Shown one piece after another: positions 1 to 64,000 of a stretch of DNA of 64,000 nt; within the stretch, counting starts at the first letter, position 1, and every line of letters starts with the position of its first letter. The notes beneath the pieces were generated by a model that was not told the origin of the DNA, ran no database searches, and saw only the letters and a program-made list of their open reading frames with translations. Source of the stretch: Syntrophotalea carbinolica DSM 2380 (lineage in GTDB: Bacteria; Desulfobacterota; Desulfuromonadia; Desulfuromonadales; Syntrophotaleaceae); assembly GCF_000012885.1 (NCBI RefSeq), contig NC_007498.2, positions 2,418,001 through 2,482,000 on the forward strand, in the 5' to 3' direction. Made by a program: the position numbers and the translations under genes.

Positions 1-2793
1 ATGCAGGCTGCGCGCCATACTCATAATCGCTTCCACCAGCGAAGCGCTGTCGCTGCATTTAGCCGCATCCCGGATAAACTTGCGGTCGATTTTAAGCCGA
101 TCGATGGGAAAATGCCGTAAATAACTCAGGGAGGAATAACCGGTACCGAAATCGTCGATGGCCAATTGCAGCCGTCGCGCTTTGAGATCACGGAAAGTGC
201 CGATATTGCCTTCGACATCCTCCATGGCCACCGTTTCGGTTATTTCAAGTTCCAACAACCTCGGATCGAAGCCGGTGGAGTGCAATATATCATCGATAAT
301 CGGTACAAAATCCGGATGTTTGATTTGTTGTCCCGATATGTTGACAGCAAGACGCAACTCGGCCCCCTCCGGCTGCCACCAGGACAAATACTCCTGACAC
401 GCCGTGCGTAATACCCACTCGCCTATGGGACGGATCAACCCGGTTTCCTCGGCCAGGGAAATAAAATCATCCGGCATAACCAACCCTAAATCGTCATTAC
501 GCCAGCGCAACAGGGCTTCCACACCTAACATCCGACCGGTTTGCAGATCAACCTGCGGTTGATACTCCAGGAAGAATTCGTTCTTTGCCAAGGCGTTTTG
601 CAATCGCATTTCCAGTTGCTGGCGGCGATGAAAGCGGGCATTGATCTGTTCGGAAAACAGCTCAATGGCATTGCGCCCGCGCTCCTTGGCCGCATACAGC
701 GCACGATCGGCCCGTTTCATGAGATTTTCGACATCGACACCGTGCAGCGGATAACATGCAATGCCAATGCTGGTACCGACATAAATTTCGTCGCCATCGA
801 GATTAAAAGGGGAGGCCATGATGCGCTGCACATTACCGGCCAGCGCCTTCACGGCTACCGGGTCGTCGATTTCCGTTAGCAAAAAGATAAATTCGTCGCC
901 GTTAAGGCGCGCCAAAAAGTCCTCGCGCCCCAGACAGCCCTGCAGCCTTGCGGCGATCTTCTGCAGCAACAGATCCCCTTTGGCGTGTCCCAGAGAATCG
1001 TTAACCCCTTTGAAATGATCAAGATCGAGAAACATCAGAGCCAGTCCGTGTCCACGGCCGACCGCTTCCTCCAACCGACGATCCAGTTCTTTTTGAAAAA
1101 GAGCGCGATTGGGCAGTTCCGTCAGATGATCGTAATAGGCCATACGATGAATGGTACGCTGCGCTTTTTTCTGTTCGCTCACATCGAGACTGAAGGTTGC
1201 AAACCCGCTTACCCGTCCCTGACTGTCATGAAAAGGAAAAGCCCGCACCAGCCATATTTGGCCGTCGGACGTGACCACTTCACCATGCTCCGGCAAACCG
1301 GTCTTATGGGAGCGTAGAACGGGACACCCGATACACGGACTGTCCAGCCCATGCCAGGCTGCATAGCAGGGCAATCCTTCAATCTGGGTTTGTTGACGTC
1401 CGGCCCGATCGCTCGAAGTCCGGTTGGCCCAGCGAATACGCAGACCCGGATCGAGGTAGGCGATCAGATCGGAGGAGCTGTTAAGAATGAGACTCTTTTC
1501 CTGTTCCGACTCTTTCAGGGCGCGTGCGGCCTGATTCCGTTCCAGGATTTCCATACGCAATTGGCGATTGGCCTCCGTCAAATGCGCCGTACGCGCCAGG
1601 ACCTTCGCCTCCAACTTGCTGCGGTCCTGTTCCAGGGCAAGCTGGGTGCGTTTACGACGTCGGATGATGCGTAACAGCGATAAAATCACCGCCACCAACA
1701 CCAGGATAGCGGCCAGACTTTCAAACAATACCACACGGTAGCGAATCGCCAGAGGGTGCTCCGTGTTGACCAGGGTAGTGTCCGGCGGCAGATCGTCCAC
1801 ACTGATGCCAAAGCGATTAAGCTGCCGCATATCGAAACGGTATGCGGCCTTGCTCAAACTTAGTTGGGGCAAGGCAACAAGCGGCACTCCTTGGAGAATT
1901 TCCAACCCAAGAGCGGCGGTCTGCTGCCCCTGACGGTAGCCGGAGGTCAGCTTGCCGCCGAGGATTCCCTGGCCGAGATTGAAATCCCACAGACCATACA
2001 CAGGAACCTTGCAATTCTCCACCAGCCGGGGCAGCGCTTCGTCGTATTCGTAAAATTGTCCCGAGGCATCCTTGAAAAAAACGCTATACAACACCAGACT
2101 ATGCTTGGGCAGCTGCCGCAAACGTACAGCGATATCAGCAACGGACGTGTCGGGTAATATGTGAAACGCCAACCGTTGGCGATAACGGACCTGCATATCG
2201 GCGATTTTCTGACGAACCTTCAATCCGGTCGGGGTTTTGTCGGCAACAATATAGATCTGCCGAATATCGGAATGCAGACTCAGGGCGGTATCGAGCGTTT
2301 CTGCGATGTTGGCTTCCTCACTGATGCCGACCAGCCTCTTCTGCCCGATGAGACGGTCTGGATCAAGATAATTGACTCCGCAAAAAACCACGGGAGTCGA
2401 TCCGAACAATTCTTCACGCCGGGCCAGAAGAAAGTCGAATGCAGCATCGTCGGAAGACAGAATCAGATCGAAAAAATCGGCAGGATATTTGGTTTGCAGG
2501 ACAGAACGTATCTGGTCGCGCATGATACCGGGGGAGCGCCTTTTGGTATCCATATACTCGGTATAAATACGAAATCGGCCCTTTTCGGCCATCAGCACAT
2601 CGCTGATGCCGCGGGTGATATCATCGCTCCATTTGTAACCTTGGTGGTAGGAATTGAGATAGAGGATTCTTTTGACGGAAGTATCGGCGACAGACGGCGT
2701 CGGTGAAAGCCAAAAGCACCACAGCAAAAAACAACCTAACAATGACAGGCATCGCAAAGAACCATAAAAAACTGTTGAATCGCAACGAACCAT
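1..2793 (-). CDS. Sensor protein with ABC-type binding domain, PAS, GGDEF and EAL domains (3' end off the window)
   Basis: The open frame continues past base 1, so 931 residues are visible. A hydrophobic leader (about residues 15-37) is followed by a region resembling the periplasmic ABC substrate-binding-like family (about 40-320, beginning KRILYLNSYHQGYKW), a membrane segment (about 350-370) and a PAS domain (about 420-525) with a C-x-x-C pair. A GGDEF domain follows with degenerate motif NGDEF at 631-635. The EAL domain has EALLRW at 759-764 and the later NISGQQ, ELEITET, DDFGTGYSS and LKID elements, so the phosphodiesterase residues seen so far are intact. No RxxD inhibitory site precedes NGDEF. 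Known roles: GGDEF makes and EAL hydrolyses cyclic di-GMP. Inference: a ligand-responsive phosphodiesterase with a weak or dead cyclase. The ATG at 2793 was chosen because it gives a signal-like N terminus. Confidence 0.88.
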   Translation of the reverse strand, partial: MVRCDSTVFYGSLRCLSLLGCFLLWCFWLSPTPSVADTSVKRILYLNSYHQGYKWSDDITRGISDVLMAEKGRFRIYTEYMDTKRRSPGIMRDQIRSVLQTKYPADFFDLILSSDDAAFDFLLARREELFGSTPVVFCGVNYLDPDRLIGQKRLVGISEEANIAETLDTALSLHSDIRQIYIVADKTPTGLKVRQKIADMQVRYRQRLAFHILPDTSVADIAVRLRQLPKHSLVLYSVFFKDASGQFYEYDEALPRLVENCKVPVYGLWDFNLGQGILGGKLTSGYRQGQQTAALGLEILQGVPLVALPQLSLSKAAYRFDMRQLNRFGISVDDLPPDTTLVNTEHPLAIRYRVVLFESLAAILVLVAVILSLLRIIRRRKRTQLALEQDRSKLEAKVLARTAHLTEANRQLRMEILERNQAARALKESEQEKSLILNSSSDLIAYLDPGLRIRWANRTSSDRAGRQQTQIEGLPCYAAWHGLDSPCIGCPVLRSHKTGLPEHGEVVTSDGQIWLVRAFPFHDSQGRVSGFATFSLDVSEQKKAQRTIHRMAYYDHLTELPNRALFQKELDRRLEEAVGRGHGLALMFLDLDHFKGVNDSLGHAKGDLLLQKIAARLQGCLGREDFLARLNGDEFIFLLTEIDDPVAVKALAGNVQRIMASPFNLDGDEIYVGTSIGIACYPLHGVDVENLMKRADRALYAAKERGRNAIELFSEQINARFHRRQQLEMRLQNALAKNEFFLEYQPQVDLQTGRMLGVEALLRWRNDDLGLVMPDDFISLAEETGLIRPIGEWVLRTACQEYLSWWQPEGAELRLAVNISGQQIKHPDFVPIIDDILHSTGFDPRLLELEITETVAMEDVEGNIGTFRDLKARRLQLAIDDFGTGYSSLSYLRHFPIDRLKIDRKFIRDAAKCSDSASLVEAIMSMARSLH

Positions 2794-2947
2794 AAAACTG
2801 TGCCTTGCCACATGAGCAAATTATAACATGTTGAATTGTCGAGCAAACTTCTCTTTGCAACTGCGTTCTAGATAGCACAGCTTGAGGTATACAGAAAGAT
2901 TAAAATTAAATCTTTTGCGAATCGTCCGGGCCAGCGGCACCCGTCAA

Positions 2948-2977
2948 TAAAAAAGGGGCCGGAAAAACCCCGGCCCC
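2948..2977 (-). terminator. Intrinsic terminator of the hopanoid/FKBP operon
   Basis: GGGGCCGG pairs with CCGGCCCC around a 7-base loop (2955-2977). On the minus strand this is followed by a run of seven T (complement of 2948-2954). It lies 26 bases beyond the stop codon of the last FKBP gene. Confidence 0.93.
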
Positions 2978-3003
2978 AAACATCTCATTTTCGGAAAATA
3001 CTC

Positions 3004-3510
3004 TTAGTGCTGACCGCAACCCTGGCAACCGTTGCTGCCGTCGCCGCAATGGGATTCGGCTGCGGGAGCTTCCGACTGCAGACCGGTCTCGACAACTTCG
3101 ATGTCGAAAATCAGGGTCTTGCCGGCCATGGCATGGTTGGCATCAAGGCGCACGGCCTCTTCCGTGATTTCTACAACCACGGCAGGCACCGGGCGACCGC
3201 TCTGGTCTTTAAGATGAAAACGCTTGCCGACTTCGACTTCGAGCTCCTCGGGCACATTGGCCTTGGGAATATCGATGATCAGATCTTCGCGATGCTCACC
3301 GTAGCCGTCCTTGGGCTCGACGGTGATGGTGGTTTTGTCGCCGGTGGTAAGACCTACCACAGCATCGTCGAAACCTTTGATGAGTTGACCGGCACCAACG
3401 GTAAATTTGAGGGGCTCACGCCCTTCGGAAGAATCAAACACCTCGCCGTTTTCGAAACGCCCGGTGTAATTAACGCTGATAGTATCTCCAGCTTTGATGG
3501 TTTCTGCCAT
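3004..3510 (-). CDS. FKBP-type peptidyl-prolyl cis-trans isomerase, SlyD-like, with Cys/His tail
   Basis: 168 residues. The FKBP core (GDTISVNYTGRFENGEVFDS, later GAGQLIKGFDDAVVGL) is interrupted by a SlyD-type insert-in-flap region (about residues 70-125). The C terminus is rich in Cys and His (HCGDGSNGCQGCGQH), like the metal-binding tail of SlyD proteins. Known role: cytoplasmic prolyl isomerase and chaperone, often with nickel binding. The start at 3510 is preceded by AAGGAG; an upstream in-frame ATG at 3603 would add 31 unrelated basic residues. It is the second of two adjacent FKBP genes and the last gene before a strong terminator. Confidence 0.9.
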   Translation of the reverse strand: MAETIKAGDTISVNYTGRFENGEVFDSSEGREPLKFTVGAGQLIKGFDDAVVGLTTGDKTTITVEPKDGYGEHREDLIIDIPKANVPEELEVEVGKRFHLKDQSGRPVPAVVVEITEEAVRLDANHAMAGKTLIFDIEVVETGLQSEAPAAESHCGDGSNGCQGCGQH

Positions 3511-3679
3511 TTCTCCTCGTCTCCTTGGTCTAATGGTTGAGAAATGCCATCGCCGCATGCGATAACATTGTTTCCCCCATTGCGTATTTGGCCCGGCTTT
3601 CATGAAGATAACATTGTGAAAACTCCGGGTCAGCTCTCGACCTGGCCTGAATCCGTTACGCCGAGAACCGCTAAGTTAG

Positions 3680-4138
3680 CTACCCTCCGAATAGATCGGT
3701 AGGCTTCAGGCCGGTAGCAACGATTTCTATATCGAAAACCAGAGTTTTTCCCGCCATGGGATGATTGCCATCGAGGCGAATCAGCTCTCTGGTAACTTTG
3801 GTGACGGTGGCCGTCATGGCTTTGCCGCCCTGCAGAGGCAACTTGAGCTGCATGCCGGTAGAAACGCTCATTTGAGCGGGCATACTACTGCGGGGGATGG
3901 ACAGCACATACTCTTCCTTATGCGGTCCGTAAGCCTTGTCCGGACCGATGGTAACCTGCGTGCGTTCACCGGCGCGCATCCCGATAACCGCTTCATCGAA
4001 CCCTTTGACCACAGCACCGGAGCCAACCACGAAGGTAAACGGTGCGCGCCCGTCTGTGGAATCGAAAACCTCACCGTCCTGATAGCGGCCGGTATAGCGA
4101 ACCCGCACGACATCTCCATCCTTGACTTGCTCAGTCAT
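3680..4138 (-). CDS. FKBP-type peptidyl-prolyl cis-trans isomerase, SlyD-like
   Basis: 152 residues, clearly paralogous to the next gene (GDVVRVRYTGRYQDGEVFDS; VVKGFDEAVIGMRAGE) but without the Cys/His tail. Its ATG overlaps the stop codon of hpnG by four bases (ATGA), so it is probably translationally coupled to the hopanoid operon. Known family role: prolyl isomerase/chaperone. The pair looks like a tandem duplication in which only the distal copy kept or gained a metal-binding tail. A folding role for hopanoid-operon products is inference. Confidence 0.9.
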   Translation of the reverse strand: MTEQVKDGDVVRVRYTGRYQDGEVFDSTDGRAPFTFVVGSGAVVKGFDEAVIGMRAGERTQVTIGPDKAYGPHKEEYVLSIPRSSMPAQMSVSTGMQLKLPLQGGKAMTATVTKVTRELIRLDGNHPMAGKTLVFDIEIVATGLKPTDLFGG

Positions 4139-4911
4139 ACCCTTCTCTCCCGTTCATCGTATAGCGAATGCAAACGACCGCATGCCTGCCAACCGTTACG
4201 TAAAGCGCCCAATGCTCGACCAAAATCCCTCTGCATATGCAGCAACTCGGGTACAAGGGAGGGTTGGCAACATAACGTCCTGACAAGACGCAGGGGCCTG
4301 GGACGCCCGAATTCATCCACCAAATCAAATAACGCAGCAGACACCGGCCGGGCCGCCTCGTCGCAAATGGCCCGCAACACAAAAAACAACCGGCCGGCTT
4401 CCGATGCCACCCGCGCTACGGCGGCACTTTCCATATCGACGGCCAAGGCTTTGCGACGCTCTCGCCAGAATATTTTTTGTTCAACGTTCAGCAAAGGTGC
4501 TGCCGTGGTCAAGGTACGCCCGCTGCGAACCTCGCTCCCCAGACAGTCCATCAACATCTTATGCAATGCCGTATCGACCGTCCACCGCTGGCCGTGTTCG
4601 TCGACCACTTCACTGGCGAGCACAAGCTGGCCGCTCTGCAGCTCGGGAGCCAAAGCGCCGGACACGCCGGCGATCCCGACATGGGTTACACCGCGCTCGA
4701 TCAAAAAAGCGGCGGCCCTGGCGGCGCGCTCAGACCCCATGCCACATCGCACCCACAGAGTATCGGCGCCGAACAACCCGACTGCGGTACCGACATCGAA
4801 CTCGCCCTGACGCTGCCAGCGAAATCTGCCGAGCATGGCTTTGGCTTCACCGGGCAGAGCCACGACCATACCGGGACGAAAAATCCCGCTGCGCTTATCC
4901 GACGAGATCAT
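4135..4911 (-). CDS. hpnG: Hopanoid-associated nucleoside phosphorylase
   Basis: 258 residues of the purine/uridine phosphorylase superfamily: GMGSERAARAA near residue 60, GIAGVSGAL, and the VDMESAAVARVA substrate-site signature. HpnG removes adenine from adenosylhopane to give ribosylhopane, which opens hopanoid side-chain extension. The neighbouring gene is hpnH, which makes adenosylhopane, so the order supports this name over a generic MTA/SAH nucleosidase. The ATG at 4911 has GGAGG five bases upstream; a GTG at 4923 lies within that ribosome-binding sequence and is unlikely to be used. Confidence 0.85.
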   Translation of the reverse strand: MISSDKRSGIFRPGMVVALPGEAKAMLGRFRWQRQGEFDVGTAVGLFGADTLWVRCGMGSERAARAAAFLIERGVTHVGIAGVSGALAPELQSGQLVLASEVVDEHGQRWTVDTALHKMLMDCLGSEVRSGRTLTTAAPLLNVEQKIFWRERRKALAVDMESAAVARVASEAGRLFFVLRAICDEAARPVSAALFDLVDEFGRPRPLRLVRTLCCQPSLVPELLHMQRDFGRALGALRNGWQACGRLHSLYDERERRV

Positions 4912-4949
4912 GGTCTCCTCCACGGAACAGACATCGGTTGCGGCATGTC

Positions 4950-5960
4950 TCAGTTACCGGCCCCGCGCATAAAAACCCGAAAGGCCTTGAACGGATGAGT
5001 GGCCGCATCGACCACAGCACTCGTCTCGAACCCGCAGTGTACCATACAATCGGCACAGCGTGCATCCCGCCCGGTTCCATAGCTATCCCAGTCGGTTTCT
5101 TTGATCAGCGCATCGAAGGTATCGACATAGCCGTCATTGAGCAGATAACAGGGACGTTGCCAGCCGAAGATATTGGCTGCCGGGGTACCCCACGGCGAAC
5201 ACGCATAGGTTTGACCGCCGGCAAGAAAATCGAGATAAAGGCTACTATGATTGAAGCGCCAACCGCGGGCTTTGGCCTGTGGCAATACCGCCTGAAACAG
5301 TTTGTAGCTCCCCTCGCGACCCAGAAAATTATCCTGTTCTTCGGCGCTTTCGTAGTTAAATGCGGGAGCGATGGTCATGCCCTCGACGCCGAGAGACATG
5401 AGAAAATCGAACAACGCTGCGGCGCTTTCCGGAGTTTCATCTCCGAAAAAGGTAGTATTGGTGGTGACCCTGTACCCTTCCGAAACCAGCCTCCGGATGG
5501 ATTGCACGGCCTGATCGAAAACTCCCTTGCGATTAACCAGGGCATCGTGTTTATCCCGCAAACCATCGAGATGCACGTTGAAGGTCAGGTAAGGGGACGG
5601 TTCAAAGTCCTGCAAACGTTTTTCCACCAACAATGCATTGGTACACAGATAGACGAAACGCTTGCGGGCGATCAACTCACGGGCAATCACATGAATTTCG
5701 GGGTGCATCAAAGGTTCGCCACCCGGCAGCGAAACGATGGGGGCTCCGCATTCTTCGGCCTTGGCCACGCATTCCTCGACTGTCAGGCGCCGCTTCATCA
5801 CCTCGGGCGGATGCGAAATCTTGCCGCACCCCTTGCAGCGTAAATTGCATTGAAAAAGAGGCTCCAGCATCAGAACCAAGGGAAAACGGCGATTGCCTTT
5901 CACCAACTGCTTGCAGATATAAGCGCCAATGCGCGCCTTTTGAATAAAAGGAACTCCCAA
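4950..5960 (-). CDS. hpnH: Radical SAM adenosylhopane synthase
   Basis: 336 residues with a TTG start at 5960, chosen because AAGGAG lies six bases upstream and the family starts with a GVPxxQ-type sequence here. An ATG at 5996 would add 12 residues. The radical SAM cluster motif is C38-x3-C42-x2-C45 in the segment LEPLFQCNLRCKGCGKI, and SLPGGEPLMHPE is the SAM-binding glycine region. A Cys-rich stretch (CADCMVHCGFE) sits near the C terminus. HpnH adds a 5'-deoxyadenosyl group to diploptene, the first step of the C35 hopanoid side chain. hpnG lies 38 bases downstream. Confidence 0.92.
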   Translation of the reverse strand: MGVPFIQKARIGAYICKQLVKGNRRFPLVLMLEPLFQCNLRCKGCGKISHPPEVMKRRLTVEECVAKAEECGAPIVSLPGGEPLMHPEIHVIARELIARKRFVYLCTNALLVEKRLQDFEPSPYLTFNVHLDGLRDKHDALVNRKGVFDQAVQSIRRLVSEGYRVTTNTTFFGDETPESAAALFDFLMSLGVEGMTIAPAFNYESAEEQDNFLGREGSYKLFQAVLPQAKARGWRFNHSSLYLDFLAGGQTYACSPWGTPAANIFGWQRPCYLLNDGYVDTFDALIKETDWDSYGTGRDARCADCMVHCGFETSAVVDAATHPFKAFRVFMRGAGN

Positions 5961-6132
5961 AACGATCTCCTTGCAACGAATATTCAAAGAGGGCATCGGA
6001 TCGCGTATGGATCTTCGCCCCTTCGCGGATAATCGAAATACAGCGACGCAGGGCAGCATCCTGACACGACCGGAGCGGCACCCTGCGCCAACCAAAATCA
6101 CTCATATTCTCGGGACCGCATTCGAGCGGTCC

Positions 6133-6876
6133 TCAGTCACCCGGTAGACTGTCGCACAGCTGCTGCTGTAACTCAAGCCCCCGTTGCCATTCACCTGAAG
6201 GGTCGTCTGCGGGCATCCGATCCTGCCAGTATTCCCGTAACTGCAGGCAGGCGCCGGTAACTTGTTCATCCTCAAGCAGCGCTGCGATCAATCCCGCTCG
6301 ATTATCGGCCCGCTGTGGTACCAATTCCACGGCCTGCGCAAAGTACTCGACAGCCAGGGCCGGGTCACCGACACTCACGGGAAACTCCGGTGCACGCAGA
6401 TAGAGATCCCCCAGCATACGAGCGGGACCGGCCTCATCGAGAGCCGGGTTCAAAGCCAACGCCGCCAGCGCCTCGCGCTCGATAACCGGCACCAGCGACA
6501 GGGCCCGTAACGGACTGAATTGGGCTTCCAGTCCGGCCAGATAACCGAAAAGATAATGCGCTTCGGCACTTCGGGGAAACGCGCCTGCGGCCTGTTCGGC
6601 CAGCTGTCTGCCGGCTGCAGCATCCGTTGAACCGCCACCGGCACGCTCGATCAGATAAGCATAGCAAGCGGCACCGTGCAATGCTGCGACGGCATCCGTC
6701 GCAGCCGCAAGACGCCATGCATCGGCCTGAGCGGTATCGCACGGCGCCCACAAAACAACGCTTTCCGGCGAATCTTCAGGCACCACGCCAGGTTGATCCG
6801 GAATTTTATCCAGAGGCGCCATGCAGCCGCAAAGCGTGCATACTACCCCAAAAAGCATAAATATCACAACCTTCAT
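6133..6876 (-). CDS. Lipoprotein with TPR-like helices (TRAP T-component-like)
   Basis: 247 residues. The N terminus is a lipoprotein signal with lipobox L15-C16-G17-C18. The rest is Ala-rich and helical, and the spacing (SAEAHYLFGYLAGLEAQF, LAVEYFAQAVELVPQRADNR) looks like TPR repeats, similar to the T component of some TRAP transporters. Its ATG overlaps the stop of the preceding binding-protein gene (ATGA). Position between hpnN and hpnH suggests a periplasmic or envelope role in hopanoid handling. That role is inferred from context only. Confidence 0.7.
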   Translation of the reverse strand: MKVVIFMLFGVVCTLCGCMAPLDKIPDQPGVVPEDSPESVVLWAPCDTAQADAWRLAAATDAVAALHGAACYAYLIERAGGGSTDAAAGRQLAEQAAGAFPRSAEAHYLFGYLAGLEAQFSPLRALSLVPVIEREALAALALNPALDEAGPARMLGDLYLRAPEFPVSVGDPALAVEYFAQAVELVPQRADNRAGLIAALLEDEQVTGACLQLREYWQDRMPADDPSGEWQRGLELQQQLCDSLPGD

Positions 6877-7685
6877 AGGTCTTTTTCCTGCAACGCATCA
6901 AGACGCGCATCGACCGGGCCGAAACCTTCGGTCTGCAACAACTGCAGCAGGTCGCTGGCTGCGGCATCGTGCTGCATGTTTTCCAGAACGGTACGTAACC
7001 GCTTGTGAAGATCGTCCGGGGGACCGAAAGCGACCACCGCCGAAGTCGGCAGTCGTTCCGAAGTCGTCAGCACCTTCAGTTTGGAAGCCAGGGACAAAGC
7101 CTGCACCGCGTCGTATTGGGGCTTATCCAGCACGACGGCGCCGCCTTTGCCGCGCAACACGCCACGCAAAGCGCGCAGCGGGCGCGAAGTCCCCGCCAGA
7201 GCAAAGGGCAGCTCCGCCTCTGACTTACCGAACAGCAAACGGGCGGCGATGGACGGTTCAAACAGCATGGTACCGGAAACGGATCCTTGCAACGCCTGCC
7301 ATTGTTCCGGTCCGTCCTTGGCAACCACCAGTCGCCAGATATCGCTATCGGCACCGCCGGGCAGCGTCGAGGCCAGCGGCGTCATGCAGGTGTTATCGAC
7401 ATGCGCCAGGTAATACCCCAACTGAACAATGCCCCAACCGGGTCTGTTACTTGCCAGAAAAGCTTCCGCCTGCTCAATCTGATTGAAATAATGCCCGTGC
7501 ACGGTCACATCCTGACCAAGCTTGCCTTGCACATAGGAGGCAAACGCATCCATGACCGGTTGAGCATCCTCGGAAGTGCCGGGCTGGCCGGGCTGGATAA
7601 TGACGAAATCGAAAGAATCTATACCGTAGGCCGGACAGATGAGGACGGTCAGCGACAAAAGTACCAAAAGCATGTTTCGCAACAT
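6873..7685 (-). CDS. Periplasmic binding protein, PhnD/phosphate-phosphonate family
   Basis: 270 residues with a signal peptide (MLRNMLLVLLSLTVLICPAYG). The fold markers match PhnD-like proteins: FVIIQPGQPGTSEDAQPVMD, then QLGYYLAHVD and SVSGTMLFEPSIAARLLFG. The start has AAGGAG six bases upstream. No permease or ATPase for it lies nearby. It sits three bases after hpnN, an RND-type hopanoid exporter, so it may act as a periplasmic lipid carrier or accessory rather than in phosphonate uptake (inference). Ligand is not predictable from sequence alone. Confidence 0.75.
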   Translation of the reverse strand: MLRNMLLVLLSLTVLICPAYGIDSFDFVIIQPGQPGTSEDAQPVMDAFASYVQGKLGQDVTVHGHYFNQIEQAEAFLASNRPGWGIVQLGYYLAHVDNTCMTPLASTLPGGADSDIWRLVVAKDGPEQWQALQGSVSGTMLFEPSIAARLLFGKSEAELPFALAGTSRPLRALRGVLRGKGGAVVLDKPQYDAVQALSLASKLKVLTTSERLPTSAVVAFGPPDDLHKRLRTVLENMQHDAAASDLLQLLQTEGFGPVDARLDALQEKDL

Positions 7686-7688
7686 GAC

Positions 7689-10370
7689 TTACTCCTTATC
7701 GTGGTTTGCCCCATAACGGATGACTTTGAGCACCGCCGGCAGTACCAGCAGACAGCTTAACATGCCTGTCAGCGAGCCCAGCACCATAACCCAACCGAGA
7801 CTCGCCAGACCGCGATGATGGGCAAACAGCAGTCCTCCGAAACCGATCATGGTGGTAGCGAAACTCAATGTGACAGCCATGGGTGTACTGGTCTGAAACA
7901 GACAACCGTTGCCAAGTTCCTTCCAGCGTGCGAGAAAATGCACCCCGCCATCGACTCCGATAGCAATCAGGATGGGGATCGCGAAGAAGTTGGCAAGATT
8001 GAAATTGAGTCCCAGCCAGCCCATCAGCGACAACAGCCAGATCATGCCCACCGAAAGGGGCAACAAGGCCAGCAGAATATACCGCATACTGCGGGCATTG
8101 AACCATAACAACAGACTGACCAGAACAAGAGTAAGCAGCGCGGAAAACACAAAGGTATGCTTCATCAGACGAGCCGATTCAAACACGCTGATGGGTACCC
8201 CGGTGACCTGTGCGTCCACTTTGCGCAGATCCGCGACAAAGGTACGCAGATTTTTGAACTTCCAGATGTCCTGGCTGGGCACAACTTTGATCTGCATGGC
8301 ACCGTCACGACCGACATACAAACCCCGCAGAAACGCCGGCAGTTCGTCCATGCCGACGGGGGAAGCCGAAAGCCAGATCTGCAACTGGCGCAGGCCTTTT
8401 GAAACATCGGCCTGCAGCTGGGTCTGCAATGGCGTCAAACGCGCAGCCAACGCCCGATTATCTGCAAGCCTGGCGTAGGCGGAATCGAGCTTCTCGATAA
8501 GGGCGTCAAGCTGGGCCAGCTCGTCACCGGCACCGGCGGCAAAAAGTTTCTCCGCCAGGTTGTCCAGAGCCCCCGACAAACTATCCAGAGCATCCAGCAT
8601 GCGCTGTGCATCCACCGGGCCCGCAGCTCCAGGTGCCGTCGGCAGATTGCCGAGGCGAGCGGCGGCCTGTCTGAACAACGCCGCTTTACGTTGCTGATTT
8701 TGCGGCAGATAATCGCTGAGACTTTCCGTTTTGCCCACCGTATCCAGGGCCTTGAATTGCTCACGCAGACGGTTGAGTTGAGTGACATCGTTCGCCACCG
8801 AAACGGCATACCAGGTCGACTCGTCGGAATCTTCGATCATGCGTTTTTCATAACGCACCGATTCCAATCCCTCGGCCTGCAGCTCCAACAGATTGTAATT
8901 GAAGCGCACTTTGAAAAGCCCCGGCAGCAACAGCAGGGTCACCAGGACAACCACCGTCAGCAGACGACCGGGACGGGCCGACAATCGTCCAATCAGGGGC
9001 ACGGTGGTGATCTGCGGCATCGACTTGGGAAAAAGATTACGCCGACCGGCCATAAGCAACAAGGCCGGCAGTACCGTCAACATCACCACCAGGCACAGCA
9101 GGATACCGGTACCCCCGATAAGTCCAAGTTCGGCCAGACCGGTAAAATCGGACCAGACCACGGCGTAAAAGGCGCAGACCGAAGTGATCGCGCCAAGAAT
9201 GACCCCGGGGCCCGTATGCATCAGAGAAATTCGCACCGCGTCTTCGACATCGTTGCCGGCCTTGCGCTCTTCCACGTAACGCATGACCACATGTACCCCG
9301 AAATCGACCCCGATACCGACCAGCACCAGAGCGAACACAATGGATAATAGATTGAGTACGCCAAGGGTTACGGTGGTAAAACCGAAAGTCATGGCCAAGG
9401 CCAGAACCAGACAGAAAATAACCAGCACCGGGCGCAACCAGCCATGCAACACCAACGTAAACAACAATCCGACAAGGATCACCGAAAGAATCGAAGCGCG
9501 CATCATATCGCGGTTGGTGGTGACCATTTCATCGGCCTGCAGCACCGGGCGGCCGGTCAGCCCGGCCTGTATGGCGGGAAATTCCGCACGGGTCTGCTGC
9601 AGGGCTTCACGAACCGTAGCCAGTGGACCGGCGATAACGTCCATGGTGCTGTAATCCTTGACCGGCAGCAAACGCATGATCAGCAAACGCTCGTTGGCGG
9701 TAAAGAAATAATGCACACCGCGATCCGCCACATCGAATACCGGGCCTTCGGCAGGCTCACCGGCCAGTGTCTGATCAATACGGGTAACGAAACCGTCGAG
9801 ACCTTCAAGCGCCGGGCCCAACAGACTCGGATCGGCCGTCTCGCCATCCTGCCTGCCGCCGCCGAACAAGCCGCTGACCCGCTCAATCAGATCGGGCAGT
9901 TTGCCGCTGTGCAGCCAGTCCGTAGCCAAAGGACCGATCGCCCCGACCATATCGGTCAAACCTTGCGCTTCATCGAGGGAAGCGAAATAGAGGGCACCCG
10001 GCCCGAGGTCCTGGGCGGTTATACGGTAGTGAATTTCCTGAATCTGATCGGGATAGGCCCCCAGGCGGGTAGCCAGAGCCTCGGCAAACCGTTCCGCACT
10101 GCGTTTGCCCGATGCGCCTTCATCCGCCTGCACGACCACGTAAAGATACTCCTGATCACCAAAGTTCCTGAGTACCTCGAGATAACGCTGCTGATAGGGT
10201 AAATCCTGCGAAACCAGTTTATCCTGATCGCTGTCCAGACGTAAAAAAAGCACAGAAACCAGAGCCGCGACGGCGGCCAACAGTACCGCGCACCAGACAA
10301 TGGTGCGCGGTGCGCGGGATATGAAACGCCAGAGACCGGTCAGGCATTTTTCCTGTATGCGGGAAAACAT
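7689..10370 (-). CDS. hpnN: Hopanoid-associated RND/MMPL transporter
   Basis: 893 residues with the RND pattern: one N-terminal membrane helix (about 24-46), a large periplasmic domain, a block of five helices with IVFALVLVGIGVDFGVHVVM, a second periplasmic domain, then a final block with FAIPILIAIGVDGGVHFLA. HpnN moves hopanoids from the inner to the outer membrane in bacteria where it has been studied. It begins two bases after the hpnO stop. The two GVDFGVH/GVDGGVH signatures in helix 4 equivalents show that both repeats are intact. Confidence 0.9.
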   Translation of the reverse strand: MFSRIQEKCLTGLWRFISRAPRTIVWCAVLLAAVAALVSVLFLRLDSDQDKLVSQDLPYQQRYLEVLRNFGDQEYLYVVVQADEGASGKRSAERFAEALATRLGAYPDQIQEIHYRITAQDLGPGALYFASLDEAQGLTDMVGAIGPLATDWLHSGKLPDLIERVSGLFGGGRQDGETADPSLLGPALEGLDGFVTRIDQTLAGEPAEGPVFDVADRGVHYFFTANERLLIMRLLPVKDYSTMDVIAGPLATVREALQQTRAEFPAIQAGLTGRPVLQADEMVTTNRDMMRASILSVILVGLLFTLVLHGWLRPVLVIFCLVLALAMTFGFTTVTLGVLNLLSIVFALVLVGIGVDFGVHVVMRYVEERKAGNDVEDAVRISLMHTGPGVILGAITSVCAFYAVVWSDFTGLAELGLIGGTGILLCLVVMLTVLPALLLMAGRRNLFPKSMPQITTVPLIGRLSARPGRLLTVVVLVTLLLLPGLFKVRFNYNLLELQAEGLESVRYEKRMIEDSDESTWYAVSVANDVTQLNRLREQFKALDTVGKTESLSDYLPQNQQRKAALFRQAAARLGNLPTAPGAAGPVDAQRMLDALDSLSGALDNLAEKLFAAGAGDELAQLDALIEKLDSAYARLADNRALAARLTPLQTQLQADVSKGLRQLQIWLSASPVGMDELPAFLRGLYVGRDGAMQIKVVPSQDIWKFKNLRTFVADLRKVDAQVTGVPISVFESARLMKHTFVFSALLTLVLVSLLLWFNARSMRYILLALLPLSVGMIWLLSLMGWLGLNFNLANFFAIPILIAIGVDGGVHFLARWKELGNGCLFQTSTPMAVTLSFATTMIGFGGLLFAHHRGLASLGWVMVLGSLTGMLSCLLVLPAVLKVIRYGANHDKE

Positions 10371-10372
10371 GA

Positions 10373-11749
10373 TCAGGCGCTCTTAAGCGTGCGCATGGCC
10401 AGATTTTTGGTCGTGGTCCAGGCCGCACCGGGAAAACGGTGAACATCTTTGAGAACGGCTTCCATGGCATCGAGGAACATATCGGCTTCCTTGCGCCCGA
10501 TCATCAACGGCGGCAGGATCTTGACCGTATCCAGGCCATGACCGGCCACTTGGGTCAGGATGTTGAATTTTTCCATCAGCGGCATGGTAATCATCTGCCC
10601 GAACAGATCGTCGTTCATCTTATGCACCAGCTTCCATCCTGTCTTCAAAGTCAGAGATCTGGGTACCCCGAACTGCATGCCGACCATCAGTCCTTTGCCG
10701 CGGATTTCATGCAGCATTTCGTAGCGCTGGGCCTTCTCGGTCATGCCGGCGATAATGTAATCGCCGATTTCGGCCGCTTGCTCCACAAGCTTTTCACTCT
10801 GCAACACTTCGATGGTGGCGAGACCGGCGGCCATGGCCAGATCGTTCTGACCGAAGGTGTTGGAATGAGCGAAACAACGCTCCATGCTGTCGAATATTTT
10901 GGAATGAATGGAACGCTTGGTAATCACCGCTCCGATCGGTACGAAACCGCCCGACAGGGCCTTGGACACCGCCATGATGTCCGGTACGACGCCCCAATGG
11001 TCGACAGCGAACATTTTTCCGGTACGCCCGAAGCCGGTTTGAACTTCATCGGCGATCAAGAGGGTGCCGTACTTGTCGCACAGTTGACGGGCACCGGGCA
11101 GATAATCGTCATCGGGCACAAAAACCCCTTTGCCCTGAATCGGTTCAACGATGAAGGCGGCGACGTCGCCGCTGGACAGTTCGCGCTCCAAAGCTTCGAG
11201 ATCGTTGAAGGGCACCTGTATGCAACCGGGCAGCAGCGGTTCGTTGAACTCGCGAAATTCGCGGTTACCGTTGACCGACAATGCGCCCAGGGTCAAGCCG
11301 TGAAACGCATGATGGCAGTGCACCACCTTGTGACGACGGGTCGCCTGGCGGGCGAACTTCAGGGCCCCCTCGACACTCTCGGTGCCGGAGTTGGTAAAGA
11401 ATACCGCATCCAGATCACCCGGAGTGATTTGGGTCAGGGCTTCAGCCAGCATGCCGGAAATCCCGCCGAGATCCATCTGCACCATGCTGGCCGGGTCGGA
11501 GTCGAGGATCTGGTGCAGCACCTGGGCCACCAGCGGATGATTGCGCCCGATATTAAAGACGCCGAAACCGGCCAGAAAATCGAGCACTTCGCGCCCTTCG
11601 GTATCGATGAGACGGGCGCCTTTGCTGCTGACATAATTGCGTTTGAAACCGATAACCTCAAGCACCCTGACAAACTGGGGGTTGATGTACCGTTTGTGGA
11701 GATCATAGGTTTCTGCGTGACGTTCCCTTACCGATGATAGAATATCCAT
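10373..11749 (-). CDS. hpnO: Class III aminotransferase, aminohopanoid-forming
   Basis: 458 residues. PLP-fold markers: FFTNSGTESVEGALKFARQ, HAFHGLTLGALS, LLIADEVQTGFGRTGKMFAV (Asp binds the PLP nitrogen) and the Schiff-base lysine in AVSKALSGG (near residue 264). HpnO converts the ribosylhopane-derived aldehyde to aminobacteriohopanetriol. Assignment as hpnO rather than ornithine or acetylornithine aminotransferase rests on direct linkage to hpnN, hpnH and hpnG and on the N-terminal extension before the core. First gene of the operon, with about 320 bases of non-coding DNA upstream. Confidence 0.85.
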   Translation of the reverse strand: MDILSSVRERHAETYDLHKRYINPQFVRVLEVIGFKRNYVSSKGARLIDTEGREVLDFLAGFGVFNIGRNHPLVAQVLHQILDSDPASMVQMDLGGISGMLAEALTQITPGDLDAVFFTNSGTESVEGALKFARQATRRHKVVHCHHAFHGLTLGALSVNGNREFREFNEPLLPGCIQVPFNDLEALERELSSGDVAAFIVEPIQGKGVFVPDDDYLPGARQLCDKYGTLLIADEVQTGFGRTGKMFAVDHWGVVPDIMAVSKALSGGFVPIGAVITKRSIHSKIFDSMERCFAHSNTFGQNDLAMAAGLATIEVLQSEKLVEQAAEIGDYIIAGMTEKAQRYEMLHEIRGKGLMVGMQFGVPRSLTLKTGWKLVHKMNDDLFGQMITMPLMEKFNILTQVAGHGLDTVKILPPLMIGRKEADMFLDAMEAVLKDVHRFPGAAWTTTKNLAMRTLKSA

Positions 11750-12075
11750 GGTCCTGACTCGCTATTGTCTTGAGGTTGTTATATGACATCCGTCCGGTTC
11801 GCGCACTTTCGGTTTACTCCCCAAACACAGAACCGCCGCGCGGGCGGGAAAAACCGTTGGGAATAACATACCGGGAAGACTTGTGCCGGAAAGATCTCTT
11901 GCAGATTATGAACGGATCATTTTAGGTCAGTAAGGCCGATCATGTCCATGGCAAAATGAAACTATCCATCGCAGGGTCAGCGAAAGACACATCGTTTAAA
12001 CAACAAGACTCCGGCAAGCAGCACCGGAGTCTCGTCCCGACCGTCATGTCGGTTAAAAACTTCACCTGTGAATCG
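11750..12075. other. Intergenic region between hpnO and wtpA
   Basis: It holds the upstream region of the hopanoid operon (promoter not recognised) and, at 12007-12031, the terminator of the tungstate operon. No convincing coding sequence was seen. Confidence 0.6.
12007..12031 (-). terminator. Probable terminator after the wtp operon
   Basis: GACTCCGG pairs with CCGGAGTC around a 9-base loop, followed on the minus strand by a broken T-rich stretch (TTGTTGTTT). It is placed 45 bases after the wtpA stop. Confidence 0.7.
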
Positions 12076-13059
12076 CTAACGACGCACCTCAACCAATGCT
12101 TTTATCCCATCAGGCAGAGTCCCGTACATGGCGCGCGTCGGCACAAAAGCGGGTTTGAATGGCGGTTGGCCGTACTGCTGAAGGATTTTCTGTCCGCCCT
12201 GCGGATCGAGCAGATACGCCAAAAAAGCTTCGGCGGCTTCGCGGTTGGGGGCATCCTTGAGCATCGTGGTGCCGTAAGCGACAAAGCGTCCTTTGCGATC
12301 GATAAAGGTGCCCGGTCGCTCCCCCGTCACGCGCACACTGACCTCGCCGTAAAAATCGTCATGAGCCAGCTTGGCCAGATTGACATGTTCATCCAGGGTC
12401 ACGAACTTCAGGTGATGCTGCAAGGCGATGGATCGATATGCCCAGGCATAATCCATATCGCCATTTTGCACCATGGAAGTGAGGCTGACGGATTTGTCGC
12501 GCAGGTTCTCCTTGGGCCGGTTGGCCAACAGCCGTTGGTAGAGACCGGGTTGCCGGTAGTATTTTTCCGCCAGCTGAATGGCCATGAGGCTGCGGTATCC
12601 GCCCGGATCGATATTCGGATCGGAGTGTCCCCAGACAACCCCGGGCCGTCCGAGAACCTCGAACCAGTTGTCCTGATTGATCTGATCGGCGAACTTGCTG
12701 TGTTCCGAATAGGTCAGCACCAGCTCATTGGTGGCGAAACGGATATTAAAATCGGCCAGAGCCGGAATCAGACTGTGATCGATCACCTGAAAATCGGCGG
12801 ACGCCATCAGGTCGGCCGGCTTGCCGACTTCGGAAATCAGCCGCGCCATACGTGTACTGCCCCCCGATTCGCGCTGCACATCGACCTCGGGATACCGCGC
12901 CTCAAAGGCTTTTTCCATAGCCGCAAACGGTACCGTCAGACTGCCGGCGTGAAAGATGATGAGTTTTCCCGTGGGAGCAGCAAACACCACTCCTGCCTGC
13001 ATGATGCAAAGCAGCGCCACACTGACAATCCTCAATATTCTCCGTCCCCTCTTCAACAT
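12076..13059 (-). CDS. wtpA: Tungstate/molybdate-binding protein WtpA, distal copy
   Basis: 327 residues with a signal peptide (MLKRGRRILRIVSVALLCIM...). Mature features of the WtpA/ModA family: [49 protein letters not shown], and NPxGG-like DPQGGQKI near the end. Known role: periplasmic capture of tungstate and molybdate. The ATG at 13059 has AAAGGGG upstream; a longer frame to 13170 would overlap wtpC and spoil the signal peptide. It is roughly two-thirds identical by eye to the promoter-proximal WtpA (15010-15993), so this operon carries two binding proteins. Confidence 0.9.
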   Translation of the reverse strand: MLKRGRRILRIVSVALLCIMQAGVVFAAPTGKLIIFHAGSLTVPFAAMEKAFEARYPEVDVQRESGGSTRMARLISEVGKPADLMASADFQVIDHSLIPALADFNIRFATNELVLTYSEHSKFADQINQDNWFEVLGRPGVVWGHSDPNIDPGGYRSLMAIQLAEKYYRQPGLYQRLLANRPKENLRDKSVSLTSMVQNGDMDYAWAYRSIALQHHLKFVTLDEHVNLAKLAHDDFYGEVSVRVTGERPGTFIDRKGRFVAYGTTMLKDAPNREAAEAFLAYLLDPQGGQKILQQYGQPPFKPAFVPTRAMYGTLPDGIKALVEVRR

Positions 13060-13085
13060 ACAACGACCCCTTTCATAAGGAACAA

Positions 13086-13120
13086 AACCAATAACAAATG
13101 ACAATGGACGAATAACGAAA
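13086..13120. repeat. Five degenerate heptad repeats between wtpC and wtpA
   Basis: Read on the plus strand: AACCAAT, AACAAAT, GACAATG, GACGAAT, AACGAAA. They share the form RACNAAT and occupy most of the 61-base gap. The same heptad family occurs at 25655-25696 and 38273-38356. Confidence 0.7.
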
Positions 13121-14158
13121 TTAAAACACTCGCACCGCATCGGTCTGGAACCCGAGATAGACGGCATCACCCTCGTTATAACTGTGCGACATCAGGGTCT
13201 TTCGATCCATGATAGTCTTGAAACAAGCCTCGCGGCAGCGGACGCTGATCTCATGCCAGAGTCCGGCCGGAACGATCTGCTCGATCACGCCGGCATAGTG
13301 CACATAACCATCGGAAAATCCGTTCTCGCGTTGCAAAACGATATCTTCCGGGCGTAATGCCAACACCCCCTGCCTGCAGATAGCCGGTTCCGGCAGCGGG
13401 CAACTCAGACCGCCGAACTCGATCCCTTGATCGGCAACACGGGCAGCAAAGATATTTTTCATGCCGACGAATTCGGCCACAAACGGATTGGCCGGACGCA
13501 AAAAGATATCCTCGGTGGAACCGACCTGCTCCATGCGCCCGTTGCGAATCACCCCGACCCGATCGGCCAGATACAGAGCTTCACTGAAATCGTGGGTGAC
13601 CATCATGAAGGTAATGCCCAATTCGCCATGAAGTTTTTTCAGAACACGGCGTATTTCTTCACGAAAATTGGGATCGAGCGCCGACAACGGTTCATCGAGG
13701 AGCAACACCGAAGGGTTGACGCTCAAAGCCCGCGCCAGGCAGACGCGCTGTTTTTCGCCGCCGCTGAGATGCAAAGGCCGGCGATGAATAATATTTTGCA
13801 GCCCGAGCAATTCCACGAGATGGTCGATCCTCTGGCGGGCCTGCTGCATATCCAGATCGAAATAACGCAACCCGTAACAGATATTGTCCATCACCGTCAG
13901 ATGAGGAAACAGCGCGTAATCCTGATATACGATTCCGATGCGCCGCTGCTCCGGCGGCAAACGTGTAATGTCCTTGCCGTCCACCCGGATGCCGCCGGCC
14001 GTGACATGTACCAGACCGGCGATCGATTCCAGAATCACGGTTTTCCCCGAACCGGTCGGGCCGAGCAATGCGAAGAATTCGCCGGGCGCCACCTGCAGCG
14101 AAACATCCTGTACGGCAAACCCCGGCAATTTAACTGTCAATTGGTCAAGATTGATCAT
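13121..14158 (-). CDS. wtpC: Tungstate/molybdate ABC transporter ATP-binding protein
   Basis: 345 residues. Walker A GPTGSGKT at 33-40, Q-loop VYQDYALFPHLTV, signature LSGGEKQR, Walker B VLLLDEPLSALD and switch His in MVTHDFSEA are all present. The C-terminal third (from about 240) resembles the regulatory TOBE/MOP-type domain of oxyanion importers. The ATG at 14158 overlaps the permease stop (ATGA). Together with wtpB it forms the import core served by two WtpA proteins. Confidence 0.92.
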   Translation of the reverse strand: MINLDQLTVKLPGFAVQDVSLQVAPGEFFALLGPTGSGKTVILESIAGLVHVTAGGIRVDGKDITRLPPEQRRIGIVYQDYALFPHLTVMDNICYGLRYFDLDMQQARQRIDHLVELLGLQNIIHRRPLHLSGGEKQRVCLARALSVNPSVLLLDEPLSALDPNFREEIRRVLKKLHGELGITFMMVTHDFSEALYLADRVGVIRNGRMEQVGSTEDIFLRPANPFVAEFVGMKNIFAARVADQGIEFGGLSCPLPEPAICRQGVLALRPEDIVLQRENGFSDGYVHYAGVIEQIVPAGLWHEISVRCREACFKTIMDRKTLMSHSYNEGDAVYLGFQTDAVRVF

Positions 14159-15003
14159 CGTTCCACCTTGCTCGGCAAAGACACCAGACGCAACAACATG
14201 AAGAGTGTCAGACACACCAGAATAAGCCACACGCCGACAGGCTGGGAATACTTGAGACCGTAGGCGGTAAAGCGCTCATACATCAGCACCGGTGCGATCA
14301 TGGGGTGATACGCGACGATGACCACCGCTCCGAATTCGCTCACTGCCCGGGCCGCACACATGATCACGCCGCCGAGCATATGCCGCCAGCTGAGGGGAAA
14401 GGTAACACGGAAGAATGTGGCAGCGCGCCCGGCGCCAAGACTGCGGGAAACCTTTTCGAGCCGCACCGGCACACTTTCGAAACCGGATTTGGCGGCGTTG
14501 AGATAAAACGGCAAGCCGACAAAGGTCAGCACCACGATGATGCCGGTGACGCTGCCCATGATGCGCAAACCGATCTTGCCCATCAACTGGCCGAGAGGAT
14601 GCCCCCGGCCCAGCAGGCTGAGAATGGCGATACCGACCACCGGATGCGGAATCATGATGGGCAGATCGATAATACTCTCGATCAGTTTTTTGCCGAAAAA
14701 GTCGTAGCGAGCCAACAGGTAAGCCAGCGGTGTACCAACCGCGAAGGCGATCAGTGCCGCAATCAACGCGGTATAGACCGACAACCAGATGGAAGACAAC
14801 ACCTCCGGATCATGGATGGTCTCCCACAGTGAAGCCAACGACGGTTGGGACACCATCTGAAACAACGGCATGACGATAAACAGCAGCACCGCCGTACTGC
14901 AGAAAAAGGTTACATAAAGAAAGGGGCTGCCGAGAGACACCCGCCTTTTACCGGCAGATTCACCCGCAGCCCCCGCATTACCTCCATTTATCTGCATAGC
15001 CAC
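14155..15003 (-). CDS. wtpB: Tungstate/molybdate ABC transporter permease
   Basis: 282 residues with about six membrane segments starting near residue 27. The EAA-type loop that contacts the ATPase is visible as MCAARAVSEFGAVVIV, as in ModB/WtpB/CysT permeases. It begins six bases after the upstream wtpA copy and overlaps wtpC, so the three are one transcription unit. Confidence 0.92.
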   Translation of the reverse strand: MAMQINGGNAGAAGESAGKRRVSLGSPFLYVTFFCSTAVLLFIVMPLFQMVSQPSLASLWETIHDPEVLSSIWLSVYTALIAALIAFAVGTPLAYLLARYDFFGKKLIESIIDLPIMIPHPVVGIAILSLLGRGHPLGQLMGKIGLRIMGSVTGIIVVLTFVGLPFYLNAAKSGFESVPVRLEKVSRSLGAGRAATFFRVTFPLSWRHMLGGVIMCAARAVSEFGAVVIVAYHPMIAPVLMYERFTAYGLKYSQPVGVWLILVCLTLFMLLRLVSLPSKVER

Positions 15004-15009
15004 GCAGAT

Positions 15010-15993
15010 TTACTCCTTGACCTCAACCAACGGCTGTACGGAAGCAGGCAGCTTTGCCTGCATGGCCGCGGTCGGAACACGCGCCGGTACAAACGGCGGC
15101 TGGCCCATTTCTTCCAGAATTTTCAAGCCACCGTTGGGATCGAGCAGGTACGCCAGGAAGGCCTCAGCCGCTTCCTTGTTGGGGGCATCGTTGATAAGAG
15201 TCACGCCGTAAGTTACGGATTGGCCGGTACGAGTAAGGAACGTACCGGGTTTTTTGCCGGTCACCTGAACCTTGGCCTGCTTATAGAAATCGTCCAACTG
15301 GTAATTGCCGAGATTGATATGATCATCCAGGGTTATGAATTTAAGACCGTGCTGAACAGCTACGGAGCGGTACTCCCAGGCATAATCCATATCGCCGTTC
15401 TGCAGCAACGTGATCAATTCCACCGCCTTAGGGCGAACATTCGCCTGCGGACGGTTGGCCAGCAATTTGTCAGACAGCCCCGGTTGATTGTAGAATTTTT
15501 CCGCCAGCTGCAAAACCATCAGACTGCGATAACCGCAGGGGTCAAGATTGGGTTCGGAATGACCCCAGATAACACCCTGACGTTGCAGGATTTCCGGCCA
15601 GTTTTTGGCGTTGATCTCATCGGCAAATTTGCTTTTATCGGTATAGCAAAGCACCAACTGATTGGTGGCAAAACGGACATTCACAACCGCATTGCCCGGG
15701 ATCAGGGTTTTGTCAATGACGGTATAATCGGCGGAAGCCATAATGTCGGCAGGTTTTCCGGCTTCCGAGATCAGGCGAGCCATCTTGGTGCTGCCGCCGG
15801 CTTCACGCAACACGTCGACACCGGGATACTTGGCCTCAAAAGCCTTTTCCATAGCTGCAAAAGGCACCGAAAGACTACCGGCATGAAAAATAATCAGTTT
15901 GCCGGAAGGAGCAGCCAAAGCCATCATCGGCACCGACAACACCAGCAACAGACAAACCATGAAACAACCACGACGAACCCAGTTTCTCATCAT
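15010..15993 (-). CDS. wtpA: Tungstate/molybdate-binding protein WtpA, promoter-proximal copy
   Basis: 327 residues with signal peptide ([19 protein letters not shown]...). Family markers: [59 protein letters not shown]. The first of two ATGs, at 15993, has AAGGAG seven bases upstream. First gene of the wtp operon. The promoter region contains a ModE-type box about 90 bases upstream, so repression by molybdate or tungstate is likely. It differs enough from the distal copy to suggest separate affinity or expression rather than a recent duplication. Confidence 0.92.
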
Positions 15994-16286
15994 TGTTCTT
16001 CTCCTTTTGATACTCCCCAAATGACATACAAGCACCGGAAAAAATCAGTCCTCCCGAGGGAACGAACGGATTTAACATGGGCGCTATCTCCGGGAAAATA
16101 TAACGAATCGCCTACCCGGATGTCAAACACGTTATAAACGTAAAAACATAATGCATGACGAAATGTCACAAAGCGGGAGTAAGCGGTCCTACCGTTTGGG
16201 AAAAACACACAGGGCAAGCGTTAAAAACGGATTTTGCCAATGGATCGTCACGAGATGAAACGGAAGCATGTCAATCCACACGCATC
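15994..16286. other. Intergenic region between wtpA and trmO
   Basis: It carries the wtp promoter region and the ModE-type box. No coding sequence or clear terminator for trmO was seen. Confidence 0.6.
16082..16105 (-). promoter_or_regulatory. ModE-type binding site upstream of the wtp operon
   Basis: CGCTAT and ATAACG are spaced with 12 bases between them (24 bases overall). This matches the order, orientation and spacing of the known ModE box, CGCTATATA-N6-TATATAACG. Inner positions agree on the right side (AATATAACG) and less well on the left (CGCTATCTC). It lies 89-112 bases upstream of the first wtp start codon. A further CGTTATA at 16130-16136 may be a second half-site. Confidence 0.7.
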
Positions 16287-16766
16287 TTACTTGAAGCGTT
16301 CATCGGCAGTAGCCACCGTCGCCAGCTCAAGCTTGTCGGCCATCCACCCGATACGCACCTCGGGAGCCTGATCCAACTGGGGGACATAGGGCTTGATATC
16401 GAGCAGAGGGGTTCCGTCGAGGACATCGACATTTTCGATATGCAGCACCGCCCCCTCGACGCGTAACAGCTTGACGACGGACAGACCAATGGGATTGGGG
16501 CGTTTGGGAGCACGGGTGGAAAACAGGCCGCGCGGCCGGGTATCCATGAAAGGCGTCACTTCGAGATCGTAGCCGTTACTGCGATCGAAATGATAAATCA
16601 GTATAAGGTGCGAAAAACCATCCAGATCGGCAAGCCCGGGAATCAGATCCTCGTTGAGTTCGATACACCCCGGTGTGCCGTGAGAGGCGGAAGGTTGCAC
16701 AGGCGTGCCTTGTCTTTCCGAAAAAGGGGTGCGAATGGTACCGATGGGGCTCAAACGAATATCCAT
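16287..16766 (-). CDS. trmO: tRNA (N6-threonylcarbamoyladenosine-37 N6) methyltransferase, TsaA/YaeB family
   Basis: 159 residues. Family signature: IGTIRTPFSERQGTPVQPS at the N terminus, DGFSHLILIYHFDRS and STRAPKRPNPIGLSVVKLL. TrmO methylates t6A37 in some tRNAs using SAM through an unusual beta-barrel fold. The ATG at 16766 has GGAG upstream. It follows the radical SAM fusion gene by 75 bases on the same strand and precedes the tungstate operon. In other genomes such proteins often neighbour Mo genes, so a different SAM-dependent substrate is possible. Confidence 0.85.
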   Translation of the reverse strand: MDIRLSPIGTIRTPFSERQGTPVQPSASHGTPGCIELNEDLIPGLADLDGFSHLILIYHFDRSNGYDLEVTPFMDTRPRGLFSTRAPKRPNPIGLSVVKLLRVEGAVLHIENVDVLDGTPLLDIKPYVPQLDQAPEVRIGWMADKLELATVATADERFK

Positions 16767-16841
16767 GATGGTCTCCGATTTCTTTCGATATAGATATGTT
16801 GTGATGTAACGGTTACAGCTCTCCTGAAAATAACACATTTT

Positions 16842-19800
16842 TCACCCCGAGGTCTCCTCTGCAATGTGCCCCCCGGAAACCAGGTTAAATTTCTTCGACA
16901 ACGGACAGCTTGCGCCCAGGCAACCTTCTTTGTTGCGACGGGCGGGACAACCGATAGCGGCTTGGGCCAGCAGGGCGATGGGCAGCAAATCCCCGGACAG
17001 CTGTGCCGTCTTGCGCAGGGCCAGAAAACTGTCCCGCCGACAGCAGCGCGCAGCCCGCAGGGAACTTATTTCAGCCAGGACCTGCTGCACCACGGTCTGC
17101 ACCGCTTGTCGGGCCTCTGCTTTTAACGGATTGGCCTCTAAAAGCAGACTGAAAGCCACACCGACACCGGTCGCGGCACCACATACGCCCCAGAAGGCGC
17201 AACTGCCGCCGGCAACCTGCCCCCCGCGGCGGATACCGGCCAGCAAAGTCTCGCGACTGACCTGCAGACCACGATTCCGCGCCGTGGCCAGGATCACGCC
17301 GGGCACCAGGGCATGATACTCCGGGCCGTTGTCGGGAAAGCCCGGGTAGGCGGTGATCTTTTCAAACAGATCCAGCATATCGACGGCCTTGGTGTGCAGG
17401 CACATACTTTCGATGATCCCACGAGCATCCCGGGCATGGCAAGCATCGCAGACGAAATGCCCGTTGGTGCAAAGTGCTCGCGTTGTATGCGTCTCTCCGC
17501 AAAAGTGGCAGGAATGCCGGCGGTCTTCGTCGAGATAGCGTAAGGGCGCGCCGCAGACCATGCAGCCGGACACATAGCGCGCGACGCCCTGCTCCGATGC
17601 CGTAGACCGGGTCTCCGGAGGCAAACTGCAGCAGCAACTCTCACCAAGGTCGAGATTGACCACCGTTCCATGCTCATCGAGCTGAAAAGCCCCCTCTCCC
17701 ACCAGATCGGCCTGCTGCCGATCGAGAGTGGCGACAGCGCCGGGCACCAGCACGGCACCATCCGGCCCGAACGCCGAAAGAGGCCCTCGCCAAAGCACCC
17801 GGACCACTTCGGGCGGCGCCGCCTTGACCGCCTGGTAGGTCAGAGAGAAGAAAGGATGCCCGGCCACCACCCGGTAGGGAAAACGTTTGATCAGGCGCAC
17901 CGCGACAAACCCCGCTTCTGCAAGGATGCCTACCAGATCCCGTTGGGTGAGCGCTCCACCGATGCACTCGCCACGCAGGGTTTCATCATTGCGAATAGCC
18001 GCATCCGGCTCCTCTTCACAAACCACGTCAGAAATGACCAACCGCCCTCCGGGGCGCAAAGCTCTCAGAATTTCGGCAAACGCGCGTCGTTTGTCGGGCG
18101 ACAGATTCATCACACAGTTCGACAGCACCACATCCACGGAATCATCGTCCAGGGGCAACTGCTCCAGGTACCCCTGACGAAACTCCAGGTTTTGATAACC
18201 GAGATTCGCCGCGACCGCCTCGGCGCCGCGACGGGCCGCCGACAACATCGGGTCGAGCATGTCGACCCCGAACACTTTACCTCCGGCACCAACCTGGCGG
18301 GCAGCGATGAAACATTCCACACCGCGCCCGGAACCGAGATCGACCACGGTTTCCCCCGGTTGCAGTTGAGCGTCGAGCACCGGGCTGCCGCAACCATAGC
18401 CGCGAAAACGATATGCCTCGGGGATATGGGCGATAAGGCCTTCCTCATAGCAGACAGGGTTGAGAATCTCCTCGCGGTCCTCGGTGGCCGCACCGCGATA
18501 ATAATCTTTGACTGCCGTGTGGCTGTCCTGGCCGGCCAACGCCAGCAGGCAGTTGGAATGCAGCAACGCGACCGAACCGTGCGCACCGCAACTTTCGAGA
18601 ATATCCCCCATTTTAAGACGCAGCGCGGCAGCCCCTTCATCGGCCTGCTTAGACGCCTGCTGCTGAATCAACCAGCAGGCCAGATTTTCGTACAGAGGCA
18701 GATAGGGGTCGCCTCCGACGAAACGCCCGCTGGCCAGATAACTGTGATCAAGGTCACCGCCACCAAGCAAAAACCGCCAGGGAGTAGACAATTCGGTAGC
18801 CGAAGCACGGCGGATTTCATCGAGCACCGCACTGTCGCGCCAGGCGGTGGCCAGATCAGCGGAAATCGGGGTGGACAGTTCCGGCACCCCAACCAATGCT
18901 GCCGAAGGATAGAGCTGTCCATCCGGACCCACAGCCAGCGACTCCCAGGCATTATTGGAACCGTCATGCACGGTGCCGGGGGGAGCGAAGATTTGCGTCT
19001 TGAGTGCCTGCAGATTATCGATGGTCACGCCGTATCGCAGGGCGGCCTCTTCCGCCTTTATCAAATGAGCGAAAAGCTGCTCGTTGTCCGCCACCGCGCC
19101 GTCGTGGCCGCGTCCACGCACGAAATACCACATGAAATGGACATTTTTCCCGCCATATTCGGCCGCGAGAGCGACCATCCCCGGCATATCGCCTACATTG
19201 TCGGCCGTCACGCACATAGATAAAGTGAAGGGGAGATCTCGTCTTTGCAACCAGTCCAGCTGCCCCATAAGCCGGTCAAAACTGCCTGCGCCTCGCAACC
19301 GGTCGTGCCCCTCGCGCAGACCGTCAACACTGATCTGCAGATGCAGCCGCTGACGATCATTTAAAAGACACGGCAATAGCCGGCTCAGCAACAAGCCATT
19401 GGTCAACACCACCAGACGACTGTCGGGCAAGGCCAAAAGTTCCCGGGCAATATAGTCGAACCGGCGATGCACCAGAGGTTCGCCGCCGGTCAAGGCAAAC
19501 ACGCGACAACCCAGATTTGACGCCTGGCGTGCCAACGTGACAATACGCTCGGCATCAAGTTCGGCAGCATCGCCGGGACCGGACCCGAACATGCAGTGCC
19601 GACAGTTCATATTGCAACGATTGGTGATGTGGAACCAGAGCTCCCGCAACGACTCGGTTTTCAGAAAGTGGCTGCGCCCGGGATACACGGCGGCATCACC
19701 TTGAGGCAGGCGCTGCAAAAAACACCTCGCTGCAGTTTCCATGGCAACCGATGCATCCTGGCGCAAGGCACATAAAACCCGGTCACCGGTTGCATTAGGC

Positions 19801-19886
19801 ACAAACCAGGATGGCTGCTCCGGGTTGAGGTAAAGGGGCATGTCCCGCCACTGAAGACGCTGCCAATGCTGAAGCGTGAACTCCAT
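16842..19886 (-). CDS. Three-domain fusion: radical SAM + ArsM-like methyltransferase + DUF5714
   Basis: 1014 residues. The radical SAM domain spans about 80-330, with C91-x3-C95-x2-C98 and glycine motif LTGGEPLVHRR. A class I methyltransferase follows (about 470-700), with motif I VVDLGSGRGVECF near 513 and SNCVMNLSPDKRRAF as in arsenite methyltransferases. After a Cys run (SCCCSLP) comes a Cys/His-rich region matching DUF5714 (about 770-1005: CMVCGAP, CHFCGE, CDACHARD, GSCAFWGVCGAATGVG). The substrate is unknown. ArsM-like sequence hints at a metalloid or other soft substrate, but no ars genes are adjacent. It lies between a VTT membrane protein and trmO. The frame is open throughout, so the fusion is real in this assembly. 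Confidence 0.88.
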   Translation of the reverse strand: MEFTLQHWQRLQWRDMPLYLNPEQPSWFVPNATGDRVLCALRQDASVAMETAARCFLQRLPQGDAAVYPGRSHFLKTESLRELWFHITNRCNMNCRHCMFGSGPGDAAELDAERIVTLARQASNLGCRVFALTGGEPLVHRRFDYIARELLALPDSRLVVLTNGLLLSRLLPCLLNDRQRLHLQISVDGLREGHDRLRGAGSFDRLMGQLDWLQRRDLPFTLSMCVTADNVGDMPGMVALAAEYGGKNVHFMWYFVRGRGHDGAVADNEQLFAHLIKAEEAALRYGVTIDNLQALKTQIFAPPGTVHDGSNNAWESLAVGPDGQLYPSAALVGVPELSTPISADLATAWRDSAVLDEIRRASATELSTPWRFLLGGGDLDHSYLASGRFVGGDPYLPLYENLACWLIQQQASKQADEGAAALRLKMGDILESCGAHGSVALLHSNCLLALAGQDSHTAVKDYYRGAATEDREEILNPVCYEEGLIAHIPEAYRFRGYGCGSPVLDAQLQPGETVVDLGSGRGVECFIAARQVGAGGKVFGVDMLDPMLSAARRGAEAVAANLGYQNLEFRQGYLEQLPLDDDSVDVVLSNCVMNLSPDKRRAFAEILRALRPGGRLVISDVVCEEEPDAAIRNDETLRGECIGGALTQRDLVGILAEAGFVAVRLIKRFPYRVVAGHPFFSLTYQAVKAAPPEVVRVLWRGPLSAFGPDGAVLVPGAVATLDRQQADLVGEGAFQLDEHGTVVNLDLGESCCCSLPPETRSTASEQGVARYVSGCMVCGAPLRYLDEDRRHSCHFCGETHTTRALCTNGHFVCDACHARDARGIIESMCLHTKAVDMLDLFEKITAYPGFPDNGPEYHALVPGVILATARNRGLQVSRETLLAGIRRGGQVAGGSCAFWGVCGAATGVGVAFSLLLEANPLKAEARQAVQTVVQQVLAEISSLRAARCCRRDSFLALRKTAQLSGDLLPIALLAQAAIGCPARRNKEGCLGASCPLSKKFNLVSGGHIAEETSG

Positions 19887-19920
19887 GCAAAAACACCTTT
19901 CGCATAAATCGAACGGAAAA

Positions 19921-20637
19921 TCAGACTTTATCTCGCAAAGCGGCCCGGGCCAGGCGGGTTACATACAAGGTTACCGCCACGGTGGCGACGAGCCCCACCA
20001 GGTAAAGCGCCCATTCCCCGGCACTGTGTGTGGTCCGTCCGGCCCCCAGGCGAGCCAGGTCGCCGGCCAGAGAGCCTAGATAAACATACATGACGGTGCC
20101 CGGCAACATCCCGACCCAGGACGCCCAGAAATAGTGCCTCAGGGAAATACGCGTCAGGCCGTAAGCATAGTTGAGCAGGTTGAAGGGAAAAACCGGCGAA
20201 AGCCGGGTCAGCAGGACAATTTTCCAACCTTCGCGGGCCACAGCCCGGTCGATGGCATCGAACCGGGGATTCTTCGCAATACGTGTTGCGATGCGTTCCC
20301 GGGCTGCGGATCGTCCGAGCAGAAAAGCGCAGACGGCACCGAGAATCGAAGCGACGGAAACCAAAAGGGTACCCTTCACCACGCCAAAAAGCACACCCGC
20401 CCCCAGGGTAAGCAGCAAACCCGGGATCAGAAAAACCGTCGCCAGCACATACAAGGCGACAAACAGCAAAAAGCCCCATCTCCCCACGCTGTCGATACCA
20501 GACAAGGCCTGTTGCAACAAAGTCTCTGCATCCAGGCAACGCAGCAGCACCAGCAACAGCAGGATCAACAACAGCAAAAGAGCGCCTTTTACATGCGCGG
20601 TTTTAATCTGCACACGATCAATCGGTGATCTGGGCAT
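19921..20637 (-). CDS. VTT-domain (TVP38/TMEM64, DedA-like) membrane protein
   Basis: 238 residues. A membrane helix at about 17-35 is followed by the VTT core: VFLIPGLLLTLGAGVLFG, the re-entrant GRSAARERIA segment, LLTRLSPVFPFNLLNYAYG and SWVGMLPGTVMYVYLGS. Members are inner-membrane proteins, some with phospholipid or polyprenyl-phosphate transport roles. The ATG at 20637 has GGAG upstream. The fusion gene starts 34 bases downstream, so they probably share a transcript. Confidence 0.88.
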   Translation of the reverse strand: MPRSPIDRVQIKTAHVKGALLLLLILLLLVLLRCLDAETLLQQALSGIDSVGRWGFLLFVALYVLATVFLIPGLLLTLGAGVLFGVVKGTLLVSVASILGAVCAFLLGRSAARERIATRIAKNPRFDAIDRAVAREGWKIVLLTRLSPVFPFNLLNYAYGLTRISLRHYFWASWVGMLPGTVMYVYLGSLAGDLARLGAGRTTHSAGEWALYLVGLVATVAVTLYVTRLARAALRDKV

Positions 20638-21118
20638 GTAAACTCCTCGTCGTTGAGCACAAAAATATGCTGGCATGACACCCCAGGGATGGGAGTCCTG
20701 CAAAAAGGGCGGTGAACGATATTTGAACAGCATCGTTCAGTTCCTGATCAACCTTCAGACGTAAACACCCAGGCCGGGCAAATGTGCCCGTATGGAAAAA
20801 ACCGGGCCTTCACACCAGATCGCCGAGCATAGCCATCCTCCCGATACGATCAAGGTTCATGGCTGCACACCAACGGCATGAAAGAAAAAATTCCTGCCGG
20901 ATTTCATCCCTGTCCCAGATTTCCCGCCATGGGGGAACATCTTCTCCGCAGTTGTTCCGTAACTAAAATAAAGCATAGCAAAAGCATACCACCAGGGACT
21001 CCGAGTCGGTAGTCAGGACACTTGTCTCAATTAAACCAGGTAATAGGCATCGAATGTGCAAACGTAACGGGTGTTCGATGAAGCCATCTCAACTTTCATT
21101 CCCTTGGAGGCTATCTCC
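20638..21118. other. Divergent intergenic region
   Basis: It separates the VTT operon (-) from the ANTAR regulator (+). A perfect hairpin CGGGCA-AATG-TGCCCG occurs at 20775-20790, and an inverted repeat CATCGAA/TTCGATG (21048-21080) lies just ahead of the regulator's ribosome-binding site. No known riboswitch was recognised. Confidence 0.5.
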
Positions 21119-21682
21119 GTGAAAAGCGTTCTGGTCGTAGACGACAAACCTGAAATTCGCCGTCGGGTGGCGGAAGCCCTGATAAAATACGGATTTACGG
21201 ACATATTGGAAGCCGAAAACGGTCAACAGGCTATCGACATGGCGCAAGCCCATAAACCCCTTCTCATCCTCATGGACTATGTCATGCCGGTCATGGATGG
21301 CATCACCGCTGCTGAAAAAATAAGCAAAAAGTGCCCCACCCCCATCGTACTGCTGACGACCCGTGCAGACCACGAAACCATCGAAAAAGCCCGCTTGGCA
21401 GGAATCAGCAACTATGTTGTGGAACCGTTCCGTGAAGACCAGCTGTTCCCGGCGGTCGACCTGGCCATCCACCATTTCATCGAAGTCACCAGCCTTCGTC
21501 AGGAAGTGGCCAAACTCAAAGACACCCTGGAATCACGCAAAATCATCGAAAAAGCCAAAGGCGCATTGATTCAGCAAGGCATGTCCGAACAGGATGCCTA
21601 CCGCAAAATACAGCGCATGGCTATGAACAAGCGTAAAACTCTCAAGGAGGTGGCGGAAGCCATCCTGTTGACCCTGGAGTAA
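21119..21682 (+). CDS. ANTAR-domain response regulator (transcription antiterminator)
   Basis: 187 residues with a GTG start preceded by TTGGAGG at eight bases. The receiver domain (1-120) has acidic D8-D9 and phospho-acceptor D53 (LILMDYVMPVMDG), but the usual lysine of the K-P motif is Glu102 (YVVEPF). A helical linker leads to the ANTAR domain (about 128-187: KIIEKAKGALIQQGMSEQDA, TLKEVAEAIL). ANTAR proteins bind paired hexaloop hairpins in nascent RNA and prevent termination. draT begins eight bases downstream. Two such leaders occur in this window, before nifH and nifB, so this is the likely regulator (inference; similar to GnfR of Geobacter). No sensor kinase is adjacent. Confidence 0.92.
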   Translation: MKSVLVVDDKPEIRRRVAEALIKYGFTDILEAENGQQAIDMAQAHKPLLILMDYVMPVMDGITAAEKISKKCPTPIVLLTTRADHETIEKARLAGISNYVVEPFREDQLFPAVDLAIHHFIEVTSLRQEVAKLKDTLESRKIIEKAKGALIQQGMSEQDAYRKIQRMAMNKRKTLKEVAEAILLTLE

Positions 21683-21690
21683 AGGCCGCC

Positions 21691-22491
21691 GTGCAATCAT
21701 GTTGTACAAACTACTGTTCCCTGCCGCCCTGGGCCATTGCATCCCGGCACTTCAACCGGCACCCCAAGCCGTTGGAGCTGCAAGGGGTGCGTCGCTGTCA
21801 TCATTCCTTTTTTGAACGACTGGACAACGAACCGGATGCGGAACGTCGCACAGCGACCTTCCACGACTACATGGATGTCACCTTTCAGTTGCATCAGTGG
21901 AGTCAGCAGAAAACCGTTGGTGGCCGGAAAAGCCTTAAAAACAGTTATCTGCGGTTTCTGCGCGGCTGGATGTTCGACTCCAACGGTCGCGAAGGTGCGG
22001 TACTGAAAGGTTGGGTCGAAAGTCGTTTCGGCCTCACCCCGACCTACCATGGCCAGGCCATCTCCGATGTGCATTCGGAAGCCTATCTGGCCTACCTGGT
22101 CGACCGCATGCGCGGCAGCGCCCGTACCAGCGCCATTCAGGCCCAGTTCGATCTGCTGTTCGAGTTTGCCCAATATGAATTGCAACGCCGCTTTCCCGGA
22201 CAAACCCATTTCGACCTGTTCCGCGGTATTTACGATTTCTCCGAACACCCTTTACTGGAACAAATTGATCCTCACCACTGCGTGCTGCGCCTCAACAACC
22301 TGAATTCCTTTACCAGCGACTTCGAACGCGCCTGGGAGTTCGGTTCCAAGGTTCTGGCGGTGAAGGTTCCGGCCAGCAAAATTCTCTTTTTCAATGGCCT
22401 GTTTTCCTCGGCGCTGTTACGCGGCGAAGAAGAGAATCTTGTCATCGGTGGTGAATACGAAGTTGAAGTCGTGACTGGAGGCTTTCGATGA
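21691..22491 (+). CDS. draT: NAD+--dinitrogen-reductase ADP-ribosyltransferase
   Basis: 266 residues. The N terminus NYCSLPPWAIASRHFNRHPK and the long LHQWSQQKTVGGRKSLKNSY region are typical of DraT. The enzyme transfers ADP-ribose from NAD+ to one arginine of NifH (Arg103 of the NifH in this window) and switches nitrogenase off when ammonium appears or energy falls. The start is GTG at 21691; the ATG at 21699 is in another frame. It overlaps draG by four bases. NifH at 29668 keeps the target motif CAGRG. Confidence 0.92.
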   Translation: MQSCCTNYCSLPPWAIASRHFNRHPKPLELQGVRRCHHSFFERLDNEPDAERRTATFHDYMDVTFQLHQWSQQKTVGGRKSLKNSYLRFLRGWMFDSNGREGAVLKGWVESRFGLTPTYHGQAISDVHSEAYLAYLVDRMRGSARTSAIQAQFDLLFEFAQYELQRRFPGQTHFDLFRGIYDFSEHPLLEQIDPHHCVLRLNNLNSFTSDFERAWEFGSKVLAVKVPASKILFFNGLFSSALLRGEEENLVIGGEYEVEVVTGGFR

Positions 22492-23411
22492 GTGACCATC
22501 ACACGCCCCTGGAACATCTCATCCGCCGCGCCCAGAATGCCTTTCTGGGACTGGCTATCGGGGACGCCCTGGGAGCCACCACCGAATTCCTCACGCCCTC
22601 GGAAATCAAGTTTCGGCACAAAATCCATCGGCGCATGATCGGCGGCGGCTGGCTCAACCTCAAACCGGGCCAGGTCACCGACGATACGGAAATGAGTCTT
22701 TGCATCGCCCGCGCCATCGACGAGGCAAGCGGCTGGCACCTGCACGGCATCGCCGAACACTTTGCCGGCTGGCTGCGCAGCAAACCGATCGACGTCGGCG
22801 CCACCTGTCGCCGCGGCATCAGCGATTTCATCATGAAGGGCCAGACGGAAAAAGCATACAGCGACTGGGATGGCGGTAACGGCGCTGCCATGCGCATGCT
22901 GCCCGTTGCACTCTTCACCCTGGGCGACGAAGCTTTGCTTGAGCAATACAGTATCCAGCAGGCTCACCTCACCCATAACCACCCCCTATCCGACGCCGGC
23001 TGCATCGCCGTCGGAAAACTGGTTCAACAGGCCCTGCAGGGTGACGACCGGCCCAAACTGCACGCCACCGTCCGTCAACTCTGTGCCGAACATCCCAAAT
23101 TTCACTGCAAGCACTATCGTGGTCTGGCCTCGGCTTATGTGGTGGAAACCCTGCAAACCGTTTTTCACTATTTTTTCAGCACCGGGGATTTCGAGGAATG
23201 TCTCATCGGAGTCGTCAACCAGGGTGGCGACGCCGACACCACCGGTGCCATCGTCGGTATGATTGCCGGGGCATTTTACGCCGACAAGCCATGGCCGCGA
23301 AACTGGTTGAAAAAACTCAATCCAAAAGTCAAAACCGAGGTCACCGCCCTTGCCGAACGCCTGGTACGCTTATCCCCTTTGGGAAAAAGGCTGCAAGCCG
23401 CCGAGGGCTAG
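22488..23411 (+). CDS. draG: ADP-ribosyl-[dinitrogen reductase] glycohydrolase
   Basis: 307 residues. Metal-binding motifs of the ADP-ribosylglycohydrolase family are intact: GDALGATTEF near 25, T64-D65-D66 in VTDDTEMS, and D248/D250 in GGDADTTGAIVG. DraG removes ADP-ribose from NifH and reactivates it. Translation is coupled to draT by an ATGA overlap. A terminator starts at the last base of the stop codon, so regulator-draT-draG is a closed three-gene unit. Confidence 0.95.
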   Translation: MSDHHTPLEHLIRRAQNAFLGLAIGDALGATTEFLTPSEIKFRHKIHRRMIGGGWLNLKPGQVTDDTEMSLCIARAIDEASGWHLHGIAEHFAGWLRSKPIDVGATCRRGISDFIMKGQTEKAYSDWDGGNGAAMRMLPVALFTLGDEALLEQYSIQQAHLTHNHPLSDAGCIAVGKLVQQALQGDDRPKLHATVRQLCAEHPKFHCKHYRGLASAYVVETLQTVFHYFFSTGDFEECLIGVVNQGGDADTTGAIVGMIAGAFYADKPWPRNWLKKLNPKVKTEVTALAERLVRLSPLGKRLQAAEG

Positions 23412-23436
23412 GCGGAATCGACCGTCCCGCCTTTTT
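23411..23436 (+). terminator. Terminator of the ANTAR-draTG operon
   Basis: GGCGG pairs with CCGCC around an 11-base loop, followed by TTTTT. It begins within the draG stop codon. Confidence 0.75.
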
Positions 23437-23606
23437 ACGCTTTACCAGCAACCACCCTACCTTCCCCTCCCCTCAAAAATGTGCCCGGATCCCCTCTCCA
23501 CTCTTACGAACCGCTCTTTTTGTTATACTCTGCAAGACCACTTGTATAGCAAAACACACTGAAAAAACATGTAAATACGGCCACCTGATGATATCCGGAC
23601 AATAGG

Positions 23607-23624
23607 TTCGGTATAAATATCGAA
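23607..23624. promoter_or_regulatory. Near-palindrome upstream of the cupin/XRE regulator (candidate operator)
   Basis: TTCGGTAT and ATATCGAA flank two A residues and match as an inverted repeat with one mismatch. It lies 43-60 bases upstream of the -35 box and could be an operator for the regulator itself. No binding evidence is available. Confidence 0.4.
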
Positions 23625-23666
23625 CGCGCCAGTATTCAATTGGTTTATAATACCTAAACTTTTTTA

Positions 23667-23694
23667 TTGACAAACCGGCCAAAAACCCTATTAT
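23667..23694 (+). promoter_or_regulatory. Sigma-70-type promoter for the cupin/XRE regulator
   Basis: TTGACA (23667-23672) and TATTAT (23689-23694) are separated by 16 bases, 35 bases before the start codon. The TTG inside the -35 box opens a longer reading frame but is not the gene start. Confidence 0.75.
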
Positions 23695-23729
23695 CAGCGC
23701 CTGATTTTCAGATCCCAGGACTTTTGACC

Positions 23730-24296
23730 ATGGAGCGCAACTTGAACATCGGCGAAAAATTAAAAAGACTCAGAATGATCAACTCGCTGACCCAGGAAGA
23801 GCTCGGCAACCGTGCGGATCTGACCAAGGGGTATATCTCCCAGCTGGAAAACGATACAGCCTGCCCTTCCATTGCCACACTGAAGGACATCCTCGATGTC
23901 TTCGGTGTCAGCATGCAGGAGTTCTTCACCGACCCCGTCGATACGGAGGTGGTGTTCGGCACCGATGCCCGTGTTCAGCCCACCAACGACGGTGACGACA
24001 TCAAGGTGGAACTGCTCGTCCCCGGGGCCCAGAACCGGGAAATGGATCCGGCCCTGGTGACCCTCGAGCCTGGTGCCGAGATGGAGGAGCAGGATTTCCA
24101 CGAAGGCGAAGAGTTCGGCTACGTGTTGCTCGGGCGTATTCAGGTACAACTGGACGACAAGGTCTACACGGTGAAAAAAAACGAATGTTTTTTCTTCACC
24201 TCGGATCGGCGGCATTCGGTCAGGAATATCGGCAAAGGCCCGGCCAGGATTCTGTGGGTGGTGACTCCGCCGACCTTCGACTACAAAGGTAAGTAA
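23730..24296 (+). CDS. XRE-family transcriptional regulator with C-terminal cupin domain
   Basis: 188 residues. A helix-turn-helix domain (about 8-62: RLRMINSLTQEELGNRADLT, KGYISQLENDTACPS) is followed by a cupin sensor domain (about 110-183: LEPGAEMEEQDFHEGEEFGY, FFTSDRRHSVRNIG). This architecture is common in regulators of polyamine, amino acid or sulfur metabolism, with the cupin binding the effector. It lies 119 bases ahead of a carboxyspermidine polyamine operon on the same strand, so control of polyamine synthesis is a reasonable inference. Start at ATG 23730, with CAGGA upstream. Confidence 0.9.
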   Translation: MERNLNIGEKLKRLRMINSLTQEELGNRADLTKGYISQLENDTACPSIATLKDILDVFGVSMQEFFTDPVDTEVVFGTDARVQPTNDGDDIKVELLVPGAQNREMDPALVTLEPGAEMEEQDFHEGEEFGYVLLGRIQVQLDDKVYTVKKNECFFFTSDRRHSVRNIGKGPARILWVVTPPTFDYKGK

Positions 24297-24415
24297 CGGG
24301 CTGCACCTTGCTGTCCGGGCTGACTTTGACGACAAGAACATCATCATAACCCACGGGTTTATACTTTTTACCCGCTGAGTGGCTACAGACTCTTAAACCA
24401 AAAAGGATTAAAACC

Positions 24416-25615
24416 ATGAGCAAAGTGCTGATTATTGGTGCAGGTGGCGTAGGACGTGTCGTGACCCATAAATGCGCCCAGGCAAAAGATGTGTTCAGCG
24501 CTATCACGCTGGCTTCCCGGACTCAGTCCAAGTGTGATGCCATTGCCGCGGAGATCCCCGATTTCCCCATCAAAACAGCCAAGGTAGATGCGGACAATGT
24601 CCCCGAACTGGTGGCACTGATCCAACAGGAAAAGCCCCAACTGGTTCTCAACGTAGCCCTGCCCTATCAGGATCTGACTATCATGGATGCCTGTCTGGAA
24701 ACGGGGGTCGATTATCTTGACACCGCCAATTACGAGCCCATCGACACAGCCAAGTTCGAGTACAGCTGGCAGTGGGCCTATCATGACCGGTTTAAGGAAA
24801 AAGGCCTGATGGCTCTGCTCGGCAGCGGCTTCGACCCGGGCGTAACCAACGTCTACACCGCGCTGGCGGCAAAAAAGTATCTGGATGAGATTCACGAAAT
24901 CGATATTATCGATGCCAACGCCGGCAGCCATGGCCAGCCGTTTGCCACCAATTTCAATCCGGAGATCAATATCCGCGAGGTTACCGCGCCCTGCCGCCAC
25001 TGGGAAAACGGCAACTGGATCGAAACCCCGGCATTGAGCACCAAGCACAGCTTCGAATTCCCGGACGGTATAGGGCCGATGAATATCTACCGCATGTATC
25101 ATGAGGAGATGGAGTCGCTGGTCAAGCACATTCCGACCATCAAAAAAGCCCAGTTCTGGATGACCTTCTCCGACAATTACCTCAAGCACCTTGAGGTATT
25201 GCAGAATATCGGCATGACCCGCATCGACGAAGTCGAGTACCAGGGACAGAAGATCGTACCGCTGCAGTTTCTCAAAGCCGTGCTGCCCGATCCCGGCAGC
25301 CTCGGCCCTTTGACTAAAGGTCGCACCTGCATCGGCGTCATCGCCCGCGGCATCAAGGACGGCAAGCGCAAGCAGGTTTACATCTACAACATCTGCGACC
25401 ATGAGGCCTGCTACAAGGAAGTCAATTCCCAGGCCATCAGCTACACCACCGGCGTACCGGCAACGGTCGGCGCCATGATGATGCTGACCGGCAAATGGCG
25501 CGGCGAAGGGGTCTTCAACATGGAACAGTTCGACCCGGAACTTTTCCTCGACGTACTCGCCCCCATGGGCCTGCCCACCCAGGTCATCGACGGCGGGGAA
25601 TGGCCGGAGCTGTAA
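24416..25615 (+). CDS. Carboxy(nor)spermidine dehydrogenase (saccharopine dehydrogenase family)
   Basis: 399 residues. The Rossmann motif VLIIGAGGVGRVV starts at residue 4, and the family core includes GVDYLDTANYEP and LLGSGFDPGVTNVYTALAAK. Known reaction: NADPH-dependent condensation of putrescine or diaminopropane with aspartate semialdehyde to carboxyspermidine or carboxynorspermidine. Saccharopine dehydrogenases share the fold, but the adjacent nspC and speA genes favour the polyamine role. The ATG at 24416 follows AAAGGAT. Confidence 0.9.
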   Translation: MSKVLIIGAGGVGRVVTHKCAQAKDVFSAITLASRTQSKCDAIAAEIPDFPIKTAKVDADNVPELVALIQQEKPQLVLNVALPYQDLTIMDACLETGVDYLDTANYEPIDTAKFEYSWQWAYHDRFKEKGLMALLGSGFDPGVTNVYTALAAKKYLDEIHEIDIIDANAGSHGQPFATNFNPEINIREVTAPCRHWENGNWIETPALSTKHSFEFPDGIGPMNIYRMYHEEMESLVKHIPTIKKAQFWMTFSDNYLKHLEVLQNIGMTRIDEVEYQGQKIVPLQFLKAVLPDPGSLGPLTKGRTCIGVIARGIKDGKRKQVYIYNICDHEACYKEVNSQAISYTTGVPATVGAMMMLTGKWRGEGVFNMEQFDPELFLDVLAPMGLPTQVIDGGEWPEL

Positions 25616-25654
25616 AGCCCGAGGCTTGAGGAACGCGAAACCCCAAAAGCGAAT

Positions 25655-25696
25655 GATTAGTAATTGGTGATTAGTTACTGGTGACTGGTGATTGTT
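25655..25696. repeat. Six degenerate heptads, reverse orientation of the ACCARTC family
   Basis: Units read GATTAGT, AATTGGT, GATTAGT, TACTGGT, GACTGGT, GATTGTT. Their complements are variants of ACCA(A/G)TC, the unit repeated twelve times at 38273-38356. Confidence 0.75.
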
Positions 25697-25870
25697 ACTT
25701 ACATATTGCCGATGTGGAATCATCCTGTCCCCTCGTGACGCAGCCGGAGCGAAGCGACCGGCGGACGAAAAAGGCGGAAGACTGAGCGTAGCGAACCCTT
25801 CCGCCCGCCCGGCGGTTGCGTAGCGCAGGGAACCCGCCGCAGGCGGGCCAGGAGCGGGGCACCTTTCTCT

Positions 25871-25902
25871 GCTTACTCTCTTTTGGTGTAAAAAGAGAGT
25901 AA
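25871..25902. repeat. Strong imperfect palindrome in a GC-rich intergenic element
   Basis: CTTACTCTCTTTT pairs with AAAAGAGAGTAAG around a short centre. It is flanked by GC-rich inverted repeats (CCCGCCGCAGGCGGG near 25830-25845; GCGGGGACGCGCCCCCGC at 25911-25928). The look is that of a dispersed intergenic element rather than a simple terminator. Confidence 0.6.
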
Positions 25903-25993
25903 GGCGTCGTGCGGGGACGCGCCCCCGCGGTTTTGAAGTTAGTTTTTGAAGTTAATGTTGAAAACAGCAAAAACTATTGATAGCGAGGCCATT

Positions 25994-27148
25994 GTGACCG
26001 GTATCGACATCCCCAAAATCCTTGAGCTTGCCCCCTCCCCGGCTTACGTGGTTGACCTTGGACGGTTGCGCCACAACCTGGAGATCCTCGATCAGGTTCA
26101 AAAGCGCAGCGGCGCCAAGATCCTGCTGGCCCTCAAGGCTTTCGCGCTATGGAAAACCTTCCCTCTGATTCGCCAGACCCTGCATGGGGTCTGTGCCAGC
26201 TCTCCGTGGGAAGCGCGACTCGGCCGCGAGGAATTCGGTCGCGAGGTGCACAGCTTTGCCGCTGCCTTCAAGGAAAGCGACGTTGTCGAATTACTGGGCA
26301 TCTCCAACCACCTGGTGTTCAACTCGTTCGCCCAACTGGAGCGCTTTCGGCCCCTGTGGGAAAAGGAAAAAGGCCGGGTTTCCATCGGATTGCGCATCAA
26401 CCCGGAACACTCCGAGGGGCACACGGCTCTCTACGATCCCTGTGCACCGGGTTCGCGCCTCGGCATTCCTCGTGCGGAATTCGAGGGCAAGTCACTGGAC
26501 GGGGTCGAAGGGCTGCACTTTCACACCCTGTGCGAACAGCTTTATGAACCGCTGGCCCGCACCGCGGCGGTCGTCGAAGAAAAATTCGGCAGCTTTTTGC
26601 CGCAAATGAAATGGTTTAATTTCGGCGGCGGTCACCATATTACCCGCGAAGGGTATGATATCGACAGTCTGGTTGAGCTGATCAAATACTTCCAGGGCAA
26701 ATACGGCGTCCAGGTCTACCTCGAGCCCGGAGAAGCCATCGCCATCGGTACCGGCCTGCTGGTCAGCGAGGTGCTGGATGTAGTACATAACCGGGTCGAC
26801 ACCGCCATCCTCGATGTTTCGGCGACCTGTCACATGCCGGATGTGCTGGAAATGCCTTACCGACCCGATATCTACGGCGGCTTCGACGCCGGTGCAAAGC
26901 CCTGCACCTACCGCCTCGGCGGACCGTCATGCCTGGCCGGCGATGTCATCGGAGACTGGTCCTTCGAAGAACCTTTGCACGCAGGGCAGCGCCTGGCGTT
27001 TCTGGATATGGCCCATTACACCATGGTCAAGACCACCACTTTCAACGGTATCCATCACCCGTCTATCTGCACCTACGAGCCGGATACGGGAGAGCTGGAA
27101 GTCTTGCGCCATTTCGATTATGAAGATTTCAGGAACCGACTGGCCTGA
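25994..27148 (+). CDS. nspC: Carboxy(nor)spermidine decarboxylase
   Basis: 384 residues from the GTG at 25994, chosen for the GAGG five bases upstream; an ATG at 25955 in the same frame is an alternative. The PLP lysine lies in ILLALKAFALW. The alanine-racemase-like barrel contains GLHFHTLCEQ and FNFGGGHHITREGYD. Known reaction: PLP-dependent decarboxylation of carboxyspermidine or carboxynorspermidine, the last step to spermidine or norspermidine. It follows the dehydrogenase gene after a 378-base repeat-bearing spacer and precedes speA. Confidence 0.92.
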   Translation: MTGIDIPKILELAPSPAYVVDLGRLRHNLEILDQVQKRSGAKILLALKAFALWKTFPLIRQTLHGVCASSPWEARLGREEFGREVHSFAAAFKESDVVELLGISNHLVFNSFAQLERFRPLWEKEKGRVSIGLRINPEHSEGHTALYDPCAPGSRLGIPRAEFEGKSLDGVEGLHFHTLCEQLYEPLARTAAVVEEKFGSFLPQMKWFNFGGGHHITREGYDIDSLVELIKYFQGKYGVQVYLEPGEAIAIGTGLLVSEVLDVVHNRVDTAILDVSATCHMPDVLEMPYRPDIYGGFDAGAKPCTYRLGGPSCLAGDVIGDWSFEEPLHAGQRLAFLDMAHYTMVKTTTFNGIHHPSICTYEPDTGELEVLRHFDYEDFRNRLA

Positions 27149-27237
27149 TGCCGGATCGATCATGCAATATTTGATTTTGAAAAACAGTTTAGCGACTGTC
27201 CCGAGACAATAATCCATTACTCTAAGTGGTGACGCCT

Positions 27238-29148
27238 ATGAAACGCTGGTCAACCAGAGACTCTGCCAAAATATACAACCTGCCCAACTGGGGGGACGAT
27301 TTCTTTTCGATCAATAAAAAAGGACATATGTGCGTCCACCCCTCGCCGAGTTCAAAATATTCCATTGACTTGCGGGCTCTGGTAGACGACCTGATCAAGC
27401 GCAACATCAAGCCGCCGATTCTGCTGCGTTTCATGGATGTTCTGCAGGGACGCATCGCCGCGATCAACCGCGCCTTCAAAAACGCCATCGCCGAATACGA
27501 ATATCCGGCCAGCTATCAGACCTTCTTTCCCATCAAAGTCAACCAGCAACGCCAGGTGGTCGAGGCCATCGCCCATTACGGCAAGAAACACCACATGGGA
27601 TTGGAAGTCGGGTCCAAACCGGAGCTGGTGGCAGCCATTTCTTTCGCGACCGGCGAAAAGCTGCCGATTATCTGCAACGGGTACAAGGACAACGATTTCA
27701 TTGAAATGGTCCTTTACGCCACGCGTATCGGTTACGATATCACCATCGTGGTCGAAAAACTTTTCGAACTGGAAAAGGTCATTGCCCTGTCCAGGCAGTC
27801 CGGCATCGTGCCCAAACTCGGCATCCGCGTGAAGCTTTCCTCCAAGGGCACGGGCAAATGGGCCACCTCCGGCGGCGATGAAGCCAAATTCGGCCTCAAG
27901 ATTTCCGAACTGCTGGCCGCGGTGGAGATCCTCAAAGAACACGACATGCTCGACACGGTAAAATTACTGCACTTCCATATCGGCAGCCAGATCACCAAGA
28001 TCGACAAGATCAAAAATGCCCTTATCGAAGGTACGCGTATCTATGTCGAAATGCGTAAAATGGGGGTAGGACTTGAATATATGGACATCGGCGGCGGCAT
28101 GGGAGTCGATTACGACGGTTCCAAGTCGAGTGACTTTTCAAGCGCCAACTACACCATCGACGAATACGCCAACGATGTCGTCTATCAGGTCAAAAATATC
28201 TGTGATGAAGCTGGCGTAAGCTGCCCCAATATCATTTCCGAATCGGGCCGCGCCACGGTGGCGCATTATTCGGTGCTGGTGACCAACATACTCAACACCA
28301 ATACGCAGAACGCTTTGCCCGAGTTCGATGAAATTCTGGAGAATGCCGACGAATTATCTCCCACGGTGCGTAAGCTGGTCGACATCTACAAAAGCCTCGA
28401 CCGGCATTCCCTGCGTGTCGATTACCACGACACCATTCAACTGATTCAGGAAGCGGTTAGCCTTTTCAACCTCGGCTATCTGAATCTGCACGACCGCGCC
28501 CTTGCCGAATGGCTGTGCAGCAAGATCTTTATCAAGATCAGCGGCATCGTGGAACGGCTTAAATCGGTTCCGGACGAGTTTCAGGAATTTCAGCTGAGTC
28601 TGCGCCAGACCTATTTTGCGAACTTTTCGCTGTTTCAATCGCTGCCCGACTCCTGGGCCATCGATCAGCTGTTTCCCATCGTGCCGATTCAGCGACTCAA
28701 CGAAAAACCCGACATCATGGCTTCCATCGCCGATATCACCTGCGATTCCGATGGCGAGATCACCAGCTTCGTGGGTGAAAACGGTCGCACCGATTACCTG
28801 CCGATCCACAAAATCGAGGCAGGCGAAGACTACTATGTCGGCTTTTTCCTGATCGGCGCCTACCAGGAAATCCTCGGCGACCTGCACAACCTGTTCGGCG
28901 ACACCAACGCTGTGCACGTCTCCTTCAACCGCAAGACCAATTACAAGATCGACACGGTGATCAACGGGGACGCCACCTGGGAGAGCCTCAAATACGTCCA
29001 GTATAAAGGCCCTGAGATACTTAAACATGTGCGCGACACCCTGGAAAAGGGCGTCGCCTCGCGCAAAATATCCTTCGAGGAGACCAGTCATTTCCTCGAA
29101 CTGCTCGACAAAGCGCTCGTCTCATATACCTATCTGGGAAGCATCTGA
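27238..29148 (+). CDS. speA: Biosynthetic arginine decarboxylase
   Basis: 636 residues, normal for the SpeA family. PLP lysine in FFPIKVNQQ; GLEVGSKPEL; the barrel sequence HFHIGSQITKIDKIK; catalytic Cys region DITCDSDGEI. It makes agmatine from arginine, the entry to putrescine. With the two preceding genes this gives a full route to spermidine apart from agmatine hydrolysis, whose genes are not in the window. The ATG at 27238 is preferred over GTG at 27226. A strong terminator follows. Confidence 0.95.
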   Translation: MKRWSTRDSAKIYNLPNWGDDFFSINKKGHMCVHPSPSSKYSIDLRALVDDLIKRNIKPPILLRFMDVLQGRIAAINRAFKNAIAEYEYPASYQTFFPIKVNQQRQVVEAIAHYGKKHHMGLEVGSKPELVAAISFATGEKLPIICNGYKDNDFIEMVLYATRIGYDITIVVEKLFELEKVIALSRQSGIVPKLGIRVKLSSKGTGKWATSGGDEAKFGLKISELLAAVEILKEHDMLDTVKLLHFHIGSQITKIDKIKNALIEGTRIYVEMRKMGVGLEYMDIGGGMGVDYDGSKSSDFSSANYTIDEYANDVVYQVKNICDEAGVSCPNIISESGRATVAHYSVLVTNILNTNTQNALPEFDEILENADELSPTVRKLVDIYKSLDRHSLRVDYHDTIQLIQEAVSLFNLGYLNLHDRALAEWLCSKIFIKISGIVERLKSVPDEFQEFQLSLRQTYFANFSLFQSLPDSWAIDQLFPIVPIQRLNEKPDIMASIADITCDSDGEITSFVGENGRTDYLPIHKIEAGEDYYVGFFLIGAYQEILGDLHNLFGDTNAVHVSFNRKTNYKIDTVINGDATWESLKYVQYKGPEILKHVRDTLEKGVASRKISFEETSHFLELLDKALVSYTYLGSI

Positions 29149-29179
29149 TCCTGAAGAACCCCATAGCCATATCATACGA

Positions 29180-29213
29180 AACCCCGCATGTGCAGACACA
29201 GCGGGGTTTTTTT
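29180..29213 (+). terminator. Terminator of the polyamine operon
   Basis: ACCCCGC pairs with GCGGGGT around a 13-base loop and is followed by a run of seven T. Confidence 0.92.
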
Positions 29214-29340
29214 ATACCTTGTCATGGAGGTCTGGATTCCAAAATAACAAATAACCAATGACAAGAATCCGGCATGTTTTAAATTGACTTATTTACTGGG
29301 TTACAAATCCAAACGTCATACAAACATGGTTTTTTTTTGA

Positions 29341-30546
<1,206 letters not shown>

Positions 30547-30622
30547 TCGAACATTACCAATGGGAACGGCGGTCCCCGGCCGGACCGCCACCCCTTTTCA
30601 GCCATTATCACAGGAGTTACCC

Positions 30623-32083
30623 ATGGAAAACGAAAATTCAGCCGTCAAGGCTCCCATTGAGGGCATCGAAAAAAAGGCGACGGAAGAGCTGATTGAGAAG
30701 ACGCTTGAGCTCTACCCGGAAAAAGCCCGTAAAAAACGCGAACCCCACATGTCCGCCAACGACCCCGGCGTCGAAGGCTGTACCGTCAAGTCCAACCGCA
30801 AGACCGTTCCCGGCGTCATGAGTGCCCGCGGTTGCGCCTATGCCGGCGCCAAAGGTGTTGTTTGGGGTCCGATTCGCGACATGGCCCACATCTCTCACGG
30901 TCCGGTAGGTTGCGGTTACTACAGCTGGGGTACCCGTCGTAACCTGGTAGACGGTCACCAGGGCGTCGATGTTTTCAGCGCCATGCAGTTCACCTCGGAC
31001 TTCCAGGAAAAAGACGTCGTCTACGGCGGCGATAAAAAGCTCGCCAAGATCTGTGAAGAGGTTAAAGAGCTTTTCCCCTTGGCCAAAGGCATCTCCGTAC
31101 TGTCCGAATGCCCGGTCGGCCTGATCGGCGACGACATCAACGCCGTTGCCAAAAAATCCTCAAAGGATCTGGACCTGCCGGTTATCCCCTGTAACTGCGA
31201 GGGTTTCCGTGGCGTCAGCCAGTCTTTGGGTCATCACATCTCCAACGACAGTATCCGCGACTACGTTATCGGTACCCGTGAATTCGCCGACGAGCCGACC
31301 GATTACGATATCGCCCTGATCGGTGACTACAACATCGGCGGCGACGCCTGGGCCTCCAAAAAGATCCTGGATGAACTGGGCCTCAATGTCAAAGCCATCT
31401 GGACCGGCGACGGCCAGATCGAGCATATCGCGGCTACCCACCAGGTAAAATTGAACCTCATCCACTGCTACCGTTCCATGAACTACATGGCCAAGGTCAT
31501 GGAAGAGAAATGGGGTATCCCCTGGATGGAATTCAACTTCTTCGGCCCCACCAAGATCGCTGCCAGCCTGCGCGCCATTGCCGCTCGCTTTGACCAGAAG
31601 ATCCAGGACAACGCCGAGAAGATCATCGCCAAGTACACCCCGAAGATGCAAGCGATTGTCGACGAATACCGTCCTCGCCTCGAAGGTAAGCGCGCCATGC
31701 TGTTCGTCGGCGGCCTGCGCCCCCGTCACACCATCGGCGCCTACGAAGATCTCGGTCTGGAAATCGTCGGCACCGGCTACGAATTCGCCCACAACGATGA
31801 CTACGATCGTACCTACGAGGAAATGGCCAAAGGCACCCTGATTTTTGATGACGCTTCCGAAATCGAGTTGGAAACCTGGGCCAAGGAAATGAAGGTCGAT
31901 CTGGTGGGCAGCGGTGTTAAGGAAAAATATGTTTTCCAGAAAGCCGGCATCCCCTTCCGCCAGATGCACAGCTGGGATTATTCCGGTCCTTACCATGGTT
32001 ATGAAGGTTTCCCGATCTTCGCCCGGGACATCGATATGGCCATCAACAGCCCGACTTGGGGCCTGGTAAAGGCACCGTTTTAA
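30623..32083 (+). CDS. nifD: Nitrogenase molybdenum-iron protein alpha chain
   Basis: 486 residues. P-cluster cysteines sit in [22 protein letters not shown] and [11 protein letters not shown]. FeMo-cofactor ligands are Cys282 ([10 protein letters not shown]) and His449 ([13 protein letters not shown]). These match Mo-type NifD rather than VnfD or AnfD. The ATG at 30623 has CAGGAG upstream; a longer upstream frame overlaps nifH and is not used. Lies 76 bases after nifH. Confidence 0.98.
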
Positions 32084-32187
32084 GGAAACGCTAGAAGGGA
32101 GATAGAGAGATAGTGAGATAGGCCGCTTCATTTGCTCTCACTACCTCACTACTCACTACCTACCTTTTTTGAATAGGAGTATTCGCC
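32084..32187 (+). repeat. nifD-nifK spacer with simple repeats
   Basis: The 104-base gap contains a purine-rich run of GAGATAG-like units and a complementary run of CTCACTAC-like units that could pair partly into a stem. AGGAG for nifK follows. Confidence 0.55.
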
Positions 32188-33651
32188 ATGAGTGAAGAAT
32201 GCGCAGTTAAAAAAGTAACCGACATCACCCCTGAAGAGGTGGCTCGGGTAGAAGAATGGATAAATACCGAGGAATACTGTGAAAAAAACCTCGCCCGCGA
32301 GGCAGTTGTTATCAACCCGGCCCATGCCTGTCAACCTCTTGGGGCGGAACTGGTAGCCCACGGTTTTGAAGGCACCCTGCCTTTCGTGCACGGCTCCCAA
32401 GGCTGCGCTTCGTATTACCGCAGTGCCCTTACCCGTCACTTCCGTGAGCCGGCTGCTGCCGTTGCCGACTCCATGACCGAAGACGGCGCGGTTTTCGGCG
32501 GACAGAACAACCTGCACGAAGGTCTGGAAAACGCCCTGAAACTGTATAAGCCGAAAATGATGGCCATTTTCACCTCGTGTATGCCTGAGATCATTGGTGA
32601 TGACCTGAATGCTTTCATCATCAACGCCCGCAATGCCGGCATCGTCCCTCAGGACTACCCGATCCCTTACGCCAACACCCCGAGCTTCAACGGCACCCAT
32701 ATCAATGGCTACGATTCGATGCTCAAGTCTGTTGTGTCGTACCTGGCCACGGACAAAAAGGTGGAAGGCAAGGACAACGGCAAGCTTAACCTGATTCCCG
32801 GTTTTGACGCCAACACCGGCAATTACCGCGAGTACAAGCGCATCTGCGAAGAGTTCGGGATTCCTGTAAATTTACTGGCAGATATCTCCGAAACCTTCGA
32901 TTCCCCCCTGGACGGCACCTACCGGACCTACCCCGGTGGCACCCCCCTGGAAGACGCCGCAGACTCGTTGAACGCTCATGCCACCCTTTCGATGCAGCTG
33001 CACGCCACCAAGGAAACCATCAAGTGGTTCAAGAGCGAAACCGAAGCTCCCGTGGAGGTCATGCCCTCCCCCATCGGCGTGGCCAATACCGACGCCTTCC
33101 TGATGAAGCTCAGCGAACTGTTCGGCAAGGAAGTACCGGCCTCTCTCAAGGCCGAACGCGGCCGGCTGGTAGATGCCATGACCGATGCGCATCAGTACCT
33201 GCACAACAAAAAGTTCGCCATTTGGGGCGACCCGGACTTTTTGGCCGGTATGATTTCCTTCCTGCTCGAAATGGGTGCGAAGCCTTACCACGTCATCTGC
33301 AGCCGCGGTAATAAAAAAGTTGCCAAGTACCTGCAGGCGCTGCTTGACGAATCTGTCTACGGAGAAGGCTGCAAACTCTGGATGAACAAGGACCTGTGGC
33401 ACCTGCGCAGCCTGGTCATGACCGATCCCGTCGATGGCCTGATCGGTAGCACCCACGGCAAGTTTATCGCACGCGATGCCAACATCCCCCATATCCGCCT
33501 CGGCTTCCCGATCCTCGACCGGGTCAACCTGCACCGCGTACCGTACATCGGTTATCAGGGGACAATGAACATCCTGACTTCCGTTGCCAACACCATGTTG
33601 GAAGAGGTTGATCGCACCTCTGACGATGCGTTCTTTGAAATGATGCGTTAG
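32188..33651 (+). CDS. nifK: Nitrogenase molybdenum-iron protein beta chain
   Basis: 487 residues. P-cluster ligands appear in HACQPLGAE, GSQGCASYYR and TSCMPEIIGDD. The C-terminal half has VNLHRVPYIGYQGTMN, typical of NifK. It lacks the long N-terminal extension of some group I NifK proteins, as usual for short-NifK anaerobes. The AGGAG ribosome-binding site is in the repeat-bearing spacer. It forms the alpha2beta2 dinitrogenase with NifD. Confidence 0.97.
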   Translation: MSEECAVKKVTDITPEEVARVEEWINTEEYCEKNLAREAVVINPAHACQPLGAELVAHGFEGTLPFVHGSQGCASYYRSALTRHFREPAAAVADSMTEDGAVFGGQNNLHEGLENALKLYKPKMMAIFTSCMPEIIGDDLNAFIINARNAGIVPQDYPIPYANTPSFNGTHINGYDSMLKSVVSYLATDKKVEGKDNGKLNLIPGFDANTGNYREYKRICEEFGIPVNLLADISETFDSPLDGTYRTYPGGTPLEDAADSLNAHATLSMQLHATKETIKWFKSETEAPVEVMPSPIGVANTDAFLMKLSELFGKEVPASLKAERGRLVDAMTDAHQYLHNKKFAIWGDPDFLAGMISFLLEMGAKPYHVICSRGNKKVAKYLQALLDESVYGEGCKLWMNKDLWHLRSLVMTDPVDGLIGSTHGKFIARDANIPHIRLGFPILDRVNLHRVPYIGYQGTMNILTSVANTMLEEVDRTSDDAFFEMMR

Positions 33652-33659
33652 TATCCATG

Positions 33660-33691
33660 CGGCCGAGGGGGAAAAACATTCCCCCTGGCCG
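33660..33691 (+). other. Stable hairpin after nifK
   Basis: CGGCC...GGCCG encloses GGGGGAA...TTCCCCC around a short AAACA loop. No T run follows, so a role in mRNA processing or stability of nifHDK is more likely than full termination. Confidence 0.65.
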
Positions 33692-33781
33692 TCCGATACG
33701 GATCAGAAAATCCCGGAAGATGAAACTCTAAAACTTGAAACACGTTGCATTATCTTCGCTCAAAGCCAGAAAGGTGTCGTC

Positions 33782-34141
33782 ATGAAGATCGCATTTGCCA
33801 CATCGGACAATGAAACTATCGACCAGCATTTCGCTCAGGCAAACCAATTTGCCGTCTGGGAAATCGCGTCCGACCAGGCGAGTTTTTCTGGCTTGGAAGA
33901 AATTGAAGCCACCGACGACAATGTTGACGATAAGATTAATGCCCGGCTCAAAGTGCTCGGTGACTGTACAATCATTTATGTAACCCAGATTGGCGGTCCC
34001 GCAGCTGCCCGCCTGGTGGCAAACAAGATTCACCCGGTGAAAAGCAAGGGTGAGGAAAAAATCGAGGATGTTGTCGATAAACTTCAACAGGTTTTGAAAA
34101 ACAATCCTCCCCCCTGGCTGCGCCGGGCCATGAACAAGTAA
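33782..34141 (+). CDS. NifX/NafY-family FeMo-cofactor binding protein
   Basis: 119 residues with the dinitrogenase iron-molybdenum cofactor biosynthesis fold: MKIAFATSDNETIDQHFAQA at the start, VTQIGGPAAARLV in the middle. Such proteins carry NifB-co or FeMo-co precursors in the cytoplasm. The basic Pro-Trp tail (NNPPPWLRRAMNK) resembles short NifX proteins after nifK in other anaerobes. Which precursor it binds cannot be told. Confidence 0.85.
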   Translation: MKIAFATSDNETIDQHFAQANQFAVWEIASDQASFSGLEEIEATDDNVDDKINARLKVLGDCTIIYVTQIGGPAAARLVANKIHPVKSKGEEKIEDVVDKLQQVLKNNPPPWLRRAMNK

Positions 34142-34228
34142 AACAAAGCGTTACATGCCCTCGCAGAGTGTTGATGACCGCTTGAATAATTATTCACAAA
34201 ATGATAAGTACGTGAAGGAGAATTAATA

Positions 34229-34492
34229 ATGGCTTATTATACCGGTAAAACCAGAGACGGCAGTGACTGGACCCCCACTTTTGTCGACAACATCGATGAC
34301 GAAAAGTGCCTGGGCTGCGGACGCTGCTATAAAGGATGCTCGCGCAAAGTCCTCGGTTTCAAGGAAATCGATGAAGAAGATTCCGCGCGTATGTTCATGT
34401 TTGTTGAAAACCCCGGCAACTGTATCGGTTGCGCCTCCTGCGGCGTAACCTGCCCCAAAAAGGCCTTTTCTTTCAAACCGCTGGAAGTATGA
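34229..34492 (+). CDS. fdxB: nif-specific ferredoxin III (2[4Fe-4S])
   Basis: 87 residues. First cluster motif CLGCGRCYKGC, second CIGCASCGVTC, with an acidic insertion between them, as in FdxB/ferredoxin III proteins tied to nitrogen fixation. It likely delivers electrons to NifH or to cofactor assembly. GGAG before the ATG at 34229. A terminator follows seven bases after the stop codon. Confidence 0.9.
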   Translation: MAYYTGKTRDGSDWTPTFVDNIDDEKCLGCGRCYKGCSRKVLGFKEIDEEDSARMFMFVENPGNCIGCASCGVTCPKKAFSFKPLEV

Positions 34493-34498
34493 TGTGAT

Positions 34499-34532
34499 AG
34501 CCGTCGGGACGCCCGCGGCCCGGCGGCTTTTT
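34499..34532 (+). terminator. Terminator after the ferredoxin gene
   Basis: AGCCGTCGGG pairs with CCCGGCGGCT with one mismatch, 10-base loop, then TTTTT. It closes the nifHDK-nifX-fdx transcription unit. Confidence 0.85.
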
Positions 34533-34735
34533 CTTCACCCGGAAGACTCGAAAACCATTGCCGCAATGTACCCTTTTCGGACAGACTTTACCGGGATTTG
34601 AGGGCATCGGGATGGATCCCTGCGGTTGCGCTGTTCCCCAAGGTGTCAGCCTCCACCGCATAAATGTTTCGCAACTGATAGCGATCCCGATTTGGATCAA
34701 CATTTTTAGCCGTATGAACCAAGGAGTATCCAATC

Positions 34736-35083
34736 ATGCGCCTCGCCGTCGCCTCCATAGATGGTTACACCGTCGACCTGCACTTCGGACAGGCTAATGC
34801 TTTTTACATTTACGAAGTGGATGACGATGGCATCCGTCAGGATGATTTTGTCGGTGTCGAAAAATACTGCAACGCCGACCCCACACATAAATTTCACGAG
34901 TCGCGGTTTAAAGGCATTGCCGACGCCTTACGCGGTTGTGATGCCGTGGTCAGCGTACGTATCGGCGACACCCCGCGAAACGCACTTGCCGAAGTCGGTA
35001 TCGCGCATGTCGAGATCAGCGGTCCCGTAGCAACGGCTCTGCCCTTGGCCGTTAAACAACTGTCGGATCATCCGGCCGCCTGA
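34736..35083 (+). CDS. Second NifX-like cofactor-binding domain protein
   Basis: 115 residues. MRLAVASIDGYTVDLHFGQA matches the N terminus of the NifX/NifB C-terminal domain family; DAVVSVRIGDTPRNALAEVG is the central part. NifB in this window lacks its usual C-terminal NifX-like domain, so this free protein may supply that function (inference). AAGGAG upstream of the ATG. A terminator separates it from the ferredoxin gene and the three-gene module starts 169 bases later. Confidence 0.85.
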   Translation: MRLAVASIDGYTVDLHFGQANAFYIYEVDDDGIRQDDFVGVEKYCNADPTHKFHESRFKGIADALRGCDAVVSVRIGDTPRNALAEVGIAHVEISGPVATALPLAVKQLSDHPAA

Positions 35084-35252
35084 AGGTTTTTCCTCTCAGA
35101 GACTCTGCCGGTATGTTTAAATGCCGACGGTTCTAAAAAGATCCCCCCTGCGCTGTGACCATCTGCTGCCCGACCGGGCTCGAATAAGCGCCGCATTCAA
35201 AATACGCCACGCGTTTCGGCCAGCTTGCTTACCTTTTCCCCGGAGAGTTATC

Positions 35253-36482
35253 ATGTCATCGAAGATTCATCCTGAAATGCGCATCGCTGAATTGGTGGAA
35301 GCCTATCCTGAATGCCTCAGCGTATTCGCCGCTTACGGACTCGAAGAACTGGTCGGGGAAGATGCCATGCGCCTGCTGGCGCCTTTTTTAACCCTCGGCA
35401 CCGCTCTGCGCACTCGCGGCATTGCCCTTGACCTGTTTTTAAACAGCCTCCACCAGGCCCTGCAACAGAAAACCCCGCTGGAAGCTCCCGGTCTGCACGA
35501 AATCACCGACGGCAGCCGATTAAGTCTGCTGGGATTACTCCCTTGCGGCCTGAAAGTCCCCTTTGCCAAAGCCGCAACACGTTTTTTCCAGGACTACCAT
35601 AGCCATGCCTCTGCCCCTGTAACCTATGCGGTGGAAGGCAACGTCAACCAGGAGCTGTCCTACTACAAGTTTGTCGATCAGATCGAAAGCCTCGATGAAC
35701 TTCCGGACATCATCGTCTCTTCCGATTTCAATGCTTTTTTCTATCGTCGGTTCCGCAAACGCTTCATCGATGAAGGCTATTTTACCGATGTTTTTCCGTC
35801 CAGTTTAAACACCGCTTTTGACGATACCGACATCCTGGATCCGCTTGGCCAGTTCACCATGCTGACGGTCAATCCGTTGATTATTGTGGCGGATCTGGAG
35901 CGGGTCGGCGACCGCCCTCTGCCCACCCGATGGTCCGACCTGCTCGATCCCATGTGGCGTCGCAGTATCACCCTGCGCGGCGACTCCCAGTTTTTCTGCC
36001 ACGCCGTTTTATTGCCCTTTTTCAAGGACCACGGCACTTCCGCTATGACAGCCCTGGCCCATAACGTGCTGCGTGGACAACATCCGGCACAGATGGTCAA
36101 GGAAGCCGGGGCCGACCGCCCCGAGGGCGCAGCGCTGTATGTCATGCCTGATTTCTTTGCGCATAAAATCGCCCGTCCCGATAAGGTGCGTATCATCTGG
36201 CCCGAAGAAGGCGGATTGATCAGCCCGGTTACCATGTTGGTGAAAAAACAGCGCGCGGCCCAGCTCAAAACCGTTACCGACTTTCTTACCGGCGCCGAAC
36301 TGGCCAAAGTCTTTGCCGGAGCTTGGTTCCCATCGCCGCACCCCGATGTCACCAACACCCTGCCACCGGGCGCCCGGCTCAAGTGGCTGGGCTGGGATTA
36401 TTTACGTCACAACGACCTGGCCGAAGTCAACGCAGCCATCGATGAGATCTTCCTTCCGGCCGTTCGCAAGGGGCAACCATGA
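35253..36482 (+). CDS. ABC-type substrate-binding protein without signal peptide, DUF1858-like N terminus
   Basis: 409 residues. The first 75 or so (IHPEMRIAELVEAYPECLSV, FAAYGLEELVGEDAMRLL) resemble a DUF1858/ScdA-N-type helical domain. The rest has the fold pattern of Fe3+- or anion-type periplasmic binding proteins (DIIVSSDFNAFF, RWSDLLDPMWRRSITLRGDS, EGGLISPVTMLV). There is no signal peptide or lipobox, so it should stay in the cytoplasm. The ATG at 35253 has CGGAGAG upstream. It is coupled by ATGA to a GTPase gene and then an ABC ATPase, with no permease. Function unknown. Confidence 0.8.
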   Translation: MSSKIHPEMRIAELVEAYPECLSVFAAYGLEELVGEDAMRLLAPFLTLGTALRTRGIALDLFLNSLHQALQQKTPLEAPGLHEITDGSRLSLLGLLPCGLKVPFAKAATRFFQDYHSHASAPVTYAVEGNVNQELSYYKFVDQIESLDELPDIIVSSDFNAFFYRRFRKRFIDEGYFTDVFPSSLNTAFDDTDILDPLGQFTMLTVNPLIIVADLERVGDRPLPTRWSDLLDPMWRRSITLRGDSQFFCHAVLLPFFKDHGTSAMTALAHNVLRGQHPAQMVKEAGADRPEGAALYVMPDFFAHKIARPDKVRIIWPEEGGLISPVTMLVKKQRAAQLKTVTDFLTGAELAKVFAGAWFPSPHPDVTNTLPPGARLKWLGWDYLRHNDLAEVNAAIDEIFLPAVRKGQP

Positions 36483-37165
36483 AACTGGTAACCGTAGCCG
36501 GGCCGCCATCCTGCGGTAAAACCTCGGTGATTCTGCGTCTTGCACAGGAGTTATCGAAGGACGACCTGAAACTGGGGGTGATCAAATTCGACTGCCTGTC
36601 CAGCGAGGACGAACTTCGTTATGACAAAGCCGGCATCCCTGTCAAACTCGGCCTGGCCGGCGGGTTGTGTCCCGATCACTTTTTTGTCGCCAACATCGAA
36701 GAAGGGGTACGCTGGGGGCAGCGCAATGGATTCGATCTATTGATCTGCGAAAGCGCCGGCTTGTGCAATCGCTGTTCGCCGCATATTCGCGATGTGCTGG
36801 CCGTATGTGTGGTAGACAATCTGAGCGGGGTACACACCCCGGCAAAAATCGGCCCGATGCTCAAAACCGCCGATGTGGTCGTCATCACCAAGGGGGATGT
36901 CGTTTCCCAGGCCGAGCGCGAGGTCTTCGCCTTTCGCGTTAAGCAGGTCAACCCTCGCGGAGCGGTTCTGCCGGTCAACGGTCTTACCGGGCAAGGCAGC
37001 CTGATGCTGCACAGACATCTGCGCACCGCGCCCGATACCCACGCGCTGGAGGGCGTACGGCTGCGCTTTTCCATGCCGGCAGCGCTCTGTTCCTATTGTC
37101 TCGGCGAAACTCGGATCGGCCCCGATTGTCAGATCGGCAACATCAAAACCATGGATTTCTCATGA
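36479..37165 (+). CDS. G3E/HypB-like GTPase with Cys motifs
   Basis: 228 residues. P-loop G8-P-P-S-C-G-K-T15, a DLLICESAGLCNRCSPH region with C90, C96 and C99, guanine-specificity-like motif VVITKGD, and a Cys-rich C terminus (CSYCLG...C). It looks like the metallochaperone GTPases HypB, UreG and CobW, which insert metal using GTP. Starts overlap both neighbours by four bases. In this place, next to nifB and modBC, a role in metal or cofactor delivery is plausible but unproven. Confidence 0.8.
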   Translation: MKLVTVAGPPSCGKTSVILRLAQELSKDDLKLGVIKFDCLSSEDELRYDKAGIPVKLGLAGGLCPDHFFVANIEEGVRWGQRNGFDLLICESAGLCNRCSPHIRDVLAVCVVDNLSGVHTPAKIGPMLKTADVVVITKGDVVSQAEREVFAFRVKQVNPRGAVLPVNGLTGQGSLMLHRHLRTAPDTHALEGVRLRFSMPAALCSYCLGETRIGPDCQIGNIKTMDFS

Positions 37166-38217
37166 CAAACGATTCGTTGATCCACACCACCATCGCTCAG
37201 CTGTTGACGCAGCACCCTTATGCCAAAGATTTCTTCACCTTGTTAGGGTTACCCAGTGCCTCCAGACATGACGCGGTAGATACATTTTTTGCCTCCATAT
37301 CCCAGGAACGTCTCGACAACCTGGGACTGTCGCGCGAGGAACTGGCACCGCGTCTTCAAGCCTTTATCGCCCAGATGGAAAAACTCCGCACCGACGGTGC
37401 TCCCTCGGTGCAAAACATTACCTTGTGCGGCGGTCGGGATAAGGACGGACATCCTGAGAATATCCGGCTGGAACTGCGTCCCGGCGACGTGGTAAGTGTC
37501 GTCGGTCCCACCGGATCCGGCAAAAGCCGTTTACTGGCCGATGTCGAATGCCTGGCCCAGGGCGATACCCCCTCGGCACGGCGGGTGCTTCTGGACGGCC
37601 AATCACCCGATGACAGCCTTTGGCTTGGCGGTGAGCAACGTCTGGTCGCACAGTTGTCCCAGAACATGAATTTCGTCATGGACGTCTCCGTTCGCGAATT
37701 TCTTTCCCTGCACGCCGAAAGCCGCCTGGTGGATGACATCGACTCCGCTGTCGAACAGATCTTTTCCACCGCCGTGCTGCTGGCGGGAGAGCCTTTTCAA
37801 CTCGACACCCCGGTCACGGCCCTTTCCGGCGGACAGTCTCGAGCGCTGATGATCGCCGATGTTGCGTGCCTCAGTGCATCCCCCATCGTGCTCATCGACG
37901 AAATCGAAAATGCCGGCGTCGATCGCCGCCAGGCTCTGGATCTGCTGGTCAAACAGGAAAAAATCGTGCTGTTGGCCACCCACGACCCCTTACTGGCGTT
38001 GCTGGGACAACGCCGCCTGGTCATCCGCAATGGCGGGATTGCCGATATTATCGACACCAGCGACGCCGAACGAGCCCTGCTGCACAAACTGAACAGCTTC
38101 GATCGCAAATTTGCCGAACTGCGCGACCGGGTACGCCACGGACAGCGCCTCGATTTCGATCTGGAAGATTTTCTATCGGATTGCCTGTGCAACGCCCAGC
38201 AGTCCGCTATGGAATAA
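37162..38217 (+). CDS. ABC-type ATPase with DUF1858-like N terminus
   Basis: 351 residues. The N-terminal 75 residues (TIAQLLTQHPYAKDFFTLLG) resemble the same helical domain found at the start of the binding protein two genes upstream. The ATPase has Walker A GPTGSGKS at 115-122, signature LSGGQSRALMIADVA, Walker B PIVLIDEIENAG and switch His in LLATHDPL. There is no membrane-coupling partner. It resembles non-transport ABC ATPases that drive conformational change in a soluble partner. The shared N-terminal domain suggests docking to a common target. Confidence 0.8.
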   Translation: MTNDSLIHTTIAQLLTQHPYAKDFFTLLGLPSASRHDAVDTFFASISQERLDNLGLSREELAPRLQAFIAQMEKLRTDGAPSVQNITLCGGRDKDGHPENIRLELRPGDVVSVVGPTGSGKSRLLADVECLAQGDTPSARRVLLDGQSPDDSLWLGGEQRLVAQLSQNMNFVMDVSVREFLSLHAESRLVDDIDSAVEQIFSTAVLLAGEPFQLDTPVTALSGGQSRALMIADVACLSASPIVLIDEIENAGVDRRQALDLLVKQEKIVLLATHDPLLALLGQRRLVIRNGGIADIIDTSDAERALLHKLNSFDRKFAELRDRVRHGQRLDFDLEDFLSDCLCNAQQSAME

Positions 38218-38272
38218 GGCAAAAGCAGAACCACCTCCTTTCCAAACCAAAGCAGATGGAATAGAAGCTTCG

Positions 38273-38356
38273 ACCAATCACCAATCACCAATCACCAATC
38301 ACCAATCACCAGTCACCAATCACCAGTCACCAATCACCAGTCACCAGTCACCAGTC
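38273..38356. repeat. Twelve tandem heptads ACCA(A/G)TC
   Basis: Twelve uninterrupted 7-base units, seven... pattern by fifth base: A A A A A G A G A G G G. The array is not CRISPR: there are no spacers. Copy number could vary by slippage. Confidence 0.92.
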
Positions 38357-38473
38357 ACTGCTTTTCAACTCCTTTCCCCATCTTCCAACACCGTTTTACC
38401 CCACGTCTTGCGACTGCCTGCTTTTTAGACAACCTTTGTCCGATTGCGCTCCGCGCAGGCAGGGTCTCAACCG

Positions 38474-38500
38474 AAAAGCCTGTGTTTCTGGGCTTTTTTT
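38474..38500 (+). terminator. Terminator upstream of the nifB promoter
   Basis: AAAAGCC pairs with GGCTTTT around a 10-base loop, and the T run reaches eight. It would stop transcription from the three-gene module before nifB. Confidence 0.75.
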
Positions 38501-38503
38501 TGT

Positions 38504-38521
38504 TTGGCACAGGCGATGCAA
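38504..38521 (+). promoter_or_regulatory. Sigma-54 promoter of nifB
   Basis: TTGGCAC-AGGCG-ATGCAA with GG at 38506-38507 and GC at 38518-38519, ten bases apart. Confidence 0.9.
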
Positions 38522-38544
38522 TAGAACTATCCCGACAGCAACGG

Positions 38545-38614
38545 GGCACAATGGCGTGCCTGGCTGAGAAACGGCAACGAGGCCCGGTGGGATTTCCCGC
38601 CTGGGCCTTTTTTT
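38545..38614 (+). promoter_or_regulatory. nifB leader: two A-x-x-G hexaloop hairpins overlapping a terminator (ANTAR antitermination site)
   Basis: Hairpin 1 is GGCAC-AATGGC-GTGCC (38545-38560). Hairpin 2 is GGC-AACGAG-GCC (38573-38584). Both hexaloops have A first and G fourth. The terminator pairs GGCCC (38581-38585) with GGGCC (38603-38607), plus inner GGTGGG/CCCGCC around ATTT, and is followed by seven T. The 3' side of hairpin 2 lies inside the terminator's 5' arm. Layout and spacing match the nifH leader although the terminator stems differ in sequence, which argues for selection on structure. Confidence 0.85.
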
Positions 38615-38670
38615 ATCTTTTTTCGCCAGTTTCACCTGGAAACCTTGGCGAAGTCGAAAGGAGATGTACC

Positions 38671-39564
38671 ATGTCTGCCAAACCTTGCTCCGGAAACAAT
38701 CGCCCTGCTGCCGGCCACCCATGCTTCGGTGCCGGGCATCAAAATAATGCCCGCATTCACCTGCCTGTGGCACCGGGGTGCAATATCAGCTGCGGGTTCT
38801 GCGAACGCCGCTTCGATTGCGCCAACGAAAACCGTCCCGGCGTTACCAGCCGGGTGCTCTCCCCGAGTCAGGCGCTGCATCGGGTCAAGGCTCTGCTGGC
38901 ACACCCGGACGTCGGTTCCAAATTAAAGGTTGTCGGCATCGCCGGTCCCGGCGACCCGCTTGCCAATGAAAAAACCTTCGAAACCCTTAGATTGGTTAAG
39001 GAAGCGTATCCCGACCTGCAACTGTGCCTCTCCACCAACGGTCTGGTGCTGCCCCAGCGTTTGGAGACTTTGCTCGAAATCGGCGTTGGCAGTATCACCG
39101 TAACCATGAATGCCATCACTCCGGAAACCGGTGCCAAGGTTTACCAGTGGGTCAACGTCAACGGCACGGTAATGCGTGGGCAAAAGGGAGCATCCGCCCT
39201 GATCGATGCCCAGATGGCCGGTATCCAGGCTGCGGCCCGTGCCGGCATGCTGGTTAAGGTCAATAACGTCTACATCCCGGGCGTGAATGATCATGAAACC
39301 CTGCCTCTGGCCAAGATCGCCAAAAAACTCGGTGCCAGCATCATGAATATTCTGCCGCTTATCGCCCAGGGCGCTTTCCGCGACAATCCGGTACCGAGCG
39401 ATGCACAGATGGCCGTGGTGCGAGACCTCGCCGAGAAAATTCTGCCGCAGTCCCGCCACTGCAAACAGTGCCGTGCCGATGCTGCCGGTGTTCTCGGGCA
39501 GGACATCGATGTGTCGATCCTGGACGCAGCCCCTGAATCTGTTACATCAAGCTTTTTCAACTAA
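38671..39564 (+). CDS. nifB: Nitrogenase cofactor biosynthesis radical SAM protein, short form
   Basis: 297 residues. Radical SAM cluster C37-x3-C41-x2-C44 (VAPGCNISCGFCERRFDC), IAGPGDPLAN as the glycine motif, and the C-terminal NifB signature CKQCRADAAGVLG. NifB builds the 8Fe-9S-C core (NifB-co). The C-terminal NifX-like domain of many NifB proteins is absent; two separate NifX-like proteins are encoded upstream. It has its own sigma-54 promoter and antitermination leader, and GGAG before the ATG. Confidence 0.96.
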   Translation: MSAKPCSGNNRPAAGHPCFGAGHQNNARIHLPVAPGCNISCGFCERRFDCANENRPGVTSRVLSPSQALHRVKALLAHPDVGSKLKVVGIAGPGDPLANEKTFETLRLVKEAYPDLQLCLSTNGLVLPQRLETLLEIGVGSITVTMNAITPETGAKVYQWVNVNGTVMRGQKGASALIDAQMAGIQAAARAGMLVKVNNVYIPGVNDHETLPLAKIAKKLGASIMNILPLIAQGAFRDNPVPSDAQMAVVRDLAEKILPQSRHCKQCRADAAGVLGQDIDVSILDAAPESVTSSFFN

Positions 39565-39590
39565 TAATTATCAGGGATTACGCTACCGAC

Positions 39591-40280
39591 ATGTTTGATC
39601 TGACCGCCACCGATTACCAGGCTGTGCTGCTTTCCGCCAAAGTTGCCTTGACCGCGACGCTGCTGGCGCTCCCGGCAGGCTTCCTCGCGGCAAGCCTGCT
39701 GGCTTACGGGCGCTTTCGCGGCAAGGCACTGCTGGAAGGGGTGCTGCACCTGCCTATGGTTCTGCCGCCGGTGGTGGTCGGCTATCTGCTGCTGTTGTTG
39801 CTGGGAGAAAACGGTCCCCTCGGTGCCTTTATGCGCTCTGCCGGCATCCGCATCATCTTTACCTGGTGGGCTGCGGTCATCGCCTCACTGGTAGTCGGTT
39901 TCCCCCTGCTGGTACGGGCCATCCGCATCGGGCTGGAGGATATCGACGAAAAGCTGCTCCATGCCGCCCGAACCCTCGGCGCCCCCTGGTACGACATTCT
40001 TTTGACCATCGTGCTACCGTTGTCGGGCCGTGCGGTCCTGGCCGGCGCAACGCTGATGTTCGCACGCAGCCTGGGCGAGTTCGGCGCCACCATCGTACTG
40101 GCCGGCAACATTCCCGGCCTGACCCAGACTATCCCGCTGGCCATCTACGATTACGTCAACACCCCCGGTGGCGATCACGGGGCGCTGGCATTGTGCCTGC
40201 TGTCGATCGGATTATCCCTCGGGGTTCTGCTGTGCAGCGAAACCTTGATCAAAGCCCTGGCACGCAGGAGCAAAGCATGA
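39591..40280 (+). CDS. modB: Molybdate ABC transporter permease
   Basis: 229 residues with about five membrane segments and the ATPase-docking loop ARSLGEFGATIVLAGNIPG typical of ModB. It starts 26 bases after nifB and overlaps modC by four bases, so molybdate import is co-expressed with cofactor synthesis. No modA lies in this operon, so a binding protein must come from elsewhere, possibly WtpA. Confidence 0.93.
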   Translation: MFDLTATDYQAVLLSAKVALTATLLALPAGFLAASLLAYGRFRGKALLEGVLHLPMVLPPVVVGYLLLLLLGENGPLGAFMRSAGIRIIFTWWAAVIASLVVGFPLLVRAIRIGLEDIDEKLLHAARTLGAPWYDILLTIVLPLSGRAVLAGATLMFARSLGEFGATIVLAGNIPGLTQTIPLAIYDYVNTPGGDHGALALCLLSIGLSLGVLLCSETLIKALARRSKA

Positions 40281-41332
40281 ACCTCAACCTGGCACTGCAA
40301 AAGAAATTCGACGGCTTTGAATTTGATGTCGCCTTCCACACCGACAGCAAAAGGCTCGGAATCTTTGGTCGCTCAGGCAGCGGCAAATCAACCCTGGTCA
40401 ACCTGTTGGCCGGATTGGTAAGCCCCGATTCCGGAGTCCTGCGTTTTGCTGAGCGGGTTCTGTTTGATTCCGTCCGACGTATCTGTGTACCACCTCAAAA
40501 GCGCCGCATCGCCGTGGTGTTTCAACACAGCCATTTGTTCCCGCATCTGAATGTCGAAGGCAACCTGCTGTACGGCTACCGGCGCATCCCCGCTATGGAC
40601 AGAACGATCGACCCTGACGAATTATGCCGGGTACTCGATATCAGCCATCTGCTGAAGCGCTCCGCAAACGACCTTTCCGGTGGAGAACGCCAACGGGTGG
40701 CCCTGGCCAGAGGGGTGCTCGCCAATCCTCATCTGCTGCTGATGGATGAACCGTTGAGCGGCCTGGATGAAAAACTTAAATACCAGATCATCCCCTATCT
40801 TAAAGATGTTTTGGAACGATACGATATCCCCCTGGTGTACGTATCCCACTCCATGAACGAAATGCGCATGCTGGTCGATGAGGTGCTGGTTTTCGAAAAG
40901 GGCAACCTGGTCTCTCAGACCTCCCCTGAAACCCTGGCCCGCCTGAGAATGAAAGACTGTCCTCTGGGCTATCTGAATTTTTTTGCCCTGCAGGAGCCTA
41001 CCCCAAGGGATCATTTATGGGCATATCCCTGGGGCGACAACACCTTGGTCCTGACCCACAACGCCGCCGACAACGAAGCCTTGTTTACCCTGGCCTCCAA
41101 GGACATCGTTTTGTTTCGGCGGCACCCCGAATCGATCAGCGCCCGCAACCTTCTGCAAGGTACGGTCAGCAACCTGTTCGACCTCGACCAGCGCGTCGGC
41201 ATTGAACTGAACTGCAAAGGGCAACGCCTGGTGGCAACCATCGTACAACCGGCCGTTGAGGAACTCGGCATAGCGCCGGGCACGGAAATTTTTGCCTCCA
41301 TCAAGGCCGATGCTTTCCGTCGGGTGTACTAA
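40277..41332 (+). CDS. modC: Molybdate ABC transporter ATP-binding protein
   Basis: 351 residues. Walker A GRSGSGKST, signature LSGGERQR, Walker B LLLMDEPLSGLD, switch His in VSHSMNEMRML. The last 130 residues contain a molybdate-binding MOP/TOBE-like domain (NLLQGTVSNLFDLDQRVGIE). The ATG at 40277 overlaps the modB stop. A longer in-frame ORF from 39866 runs through modB in the wrong frame and is not the gene. Confidence 0.94.
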   Translation: MNLNLALQKKFDGFEFDVAFHTDSKRLGIFGRSGSGKSTLVNLLAGLVSPDSGVLRFAERVLFDSVRRICVPPQKRRIAVVFQHSHLFPHLNVEGNLLYGYRRIPAMDRTIDPDELCRVLDISHLLKRSANDLSGGERQRVALARGVLANPHLLLMDEPLSGLDEKLKYQIIPYLKDVLERYDIPLVYVSHSMNEMRMLVDEVLVFEKGNLVSQTSPETLARLRMKDCPLGYLNFFALQEPTPRDHLWAYPWGDNTLVLTHNAADNEALFTLASKDIVLFRRHPESISARNLLQGTVSNLFDLDQRVGIELNCKGQRLVATIVQPAVEELGIAPGTEIFASIKADAFRRVY

Positions 41333-41718
41333 AATGCGGCTAATTCTCACCGCAGAGCACGCGGAGATCGCAAAGGACTTCAACCACTCCGATCATGGCC
41401 TTAGAGCTAAAGTGCCCTTCTCCCGGCAACACCTGTCGAATCTTTCTATGTACTCCGCTTGCTCTGCAATAAAAAACTCCTGCGATTGTAAACACTGATT
41501 TCCATGGCTGCTTCAAAAAGCATCTGAATAACATTCCCGCTGCCTCATTTATTGGCAAAAACCTTCCAAAAGACGCCACTTATCACCAGAATTCAGCAAC
41601 TTACAAAATGGTATAGCCGTTGCAACGACAATAAATATCCTTCCAGCAACGGCGCCGGAACAGGCAATGATGCCACTGACATTGACGTTATCTCCACCCT
41701 GAACAGAAACGAGGCGCC
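41333..41718 (+). other. Intergenic region upstream of nifV
   Basis: It holds the nifV sigma-54 promoter. No terminator for modC and no hexaloop leader were seen. Confidence 0.6.
41608..41625 (+). promoter_or_regulatory. Sigma-54 promoter of nifV
   Basis: ATGGTAT-AGCCG-TTGCAA with GG at 41610-41611 and GC at 41622-41623, ten bases apart. The -12 half is perfect and the -24 half is weaker. An inverted repeat GCCGTTGC (41616-41623) / GCAACGGC (41646-41653) overlaps the -12 element. Confidence 0.75.
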
Positions 41719-42921
41719 ATGCATACCGATAAGCTGCCCGACATTATTATTGACGACACCACTCTGCGGGACGGCGAACAGACAGCCGGCGTGGTCTTTT
41801 CCCTGGAAGAAAAAAAGACCATCGCACGCATGCTGGACGACATCGGCGTACAGGAACTCGAATGTGGCATCCCGGCCATGGGGCGTGAAGAGCAACGCAG
41901 CGTCAAAGCTCTGGTCGACCTGGGGCTGCATGCCAGATTAATCACCTGGAACCGCGCCCTGGTGGACGACATCCGAGCTTCTTTGCAGTGCGGCGTCAAT
42001 GCCGTCGATATATCCCTGTCGGTTTCCGATCTCCATATCCGCCACAAACTGCGTAAAGACCGTCATTGGGTACGTGAGCAGCTCAAACGGGCCCTCGGTT
42101 TTGCCAAGCAACATGATCTGTACGTTTCCATCGGCGGCGAAGACGCCAGTCGTGCCGATCTCGACTTTTTGGTTGAGTTGATGGAACTGGCACGCAGCAT
42201 GGGAGCCGACCGGTTTCGTTTCTGCGACACCCTCGGGCTGCTCGATCCCTTCGTTACCTTCGAAAAAATACGCTACCTGACTCAACGCGTTGACCTGGAT
42301 ATCGAGGTGCATACGCATAACGACCTCGGTATGGCCACCGCCAATGCCATAGCCGGGGTTCGCGCCGGTGCCCGTTTTATCAACACCACGGTCAACGGAC
42401 TCGGCGAACGGGCCGGCAATGCCGCTCTTGAAGAAGTGGTCATGGGGCTCAAACATGCCTGCGGCGTAAAATGTCCCATCGACACCAGTCGTTTTGTGGA
42501 AATTTCGCGTTATGTCGGTGCGGCCAGTAACCGACCGGTACCCGCCTGGAAACCAGTGGTCGGAGAACGCGTTTTTGCCCATGAATCGGGATTGCATGTG
42601 GATGGAGTCCTGAAAGATCCCCGTAACTATGAACCGTTCGAACCCCACGAGGTGGGATCGAGTCGCTTGCTGGTACTGGGTAAGCATACGGGCAGACACG
42701 GTCTTGCAGCTCGCGTGAAAGGCCTTGGCCTCGACCCCGGCGACATCTGTCTGTCCACTCTATTGCGGCGTATCCGGGCCATCTCGCAGCGACGAAAACG
42801 CCCCGTTGAGGATGCCGAACTGGAGGGGTTGTATCGATCACTGGCGCAAGCTTCTCAGCCAACCGGTGAAGCGATACCCGAACAATCTGCTCCTGTTTTG
42901 AAAAAAGCAGCCGAGGCCTGA
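41719..42921 (+). CDS. nifV: Homocitrate synthase
   Basis: 400 residues. Family motifs DDTTLRDGEQTAGVVFSLEE at the start, FRFCDTLG, and the metal-binding HTHNDLGMATANA; ALEEVVMGLKH follows. NifV condenses acetyl-CoA with 2-oxoglutarate to homocitrate, the organic ligand of FeMo-co. Placement after nifB-modBC behind a sigma-54 promoter separates it from 2-isopropylmalate or lysine-pathway synthases. Confidence 0.94.
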   Translation: MHTDKLPDIIIDDTTLRDGEQTAGVVFSLEEKKTIARMLDDIGVQELECGIPAMGREEQRSVKALVDLGLHARLITWNRALVDDIRASLQCGVNAVDISLSVSDLHIRHKLRKDRHWVREQLKRALGFAKQHDLYVSIGGEDASRADLDFLVELMELARSMGADRFRFCDTLGLLDPFVTFEKIRYLTQRVDLDIEVHTHNDLGMATANAIAGVRAGARFINTTVNGLGERAGNAALEEVVMGLKHACGVKCPIDTSRFVEISRYVGAASNRPVPAWKPVVGERVFAHESGLHVDGVLKDPRNYEPFEPHEVGSSRLLVLGKHTGRHGLAARVKGLGLDPGDICLSTLLRRIRAISQRRKRPVEDAELEGLYRSLAQASQPTGEAIPEQSAPVLKKAAEA

Positions 42922-43029
42922 CCAGGGCTGCCCAAAACGCCGATCCATAATGATATCCGGCATGTGACTGCCGGCATGATCTGGCGACAAGGAGGACCAT
43001 CGATAACATCTATCGGCAAGGAGTGAAAC

Positions 43030-43539
43030 ATGAACGCTTTTACCGTAGCTAAGAAACTGGAGAAAAACGTTTCCGACCTTTACAGCGACCTCGCCCGCCA
43101 GACCAGGGTTTCCAGCCTGCGAGCGCTCATCACCGACCTGGCCGTCGATCATCAGACCCGCTATCACACGCTGAATGCTTTAACCGGCAGCAGTGCCTGT
43201 CCCACCGATGACTCCCAGACCCTGCGTAACCTGGCGGAGTCGCTCCTGAAGAGCTTGCTGGCAATGCCCTGCGGCGAAAACCGGGAGGATCTCGAAGCAT
43301 CCGTACGCACCATTCTGGAACTGGAATCGACGACTGCCGACTTTTATCTCGAACTGAAGAAGCTCGCATCGAGCAGTGCCATGAAAAACCTGTTACAGCA
43401 ATTGATCGACCAGGAGCAATACGACTGCTCCATGGTCGAAGAATTCTATGAATTCGTCAACGCACCCAACGAATTTCTGGCGGATGCCGAGTTCAGCAAT
43501 CGGGAAGAATTCTATCAGTTTGGTCGCCAGATCGGCTGA
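43030..43539 (+). CDS. Ferritin-like helical protein
   Basis: 169 residues, all helical. Pairs of acidic and His residues (LAVDHQTRYHTLNAL; LELESTTADFYLELKKL; LIDQEQYDCSMVEEFYEFV) suggest a rubrerythrin/ferritin-like four-helix bundle, but the classical E-x-x-H pairs are incomplete and there is no rubredoxin domain. It lies between nifV and an acetyltransferase, with AAGGAG upstream. A redox or iron-storage role in nitrogen fixation is only a guess. Confidence 0.6.
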   Translation: MNAFTVAKKLEKNVSDLYSDLARQTRVSSLRALITDLAVDHQTRYHTLNALTGSSACPTDDSQTLRNLAESLLKSLLAMPCGENREDLEASVRTILELESTTADFYLELKKLASSSAMKNLLQQLIDQEQYDCSMVEEFYEFVNAPNEFLADAEFSNREEFYQFGRQIG

Positions 43540-43583
43540 CCGCTTCCAGCCGAAAAAGCGTGTCAGAGAAAAGGACAAAACTC

Positions 43584-44426
43584 GTGGCCGACACCGTTAT
43601 CAAGGCACCGCTGACCATCCTACGGCCTGCAATTCATGATTGGGGTGCTTTCTTTTTCTGGGCACAGGATGAAGGATGGCAGGTTCTTCCGCCGGAAACC
43701 GCTCTTTTCAGGGGACCTCTGGCCGGGTGGGCCTTTGCCTTGCGACAGGATGATCAGACTTGCGGATTCGTTACGGCTGTCCCTTACCCCGATTTCGCCT
43801 GGATCGGCAATCTGATTATCGCCCCCGAAATGCGCGGCAAAGGTCTTGGCCGGCACCTCTTTGACCGGGTCTGCGAAAAAATCCGTCAAACCGGCATCGA
43901 CAGTATCTGGCTTACCGCCTCGGATCAAGGCAAACCTCTTTACGCATCACGAGGTTTTCAGGAATGCGACAGGGTGGAACGCTGGCAGATGTACATTCCT
44001 GCGCATTACCATAATTACACGCCTTCTCTCGACACGGACCTCGACACGCTGTTAAAAGCCGACCAGCAAGCCTGGAACACGGATCGTCGCCTGGTACTGC
44101 AATACCTTGCCACCGGTGGGGAGATCATCCAGGCAGGTAAAAGCATCGCCCTGGTGCAAAATTACGGTGCCGTCAAGGTACTTGGTCCCTGGCTCGCCAT
44201 GGAAGATACGGCCAAGGAGCATGTCGCTATCATTCTTGCGGCTACACGGGCCAGTGGCGGCGGCACATTGTACGTGGATATCCTGGAATCCTCGGGAGCC
44301 GGTGCGATGCTGGAAGAATGCGGCTTTACGCGCAGCGGCGACTGCGCTTTGATGGTTGCCGCTGGGCGCCCCACCACTTCGCCGGAAAAGGCCGTGTCCC
44401 TCGCCAGCCTCGGCAGCCTCGGCTGA
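43584..44426 (+). CDS. GNAT-family N-acetyltransferase
   Basis: 280 residues from the GTG at 43584, which has AAAGGA upstream; a GTG at 43560 is less well supported. Acetyl-CoA loop PEMRGKGLGRHLFDRV with R-x-x-G-x-G and FAWIGNLIIAPEM before it define the first GNAT domain (about 10-140). The C-terminal half (about 150-265: TDRRLVLQYLATGGEIIQAG, LEECGFTRSGDCALM) resembles a second, degenerate GNAT domain. Substrate unknown. Confidence 0.8.
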   Translation: MADTVIKAPLTILRPAIHDWGAFFFWAQDEGWQVLPPETALFRGPLAGWAFALRQDDQTCGFVTAVPYPDFAWIGNLIIAPEMRGKGLGRHLFDRVCEKIRQTGIDSIWLTASDQGKPLYASRGFQECDRVERWQMYIPAHYHNYTPSLDTDLDTLLKADQQAWNTDRRLVLQYLATGGEIIQAGKSIALVQNYGAVKVLGPWLAMEDTAKEHVAIILAATRASGGGTLYVDILESSGAGAMLEECGFTRSGDCALMVAAGRPTTSPEKAVSLASLGSLG

Positions 44427-44479
44427 TCGATACGCGCTATCCCCCTGCAAAATAGGAGGGGTGCGCTATACTATTGGCG

Positions 44480-46042
44480 ATGAGACCTTATCTTACCTGT
44501 CTGCTTGGCCTCTATGTATCGCTGCTGAGCGGATGTACGATCATCGATCCATCTGTCATCGACCGCCCCTTCACGCGGGCGCTGCACACTGCCGCCGATA
44601 CCCGCCTGGCAAAGCAGTACGCTCCGATCGTGGCCGAACACGCCGGTCTGTCGGGATTCAGGCTTATCGACAGCGGCCTGGAAGCCCTGTCGACGCGTCT
44701 GGATTTGGTGGATCAGGCCCAAAAAACCATCGACCTGCAGTATTATATCCTGCGTAGCGACCTCAGCGGTCTGATCCTTATCGACCACCTGCTGGCCGCC
44801 GCGGATCGCGGCGTGCGGGTGCGTATCCTCATCGACGATCTGCATTACGAACAAAGCGGCACCCCGCTGGACAGTCTTGACACCCATCCCAATGTAGAAC
44901 TGCGAATTATCAATCCCTTTTTATACCGTCACTCGTTGCTTCTGGGCCGCATGTTCGAGGCGCTTTGGGATTTCAGCCGGGTTCAGCGGCGGATGCACAA
45001 CAAACTCTTCGTTGTGGATAATACGGTGGCCATCATCGGCGGGCGTAATCTCGGTGATGAATATTTTGAGGTTCACCCGCGCCTCGACTTGCGCGATATC
45101 GATCTGTTGGCTATCGGGCCCGTGGTACCTCAACTTTCCACAAGTTTTGACTCCTACTGGAATTACAAACAATCGTTACCGGTATCGGCCCTGACCGAAC
45201 GACCCGCCGACGAAAAACCACTTCGGGATTTGCGCCAGATTCTGAAAAAGCACAAACAGCGCACCGATGTGCATGCCTACCTGCAGCATCTTGCCGACAG
45301 CGAGGTCACGGAGGTACCCTTGACATGGGCCAAAGGCCGCCTGCTGGCAGATTTCCCCTGTAAACTCGTTCCCGACCAACCGGATTGTGCAAGTCTGGAT
45401 TTCGATCGCATTTACGGCCTGTTTCAAAAAGCCGAATCCGAACTGCTGATCATCTCACCCTACTTCATCCCCGGCAAACAAGGCATGGGTCTGTTTCGCC
45501 ACCTCAGACAAAACGGCATCCGGGTGAAAGTACTGACCAATTCCTACGCCGCCACCGACCTTAAGATCGTACAGGCCGGCTACAACCGTTACCGTCGGCG
45601 CTTATTGACGGAACAGGTCGATTTGTACGAATTCAAACCGACATTTCCCCCACCGTTTACCCAACGAAAAAAACGTTCCGCCTTCGCAGGCGCCTCCCAG
45701 GCCTGCATGCATGCCAAGGCCTACGTCATCGATCGAAAAATGGTTTTCGTCGGCTCTTTCAATCACGATCCGCGATCCGCCACCCTGAATTCTGAAATCG
45801 GCATCCTGGTGGAAAGCCCGGAGCTTGCAAAACAACTGGCCGCGTTGTTCGCACGCTACACGCAACCGCAAAACAGTTATCGACTGCAATTGGAGCCATG
45901 GGGAAAAAACAGACAAAGACTGGTGTGGCAAACGGAAGAGGATGGCAAAAAACGCACCTACCACCAGGAGCCGTTGACCACATGGTGGCAACATCTCAAA
46001 AACGCCCTGATGGCCGTATTCGCTCCGGAGGATCTGCTATAA
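44480..46042 (+). CDS. Phospholipase D/cardiolipin synthase-like lipoprotein
   Basis: 520 residues. The lipoprotein signal ends at LLSGC. Two HKD motifs are complete: H173-N-K-x4-D in MHNKLFVVDN and H411-A-K-x4-D in CMHAKAYVIDRK. The layout fits ClsC-type cardiolipin synthases or secreted phospholipases D. AGGAGGG lies 19 bases upstream of the ATG, rather far, so a TTG at 44474 in the same frame is possible. A long imperfect hairpin surrounds that ribosome-binding site. Confidence 0.88.
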   Translation: MRPYLTCLLGLYVSLLSGCTIIDPSVIDRPFTRALHTAADTRLAKQYAPIVAEHAGLSGFRLIDSGLEALSTRLDLVDQAQKTIDLQYYILRSDLSGLILIDHLLAAADRGVRVRILIDDLHYEQSGTPLDSLDTHPNVELRIINPFLYRHSLLLGRMFEALWDFSRVQRRMHNKLFVVDNTVAIIGGRNLGDEYFEVHPRLDLRDIDLLAIGPVVPQLSTSFDSYWNYKQSLPVSALTERPADEKPLRDLRQILKKHKQRTDVHAYLQHLADSEVTEVPLTWAKGRLLADFPCKLVPDQPDCASLDFDRIYGLFQKAESELLIISPYFIPGKQGMGLFRHLRQNGIRVKVLTNSYAATDLKIVQAGYNRYRRRLLTEQVDLYEFKPTFPPPFTQRKKRSAFAGASQACMHAKAYVIDRKMVFVGSFNHDPRSATLNSEIGILVESPELAKQLAALFARYTQPQNSYRLQLEPWGKNRQRLVWQTEEDGKKRTYHQEPLTTWWQHLKNALMAVFAPEDLL

Positions 46043-46103
46043 TACGCAATCGTGCGGTTTTTATAAAGGCTCAGCCCCGGATCGACTCGCCTACAACGAA
46101 AAT

Positions 46104-46973
46104 CTACTGCCGTACAGGTCCAAACCGGATAAAGATCCCCTGAAAAATCTGCCGAGCCAAGGCCGTGATACCGTTACCTAAAGCCCTCTGCGTCTTGAGG
46201 CCATCTCCCGATATCCACCAGGAAAAAGGCGCAGGATGGCTGGCATAGGTAAAGGTGCGCTGGTAGGGTTCGGCCGAGCCGTTAAACTCGACAAGCCTGG
46301 CTTCAACTTCCAGATTGAGGATCAACTCGGGATCTTTGCCTGCAGCGCCTTTAAATTCGATTCGGGTGATCTGCAGATCCAGAACACTGTCGTAACCGAG
46401 TTGCCGGATGGCCGGGTAACCGGCTTGGTGTTCGTGTGCAGGATCCGTTGCGGTGACGATACGCAGATCGACCCTTTGATCCGCCAAGGATTCCGCTTCG
46501 ATTTTGCGGGCAAGATCTTTATGCATTTCATTATTGAGCGCAGCGAAAAGGGTTTTGTCCATATGCCGGAACTGTTGTTTGGACGGTGCTGAGATAGCAC
46601 CGGTCACGGCGCCGACCACCCCGCCGACCACGGCAAGACCGAGTATAAACAAAACCACAACCCCGCATCCCGCCCCTTCGCATGAACCGCCGCCAAAACC
46701 ACCGAGTACCGTCACGAAACCTTCACCGGCTCCGTACAATGCACCACCGGTGCGACTTTCCACCGGCAAATCCAAAACCCTGGACTGATCTCCGGAGTAG
46801 GCCAGAAGGGCTATTTTCTGATGTTGCAGGCGTACATGCAGATCATAGGCCGGCAAATTCAAGGCCGGATCATTTCCGAAAGGTCCAGACGCACATCCAC
46901 CCGGCATGATCATCCACAAGCAAGCCAGACAAAACGCGAGCAGGCGACATAGAAAGGACCGGCAACGAGGCAT
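46104..46973 (-). CDS. Hypothetical lipoprotein with Gly-rich membrane segment
   Basis: 289 residues. A signal with lipobox-like PGGC is followed by a Gly-rich hydrophobic stretch (about 100-135: GVVVLFILGLAVVGGVVGAV), suggesting a glycine-zipper-like insertion. The C-terminal domain is beta-rich and ends WWISGDGLKTQRALG...RQIF, like curli-CsgG-related or DUF-type periplasmic proteins. Convergent with the phospholipase gene. Function not recognised. Confidence 0.7.
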   Translation of the reverse strand: MPRCRSFLCRLLAFCLACLWMIMPGGCASGPFGNDPALNLPAYDLHVRLQHQKIALLAYSGDQSRVLDLPVESRTGGALYGAGEGFVTVLGGFGGGSCEGAGCGVVVLFILGLAVVGGVVGAVTGAISAPSKQQFRHMDKTLFAALNNEMHKDLARKIEAESLADQRVDLRIVTATDPAHEHQAGYPAIRQLGYDSVLDLQITRIEFKGAAGKDPELILNLEVEARLVEFNGSAEPYQRTFTYASHPAPFSWWISGDGLKTQRALGNGITALARQIFQGIFIRFGPVRQ

Positions 46974-47086
46974 GGCACAGCACCTTTCATTAACAAGGCA
47001 AGCAGCGGCCGACAAGGGTTGAAAAGAACGTATCGGTCGCCAAAAGTACGTATATATTTTTATTGTGAGGTACTTCGGCCGAGTGT

Positions 47087-47116
47087 AAAGGGGGAACTTA
47101 AAAGAAAAGTTCCCCC
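47087..47116 (-). terminator. Terminator of the ior-paaK operon
   Basis: A perfect 10-base stem, GGGGGAACTT with AAGTTCCCCC (47090-47116), 7-base loop, followed on the minus strand by TTTAC. It lies 36 bases past paaK. Confidence 0.85.
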
Positions 47117-47152
47117 GGAAACATCTTCGGGAAAAACATCGAAAGGAAGGGA

Positions 47153-48460
47153 TCAGACGATGGGATCCGTGATGCGCGCATCGAACACGCGCTTGCTCTT
47201 ACCTTGAGAACGAGGCAAACAGCCGTAAGCGACCAGTTCAACCTCGGGAGTGACGAGAAGTTGCTTTTTCACCTGGTGAAGGAGTTTTTCGATAAGCACT
47301 GCGTCCGTGTCGCCACGGCCGTGCTGTGCGCGTTCCACCACCAGTTTCAGGGAATCGCGACCTCGTTGCTCATCCCGCGACAGGTGAATCTGATATTCGG
47401 AACCCAGGCCGTCGAAAGCGGAAATCACGCTGTCGATGCTGGAGGGGTAGATATTTACGCCGCGAAAAATGAAGGTATCGTCGGAACGCCCCAGAATCCG
47501 CGAATGTCGGGGCAGGACACAACCGCAGGAACAACGTCCGGGAATAAGACGGGTAATGTCGCGCGTGCGATAGCGGATAAGGGGAGCGGCTTCCTTGCAC
47601 AGGGTGGTGACGACCATTTCGCCCCATTCGCCGGCAGGCACCGGTTGCAGGGTTTCGGGATCGACAATCTCCACGATGTAGTAATCGCCCCAATAGTGAA
47701 TACAATCATGATCGGAACACTCGATCCCGGTACCGGGTCCATAGAGTTCGGTCAGGCCGGTAATATCGAACAATTCCGCACCACCGAAAAGCTGTGAAAT
47801 CTTCTGTCGCATGGACACCGAGGAGCGTTCCGAACCGTAGATGATCTTTTTAACGTTGATCTGATCCGCAATACCCCGCTGGTGGATCTCCTCGGCCATC
47901 AGCAAAGCCATGGAAGCGGTACAGCAGAATACGGTCGGCTGAAAATCGACGAGAAACTGGCATTGCAGATCGACATTGCCCGGGCCGATGGGCACCGCCA
48001 GCGCACCGATCTTTTCGCACCCCAGCTGGAACCCCATCCCCGCCGTCCAGACACCGTAGCCGACCGCAATCTGCACGCGATCCTCGGCTGTCACGCCGGC
48101 CATCTGGTAACAACGCGCAAAAAAATGACACCAGTCATCCAGATCCTTCTGGGTATAGCACAACACTTTGCGTTTACCTGTCGTTCCGGAACTGGCATGC
48201 ACCCGCACGATCTGCTCAAAAGGCACGCAGCGCAGCGGAAACGGGTAACCGGCACGCAGGTCGTCGGCAGTGGTAAAGGGCAGCCGTTCCAGATCGGCCA
48301 GACTGCAGATATCCGCCGGAGAAATTCCGACGTGATCCATTTGATTACGATAAAAATCCGAGCCCTGATAAGCGTGTTTAACCGTCCATTGCAAGCCCTT
48401 GAGTTGATGGGCCTGCAGAGCTTGCTCGTCCTGAAAATCCGGCATGAAATTCTGGGTCAT
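47153..48460 (-). CDS. paaK: Phenylacetate-CoA ligase
   Basis: 435 residues. Adenylation motif HASSGTTGKRKVLCYTQ, then TGLTELYGPGTGIEC and the C-terminal GRSDDTFIFRGVNIYPSSID. It activates arylacetates to CoA thioesters, here probably the products or relatives of IorAB. The start at 48460 fits the family's length; ATGs at 48487 and 48496 in the same frame cannot be excluded. Third gene of the iorA-iorB-paaK operon. Confidence 0.93.
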   Translation of the reverse strand: MTQNFMPDFQDEQALQAHQLKGLQWTVKHAYQGSDFYRNQMDHVGISPADICSLADLERLPFTTADDLRAGYPFPLRCVPFEQIVRVHASSGTTGKRKVLCYTQKDLDDWCHFFARCYQMAGVTAEDRVQIAVGYGVWTAGMGFQLGCEKIGALAVPIGPGNVDLQCQFLVDFQPTVFCCTASMALLMAEEIHQRGIADQINVKKIIYGSERSSVSMRQKISQLFGGAELFDITGLTELYGPGTGIECSDHDCIHYWGDYYIVEIVDPETLQPVPAGEWGEMVVTTLCKEAAPLIRYRTRDITRLIPGRCSCGCVLPRHSRILGRSDDTFIFRGVNIYPSSIDSVISAFDGLGSEYQIHLSRDEQRGRDSLKLVVERAQHGRGDTDAVLIEKLLHQVKKQLLVTPEVELVAYGCLPRSQGKSKRVFDARITDPIV

Positions 48461-48523
48461 AAGGTTTTCATTCTTTCGTTGCGACATCCCCTGCATACTA
48501 CAAACATAGGGGGAAAAGCGTTT

Positions 48524-49030
48524 TCAGCAATCGGTCCCAATGCCAAGACGAAAAGCCGCCAGGTTCGCCTCCGCAAAAGGTTCCCGAGACAAGGCTCGAA
48601 TGGTCCGCTCCATCGCTTGAACAGAACAGAACCATGACGCGCAGTGAACAGCCCGCCCCAACAGAATCAGGTTGGCCAGCACCGGGTTGCCCTGCTTTCG
48701 GGCCAGCCCGGTGGCATCGACGGCGTCGTAATCGCCCTGTTCCGAGCTGTTCACCACCATGCGCCCGGATGATTTGAGCAGGTGGCGGTGAACCGGCAGA
48801 TTGCCGGCATGCAGAAACAGACCGAGGTCCGCCTGTCCATGGCGCAACAAGGGGCTTTTAAAATCCCCGATTTTGATCATGGAGATAACGGTGCCGCCGC
48901 GCTGGGCCATGCCATGGGTTTCCGAGGTCAGGACCTGAAGCCCCTCCCGCACCGCTGCATCCGCGATAATGCGGGTAGCAAACAGAACGCCCTGCCCACC
49001 GATACCACTGACGAACAACTGCCGGTTCAT
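48524..49030 (-). CDS. iorB: Indolepyruvate:ferredoxin oxidoreductase beta subunit
   Basis: 168 residues. GIGGQGVLFATRIIADAAV and SETHGMAQRGGTVISMIKIG are the gamma-type domain signatures of 2-oxoacid:ferredoxin oxidoreductases. It overlaps iorA by four bases (ATGA). With IorA it oxidatively decarboxylates aryl pyruvates to aryl-acetyl-CoA with ferredoxin reduction. A little shorter than usual (about 190). Confidence 0.93.
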   Translation of the reverse strand: MNRQLFVSGIGGQGVLFATRIIADAAVREGLQVLTSETHGMAQRGGTVISMIKIGDFKSPLLRHGQADLGLFLHAGNLPVHRHLLKSSGRMVVNSSEQGDYDAVDATGLARKQGNPVLANLILLGRAVHCASWFCSVQAMERTIRALSREPFAEANLAAFRLGIGTDC

Positions 49031-50868
49031 GATAATTCCCCTTGATTGTGGATAGCGCCGCGGGGACAGACTCTCTCGCAAACGCCGCAGCCGACACATA
49101 GATCGTTGTCGATGCAGACCCGACCGCTCGGTTCGTCGTAGACCAGCGCCGGGCATTCAAAAGCTTTGATGCAGTAGCGACAGCCGTTGCATTCCGCACC
49201 GACCGTCATATGGTAGCGGGGCTGCCGGTGTTGCGCCTGTTTATCCATAAGGCAGGCATGACGTGCGATGATAACCGCCGGGCCGCCGTTTTCACCGCGA
49301 CAGAAGGCATCGGCCTGTTGCAGCAAAGAAGCCAGGGTATCGGTATGATAGGGGTCGCATGCTTCCAGAAACCGTACGCCGCTGGCACGTACCAGATCTT
49401 CGATAAGGACCTTCGGAGTCGGCCGGCCATCCGCCCGCACACCAAGATGAGGACTGGGCTGATGGCCGGTCATAGCCGTGGTGGCGTTATCCAGGACCAC
49501 GACAATGATTCTGGCCTGCTGGATGACCGTATTGATCAAAGCCGGAATACCGGCATGGAAAAAGGTCGAATCGCCGATAGTCGCAACGATGGTCGGAATG
49601 TCTCCGCCATCCTGAGCATAGGCCCGATAAAACCCGGCCGCCTGGCTGATGCAGGCTCCCATGCAATGGACCGTGTCGACCGCACCAAGGTTCAGACCCA
49701 GGGTATAACAACCGATGTCGCTGGGGAAAATACCTTTGGGAAATGTCTTTTTCATGACGTGAAACGCCGCCCGGTGTCCGCAACCGGCACACAAGGCGGG
49801 CCGCTTGTCGCGAACGGACGGCAGATCATGCGCGGCATTCTGCTCCTGCAGACCGAGAAAACCACTCACGGCCGGGACCATGGTATCGGGCAACAATTCG
49901 CCATGGGCCGGCAAAAGATCGGAACCGCGGCCGATGGCCCCAGGATGCGCCAGCTGCATCTGTATGACCGAATAGGTTTCCTCCAGGATCAAGACCTCAT
50001 CATAGCGGCTATGCAGTTGGGCGATGAATGGCTCATGTAAGGGGTAAGGCATCACCACCTGATAGAGATCGACCGTTCTCAGCAGATCCATATCTACCAG
50101 CAGGTCATAAACATTGGCAAATGCAATTCCCGAAGCGACAATACAGCGTCGCGGATAAGTACCATCACCGGGGAAAAATCGCGGGGCGTATTCAGAATCC
50201 CGGGCAATGCAATCGATTTTGTCATTCAATTCGCGATGTAGTGCCGGTAAAAATGCCGGGGTTGCCGCCCAGCGGGAAGGTTCGCGGGCAAAATCCGCCT
50301 GACGCTCGAGATCGCGGCGTACGGACTGTCCTACATTCTGGCGTGCATGGCAGATGCGTGTGGTGGGACGCAACATGACCGGTAGACGATAACGCTCGGA
50401 GAGTTCGTATCCCAACGATACCATGTCGCGCGCTTCGGCCGGACTGGAGGGATCGAGCACCGGCACCCTGGCAAATTGGGCAAAAAAGCGTGAGTCCTGT
50501 TCATTTTGCGAACTATGAGGGCCGGGATCGTCAGCCACGACCAGCAGTAAACCGCCGACAACGCCCAGATAGGCGGCGCGCATGAATGGATCGGCGGCCA
50601 CATTCAAACCGACCTGTTTCATAATCGCAACCGAACGCTTGCCCGTATAACTGGCCGCCAGGGCAACCTCCAGGGCGATTTTCTCGTTCAACGACCATTC
50701 CACGTGTAAAGCCGGATCTGCTTGCGGCTGCAAGCGGATAAGGGCAGTCATCGCCTCGGTGGAGGGAGTCCCGGGATATGCGGCCGCCACGGAACAGCCG
50801 GCCTCCAGAAGTCCTCTGGCGATGGCCTCGTTACCCATCAACAAAGTCTGATTTATTGAATCGGTCAT
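49027..50868 (-). CDS. iorA: Indolepyruvate:ferredoxin oxidoreductase alpha subunit
   Basis: 613 residues. N-terminal pyrimidine-type domain (LLMGNEAIARGLLEAGCSVA, YPGTPSTEAM), TPP-binding domain with CAGCGHRAAF and GDSTFFHAGIPALINTV followed by LDNATTAMTGHQPSP, then two [4Fe-4S] motifs (CNGCRYCIKAFEC; CVGCGVCERVC) at the C terminus. It handles transaminated Trp, Phe and Tyr in anaerobes. First gene of the operon; start at 50868 chosen to match the family N terminus. Confidence 0.95.
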   Translation of the reverse strand: MTDSINQTLLMGNEAIARGLLEAGCSVAAAYPGTPSTEAMTALIRLQPQADPALHVEWSLNEKIALEVALAASYTGKRSVAIMKQVGLNVAADPFMRAAYLGVVGGLLLVVADDPGPHSSQNEQDSRFFAQFARVPVLDPSSPAEARDMVSLGYELSERYRLPVMLRPTTRICHARQNVGQSVRRDLERQADFAREPSRWAATPAFLPALHRELNDKIDCIARDSEYAPRFFPGDGTYPRRCIVASGIAFANVYDLLVDMDLLRTVDLYQVVMPYPLHEPFIAQLHSRYDEVLILEETYSVIQMQLAHPGAIGRGSDLLPAHGELLPDTMVPAVSGFLGLQEQNAAHDLPSVRDKRPALCAGCGHRAAFHVMKKTFPKGIFPSDIGCYTLGLNLGAVDTVHCMGACISQAAGFYRAYAQDGGDIPTIVATIGDSTFFHAGIPALINTVIQQARIIVVVLDNATTAMTGHQPSPHLGVRADGRPTPKVLIEDLVRASGVRFLEACDPYHTDTLASLLQQADAFCRGENGGPAVIIARHACLMDKQAQHRQPRYHMTVGAECNGCRYCIKAFECPALVYDEPSGRVCIDNDLCVGCGVCERVCPRGAIHNQGELS

Positions 50869-51282
50869 AATATTCCCAGTGCGAAGCAAGCATTATGTAA
50901 TGACAAGGGGACCATGCGTTCACAAGAAGGTCGCGAGACAACCGGCCGGGCAACAAACCACTGATTAGGCATGGCGGGATGAAATCATCTGCGGTCGGAG
51001 CAGGTTTCGGAAACGAAACCCGGTGGTCCTTTTCGATACCCAAAATATCAGATGAAATGTAACGATGCGAGCATAACTTGACATAAACAGGTTTGAAAAG
51101 AATAAAAATCCCTCCGATATGAACCTGATCTTGACCTGAAACCGCTTTGTAGCCATACTTATGCATTTGCGAGGTTTTGTCGGCGAGACTCCTCTTGCCC
51201 GCATACCGCTTCATCCCGTGGCTCAAACAGGAAACACGGTTAAAGCTTATAGTTATTGCTATCATCCGGAAAAGGAAAACCC
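50869..51282. other. Divergent intergenic region between iorA and the ACT protein
   Basis: At 51003-51020 a perfect hairpin GGTTTCG-GAAA-CGAAACC with a GNRA tetraloop is flanked by partly complementary GGTCGGAG / CCGGTGGTCC sequence. It could be structured RNA on either strand. No known riboswitch class was recognised. No convincing gene. Confidence 0.5.
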
Positions 51283-51561
51283 ATGTCATCAAGTCGTTTC
51301 GTCATTACAGTGATCGGTCTGGACAGAGTAGGCATCGTGGCGGGCATCACCCAGATCATGGCCGAGCATAGCGTGAATATCGCCGATATCCGCCAGACCA
51401 TCATGAACGATCTGTTCACCATGATCATGCTGGCTGAAGTTACATCCGAAAACTTTGACCTGACAGCCTTCCAGGAAGCCATGTCCAATATCGGCAAGGA
51501 GTTGGGTGTACAGGTCATCGTACAGCATGAAGACGCCTTTCGTTTCATGCACAGGATCTGA
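51283..51561 (+). CDS. ACT-domain protein, UPF0237
   Basis: 92 residues, a single ACT domain ([40 protein letters not shown]). UPF0237 proteins are conserved small ligand-binding proteins, usually encoded next to UPF0210 proteins as here. The ATG at 51283 follows AAAAGGA. The ligand is unknown; amino acid binding is typical of ACT domains. Confidence 0.92.
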
Positions 51562-51572
51562 GGAGACCAGCC

Positions 51573-52934
51573 ATGCTTATCCATCCGGAGGAAATCCTCG
51601 AAACCATCAAAATGGTGACCAACGAACATTTGGATATCAGAACCGTCACCATGGGCATCAACCTGCGCGGCTGCAGCCACCCCGACATCAAGGTTTTCAA
51701 TGAGCAGGTCTATACCCGCATCATGCGCTGCGCCGAGAAGCTGGTTGCCACTACCGAGGATATCCAGAACCTGTACGGTATTCCCATCATCAACAAACGC
51801 ATCTCCGTCACTCCCATCGCCATCGTGGCCGAGGCCTGCCAGGAAGAGGATCTGAGCTCCGTAGCCGAGGCCCTCGACCGGGCCGCGCAGGAAACGGGCA
51901 TCGATTTTATCGGCGGCTTCAGCGCTCTTGTGCAAAAAGGCATGACGCCGGGAGACCTCAGTCTCATCAATTCCATTCCGCAGGCTCTGGCATCCACCAA
52001 GAAGGTCTGCTCTTCGGTCAATGTGGCGACCACCAAGGCCGGCATCAACATGGATGCGGTGGCCAAAATGGGTCATATCATCAAACAGACGGCGGAGCTG
52101 ACCCGTGATTCCAACGGACTGGGGTGCGCCAAACTGGTAGTCTTTGCCAACGCTCCCGAGGACAATCCGTTCATGGCCGGTGCGTTCCATGGCATCGGCG
52201 AACCGGATTGCGTCATCAATGTAGGCGTCAGTGGTCCCGGCGTGGTCAATTCCGCGGTCCGCGCCCTGCAAAATCCGGCGCTGGGCGACATCTCCGAGTG
52301 CATCAAAAAGACCGCATTCAAAATTACCCGCATGGGCGAAATGGTCGGCCGCGAAGTGGCCCGCAGGCTCGATGCCCAGTTCGGCGTCCTCGACCTGTCG
52401 CTGGCGCCTACCCCGGCGGTCGGCGACAGCGTCGCCGCCATCCTCGAAGCCATGGGTCTGGAAAGCTGCGGCACCCACGGCACCACCGCCGCCTTGGCCC
52501 TGCTCAACGATGCCGTGAAAAAAGGCGGGGCCATGGCCTCGTCCTCCGTCGGCGGACTCAGCGGAGCATTCATCCCCGTCAGTGAAGATCAGGGCATGAT
52601 CAAAGCCGTCCAGAGAGGCTCCCTGTCCCTGGACAAACTCGAAGCCATGACCTGTGTCTGCTCCGTAGGCCTCGACATGATCGCCGTACCCGGCGATACA
52701 TCGCCCGCCACCATCTCGGCCATCATTGCCGACGAAATGGCTATCGGCATGATCAACAAAAAAACCACCGCCGTGCGCGTCATCACCGCCCCCGGCACCA
52801 AGGTGGGAGACATGGTCGAATTCGGCGGCCTGCTCGGCAGCGCCCCGGTTATGCCGGTACACAATTTCAGTTCCGAAACCTTCATCGCCCGTGGCGGTAA
52901 GATACCGGCGCCGATTCAGTCGTTGACCAATTAA
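51573..52934 (+). CDS. UPF0210 (DUF711, PFL-like) family protein
   Basis: 453 residues, close to full family length. Markers: [56 protein letters not shown] and [20 protein letters not shown]. The family is distantly related to glycyl-radical proteins in structure but lacks a demonstrated glycyl radical role. It starts 11 bases after the UPF0237 gene, an arrangement conserved widely. Function unknown. Confidence 0.92.
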
Positions 52935-52956
52935 CACCACATAAGCGCAGGCATGT

Positions 52957-52990
52957 AAAAAGGCTCAGTCGAAATGGACTGAGCCTTTTT
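52957..52990. terminator. Bidirectional terminator between UPF0210 and the ATP-grasp gene
   Basis: A perfect 14-base inverted repeat, AAAAAGGCTCAGTC with GACTGAGCCTTTTT, loop GAAATG. A-run and T-run allow termination on both strands, serving the two convergent genes. Confidence 0.95.
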
Positions 52991-53023
52991 GCAGCTTTCG
53001 ACACAATGCCAAACAAAGGCGTG

Positions 53024-54193
53024 TCAGGTCCTGATAAATTCCTTTAAATCGGATATCAAAATCCGTTCAAGTTCGGCAAAATTGCTTTCTCGGGTTTGCG
53101 TGAACAGAAATCCGAAAACCGGATATTCCCTGTAGTCGATTTTCCTCAATTCAAGAGGACATTCAAACCGGGTAAGAAGTCTATCGTAATCGAAGCAGGA
53201 GATATCCTTTGCCTCGATGCCGGAGGCATTATCCAACACGATAATGCTGAAAAGCTTACCGTCTTTTCCCCGCAAAATAGCATCCCAATCAGGCCGCTGC
53301 TGGGCAAAATAATATAGATAGGGGTTAAATCCATAGGCACAGAACGTCATATCCGCGGTCGTGCACCAGCCACCGAAGCGCATGGGATTGACTTCGATGG
53401 GCAACACGCGCCCCTCATCGGTTCGTCTGACTTCGACATGCACAGGGAAATTCCTTACCCCTGCCATTGTGCCGATTTTGCCCAGGATCTCCGTAAACCC
53501 AACAAGATTTTCCTCAATGATGCTTTTAGAGGAAACATAGACCCGGTCGCTGACATCGTACCCCGAAGAAAACACATGTTTGAAGATACCCAATACAACG
53601 GGCTTTCCATCAGCATCAAAATAGGCATCGATAGCATACTCCTCACCCTCGATGCACTCTTCGATGATAAACGAACGGCTATCCATCACCTCTTCAGGGT
53701 ATAATCCGCGGGTTCTTTCCATCTCTGCCTTTATCGCTGCCATAACGGCAACCCATTCCCCATGATTTGCAACCTTGTGCACCCCCATGCTGAAAAACCC
53801 GACAGCAGGTTTGATAATGAACGGTACCACCAGATCTTCAAAGCGTATCTTCTCAAGATCATCCATGGGAATTTCCCTGAAATAGAACTCAGGGAAAATC
53901 GGCCTCGTCATTTCACGAAACTTCACCTTGTTTTTGAATAGCTCGATTTTGGCAGGAATATCTGTAAAGGAAAGATGTCTGGCCATCCAGCCGATGCAAT
54001 TTTCAGAGGTGGCATATAAAATCGGATGGTTCTGCCGACGCGCTCGTTCAATCGCCTCCTCTTCCGAAAGCAGGACCGATCCGGCATCGAGTTCCAGACT
54101 CTTCGCTACAGAAGTGCCCACCACCGGTAAGTTATTTTCCCTGAGGGTTTTTTTGACGAATTCCGAAACGTATGGCTTATCAACGAAAAACAT
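53024..54193 (-). CDS. ATP-grasp domain protein of unknown substrate
   Basis: 389 residues. ATP-grasp pattern: VPFIIKPAVGFFSMGVHKV (ATP-binding Lys and loop), IIEECIEGEEYAIDAYFD and LPIEVNPMRFGG (metal-binding Glu and Asn). These enzymes join a carboxylate to an amine or thiol. GGAAGGA precedes the ATG at 54193. Before the island inserted, this gene lay just beyond the tRNA-Leu terminator. No neighbouring genes point to a pathway. Confidence 0.85.
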   Translation of the reverse strand: MFFVDKPYVSEFVKKTLRENNLPVVGTSVAKSLELDAGSVLLSEEEAIERARRQNHPILYATSENCIGWMARHLSFTDIPAKIELFKNKVKFREMTRPIFPEFYFREIPMDDLEKIRFEDLVVPFIIKPAVGFFSMGVHKVANHGEWVAVMAAIKAEMERTRGLYPEEVMDSRSFIIEECIEGEEYAIDAYFDADGKPVVLGIFKHVFSSGYDVSDRVYVSSKSIIEENLVGFTEILGKIGTMAGVRNFPVHVEVRRTDEGRVLPIEVNPMRFGGWCTTADMTFCAYGFNPYLYYFAQQRPDWDAILRGKDGKLFSIIVLDNASGIEAKDISCFDYDRLLTRFECPLELRKIDYREYPVFGFLFTQTRESNFAELERILISDLKEFIRT

Positions 54194-54354
54194 GCTGTCC
54201 TTCCTGAGGAGTATGGGGATTTTACTTTAACTGTTTCTTTTTCCACCCGATCCAGACTAACCCCTGAAATCTATTCCCGCAAACAAAAAAATCATCGACC
54301 CTACATATGTACAATAGACGATACCGTGGCCTAAAATAGGCATGTTCAAACAAA

Positions 54355-54389
54355 AACAGGGAGTCAACCGAAACGGCTAACCCCCTGTT
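54355..54389 (-). terminator. Original tRNA-Leu terminator, displaced by the island
   Basis: AACAGGGAGTCAACC ... CCCCCTGTT is an imperfect version of the perfect terminator at 57603-57637. On the minus strand it ends in TTTTTG. It stayed with the displaced tRNA 3' end. Confidence 0.7.
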
Positions 54390-54400
54390 ATTTTTTGGTG

Positions 54401-54455
54401 CCCGGGACGAGAATCGAACTCGTACAGCCATACGGCCGAGGGATTTTAAGTCCCT
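54401..54455 (-). repeat. Attachment-site direct repeat: displaced 3' part of tRNA-Leu
   Basis: These 55 bases are identical to 57649-57703, inside the intact tRNA-Leu(TAA). They cover the anticodon arm through the acceptor 3' strand, but the 5' third of the tRNA is missing. Adjacent bases give GGGC-ACCA, whereas the intact gene reads GGGT-ACCA. Confidence 0.95.
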
Positions 54456-54571
54456 AAATAATTGTATTTATTTATTCTGTAAGGGTTTACAGCATAAGGT
54501 TTTTCTTAAACAATAACATCTATTAATTTTCCAAATGGGACAAATTTGGGACAAATCGGCCTGGAGGAAAC

Positions 54572-55262
54572 ATGGCTAGCATAACCAAACGGGGAAAACG
54601 TTGGTTAGTGAAAATTCGCAGAAAAGGAGGGATCAAAACCCGATACCATCCGTTTAAATTTGGCCCTGATTTCCCAGCTCTTCAAGCACGCTCGGCAGGA
54701 ATGGGGAATGGAATCGCTTCGCAACCCGGTTGAAGCGGTACGCCGCCCTTCCCTTCGTGGCACTGCGCGGACCAGGAGGCTTGAACCAGGGGAGGAGGAG
54801 AAACTCCTGAAGGCCGCCCACGATGAGTTGAAACCTGTCATCATTTTCGCGCTGGCAACAGCCATGCGACGGGAAGAGATCGCCTCTCTGGTCTGGCCGG
54901 AAATCGATCTGAAAAAGCGCACGGCACACCTGCCGAAAACAAAAAACGGCGATGCCCGGACGGTGCCGCTGTCGCGTCGAGCGGTGGCCATTTTGAGGTT
55001 GCAAGGCCGGAAACTTGGCAAAGAAGGTCGGGTATTCGGACTTTCAAAAGATCAGATTACGGACCGGATGAGAGTCACGGTGAAGCGCGGCGGCTTGACG
55101 GACCTTCGATTTCACGATTTGAGGCACGAGGCAACTTCCAGGCTCTTTGAACGCGGTACCCTCGACACCATGGAGATATCGTCAATCACCGGGCACAAAA
55201 CTCTCACTATGCTGAAGCGCTATACGCATCTCCGGGCCGAGGATTTGGCTCGAAAGCTATGA
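54572..55262 (+). pseudogene. Tyrosine integrase with internal deletion and frameshift
   Basis: The N-terminal part (54572-54733) encodes MASITKRGKRWLVKIRRKGG, a typical start of the arm-binding domain, then hits a stop after 53 residues. The catalytic part continues in another frame from about 54650 (LISQLFKHARQEWG) to 55262. It keeps Arg (TAMRREEI), Lys (KTKNGDART), H-x-x-R (FHDLRHEA), His (TGHKT) and Tyr (RYTHLR). About 90 codons of arm and core-binding domain that the family normally has between the two parts are missing. The enzyme should be inactive for integration. Confidence 0.85.
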
Positions 55263-55664
55263 TGAAACGCCAATTATCCGCCACCCCCTTTTATCTGTTA
55301 AAGCCTGGCAGTTTCACTGGCAATAACGGTCGGAAGGTCGGAGATGAAGTCGATGACATAATCGAGGATAGTAAAGCCGGTGACGATAAGGGGAAAGGAG
55401 CTGTTGCCCAAGTCATTCAGGGCGACGGATTCGACCTTCGCTTTGCTGAAATTGTGAGGGAATCGCTCAGGCTCAGACCCGCCGAAGACATTTCGTATAC
55501 CGGCTTGGACGTCTACCTGATAATGGAAAAAGCTGAACTGCTTTTCGCTCAAGCACCCTCTCCATAATTTGTCGTTCACGGATTCACAACAAGTTGTCTT
55601 GTCGATCACATTCTGTGAAAAGTGATCGACAAAATTCGTTGTGATACATACATGACCGACAAAA
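55263..55664. other. Island spacer between integrase and Fic gene
   Basis: An ORF of 102 codons (55259-55567, +) overlaps the integrase stop but resembles nothing recognisable and is not called. Nested inverted repeats occur at 55584-55644: outer TCACAAC/GTTGTGA, inner TTGTCGATCAC/GTGATCGACAA. Confidence 0.5.
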
Positions 55665-56771
55665 TCAACGTCCCTCGGTAATCCTCAACAGCTCGGGAAA
55701 AACGTAGACGGCCGACCTGCGCCCGCTCGATTCAAGTAACACATCCAACACACCATGCTCCCGAAGCTCCCGGAGAATGCGCCTGGCCGTAGCCACGGGA
55801 ATGCCGGATGCTTCAATGAAAGTTCCGCTACTAAAAATGGGTTGAGAGAAAATCCGGTCCAAGGCGTTGATAGCATGCTGAGATCGGGTGATCTCCGTGA
55901 ACCGCGGCTTCATCCCTTCGTAAAGGCCCAGGATCGCACGTGCCTTGTGCCGATTCTCTTCCGACTGCTGACGAACCGCCTCCAGGAAGAAAAGGCACCA
56001 GTCCGTCCAGGCTCCATCCCGGGAGACCGCCAGCAAACGGTCGTAATATTCATCACGGTGAGCCTCGAAATAGGCGCTGATATAAAACATGGGGCCGCTG
56101 ATGAGTCCCTTCTCGAACATGTAGAGGGGAACCATCATGCGCCCCAGGCGGCCGTTCCCGTCGTGGAAGGGATGCAGTGCCTCGAACTCGGCATGCAGGA
56201 TCGCCAGACGTACCAAATGATCCTGCGCCTCGGCATGGATATGCCGCTCCCAGGCCGACATGCCATCCGGGAGGCGGTCGGGGGATATCGGGACAAAGCG
56301 CGCCTCTTCGAGGGTGCAACCGTGGGGACCAATCCAGTTCTGATTTTTCCTGTATTCCCCCGGATCTTTTCCCTGCCCTCTTACGCCATCGAGAAGAACC
56401 CGATGCGCTTCCCTGATAATCCGCTGGCACAGCGGCAGGTCCTCCATCATCTTCACGGACGCGTTCAGAGCCCGGCGGTAATTCAATACCTCCTGGATAT
56501 CGGCTTTTTTCCCAGGCTCGATCGCTCTGCTTTCGCCCTCCGCCTCATACTCGAGAACCTCGCCCATGGTCGTCTGCGTCCCTTCGATACGCGAGGAGAG
56601 CACCGCTTCCTGAGTAATGAGAGGACTCAGCAGAAGACTCGCGTTGGGAACGGCGGATAAGGTCCCATCATACCGCGCCACCGCCATGCTTGCCGGACCG
56701 ATGACGGGGATAAGGCGTTTCCAGTCAAGTTCTTCGGGAGGAAATTCCCCATAGTGATATTGAACGGCCAT
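55665..56771 (-). CDS. Fic-family protein (AMPylation-type)
   Basis: 368 residues. Active-site loop H200-P-F-H-D-G-N-G-R-L-G-R is complete. An N-terminal inhibitory motif S-x-x-x-E63-G (SSRIEG) marks a class II, self-inhibited Fic protein. A winged-helix-like domain lies at the C terminus (about 295-360: FIEASGIPVATARRILRELR). Known activity: transfer of AMP from ATP to target hydroxyls. No separate antitoxin gene is nearby, which fits internal inhibition. The ATG at 56771 has GGAGGG upstream. Confidence 0.9.
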   Translation of the reverse strand: MAVQYHYGEFPPEELDWKRLIPVIGPASMAVARYDGTLSAVPNASLLLSPLITQEAVLSSRIEGTQTTMGEVLEYEAEGESRAIEPGKKADIQEVLNYRRALNASVKMMEDLPLCQRIIREAHRVLLDGVRGQGKDPGEYRKNQNWIGPHGCTLEEARFVPISPDRLPDGMSAWERHIHAEAQDHLVRLAILHAEFEALHPFHDGNGRLGRMMVPLYMFEKGLISGPMFYISAYFEAHRDEYYDRLLAVSRDGAWTDWCLFFLEAVRQQSEENRHKARAILGLYEGMKPRFTEITRSQHAINALDRIFSQPIFSSGTFIEASGIPVATARRILRELREHGVLDVLLESSGRRSAVYVFPELLRITEGR

Positions 56772-56895
56772 GTCACACTCCCTCCGGGAAAACCGGGACA
56801 TTTCTTGCGTTTTTTCCTTCTGGTTTTTAATGGTCGGTCTCGGACCTGCATCGGTCATGCCGCTCGACCAGCCTCACTCGGCCGAAGCAACGTAC

Positions 56896-57081
56896 CTACA
56901 CAAGCCCCGTTTTGGCCAATTCCTGCGCCCACGAACCTTCCATGATCCGGCCGTCATCCAGCAACGGTTCCCGGCTCGTCACAGGGAAGGATTTATCGGC
57001 ATCCATCTTCAGCTCACGGAAGGGAGCGCTCTGGTGATGGGAGTAGACGAACTGCTTTCCCTTAAATCCCAGTGCGGGCAT
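56896..57081 (-). pseudogene. N-terminal fragment of a DNA methyltransferase (Mod-like)
   Basis: The start MPALGFKGKQFVYSHHQSAP resembles the N terminus of site-specific adenine methyltransferases of type III-like restriction systems. The expected DPPY catalytic region is missing: similarity ends after about 40 residues and the frame stops. AGGAG lies nine bases upstream. Recognised from memory of the family, so moderately certain. Confidence 0.5.
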
Positions 57082-57112
57082 GGACAAATGCTCCTGGCAC
57101 AAACATTCCTAC

Positions 57113-57397
57113 CTACAAATAAGGCTCTTCCATCAACTCAGAGAGGACTTCGTTTTTGGTCTGCAATTTGGCTTCGAGTTGAGCGATCCGTTTTTCATCA
57201 GAGGTCTTTTTGCGAGAGTTGCTCTTTTCGAATGCGACAGCGCCTTTCTCAAAAAATTCCTTCTTCCAACGGTAGAAAACCGTGGGTTGAAGCTGATATT
57301 CGTCACACAGATCCGAGACCGGTATCTGATCGACAAGATGCCGCTTGAGAATAGCAACCTTCTCATTGCCGGTGTAATTTTTACGTTGTTTTCGCAT
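57113..57397 (-). pseudogene. Truncated IS3-family transposase OrfA
   Basis: 94 residues: a helix-turn-helix (NYTGNEKVAILKRHLVDQIP; VFYRWKKEFFEKGAVAFE) and a leucine-zipper-like helix ending LQTKNEVLSELMEE. The family normally continues past this point and is followed by the OrfB integrase with a DDE motif. Here the sequence changes abruptly after MEE and OrfB is absent, so it is a remnant. Confidence 0.8.
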
Positions 57398-57602
57398 GGT
57401 TAATTTCTCCGTTCGCATAGTCTAACTCAAACGGAGCGATTCTCCAATTCACGCTGAACCAAGACATCCGGATCAAAAGCATCATGCCGTATGCCGTAGG
57501 CTGGACAGACGTTCCTTATGGGTAATGACACTGCCCCCTATAAGATGACTTAAGGCACCAACAAAGGTACTCTAAACAAATTTTTGCATAGATAAAACAG
57601 AA

Positions 57603-57637
57603 ACAGGGAGTCAACCAAAAAGGCTGACTCCCTGTTA
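57603..57637 (-). terminator. Terminator of tRNA-Leu, island-derived copy
   Basis: AACAGGGAGTCA pairs perfectly with TGACTCCCTGTT over 12 bases, seven bases beyond the tRNA 3' end. Confidence 0.85.
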
Positions 57638-57643
57638 TCATTT

Positions 57644-57730
57644 GGTACCCGGGACGAGAATCGAACTCGTACAGCCATACGGCCGAGGGATTTTAAGTCC
57701 CTTGCGTCTACCAGTTCCGCCACCCGGGCT
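57644..57730 (-). tRNA. tRNA-Leu (anticodon TAA)
   Basis: 87 bases with encoded CCA. Acceptor GCCCGGG pairs with CCCGGGT, leaving a G1-U72 wobble. The anticodon loop CTTAAAA is closed by GGGA/TCCC, a long variable arm follows, and the T loop is GTTCGATTC. Its 3' 55 bases are duplicated at 54401-54455 through island integration. Confidence 0.98.
57649..57703 (-). repeat. Attachment-site direct repeat within tRNA-Leu
   Basis: Identical over 55 bases to 54401-54455. It marks the crossover segment used when the island integrated. Confidence 0.95.
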
Positions 57731-57780
57731 TGTTTTTGAAACGGCTACCGATTCTAGTGGATTCGCCTCAACGCGTCAAC

Positions 57781-58608
57781 TCAAAAGACCCATTCCATAA
57801 AGTCAAGGCGTGGTATTTCTTTAAGAAGCTGGTGTTTAACCGCCAACCGGAAATACATTTCCAACCCCTGGCGGTGCTGATCGGTAAAAGTGTAGGACAT
57901 GGTTCGCCAATAAGCGGCAAGTTTGTCCACCCCCATCCAGGATGCCTCCTGACTGCAACGGGCAAGTCGTTCAAGGTCGGATAACGCGCGCTGAAGGGAC
58001 GCTTGCAGTTGATGGTTGAAACGCGCCAGGGCCTGTCGTTTGAGTAAGACGGCATCGTGATGCACTATCCATAGGGCAAAAACGAATGGCAGGCCGGTAT
58101 GGCGCCACCAGAGTTCCCCTAGATCATACACATAGGCTGCAGTTGTCTGCTGCGCGGCTTTAAGAGCGCGATCGCCGATAAGCAAGCCCGAACCACCTGT
58201 AGCGATAATCTCCTCAACGGTGCTTTCGGCATCATGTCTTTCGCAAAGGCGATAGCCGTAAAATTCCAGACACAGCAGCCGCAGCAGATTGATGGAGGTG
58301 GCCGATTCGCCGGTCAGGGCGACGGGAACATCGTTGAGGGTATGCAAGGGGCGGGATGTGAACAGCAGAACGCTTTGCACCGGTCCGCAGGAGCTGATCG
58401 AAACGCCGGGCAGCAGACTGTAGCGGCGCCAGTTCTTTCCATATTCGAAACTGGACGAGGGACTGAGGTCGATGCGGCCTTCGGCCAGCAGGGAATTCAG
58501 TTCCGATGGTACGCCATGATAAATGTCACCCTCAAAGCCGCATTCGCTGAGATAATGAAAAAAAGGCACACAGTTGGCGTATGCGATGTGACCGACTCGC
58601 AGACTCAT
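57781..58608 (-). CDS. mqnA: Chorismate dehydratase (futalosine pathway)
   Basis: 275 residues. MqnA family markers: VGHIAYANCVPFFHYL at the start, IDLSPSSSFEYG, SSCGPVQSVLLFTS and LLIGDRALKAA. It converts chorismate to 3-enolpyruvylbenzoate, the first step of the futalosine route to menaquinone. The start overlaps the upstream TolC-like gene by four bases. The other mqn genes are not in the window. Confidence 0.92.
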   Translation of the reverse strand: MSLRVGHIAYANCVPFFHYLSECGFEGDIYHGVPSELNSLLAEGRIDLSPSSSFEYGKNWRRYSLLPGVSISSCGPVQSVLLFTSRPLHTLNDVPVALTGESATSINLLRLLCLEFYGYRLCERHDAESTVEEIIATGGSGLLIGDRALKAAQQTTAAYVYDLGELWWRHTGLPFVFALWIVHHDAVLLKRQALARFNHQLQASLQRALSDLERLARCSQEASWMGVDKLAAYWRTMSYTFTDQHRQGLEMYFRLAVKHQLLKEIPRLDFMEWVF

Positions 58609-60131
58609 GGCTTGTATTGGAGCAGGGGCTGTGATTCGTTCTTGAATTCATCGACAAACCGCACATGTTCCTGGTCCAGCAGTTGTCCGGTCACTTTATA
58701 ATATTCGGTCACGGCCTTATTGTAATCGGATAAGGCAGCCGCCTGATCGGTCTGCGCCAAGGCATAATCCTCCTCGCCTTCCAGCACCTGCCGGGTGGTG
58801 GCCAGCCCGACCTCCTTGCGTTTGAGCAAGGTACGTAGTTTTTCCTCGGCAAAGGCCAATTGACTGGCGGAAACGTCGATCTTTTTGCGGCTCACACCAA
58901 GCAACCGGATAGCGGCCTGCACTTCGGTATGCACCTGATTCTTCAACTGGCCCAGCTGGGCCTCCCGGCCCTTGCGTTCGAATTCGCTGCGCCGATATTC
59001 GTGGCGGGCTTCGCGGTTGCCCAGCGGATAGGAAAGGGTCAACCCGACCTCCCAATTGCGAAAATCATTGGAACCGAGGTCGCGAAGATTATCGCTATAA
59101 TCCCGCCCGAGTCCTTTGTGACCGTAGCTGGCGGCCAGATCCAGGGCCGGTAGAAGCTCATTGCGTGCGATGCGACTTTGCAGTTCCAGACGTTCGATGG
59201 TGCGCAATCGGCGTTGCACATCGGGGCGTTTGGCAAGGGCTTCGGCGTAGCCTTCGGACAGGTCAGGGTGGATTTCTGGAATCCCGGGCTGCCCATCGAC
59301 TAAAGCAATAGGGGCTTTCAGATCGAGCAGCAATGCCAGGCCATCGAGCCCATCCCGGTATTCGCGCTGCGCATCCAGTAAATCCCGTTCCCGTTGTTTA
59401 AGGCCGAATTCGGCCTCCAGCTCATCGACTCGGGGCAAAACCCCGGCCTTGACCCTGGCCCGGTTTTCCTTGAGCAGACTGGCGGCCAGGGCCACGGATG
59501 CCTCACGATAACGTACGTTATCACGCAACCGTAACACCTCGAAAAAAGTATCCCGGGAATCGGCCAGCACCAGAAAGGCGCTTTCGCGCAGATCTTCTAT
59601 GGAAATATCCCGGTCTTTGACGGCGAACAGAATATCCTGTTCGGTGACGGTACTACCAAAACCCCTCAACAGGGGCTGTACCAAACTGAAGGTAAGTTCC
59701 CCTTCGTAGGAAGGATTCATGCCCGGAGCAGGATCCTGATCGGAGCGTAAATTGGTAAATTCGAGACTCAGATCAGCACCGGTGGGAATTTTCTGAGTAA
59801 GTCCAAGATCGAATTGCCGGTAACGTTCCCTGGACTGAGCGCTGTAAAATTGCAGGTTAAGTCGCTGGCGGCTCTCCCCTTCAGCGTAGGCAAGATCGAG
59901 AACGGGATCGTAGAGACCGTAGGCTTTGCTGACTTCGGCGTCACCGGCACGGGTATCGTACTGCTGAGCCTGCAAATCGAGGTTGCGTTCCAGGGCCATC
60001 CGCAAGACATCGTTCAAGGTCAGTGTCGGCACCGACGCTCCTGATGGCGAGAAGGTATCGGCAGGGGGCTGCGCCGCTACCGGAAACCCCGCCAGCAACA
60101 CAAGAACAAAGGCCATGTAAATACACCTCAT
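58605..60131 (-). CDS. TolC-family outer membrane protein
   Basis: 508 residues with a signal peptide (MRCIYMAFVLVLLAGFPVAA). Two related halves of long helices and beta segments (LTLNDVLRMALERNLDLQAQ; SFEVGLTLSYPLGNREARHE-like strand near 385) fit outer membrane efflux channels. No inner membrane pump lies nearby. It is translationally coupled to mqnA, which is unusual; no functional link is evident. Confidence 0.88.
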   Translation of the reverse strand: MRCIYMAFVLVLLAGFPVAAQPPADTFSPSGASVPTLTLNDVLRMALERNLDLQAQQYDTRAGDAEVSKAYGLYDPVLDLAYAEGESRQRLNLQFYSAQSRERYRQFDLGLTQKIPTGADLSLEFTNLRSDQDPAPGMNPSYEGELTFSLVQPLLRGFGSTVTEQDILFAVKDRDISIEDLRESAFLVLADSRDTFFEVLRLRDNVRYREASVALAASLLKENRARVKAGVLPRVDELEAEFGLKQRERDLLDAQREYRDGLDGLALLLDLKAPIALVDGQPGIPEIHPDLSEGYAEALAKRPDVQRRLRTIERLELQSRIARNELLPALDLAASYGHKGLGRDYSDNLRDLGSNDFRNWEVGLTLSYPLGNREARHEYRRSEFERKGREAQLGQLKNQVHTEVQAAIRLLGVSRKKIDVSASQLAFAEEKLRTLLKRKEVGLATTRQVLEGEEDYALAQTDQAAALSDYNKAVTEYYKVTGQLLDQEHVRFVDEFKNESQPLLQYKP

Positions 60132-60167
60132 ATCAGCTCCCTATCGAAAGTACTTCCAAACGACGAA

Positions 60168-60188
60168 GGCCGGGCTTGCCGCCCGGCC
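60168..60188 (-). terminator. Hairpin after accC, possible weak terminator
   Basis: GGCCGGGC pairs with GCCCGGCC around TTGCC. The downstream T content on the minus strand (TTCGTCGTTTGG) is low, so readthrough into the TolC gene is likely. Confidence 0.5.
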
Positions 60189-60225
60189 CGCGCCAGTATA
60201 TCCGTCTAAATTCCCGAACCGTGAA

Positions 60226-61563
60226 TCAGAATACCAGACGTTCCATAAATCCGGTATTGACGGCCCCTTCCTTGAATTCTTTGTTCTGCATGATGCGTTT
60301 GTGCAATTGGATGGTGGTGCGTATCCCGCCGATAATGTATTCGTCAAGGGCACGCGCCATGCGCCGGATGGCTTCATCACGGTTATCGGCATGCACGATC
60401 AGTTTGGCAACCATGGAATCGTAATGCGGCAGTACCGTGTATTGATCGTAGACGGCACTGTCGACCCGCACGCCGAGCCCGCCGGGGGTGTGATAACCGT
60501 CGATCTTGCCGGGCGAAGGAATGAACTTGAAAGGATGCTCGGCATTGATACGACACTCGATGGCGTGACCCTTAATCTGGATATCCGATTGTTTGTAAGC
60601 CAGCGGCAACCCTGCGGCGGAACGGATCTGCTCCTTGATGATATCGACACCGGTAACCATCTCGGTAACCGGATGCTCGACCTGAACACGGGTGTTCATT
60701 TCCATGAAATAAAAATCACCGTTACCATCGAGCAAAAACTCCATGGTGCCGACACTGGAGTAATTGCAAGACTTGGCCGCGGCAACGGCACAGTCGCCCA
60801 TGCGCTTGCGTTGTTCTTCCGTCAGAACCGGGCAAGGAGCCTCTTCAAGGAGCTTTTGATGACGACGTTGAATGGAGCAGTCACGTTCTCCAAGGTGGAC
60901 GACGTTGCCATGTTTGTCGGCCAGAATCTGCACTTCGACGTGGCGCGGATTTTCGCAGAATTTTTCGATATAGACTTCCGGATTACCAAAACCGGCCTGG
61001 GCTTCGGACCGTGCCGCGGCAAATGCATTAGCCAAAGAAGCGGGCGAATGGACGACTTTCATTCCGCGGCCACCACCACCGGCCGTCGCCTTGATGATCA
61101 CCGGGTAACCGATTTCTTCGGCGATCTGGCGAGCCTGATCGATGGTTCCGACACCTTCGGTGGTACCGGGTAAAATAGGAACGCCGGCCTTGGTAACGGT
61201 CTGCCGCGCTCGTATCTTGTCGCCCATCAGGCGCATGTTTTCCGGAGACGGGCCGATGAAAGTAATGCCGCATTCTTCGCAAATCTCGGCAAATTCGGCA
61301 TTCTCGGCGAGAAAACCGTAACCGGGATGAATGGCGGCAGCATCGGTAACCTCGGCGGCACTGATAATCGCTTTGATATTCAGATAGCTGTCCCCGCTGG
61401 CGGCAGGTCCGATGCAGATGCTTTCATCGGCCAGCTTCACGTGCAGAGATTCGCCATCGACATCGGAATGCACGGCGACGGTTTTGATGCCCAATTCTTT
61501 ACAGGCACGGATAATGCGTAGGGCGATTTCGCCGCGATTGGCAATAAGTATCTTATGAAACAT
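60226..61563 (-). CDS. accC: Acetyl-CoA carboxylase, biotin carboxylase subunit
   Basis: 445 residues, the normal length. N-terminal [23 protein letters not shown]-grasp glycine loop [25 protein letters not shown] and [14 protein letters not shown] with the catalytic Glu and Arg. It carboxylates the biotin of AccB. The gene follows accB by 163 bases. Confidence 0.96.
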
Positions 61564-61726
61564 GGGAATAACGTCTCCTGGTGCAATCCGCCACGGGCGG
61601 CGGATAACGTAGAGGCTGATTAAAATGCGCCTGTATAGCGCTTTGCCCCGTACATGGGCTCACAACCGCATGTCTGGCCATGAACGGAGTGGACGTTTGC
61701 CCGTAAAGCACGAACAGGCATTCGAT

Positions 61727-62203
<477 letters not shown>

Positions 62204-62295
62204 AAGAGCTAATCTCCTTGTACCAATTGAAAAGTTACCAACTGCAGCTTTGGTTGTTCCTCCCGGGTCCTGCAGTCGTTATGACTTCATCCATT

Positions 62296-63387
62296 TCAAA
62301 CGACAATTGAGGGAAAATCTTTGCAGATGGCCGTCAGGCGTTGGTAGCCATCGGCCGTAACAAGCACGGTTTCTTCCAACCGCACCCCTCCCAATCCCGG
62401 CACATAAATACCAGGCTCCACAGTAAAAACCATACCTTCTCGTGCGACATCCTCGGAACGCGGTGAAACAACGGGGAATTCATGCACTTCAAGTCCGACG
62501 CCGTGGCCCAGACCATGACCGAAGTATTCGCCGTACCCACATTGGTCGATATAGGATCGGGCGACCTGGTCGATATCCTTCAAAGCCACATCCGGTTTGA
62601 TAGCGTTCAAAGCCGATTGCTGAGCCTGAAAAACCGTATCGTAAATTTCACGCAATCGCGGCGATACCTTCCCCAGGGCAAGGGTAACCGTTTCATCGGA
62701 ACAATACCCCTGCCACCGTGCACCGAAATCGAAAGTAACCAGTTCGCCATACTCCAAACGCCGGTCGCTGGCCACACCATGCGGCAGCGCACCCCGCTCT
62801 CCGGAAGCGACGATAAACGGAAAGGATTTTTCCTCGGCGCCACGACGACGCATGGCAAACTCGAGGGCCAGGGCCAATTCACGTTCCACCGCCCCCGGGC
62901 GAATCTGCGGCCTAATTTCCTCGAAAGCCTCGCCGGCAATACGCGCCGCCTGTTTCATGGCGACAATTTCATCGGCATCTTTGATGCCCCGCAGGCCCCT
63001 GAACGTCCCCGGCAACGGATGCCACTGGCAAGCAGACGAACATTTGGCACGCAACGATTCAAGAGTAGCACAGCTCAAGGCATCGGCATTAAAACCGATA
63101 GAGGTGACGCGCCACTCGTCCAGCAACGCGGCAATCCCCTCAATCTTACCACCATGCTGGACGATCCGGTCTGCCGTAACTTCCTGTTGTGCCTGGCTGG
63201 TATAACGGGAATCGGTCAGAAAGACAACCGTATCCTCACTAACCAGTAAAGCTCCGTCGGAACCGCTGAATCCGCAAAAGTAGCGAAGACTCGGGGTATC
63301 CATGAGCAGTGCCGCGCTCAACCGGTTGGACCGCAGCAGTTGACGCAGCGCAGGAATTCTGCTTTTTAGCACAAAGTCGCTTGGCAC
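62296..63387 (-). CDS. M24-family aminopeptidase (Xaa-Pro type)
   Basis: 363 residues. N-terminal creatinase-like domain, then the pita-bread metal site: two Asp in VTFDFGARWQGYCSDETVTL, His in GHGLGHGVGLEVHE, Glu in VFTVEPGIYVP and Glu in VRLEETVLVT. It cleaves N-terminal Xaa-Pro peptides. Linkage with accBC is usual in this lineage, though efp, often found between them, is missing here. Confidence 0.93.
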   Translation of the reverse strand: MPSDFVLKSRIPALRQLLRSNRLSAALLMDTPSLRYFCGFSGSDGALLVSEDTVVFLTDSRYTSQAQQEVTADRIVQHGGKIEGIAALLDEWRVTSIGFNADALSCATLESLRAKCSSACQWHPLPGTFRGLRGIKDADEIVAMKQAARIAGEAFEEIRPQIRPGAVERELALALEFAMRRRGAEEKSFPFIVASGERGALPHGVASDRRLEYGELVTFDFGARWQGYCSDETVTLALGKVSPRLREIYDTVFQAQQSALNAIKPDVALKDIDQVARSYIDQCGYGEYFGHGLGHGVGLEVHEFPVVSPRSEDVAREGMVFTVEPGIYVPGLGGVRLEETVLVTADGYQRLTAICKDFPSIVV

Positions 63388-63611
63388 TCAATATCTCCGG
63401 CGGGCTCAGTTGCAGAGTTCTCGTCAACCGCGATGAATTCCGACGGTTCCGGAACTGAAATTGAAATCACGATCATGAAACCTGTACGCAAAACATGGTG
63501 GGGAAAATTTCCGAATTTCGATAGGTAAAAGATGAAACGCACAGGTAGGAAGTTCAAAGGCAGCCGGAACATCCTGCAAAGGTCTACAGGTATGGTCACA
63601 AGCGGCTGACT

Positions 63612-63971
63612 TCATGCCAACGCCTCGCGAAGACGAAAGGATTCTTTTGCCAGCATATAGCGAGCCTTGCCAAAATTACCATTACGCCCCAAAGTCAAAG
63701 TGACGAAATATTCGTCCGTCAAGGCACGGATCAGAACGGTAAATCGCTCGGTGCGAATGGCAACTTCTTCCATATCCCCGGTTTCGAGAATCTCCACCGT
63801 CCTTTTGACTTCCTTAAGCACATTGGCATACTCGACGGCTATCAACTGCAGATCGATGCCCTCGCAAGGCTTTTCATACTGGTCGATGGCAATACCGTCA
63901 TATCCCATCACCGCCGAGCTGATACCGCCACCGGACTGTTCAACAATGTCCTGCAGAATGTTTTTGAACAT
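63612..63971 (-). CDS. Roadblock/LC7-domain protein (MglB-like)
   Basis: 119 residues. FKNILQDIVEQSGGGISSAV and GYDGIAIDQYE are typical of bacterial roadblock proteins, which act as GTPase-activating partners of MglA-like small GTPases in polarity control. GAGAG precedes the ATG at 63971. The partner GTPase would lie outside the window. A 224-base gap with no convincing gene separates it from the peptidase gene. Confidence 0.88.
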   Translation of the reverse strand: MFKNILQDIVEQSGGGISSAVMGYDGIAIDQYEKPCEGIDLQLIAVEYANVLKEVKRTVEILETGDMEEVAIRTERFTVLIRALTDEYFVTLTLGRNGNFGKARYMLAKESFRLREALA

Positions 63972-64000
63972 GCTCTCTCCTTACCTGGATAGCCTGTAAC

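Follow-up and report, generated by a model that had tools for sequence, protein, structure and literature searches.

Does nifB of Syntrophotalea carbinolica DSM 2380 have a transcriptional switch of its own, and is it the same switch that precedes nifH? The original prediction held that the leader architecture of nifH is repeated at nifB (38504-38614) and proposed a regulon that covers both structural and cofactor genes. The question has been addressed here in the 64-kb window, meaning the whole 64,000-nucleotide stretch of DNA that was analysed, and beyond it by searching the genome with patterns and covariance models and by comparison with relatives. The nifB leader is very probably an ANTAR-dependent antiterminator of the sigma-54 nifB transcript. 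The kind of mechanism is ANTAR antitermination, of the EutV/NasR/AmiR type, and an ANTAR protein probably uses the switch in the nifB leader to override a transcription stop.

Elements of the nifB leader

A sigma-54 promoter, two small hairpins (P1 and P2), and an intrinsic terminator are each present upstream of nifB at the place claimed for them (Table 1). From 5' to 3', the order is promoter, P1, P2, GC-rich terminator, ribosome-binding site, and the ATG at 38671. The hexaloops AATGGC and AACGAG named in the original prediction have both been located, with A1 and G4 in each loop, and they are carried on stems of 5 bp in P1 and 3 bp in P2, as in ANTAR hexaloop hairpins. The overlap of P2 with the terminator was likewise found as predicted, the 5' arm of the terminator containing the 3' arm of P2. 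The sigma-54 promoters of nifB and nifH (the latter at 29449) are the best such sites of the 64-kb window; they are tied, and no others reach 9/10. A promoter of the nifB type is found at the equivalent location in most relatives.

Table 1. Positions of the leader elements and of the genes discussed in the text. Positions are those of the window unless stated otherwise.
Feature	Position	Strand	Description
sigma-54 (-24/-12) promoter of nifB	38505-38519	+	TGGCACAGGCGATGC; consensus positions matched 9/10
P1 hairpin of nifB leader	38545-38560	+	GGCAC[AATGGC]GTGCC; ANTAR hexaloop with A1 and G4; -8.3 kcal/mol
P2 hairpin of nifB leader	38573-38584	+	GGC[AACGAG]GCC; second ANTAR hexaloop
nifB-leader intrinsic terminator	38582-38614	+	stem 38582-38607, seven-T tract 38608-38614
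nifB	38671-39564	+	best NCBIfam match TIGR01290 nifB, 311 bits, below the full-length cut-off and covering positions 9-281 of the 441-position model; Pfam Radical_SAM
sigma-54 promoter of nifH	29449-29463	+	TGGCACGCCCCCTGC; consensus positions matched 9/10
P1 of nifH leader	29487-29504	+	TGACAC[AACGGC]GTGTCA
P2 of nifH leader	29512-29523	+	GGC[AACGAC]GCC
nifH-leader terminator	29521-29560	+	overlaps the P2 3' arm; -23.1 kcal/mol, z = -5.0
nifH	29668-30546	+	TIGR01287, 470 bits
Third ANTAR leader	contig 620603-620646 (L043 1474-1517), outside the window		5' of a TIGR01616 gene
Receiver + ANTAR response regulator (presumed antiterminator, GnfR-like)	21071-21682	+	Response_reg 85.8 bits, ANTAR 63.5 bits
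draT	21691-22491	+	PF07357, 377 bits; directly 3' of the regulator gene
draG-like ADP-ribosylglycohydrolase	22488-23411	+	PF03747, 219 bits

The terminator of the nifB leader folds with -25.1 kcal/mol (z = -5.0 against shuffles), and in the minimum-energy folds the terminator is formed and P2 is absent. P2 and the terminator are mutually exclusive. Forcing P2 is costly because the lower part of the terminator is removed, and the cost relative to the terminator fold is 9.3 kcal/mol at nifB, 4.2 kcal/mol at nifH, and 9.0 kcal/mol at a third copy described below. In these predicted folds, the energetics of P2 and the terminator are as expected for an antiterminator in which P2 has to be stabilised by a protein. 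By itself, P2 folds as a weak 3-bp helix and is convincing only through its conservation.

A terminator-like hairpin (38473-38498) ends immediately 5' of the nifB promoter; transcription of nifB thus seems to be insulated from that of the preceding genes. Just upstream of the promoter region, a 7-bp unit (ACCAATC / ACCAGTC) is repeated in twelve tandem copies (38273-38358), and an inverted stretch resembling this repeat lies near 25655-25700. The NifB encoded here is a short, radical-SAM-only form without the C-terminal NifX-like domain. In an Rfam scan of the window, only one tRNA was reported at the gathering threshold and no curated family fits the leader, the only match of the nifB leader being a sub-threshold one to P11 (18.5 vs 70 bits).

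Copies at nifH and at a third target

The nifH leader (29449-29560) has a layout identical to that of the nifB leader, and a dual-hairpin and T-run filter applied to both strands of the 64-kb window returned these two leaders only. The close match in hairpin positions relative to the promoter that had been claimed for the two leaders holds for the distance from promoter to loop 1 (30 nt at nifB, 29 nt at nifH), while the distance from loop 1 to loop 2 differs (26 nt vs 22 nt). As had been noted, the stems of the two terminators differ, with no sequence in common.

R1, a covariance model derived from an alignment of 16 leaders, detects three strong copies genome-wide, with all three included in its training set. 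Therefore, a further model (R2) was trained on 19 leaders taken from other genera. R2 recovers nifB with 45.8 bits (E = 3.8e-7), nifH with 39.7 bits (E = 9.5e-6), and the third locus with 36.5 bits (E = 5.4e-5), and the next-best match in the 3.67 Mb genome reaches 21.9 bits (E = 0.12), these E-values being rough because calibration was shortened. The scan for further copies that the original prediction called for has thus not returned many matches at random places: the strong copies number exactly three, each at a nitrogenase-related gene, and within this set the nifB leader repeats the nifH architecture. Since the strong copies are exactly three and all nitrogenase-related, the reading as a nif regulon is right, and a regulon spanning a structural gene (nifH) and a cofactor gene (nifB) is supported. 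No strong model match was found upstream of amtB, glnB, or glutamine synthetase of this genome.

The third copy lies 5' of a gene matching TIGR01616, 'nitrogenase-associated protein', with 158 bits (cut-off 109). Its hairpins are GTCAC[AAAGGT]GTGGC (P1) and GGC[AACGAA]GCC (P2). A sigma-54 site is absent before this copy, which is preceded by TTGACA-18-CATAGT. At about the same position, the orthologous leaders of three further genomes carry TTGACA or TTGACT, with a spacing of 17-18 nt. From these promoter sequences, it seems that sigma-54 is combined with antitermination at nifH and nifB, and a housekeeping sigma factor with antitermination at the third copy.

Conservation and covariation

In a sample of 58 genomes of the order, 39 of the 44 that bear nif genes (nifB or nifH) have a match at E <= 0.01, compared to 2 of the 14 nif-less genomes (Fisher p = 5e-7), part of the conservation evidence leaning on models that include structure. 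The two nif-less genomes with a match are poor assemblies, one 78% complete and the other 86% complete with 8% contamination. Across the order, the element is mostly located upstream of nifB and nifH. Most of the loci examined among the strong matches in the class lie directly 5' of NifB or NifH, and most others lie 5' of further nif-related genes. The element is also found 5' of nifB in several genomes from a different family within the class, and copies in other genera are found 5' of an amt-type gene and nifV. Among 394 genomes sampled from the phylum, nine have a match at E <= 3e-4, eight of them from this class. Weak model matches inside coding genes (L179, L185, L186) were judged to be chance.

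The two hairpins are conserved in different ways. P2, with the form GGC-AANGNN-GCCC, is nearly invariant in the 16- and 19-leader alignments and is without covariation evidence because GGC/GCC hardly varies. Of the 5 pairs of P1, 3 have undergone compensatory changes among relatives. In the R2 alignment, one position of P1 is found as GC, AU, CG, and GU and another as CG or UA, with pairing kept. In the same alignment, 98.7% of the P1 cells are paired (20-48% in slid controls) and 13 cells are changed on both sides (4.6 in shuffles), a count that leans towards structure because some sequences were chosen by a stem filter or by R1. RNAalifold recovers both P1 and P2.

Leaders of this kind have also been observed in front of other genes. 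One lies 5' of a gene for an ammonium transporter-HAMP-chemoreceptor signalling fusion (L172 467-2782, genome G052), and others precede genes for large Cache-domain proteins with a weak CheW match (L170 417-2759, genome G042; L173, genome G052), which suggests from gene context that chemotaxis-type proteins may belong to the ANTAR regulon in some relatives. At five loci (L174, L176, L178, L180, L187), the gene 3' of the leader encodes a small helix-turn-helix-like protein, and the one after it a conserved ~105-aa protein (IKPSDLQYRYP...); this pair is uncharacterised and located near nif genes. A genome of another class (G174 contig C20; L222, L227, L230) has three leaders 5' of amt/glnB-type and Rieske/cytochrome b-like genes.

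The ANTAR regulator and the proposed mechanism

The whole genome contains a single match to PF03861, in the response regulator listed in Table 1. Among solved structures, it is closest to 1s8n, a putative antiterminator, and to EutV (6wsh), and it is related to the structures of EutV, NasR, and AmiR. Nine of the 11 residues through which EutV contacts RNA, taken from PMC8934654, are kept (Arg142, Lys143, Lys147, Lys149, Glu160, Tyr164, Met172, Asn173, and Arg175), while Arg168 and Arg177 are not conserved. The receiver domain has Asp24, Asp25, Asp69, and Thr96, with the phospho-acceptor Asp kept, and the usual, nearly invariant Lys is replaced by Glu118.

In the proposed mechanism, the nascent RNA would by default fold the strong GC-rich terminator and transcription would halt before nifB. 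Under nitrogen limitation, which we infer to be the signal, the active response regulator would bind the hexaloop hairpins P1 and P2. With P2 held closed, the terminator would lose its 5' base and RNA polymerase would read through into nifB. Because nifB, nifH, and the third gene carry the same switch, the nitrogenase structural, cofactor, and accessory genes would be switched on together.

Relation to known systems

In Geobacter sulfurreducens, the GnfK/GnfR pair of Ueki and Lovley (2010) reportedly includes an ANTAR response regulator that antiterminates sigma-54-dependent nitrogen-fixation transcripts. The system described here is similar in using ANTAR antitermination on sigma-54-dependent nif transcripts in the same bacterial class, but its regulator gene adjoins draT and draG and its receiver has Glu in place of Lys. 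The EutV/eutP leader of Enterococcus faecalis (PMC3369931, PMC8934654) also has dual A1/G4 hexaloops with P2 overlapping the terminator, and EutV is a receiver-ANTAR regulator whose RNA contacts are largely shared; the target genes, the sigma-54 promoters, and the signal are different here. For EutV, beryllium fluoride was used to show that RNA binding depends on phosphorylation (PMC3369931). The leaders of nasF (NasR) and amiE (AmiR) are likewise two-hairpin ANTAR substrates 5' of a terminator, while NasR and AmiR differ from the present regulator in having other sensor domains and serving other pathways.

Ramesh et al. 2012 (PMC3369931, Figure 9B) reported that three nitrogenase transcription units of Pelobacter carbinolicus contain ANTAR substrates. 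The contig analysed here has a single exact match to the CRISPR spacer #2 primer published for P. carbinolicus (PMC2923632), which assigns the genome to that species; according to PMC2923632, mutants of P. carbinolicus could not yet be constructed. The species, the kind of element, the number of units, and the functional theme are the same as here. The three units are very likely the three copies found here, and the nifB switch itself is most probably already on record. Features that may be unreported are the sigma-70-type promoter at the third copy, the exchange of Lys for Glu in the receiver, and the longer list of targets among relatives.

Alternative explanations

Short hairpins with ANNGNN loops could be common enough for two of them to lie near nif genes by coincidence, and the P2 14-mer, with <=1 mismatch, indeed occurs 39 times in the genome. 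This motif is unspecific, yet it led to the third copy, and the complete element is present in three copies, clearly separated in score from the next match, and keeps its place at orthologous loci. Chance similarity, already considered unlikely in the original prediction, has become a negligible explanation. The leader could also act as a constitutive attenuator, or as a terminator of transcription noise, which reduces nifB expression to a constant extent while the small hairpins are inert. A terminator that is strong and far more stable than P2 would fit such a role. However, a fixed attenuator does not account for hexaloops and stems that are conserved or covarying while the terminator sequences diverge, nor for the association of the element with nif genes throughout the order, and we regard it as very improbable.

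A different alternative is compatible with antitermination and concerns how the regulator is controlled. The ANTAR protein may bind the dual hairpin while being controlled by a partner protein or through its own abundance, and not by classical phosphorylation. Glu replaces the receiver Lys in all six genomes of the genus and in one neighbouring genus, the phospho-acceptor Asp being kept in them, while Lys is found in all other relatives examined. The Glu at this position makes ordinary phosphorylation control of the regulator uncertain. Also, draT and draG directly follow the regulator gene, with no kinase. On the other hand, the acidic pocket and Asp are intact. The missing neighbouring kinase means little, because in G. 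sulfurreducens gnfK (GSU0941) and gnfR (GSU2822), which appear in PMC7962754 as annotated sensor kinase and response regulator, lie at distant loci. Control without phosphorylation is considered unlikely, if well short of negligible; in that case, the switch would respond to how much regulator is present and not to a kinase.

Significance for nitrogen fixation in the group

With ANTAR-dependent antitermination of the nifB transcript as the preferred reading, nitrogenase transcription in this group would be locked a second time, by antitermination on top of sigma-54 initiation, and nifB and nifH would share this control. To this picture the analysis adds a third target, whose promoter is of the sigma-70 type, and an unusual receiver domain. 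We tentatively propose, as a possibility that is still doubtful, that the genus has a variant of the system in which the receiver works without the canonical Lys-dependent phosphoryl switch and the TIGR01616 target is antiterminated independently of sigma-54. If so, the ANTAR protein alone would carry the nitrogen signal at this target, with its conserved TTGACA-type promoter. In relatives, the likely targets of the switch extend to nifV, the Amt-chemoreceptor fusion, and the nif-associated small proteins.
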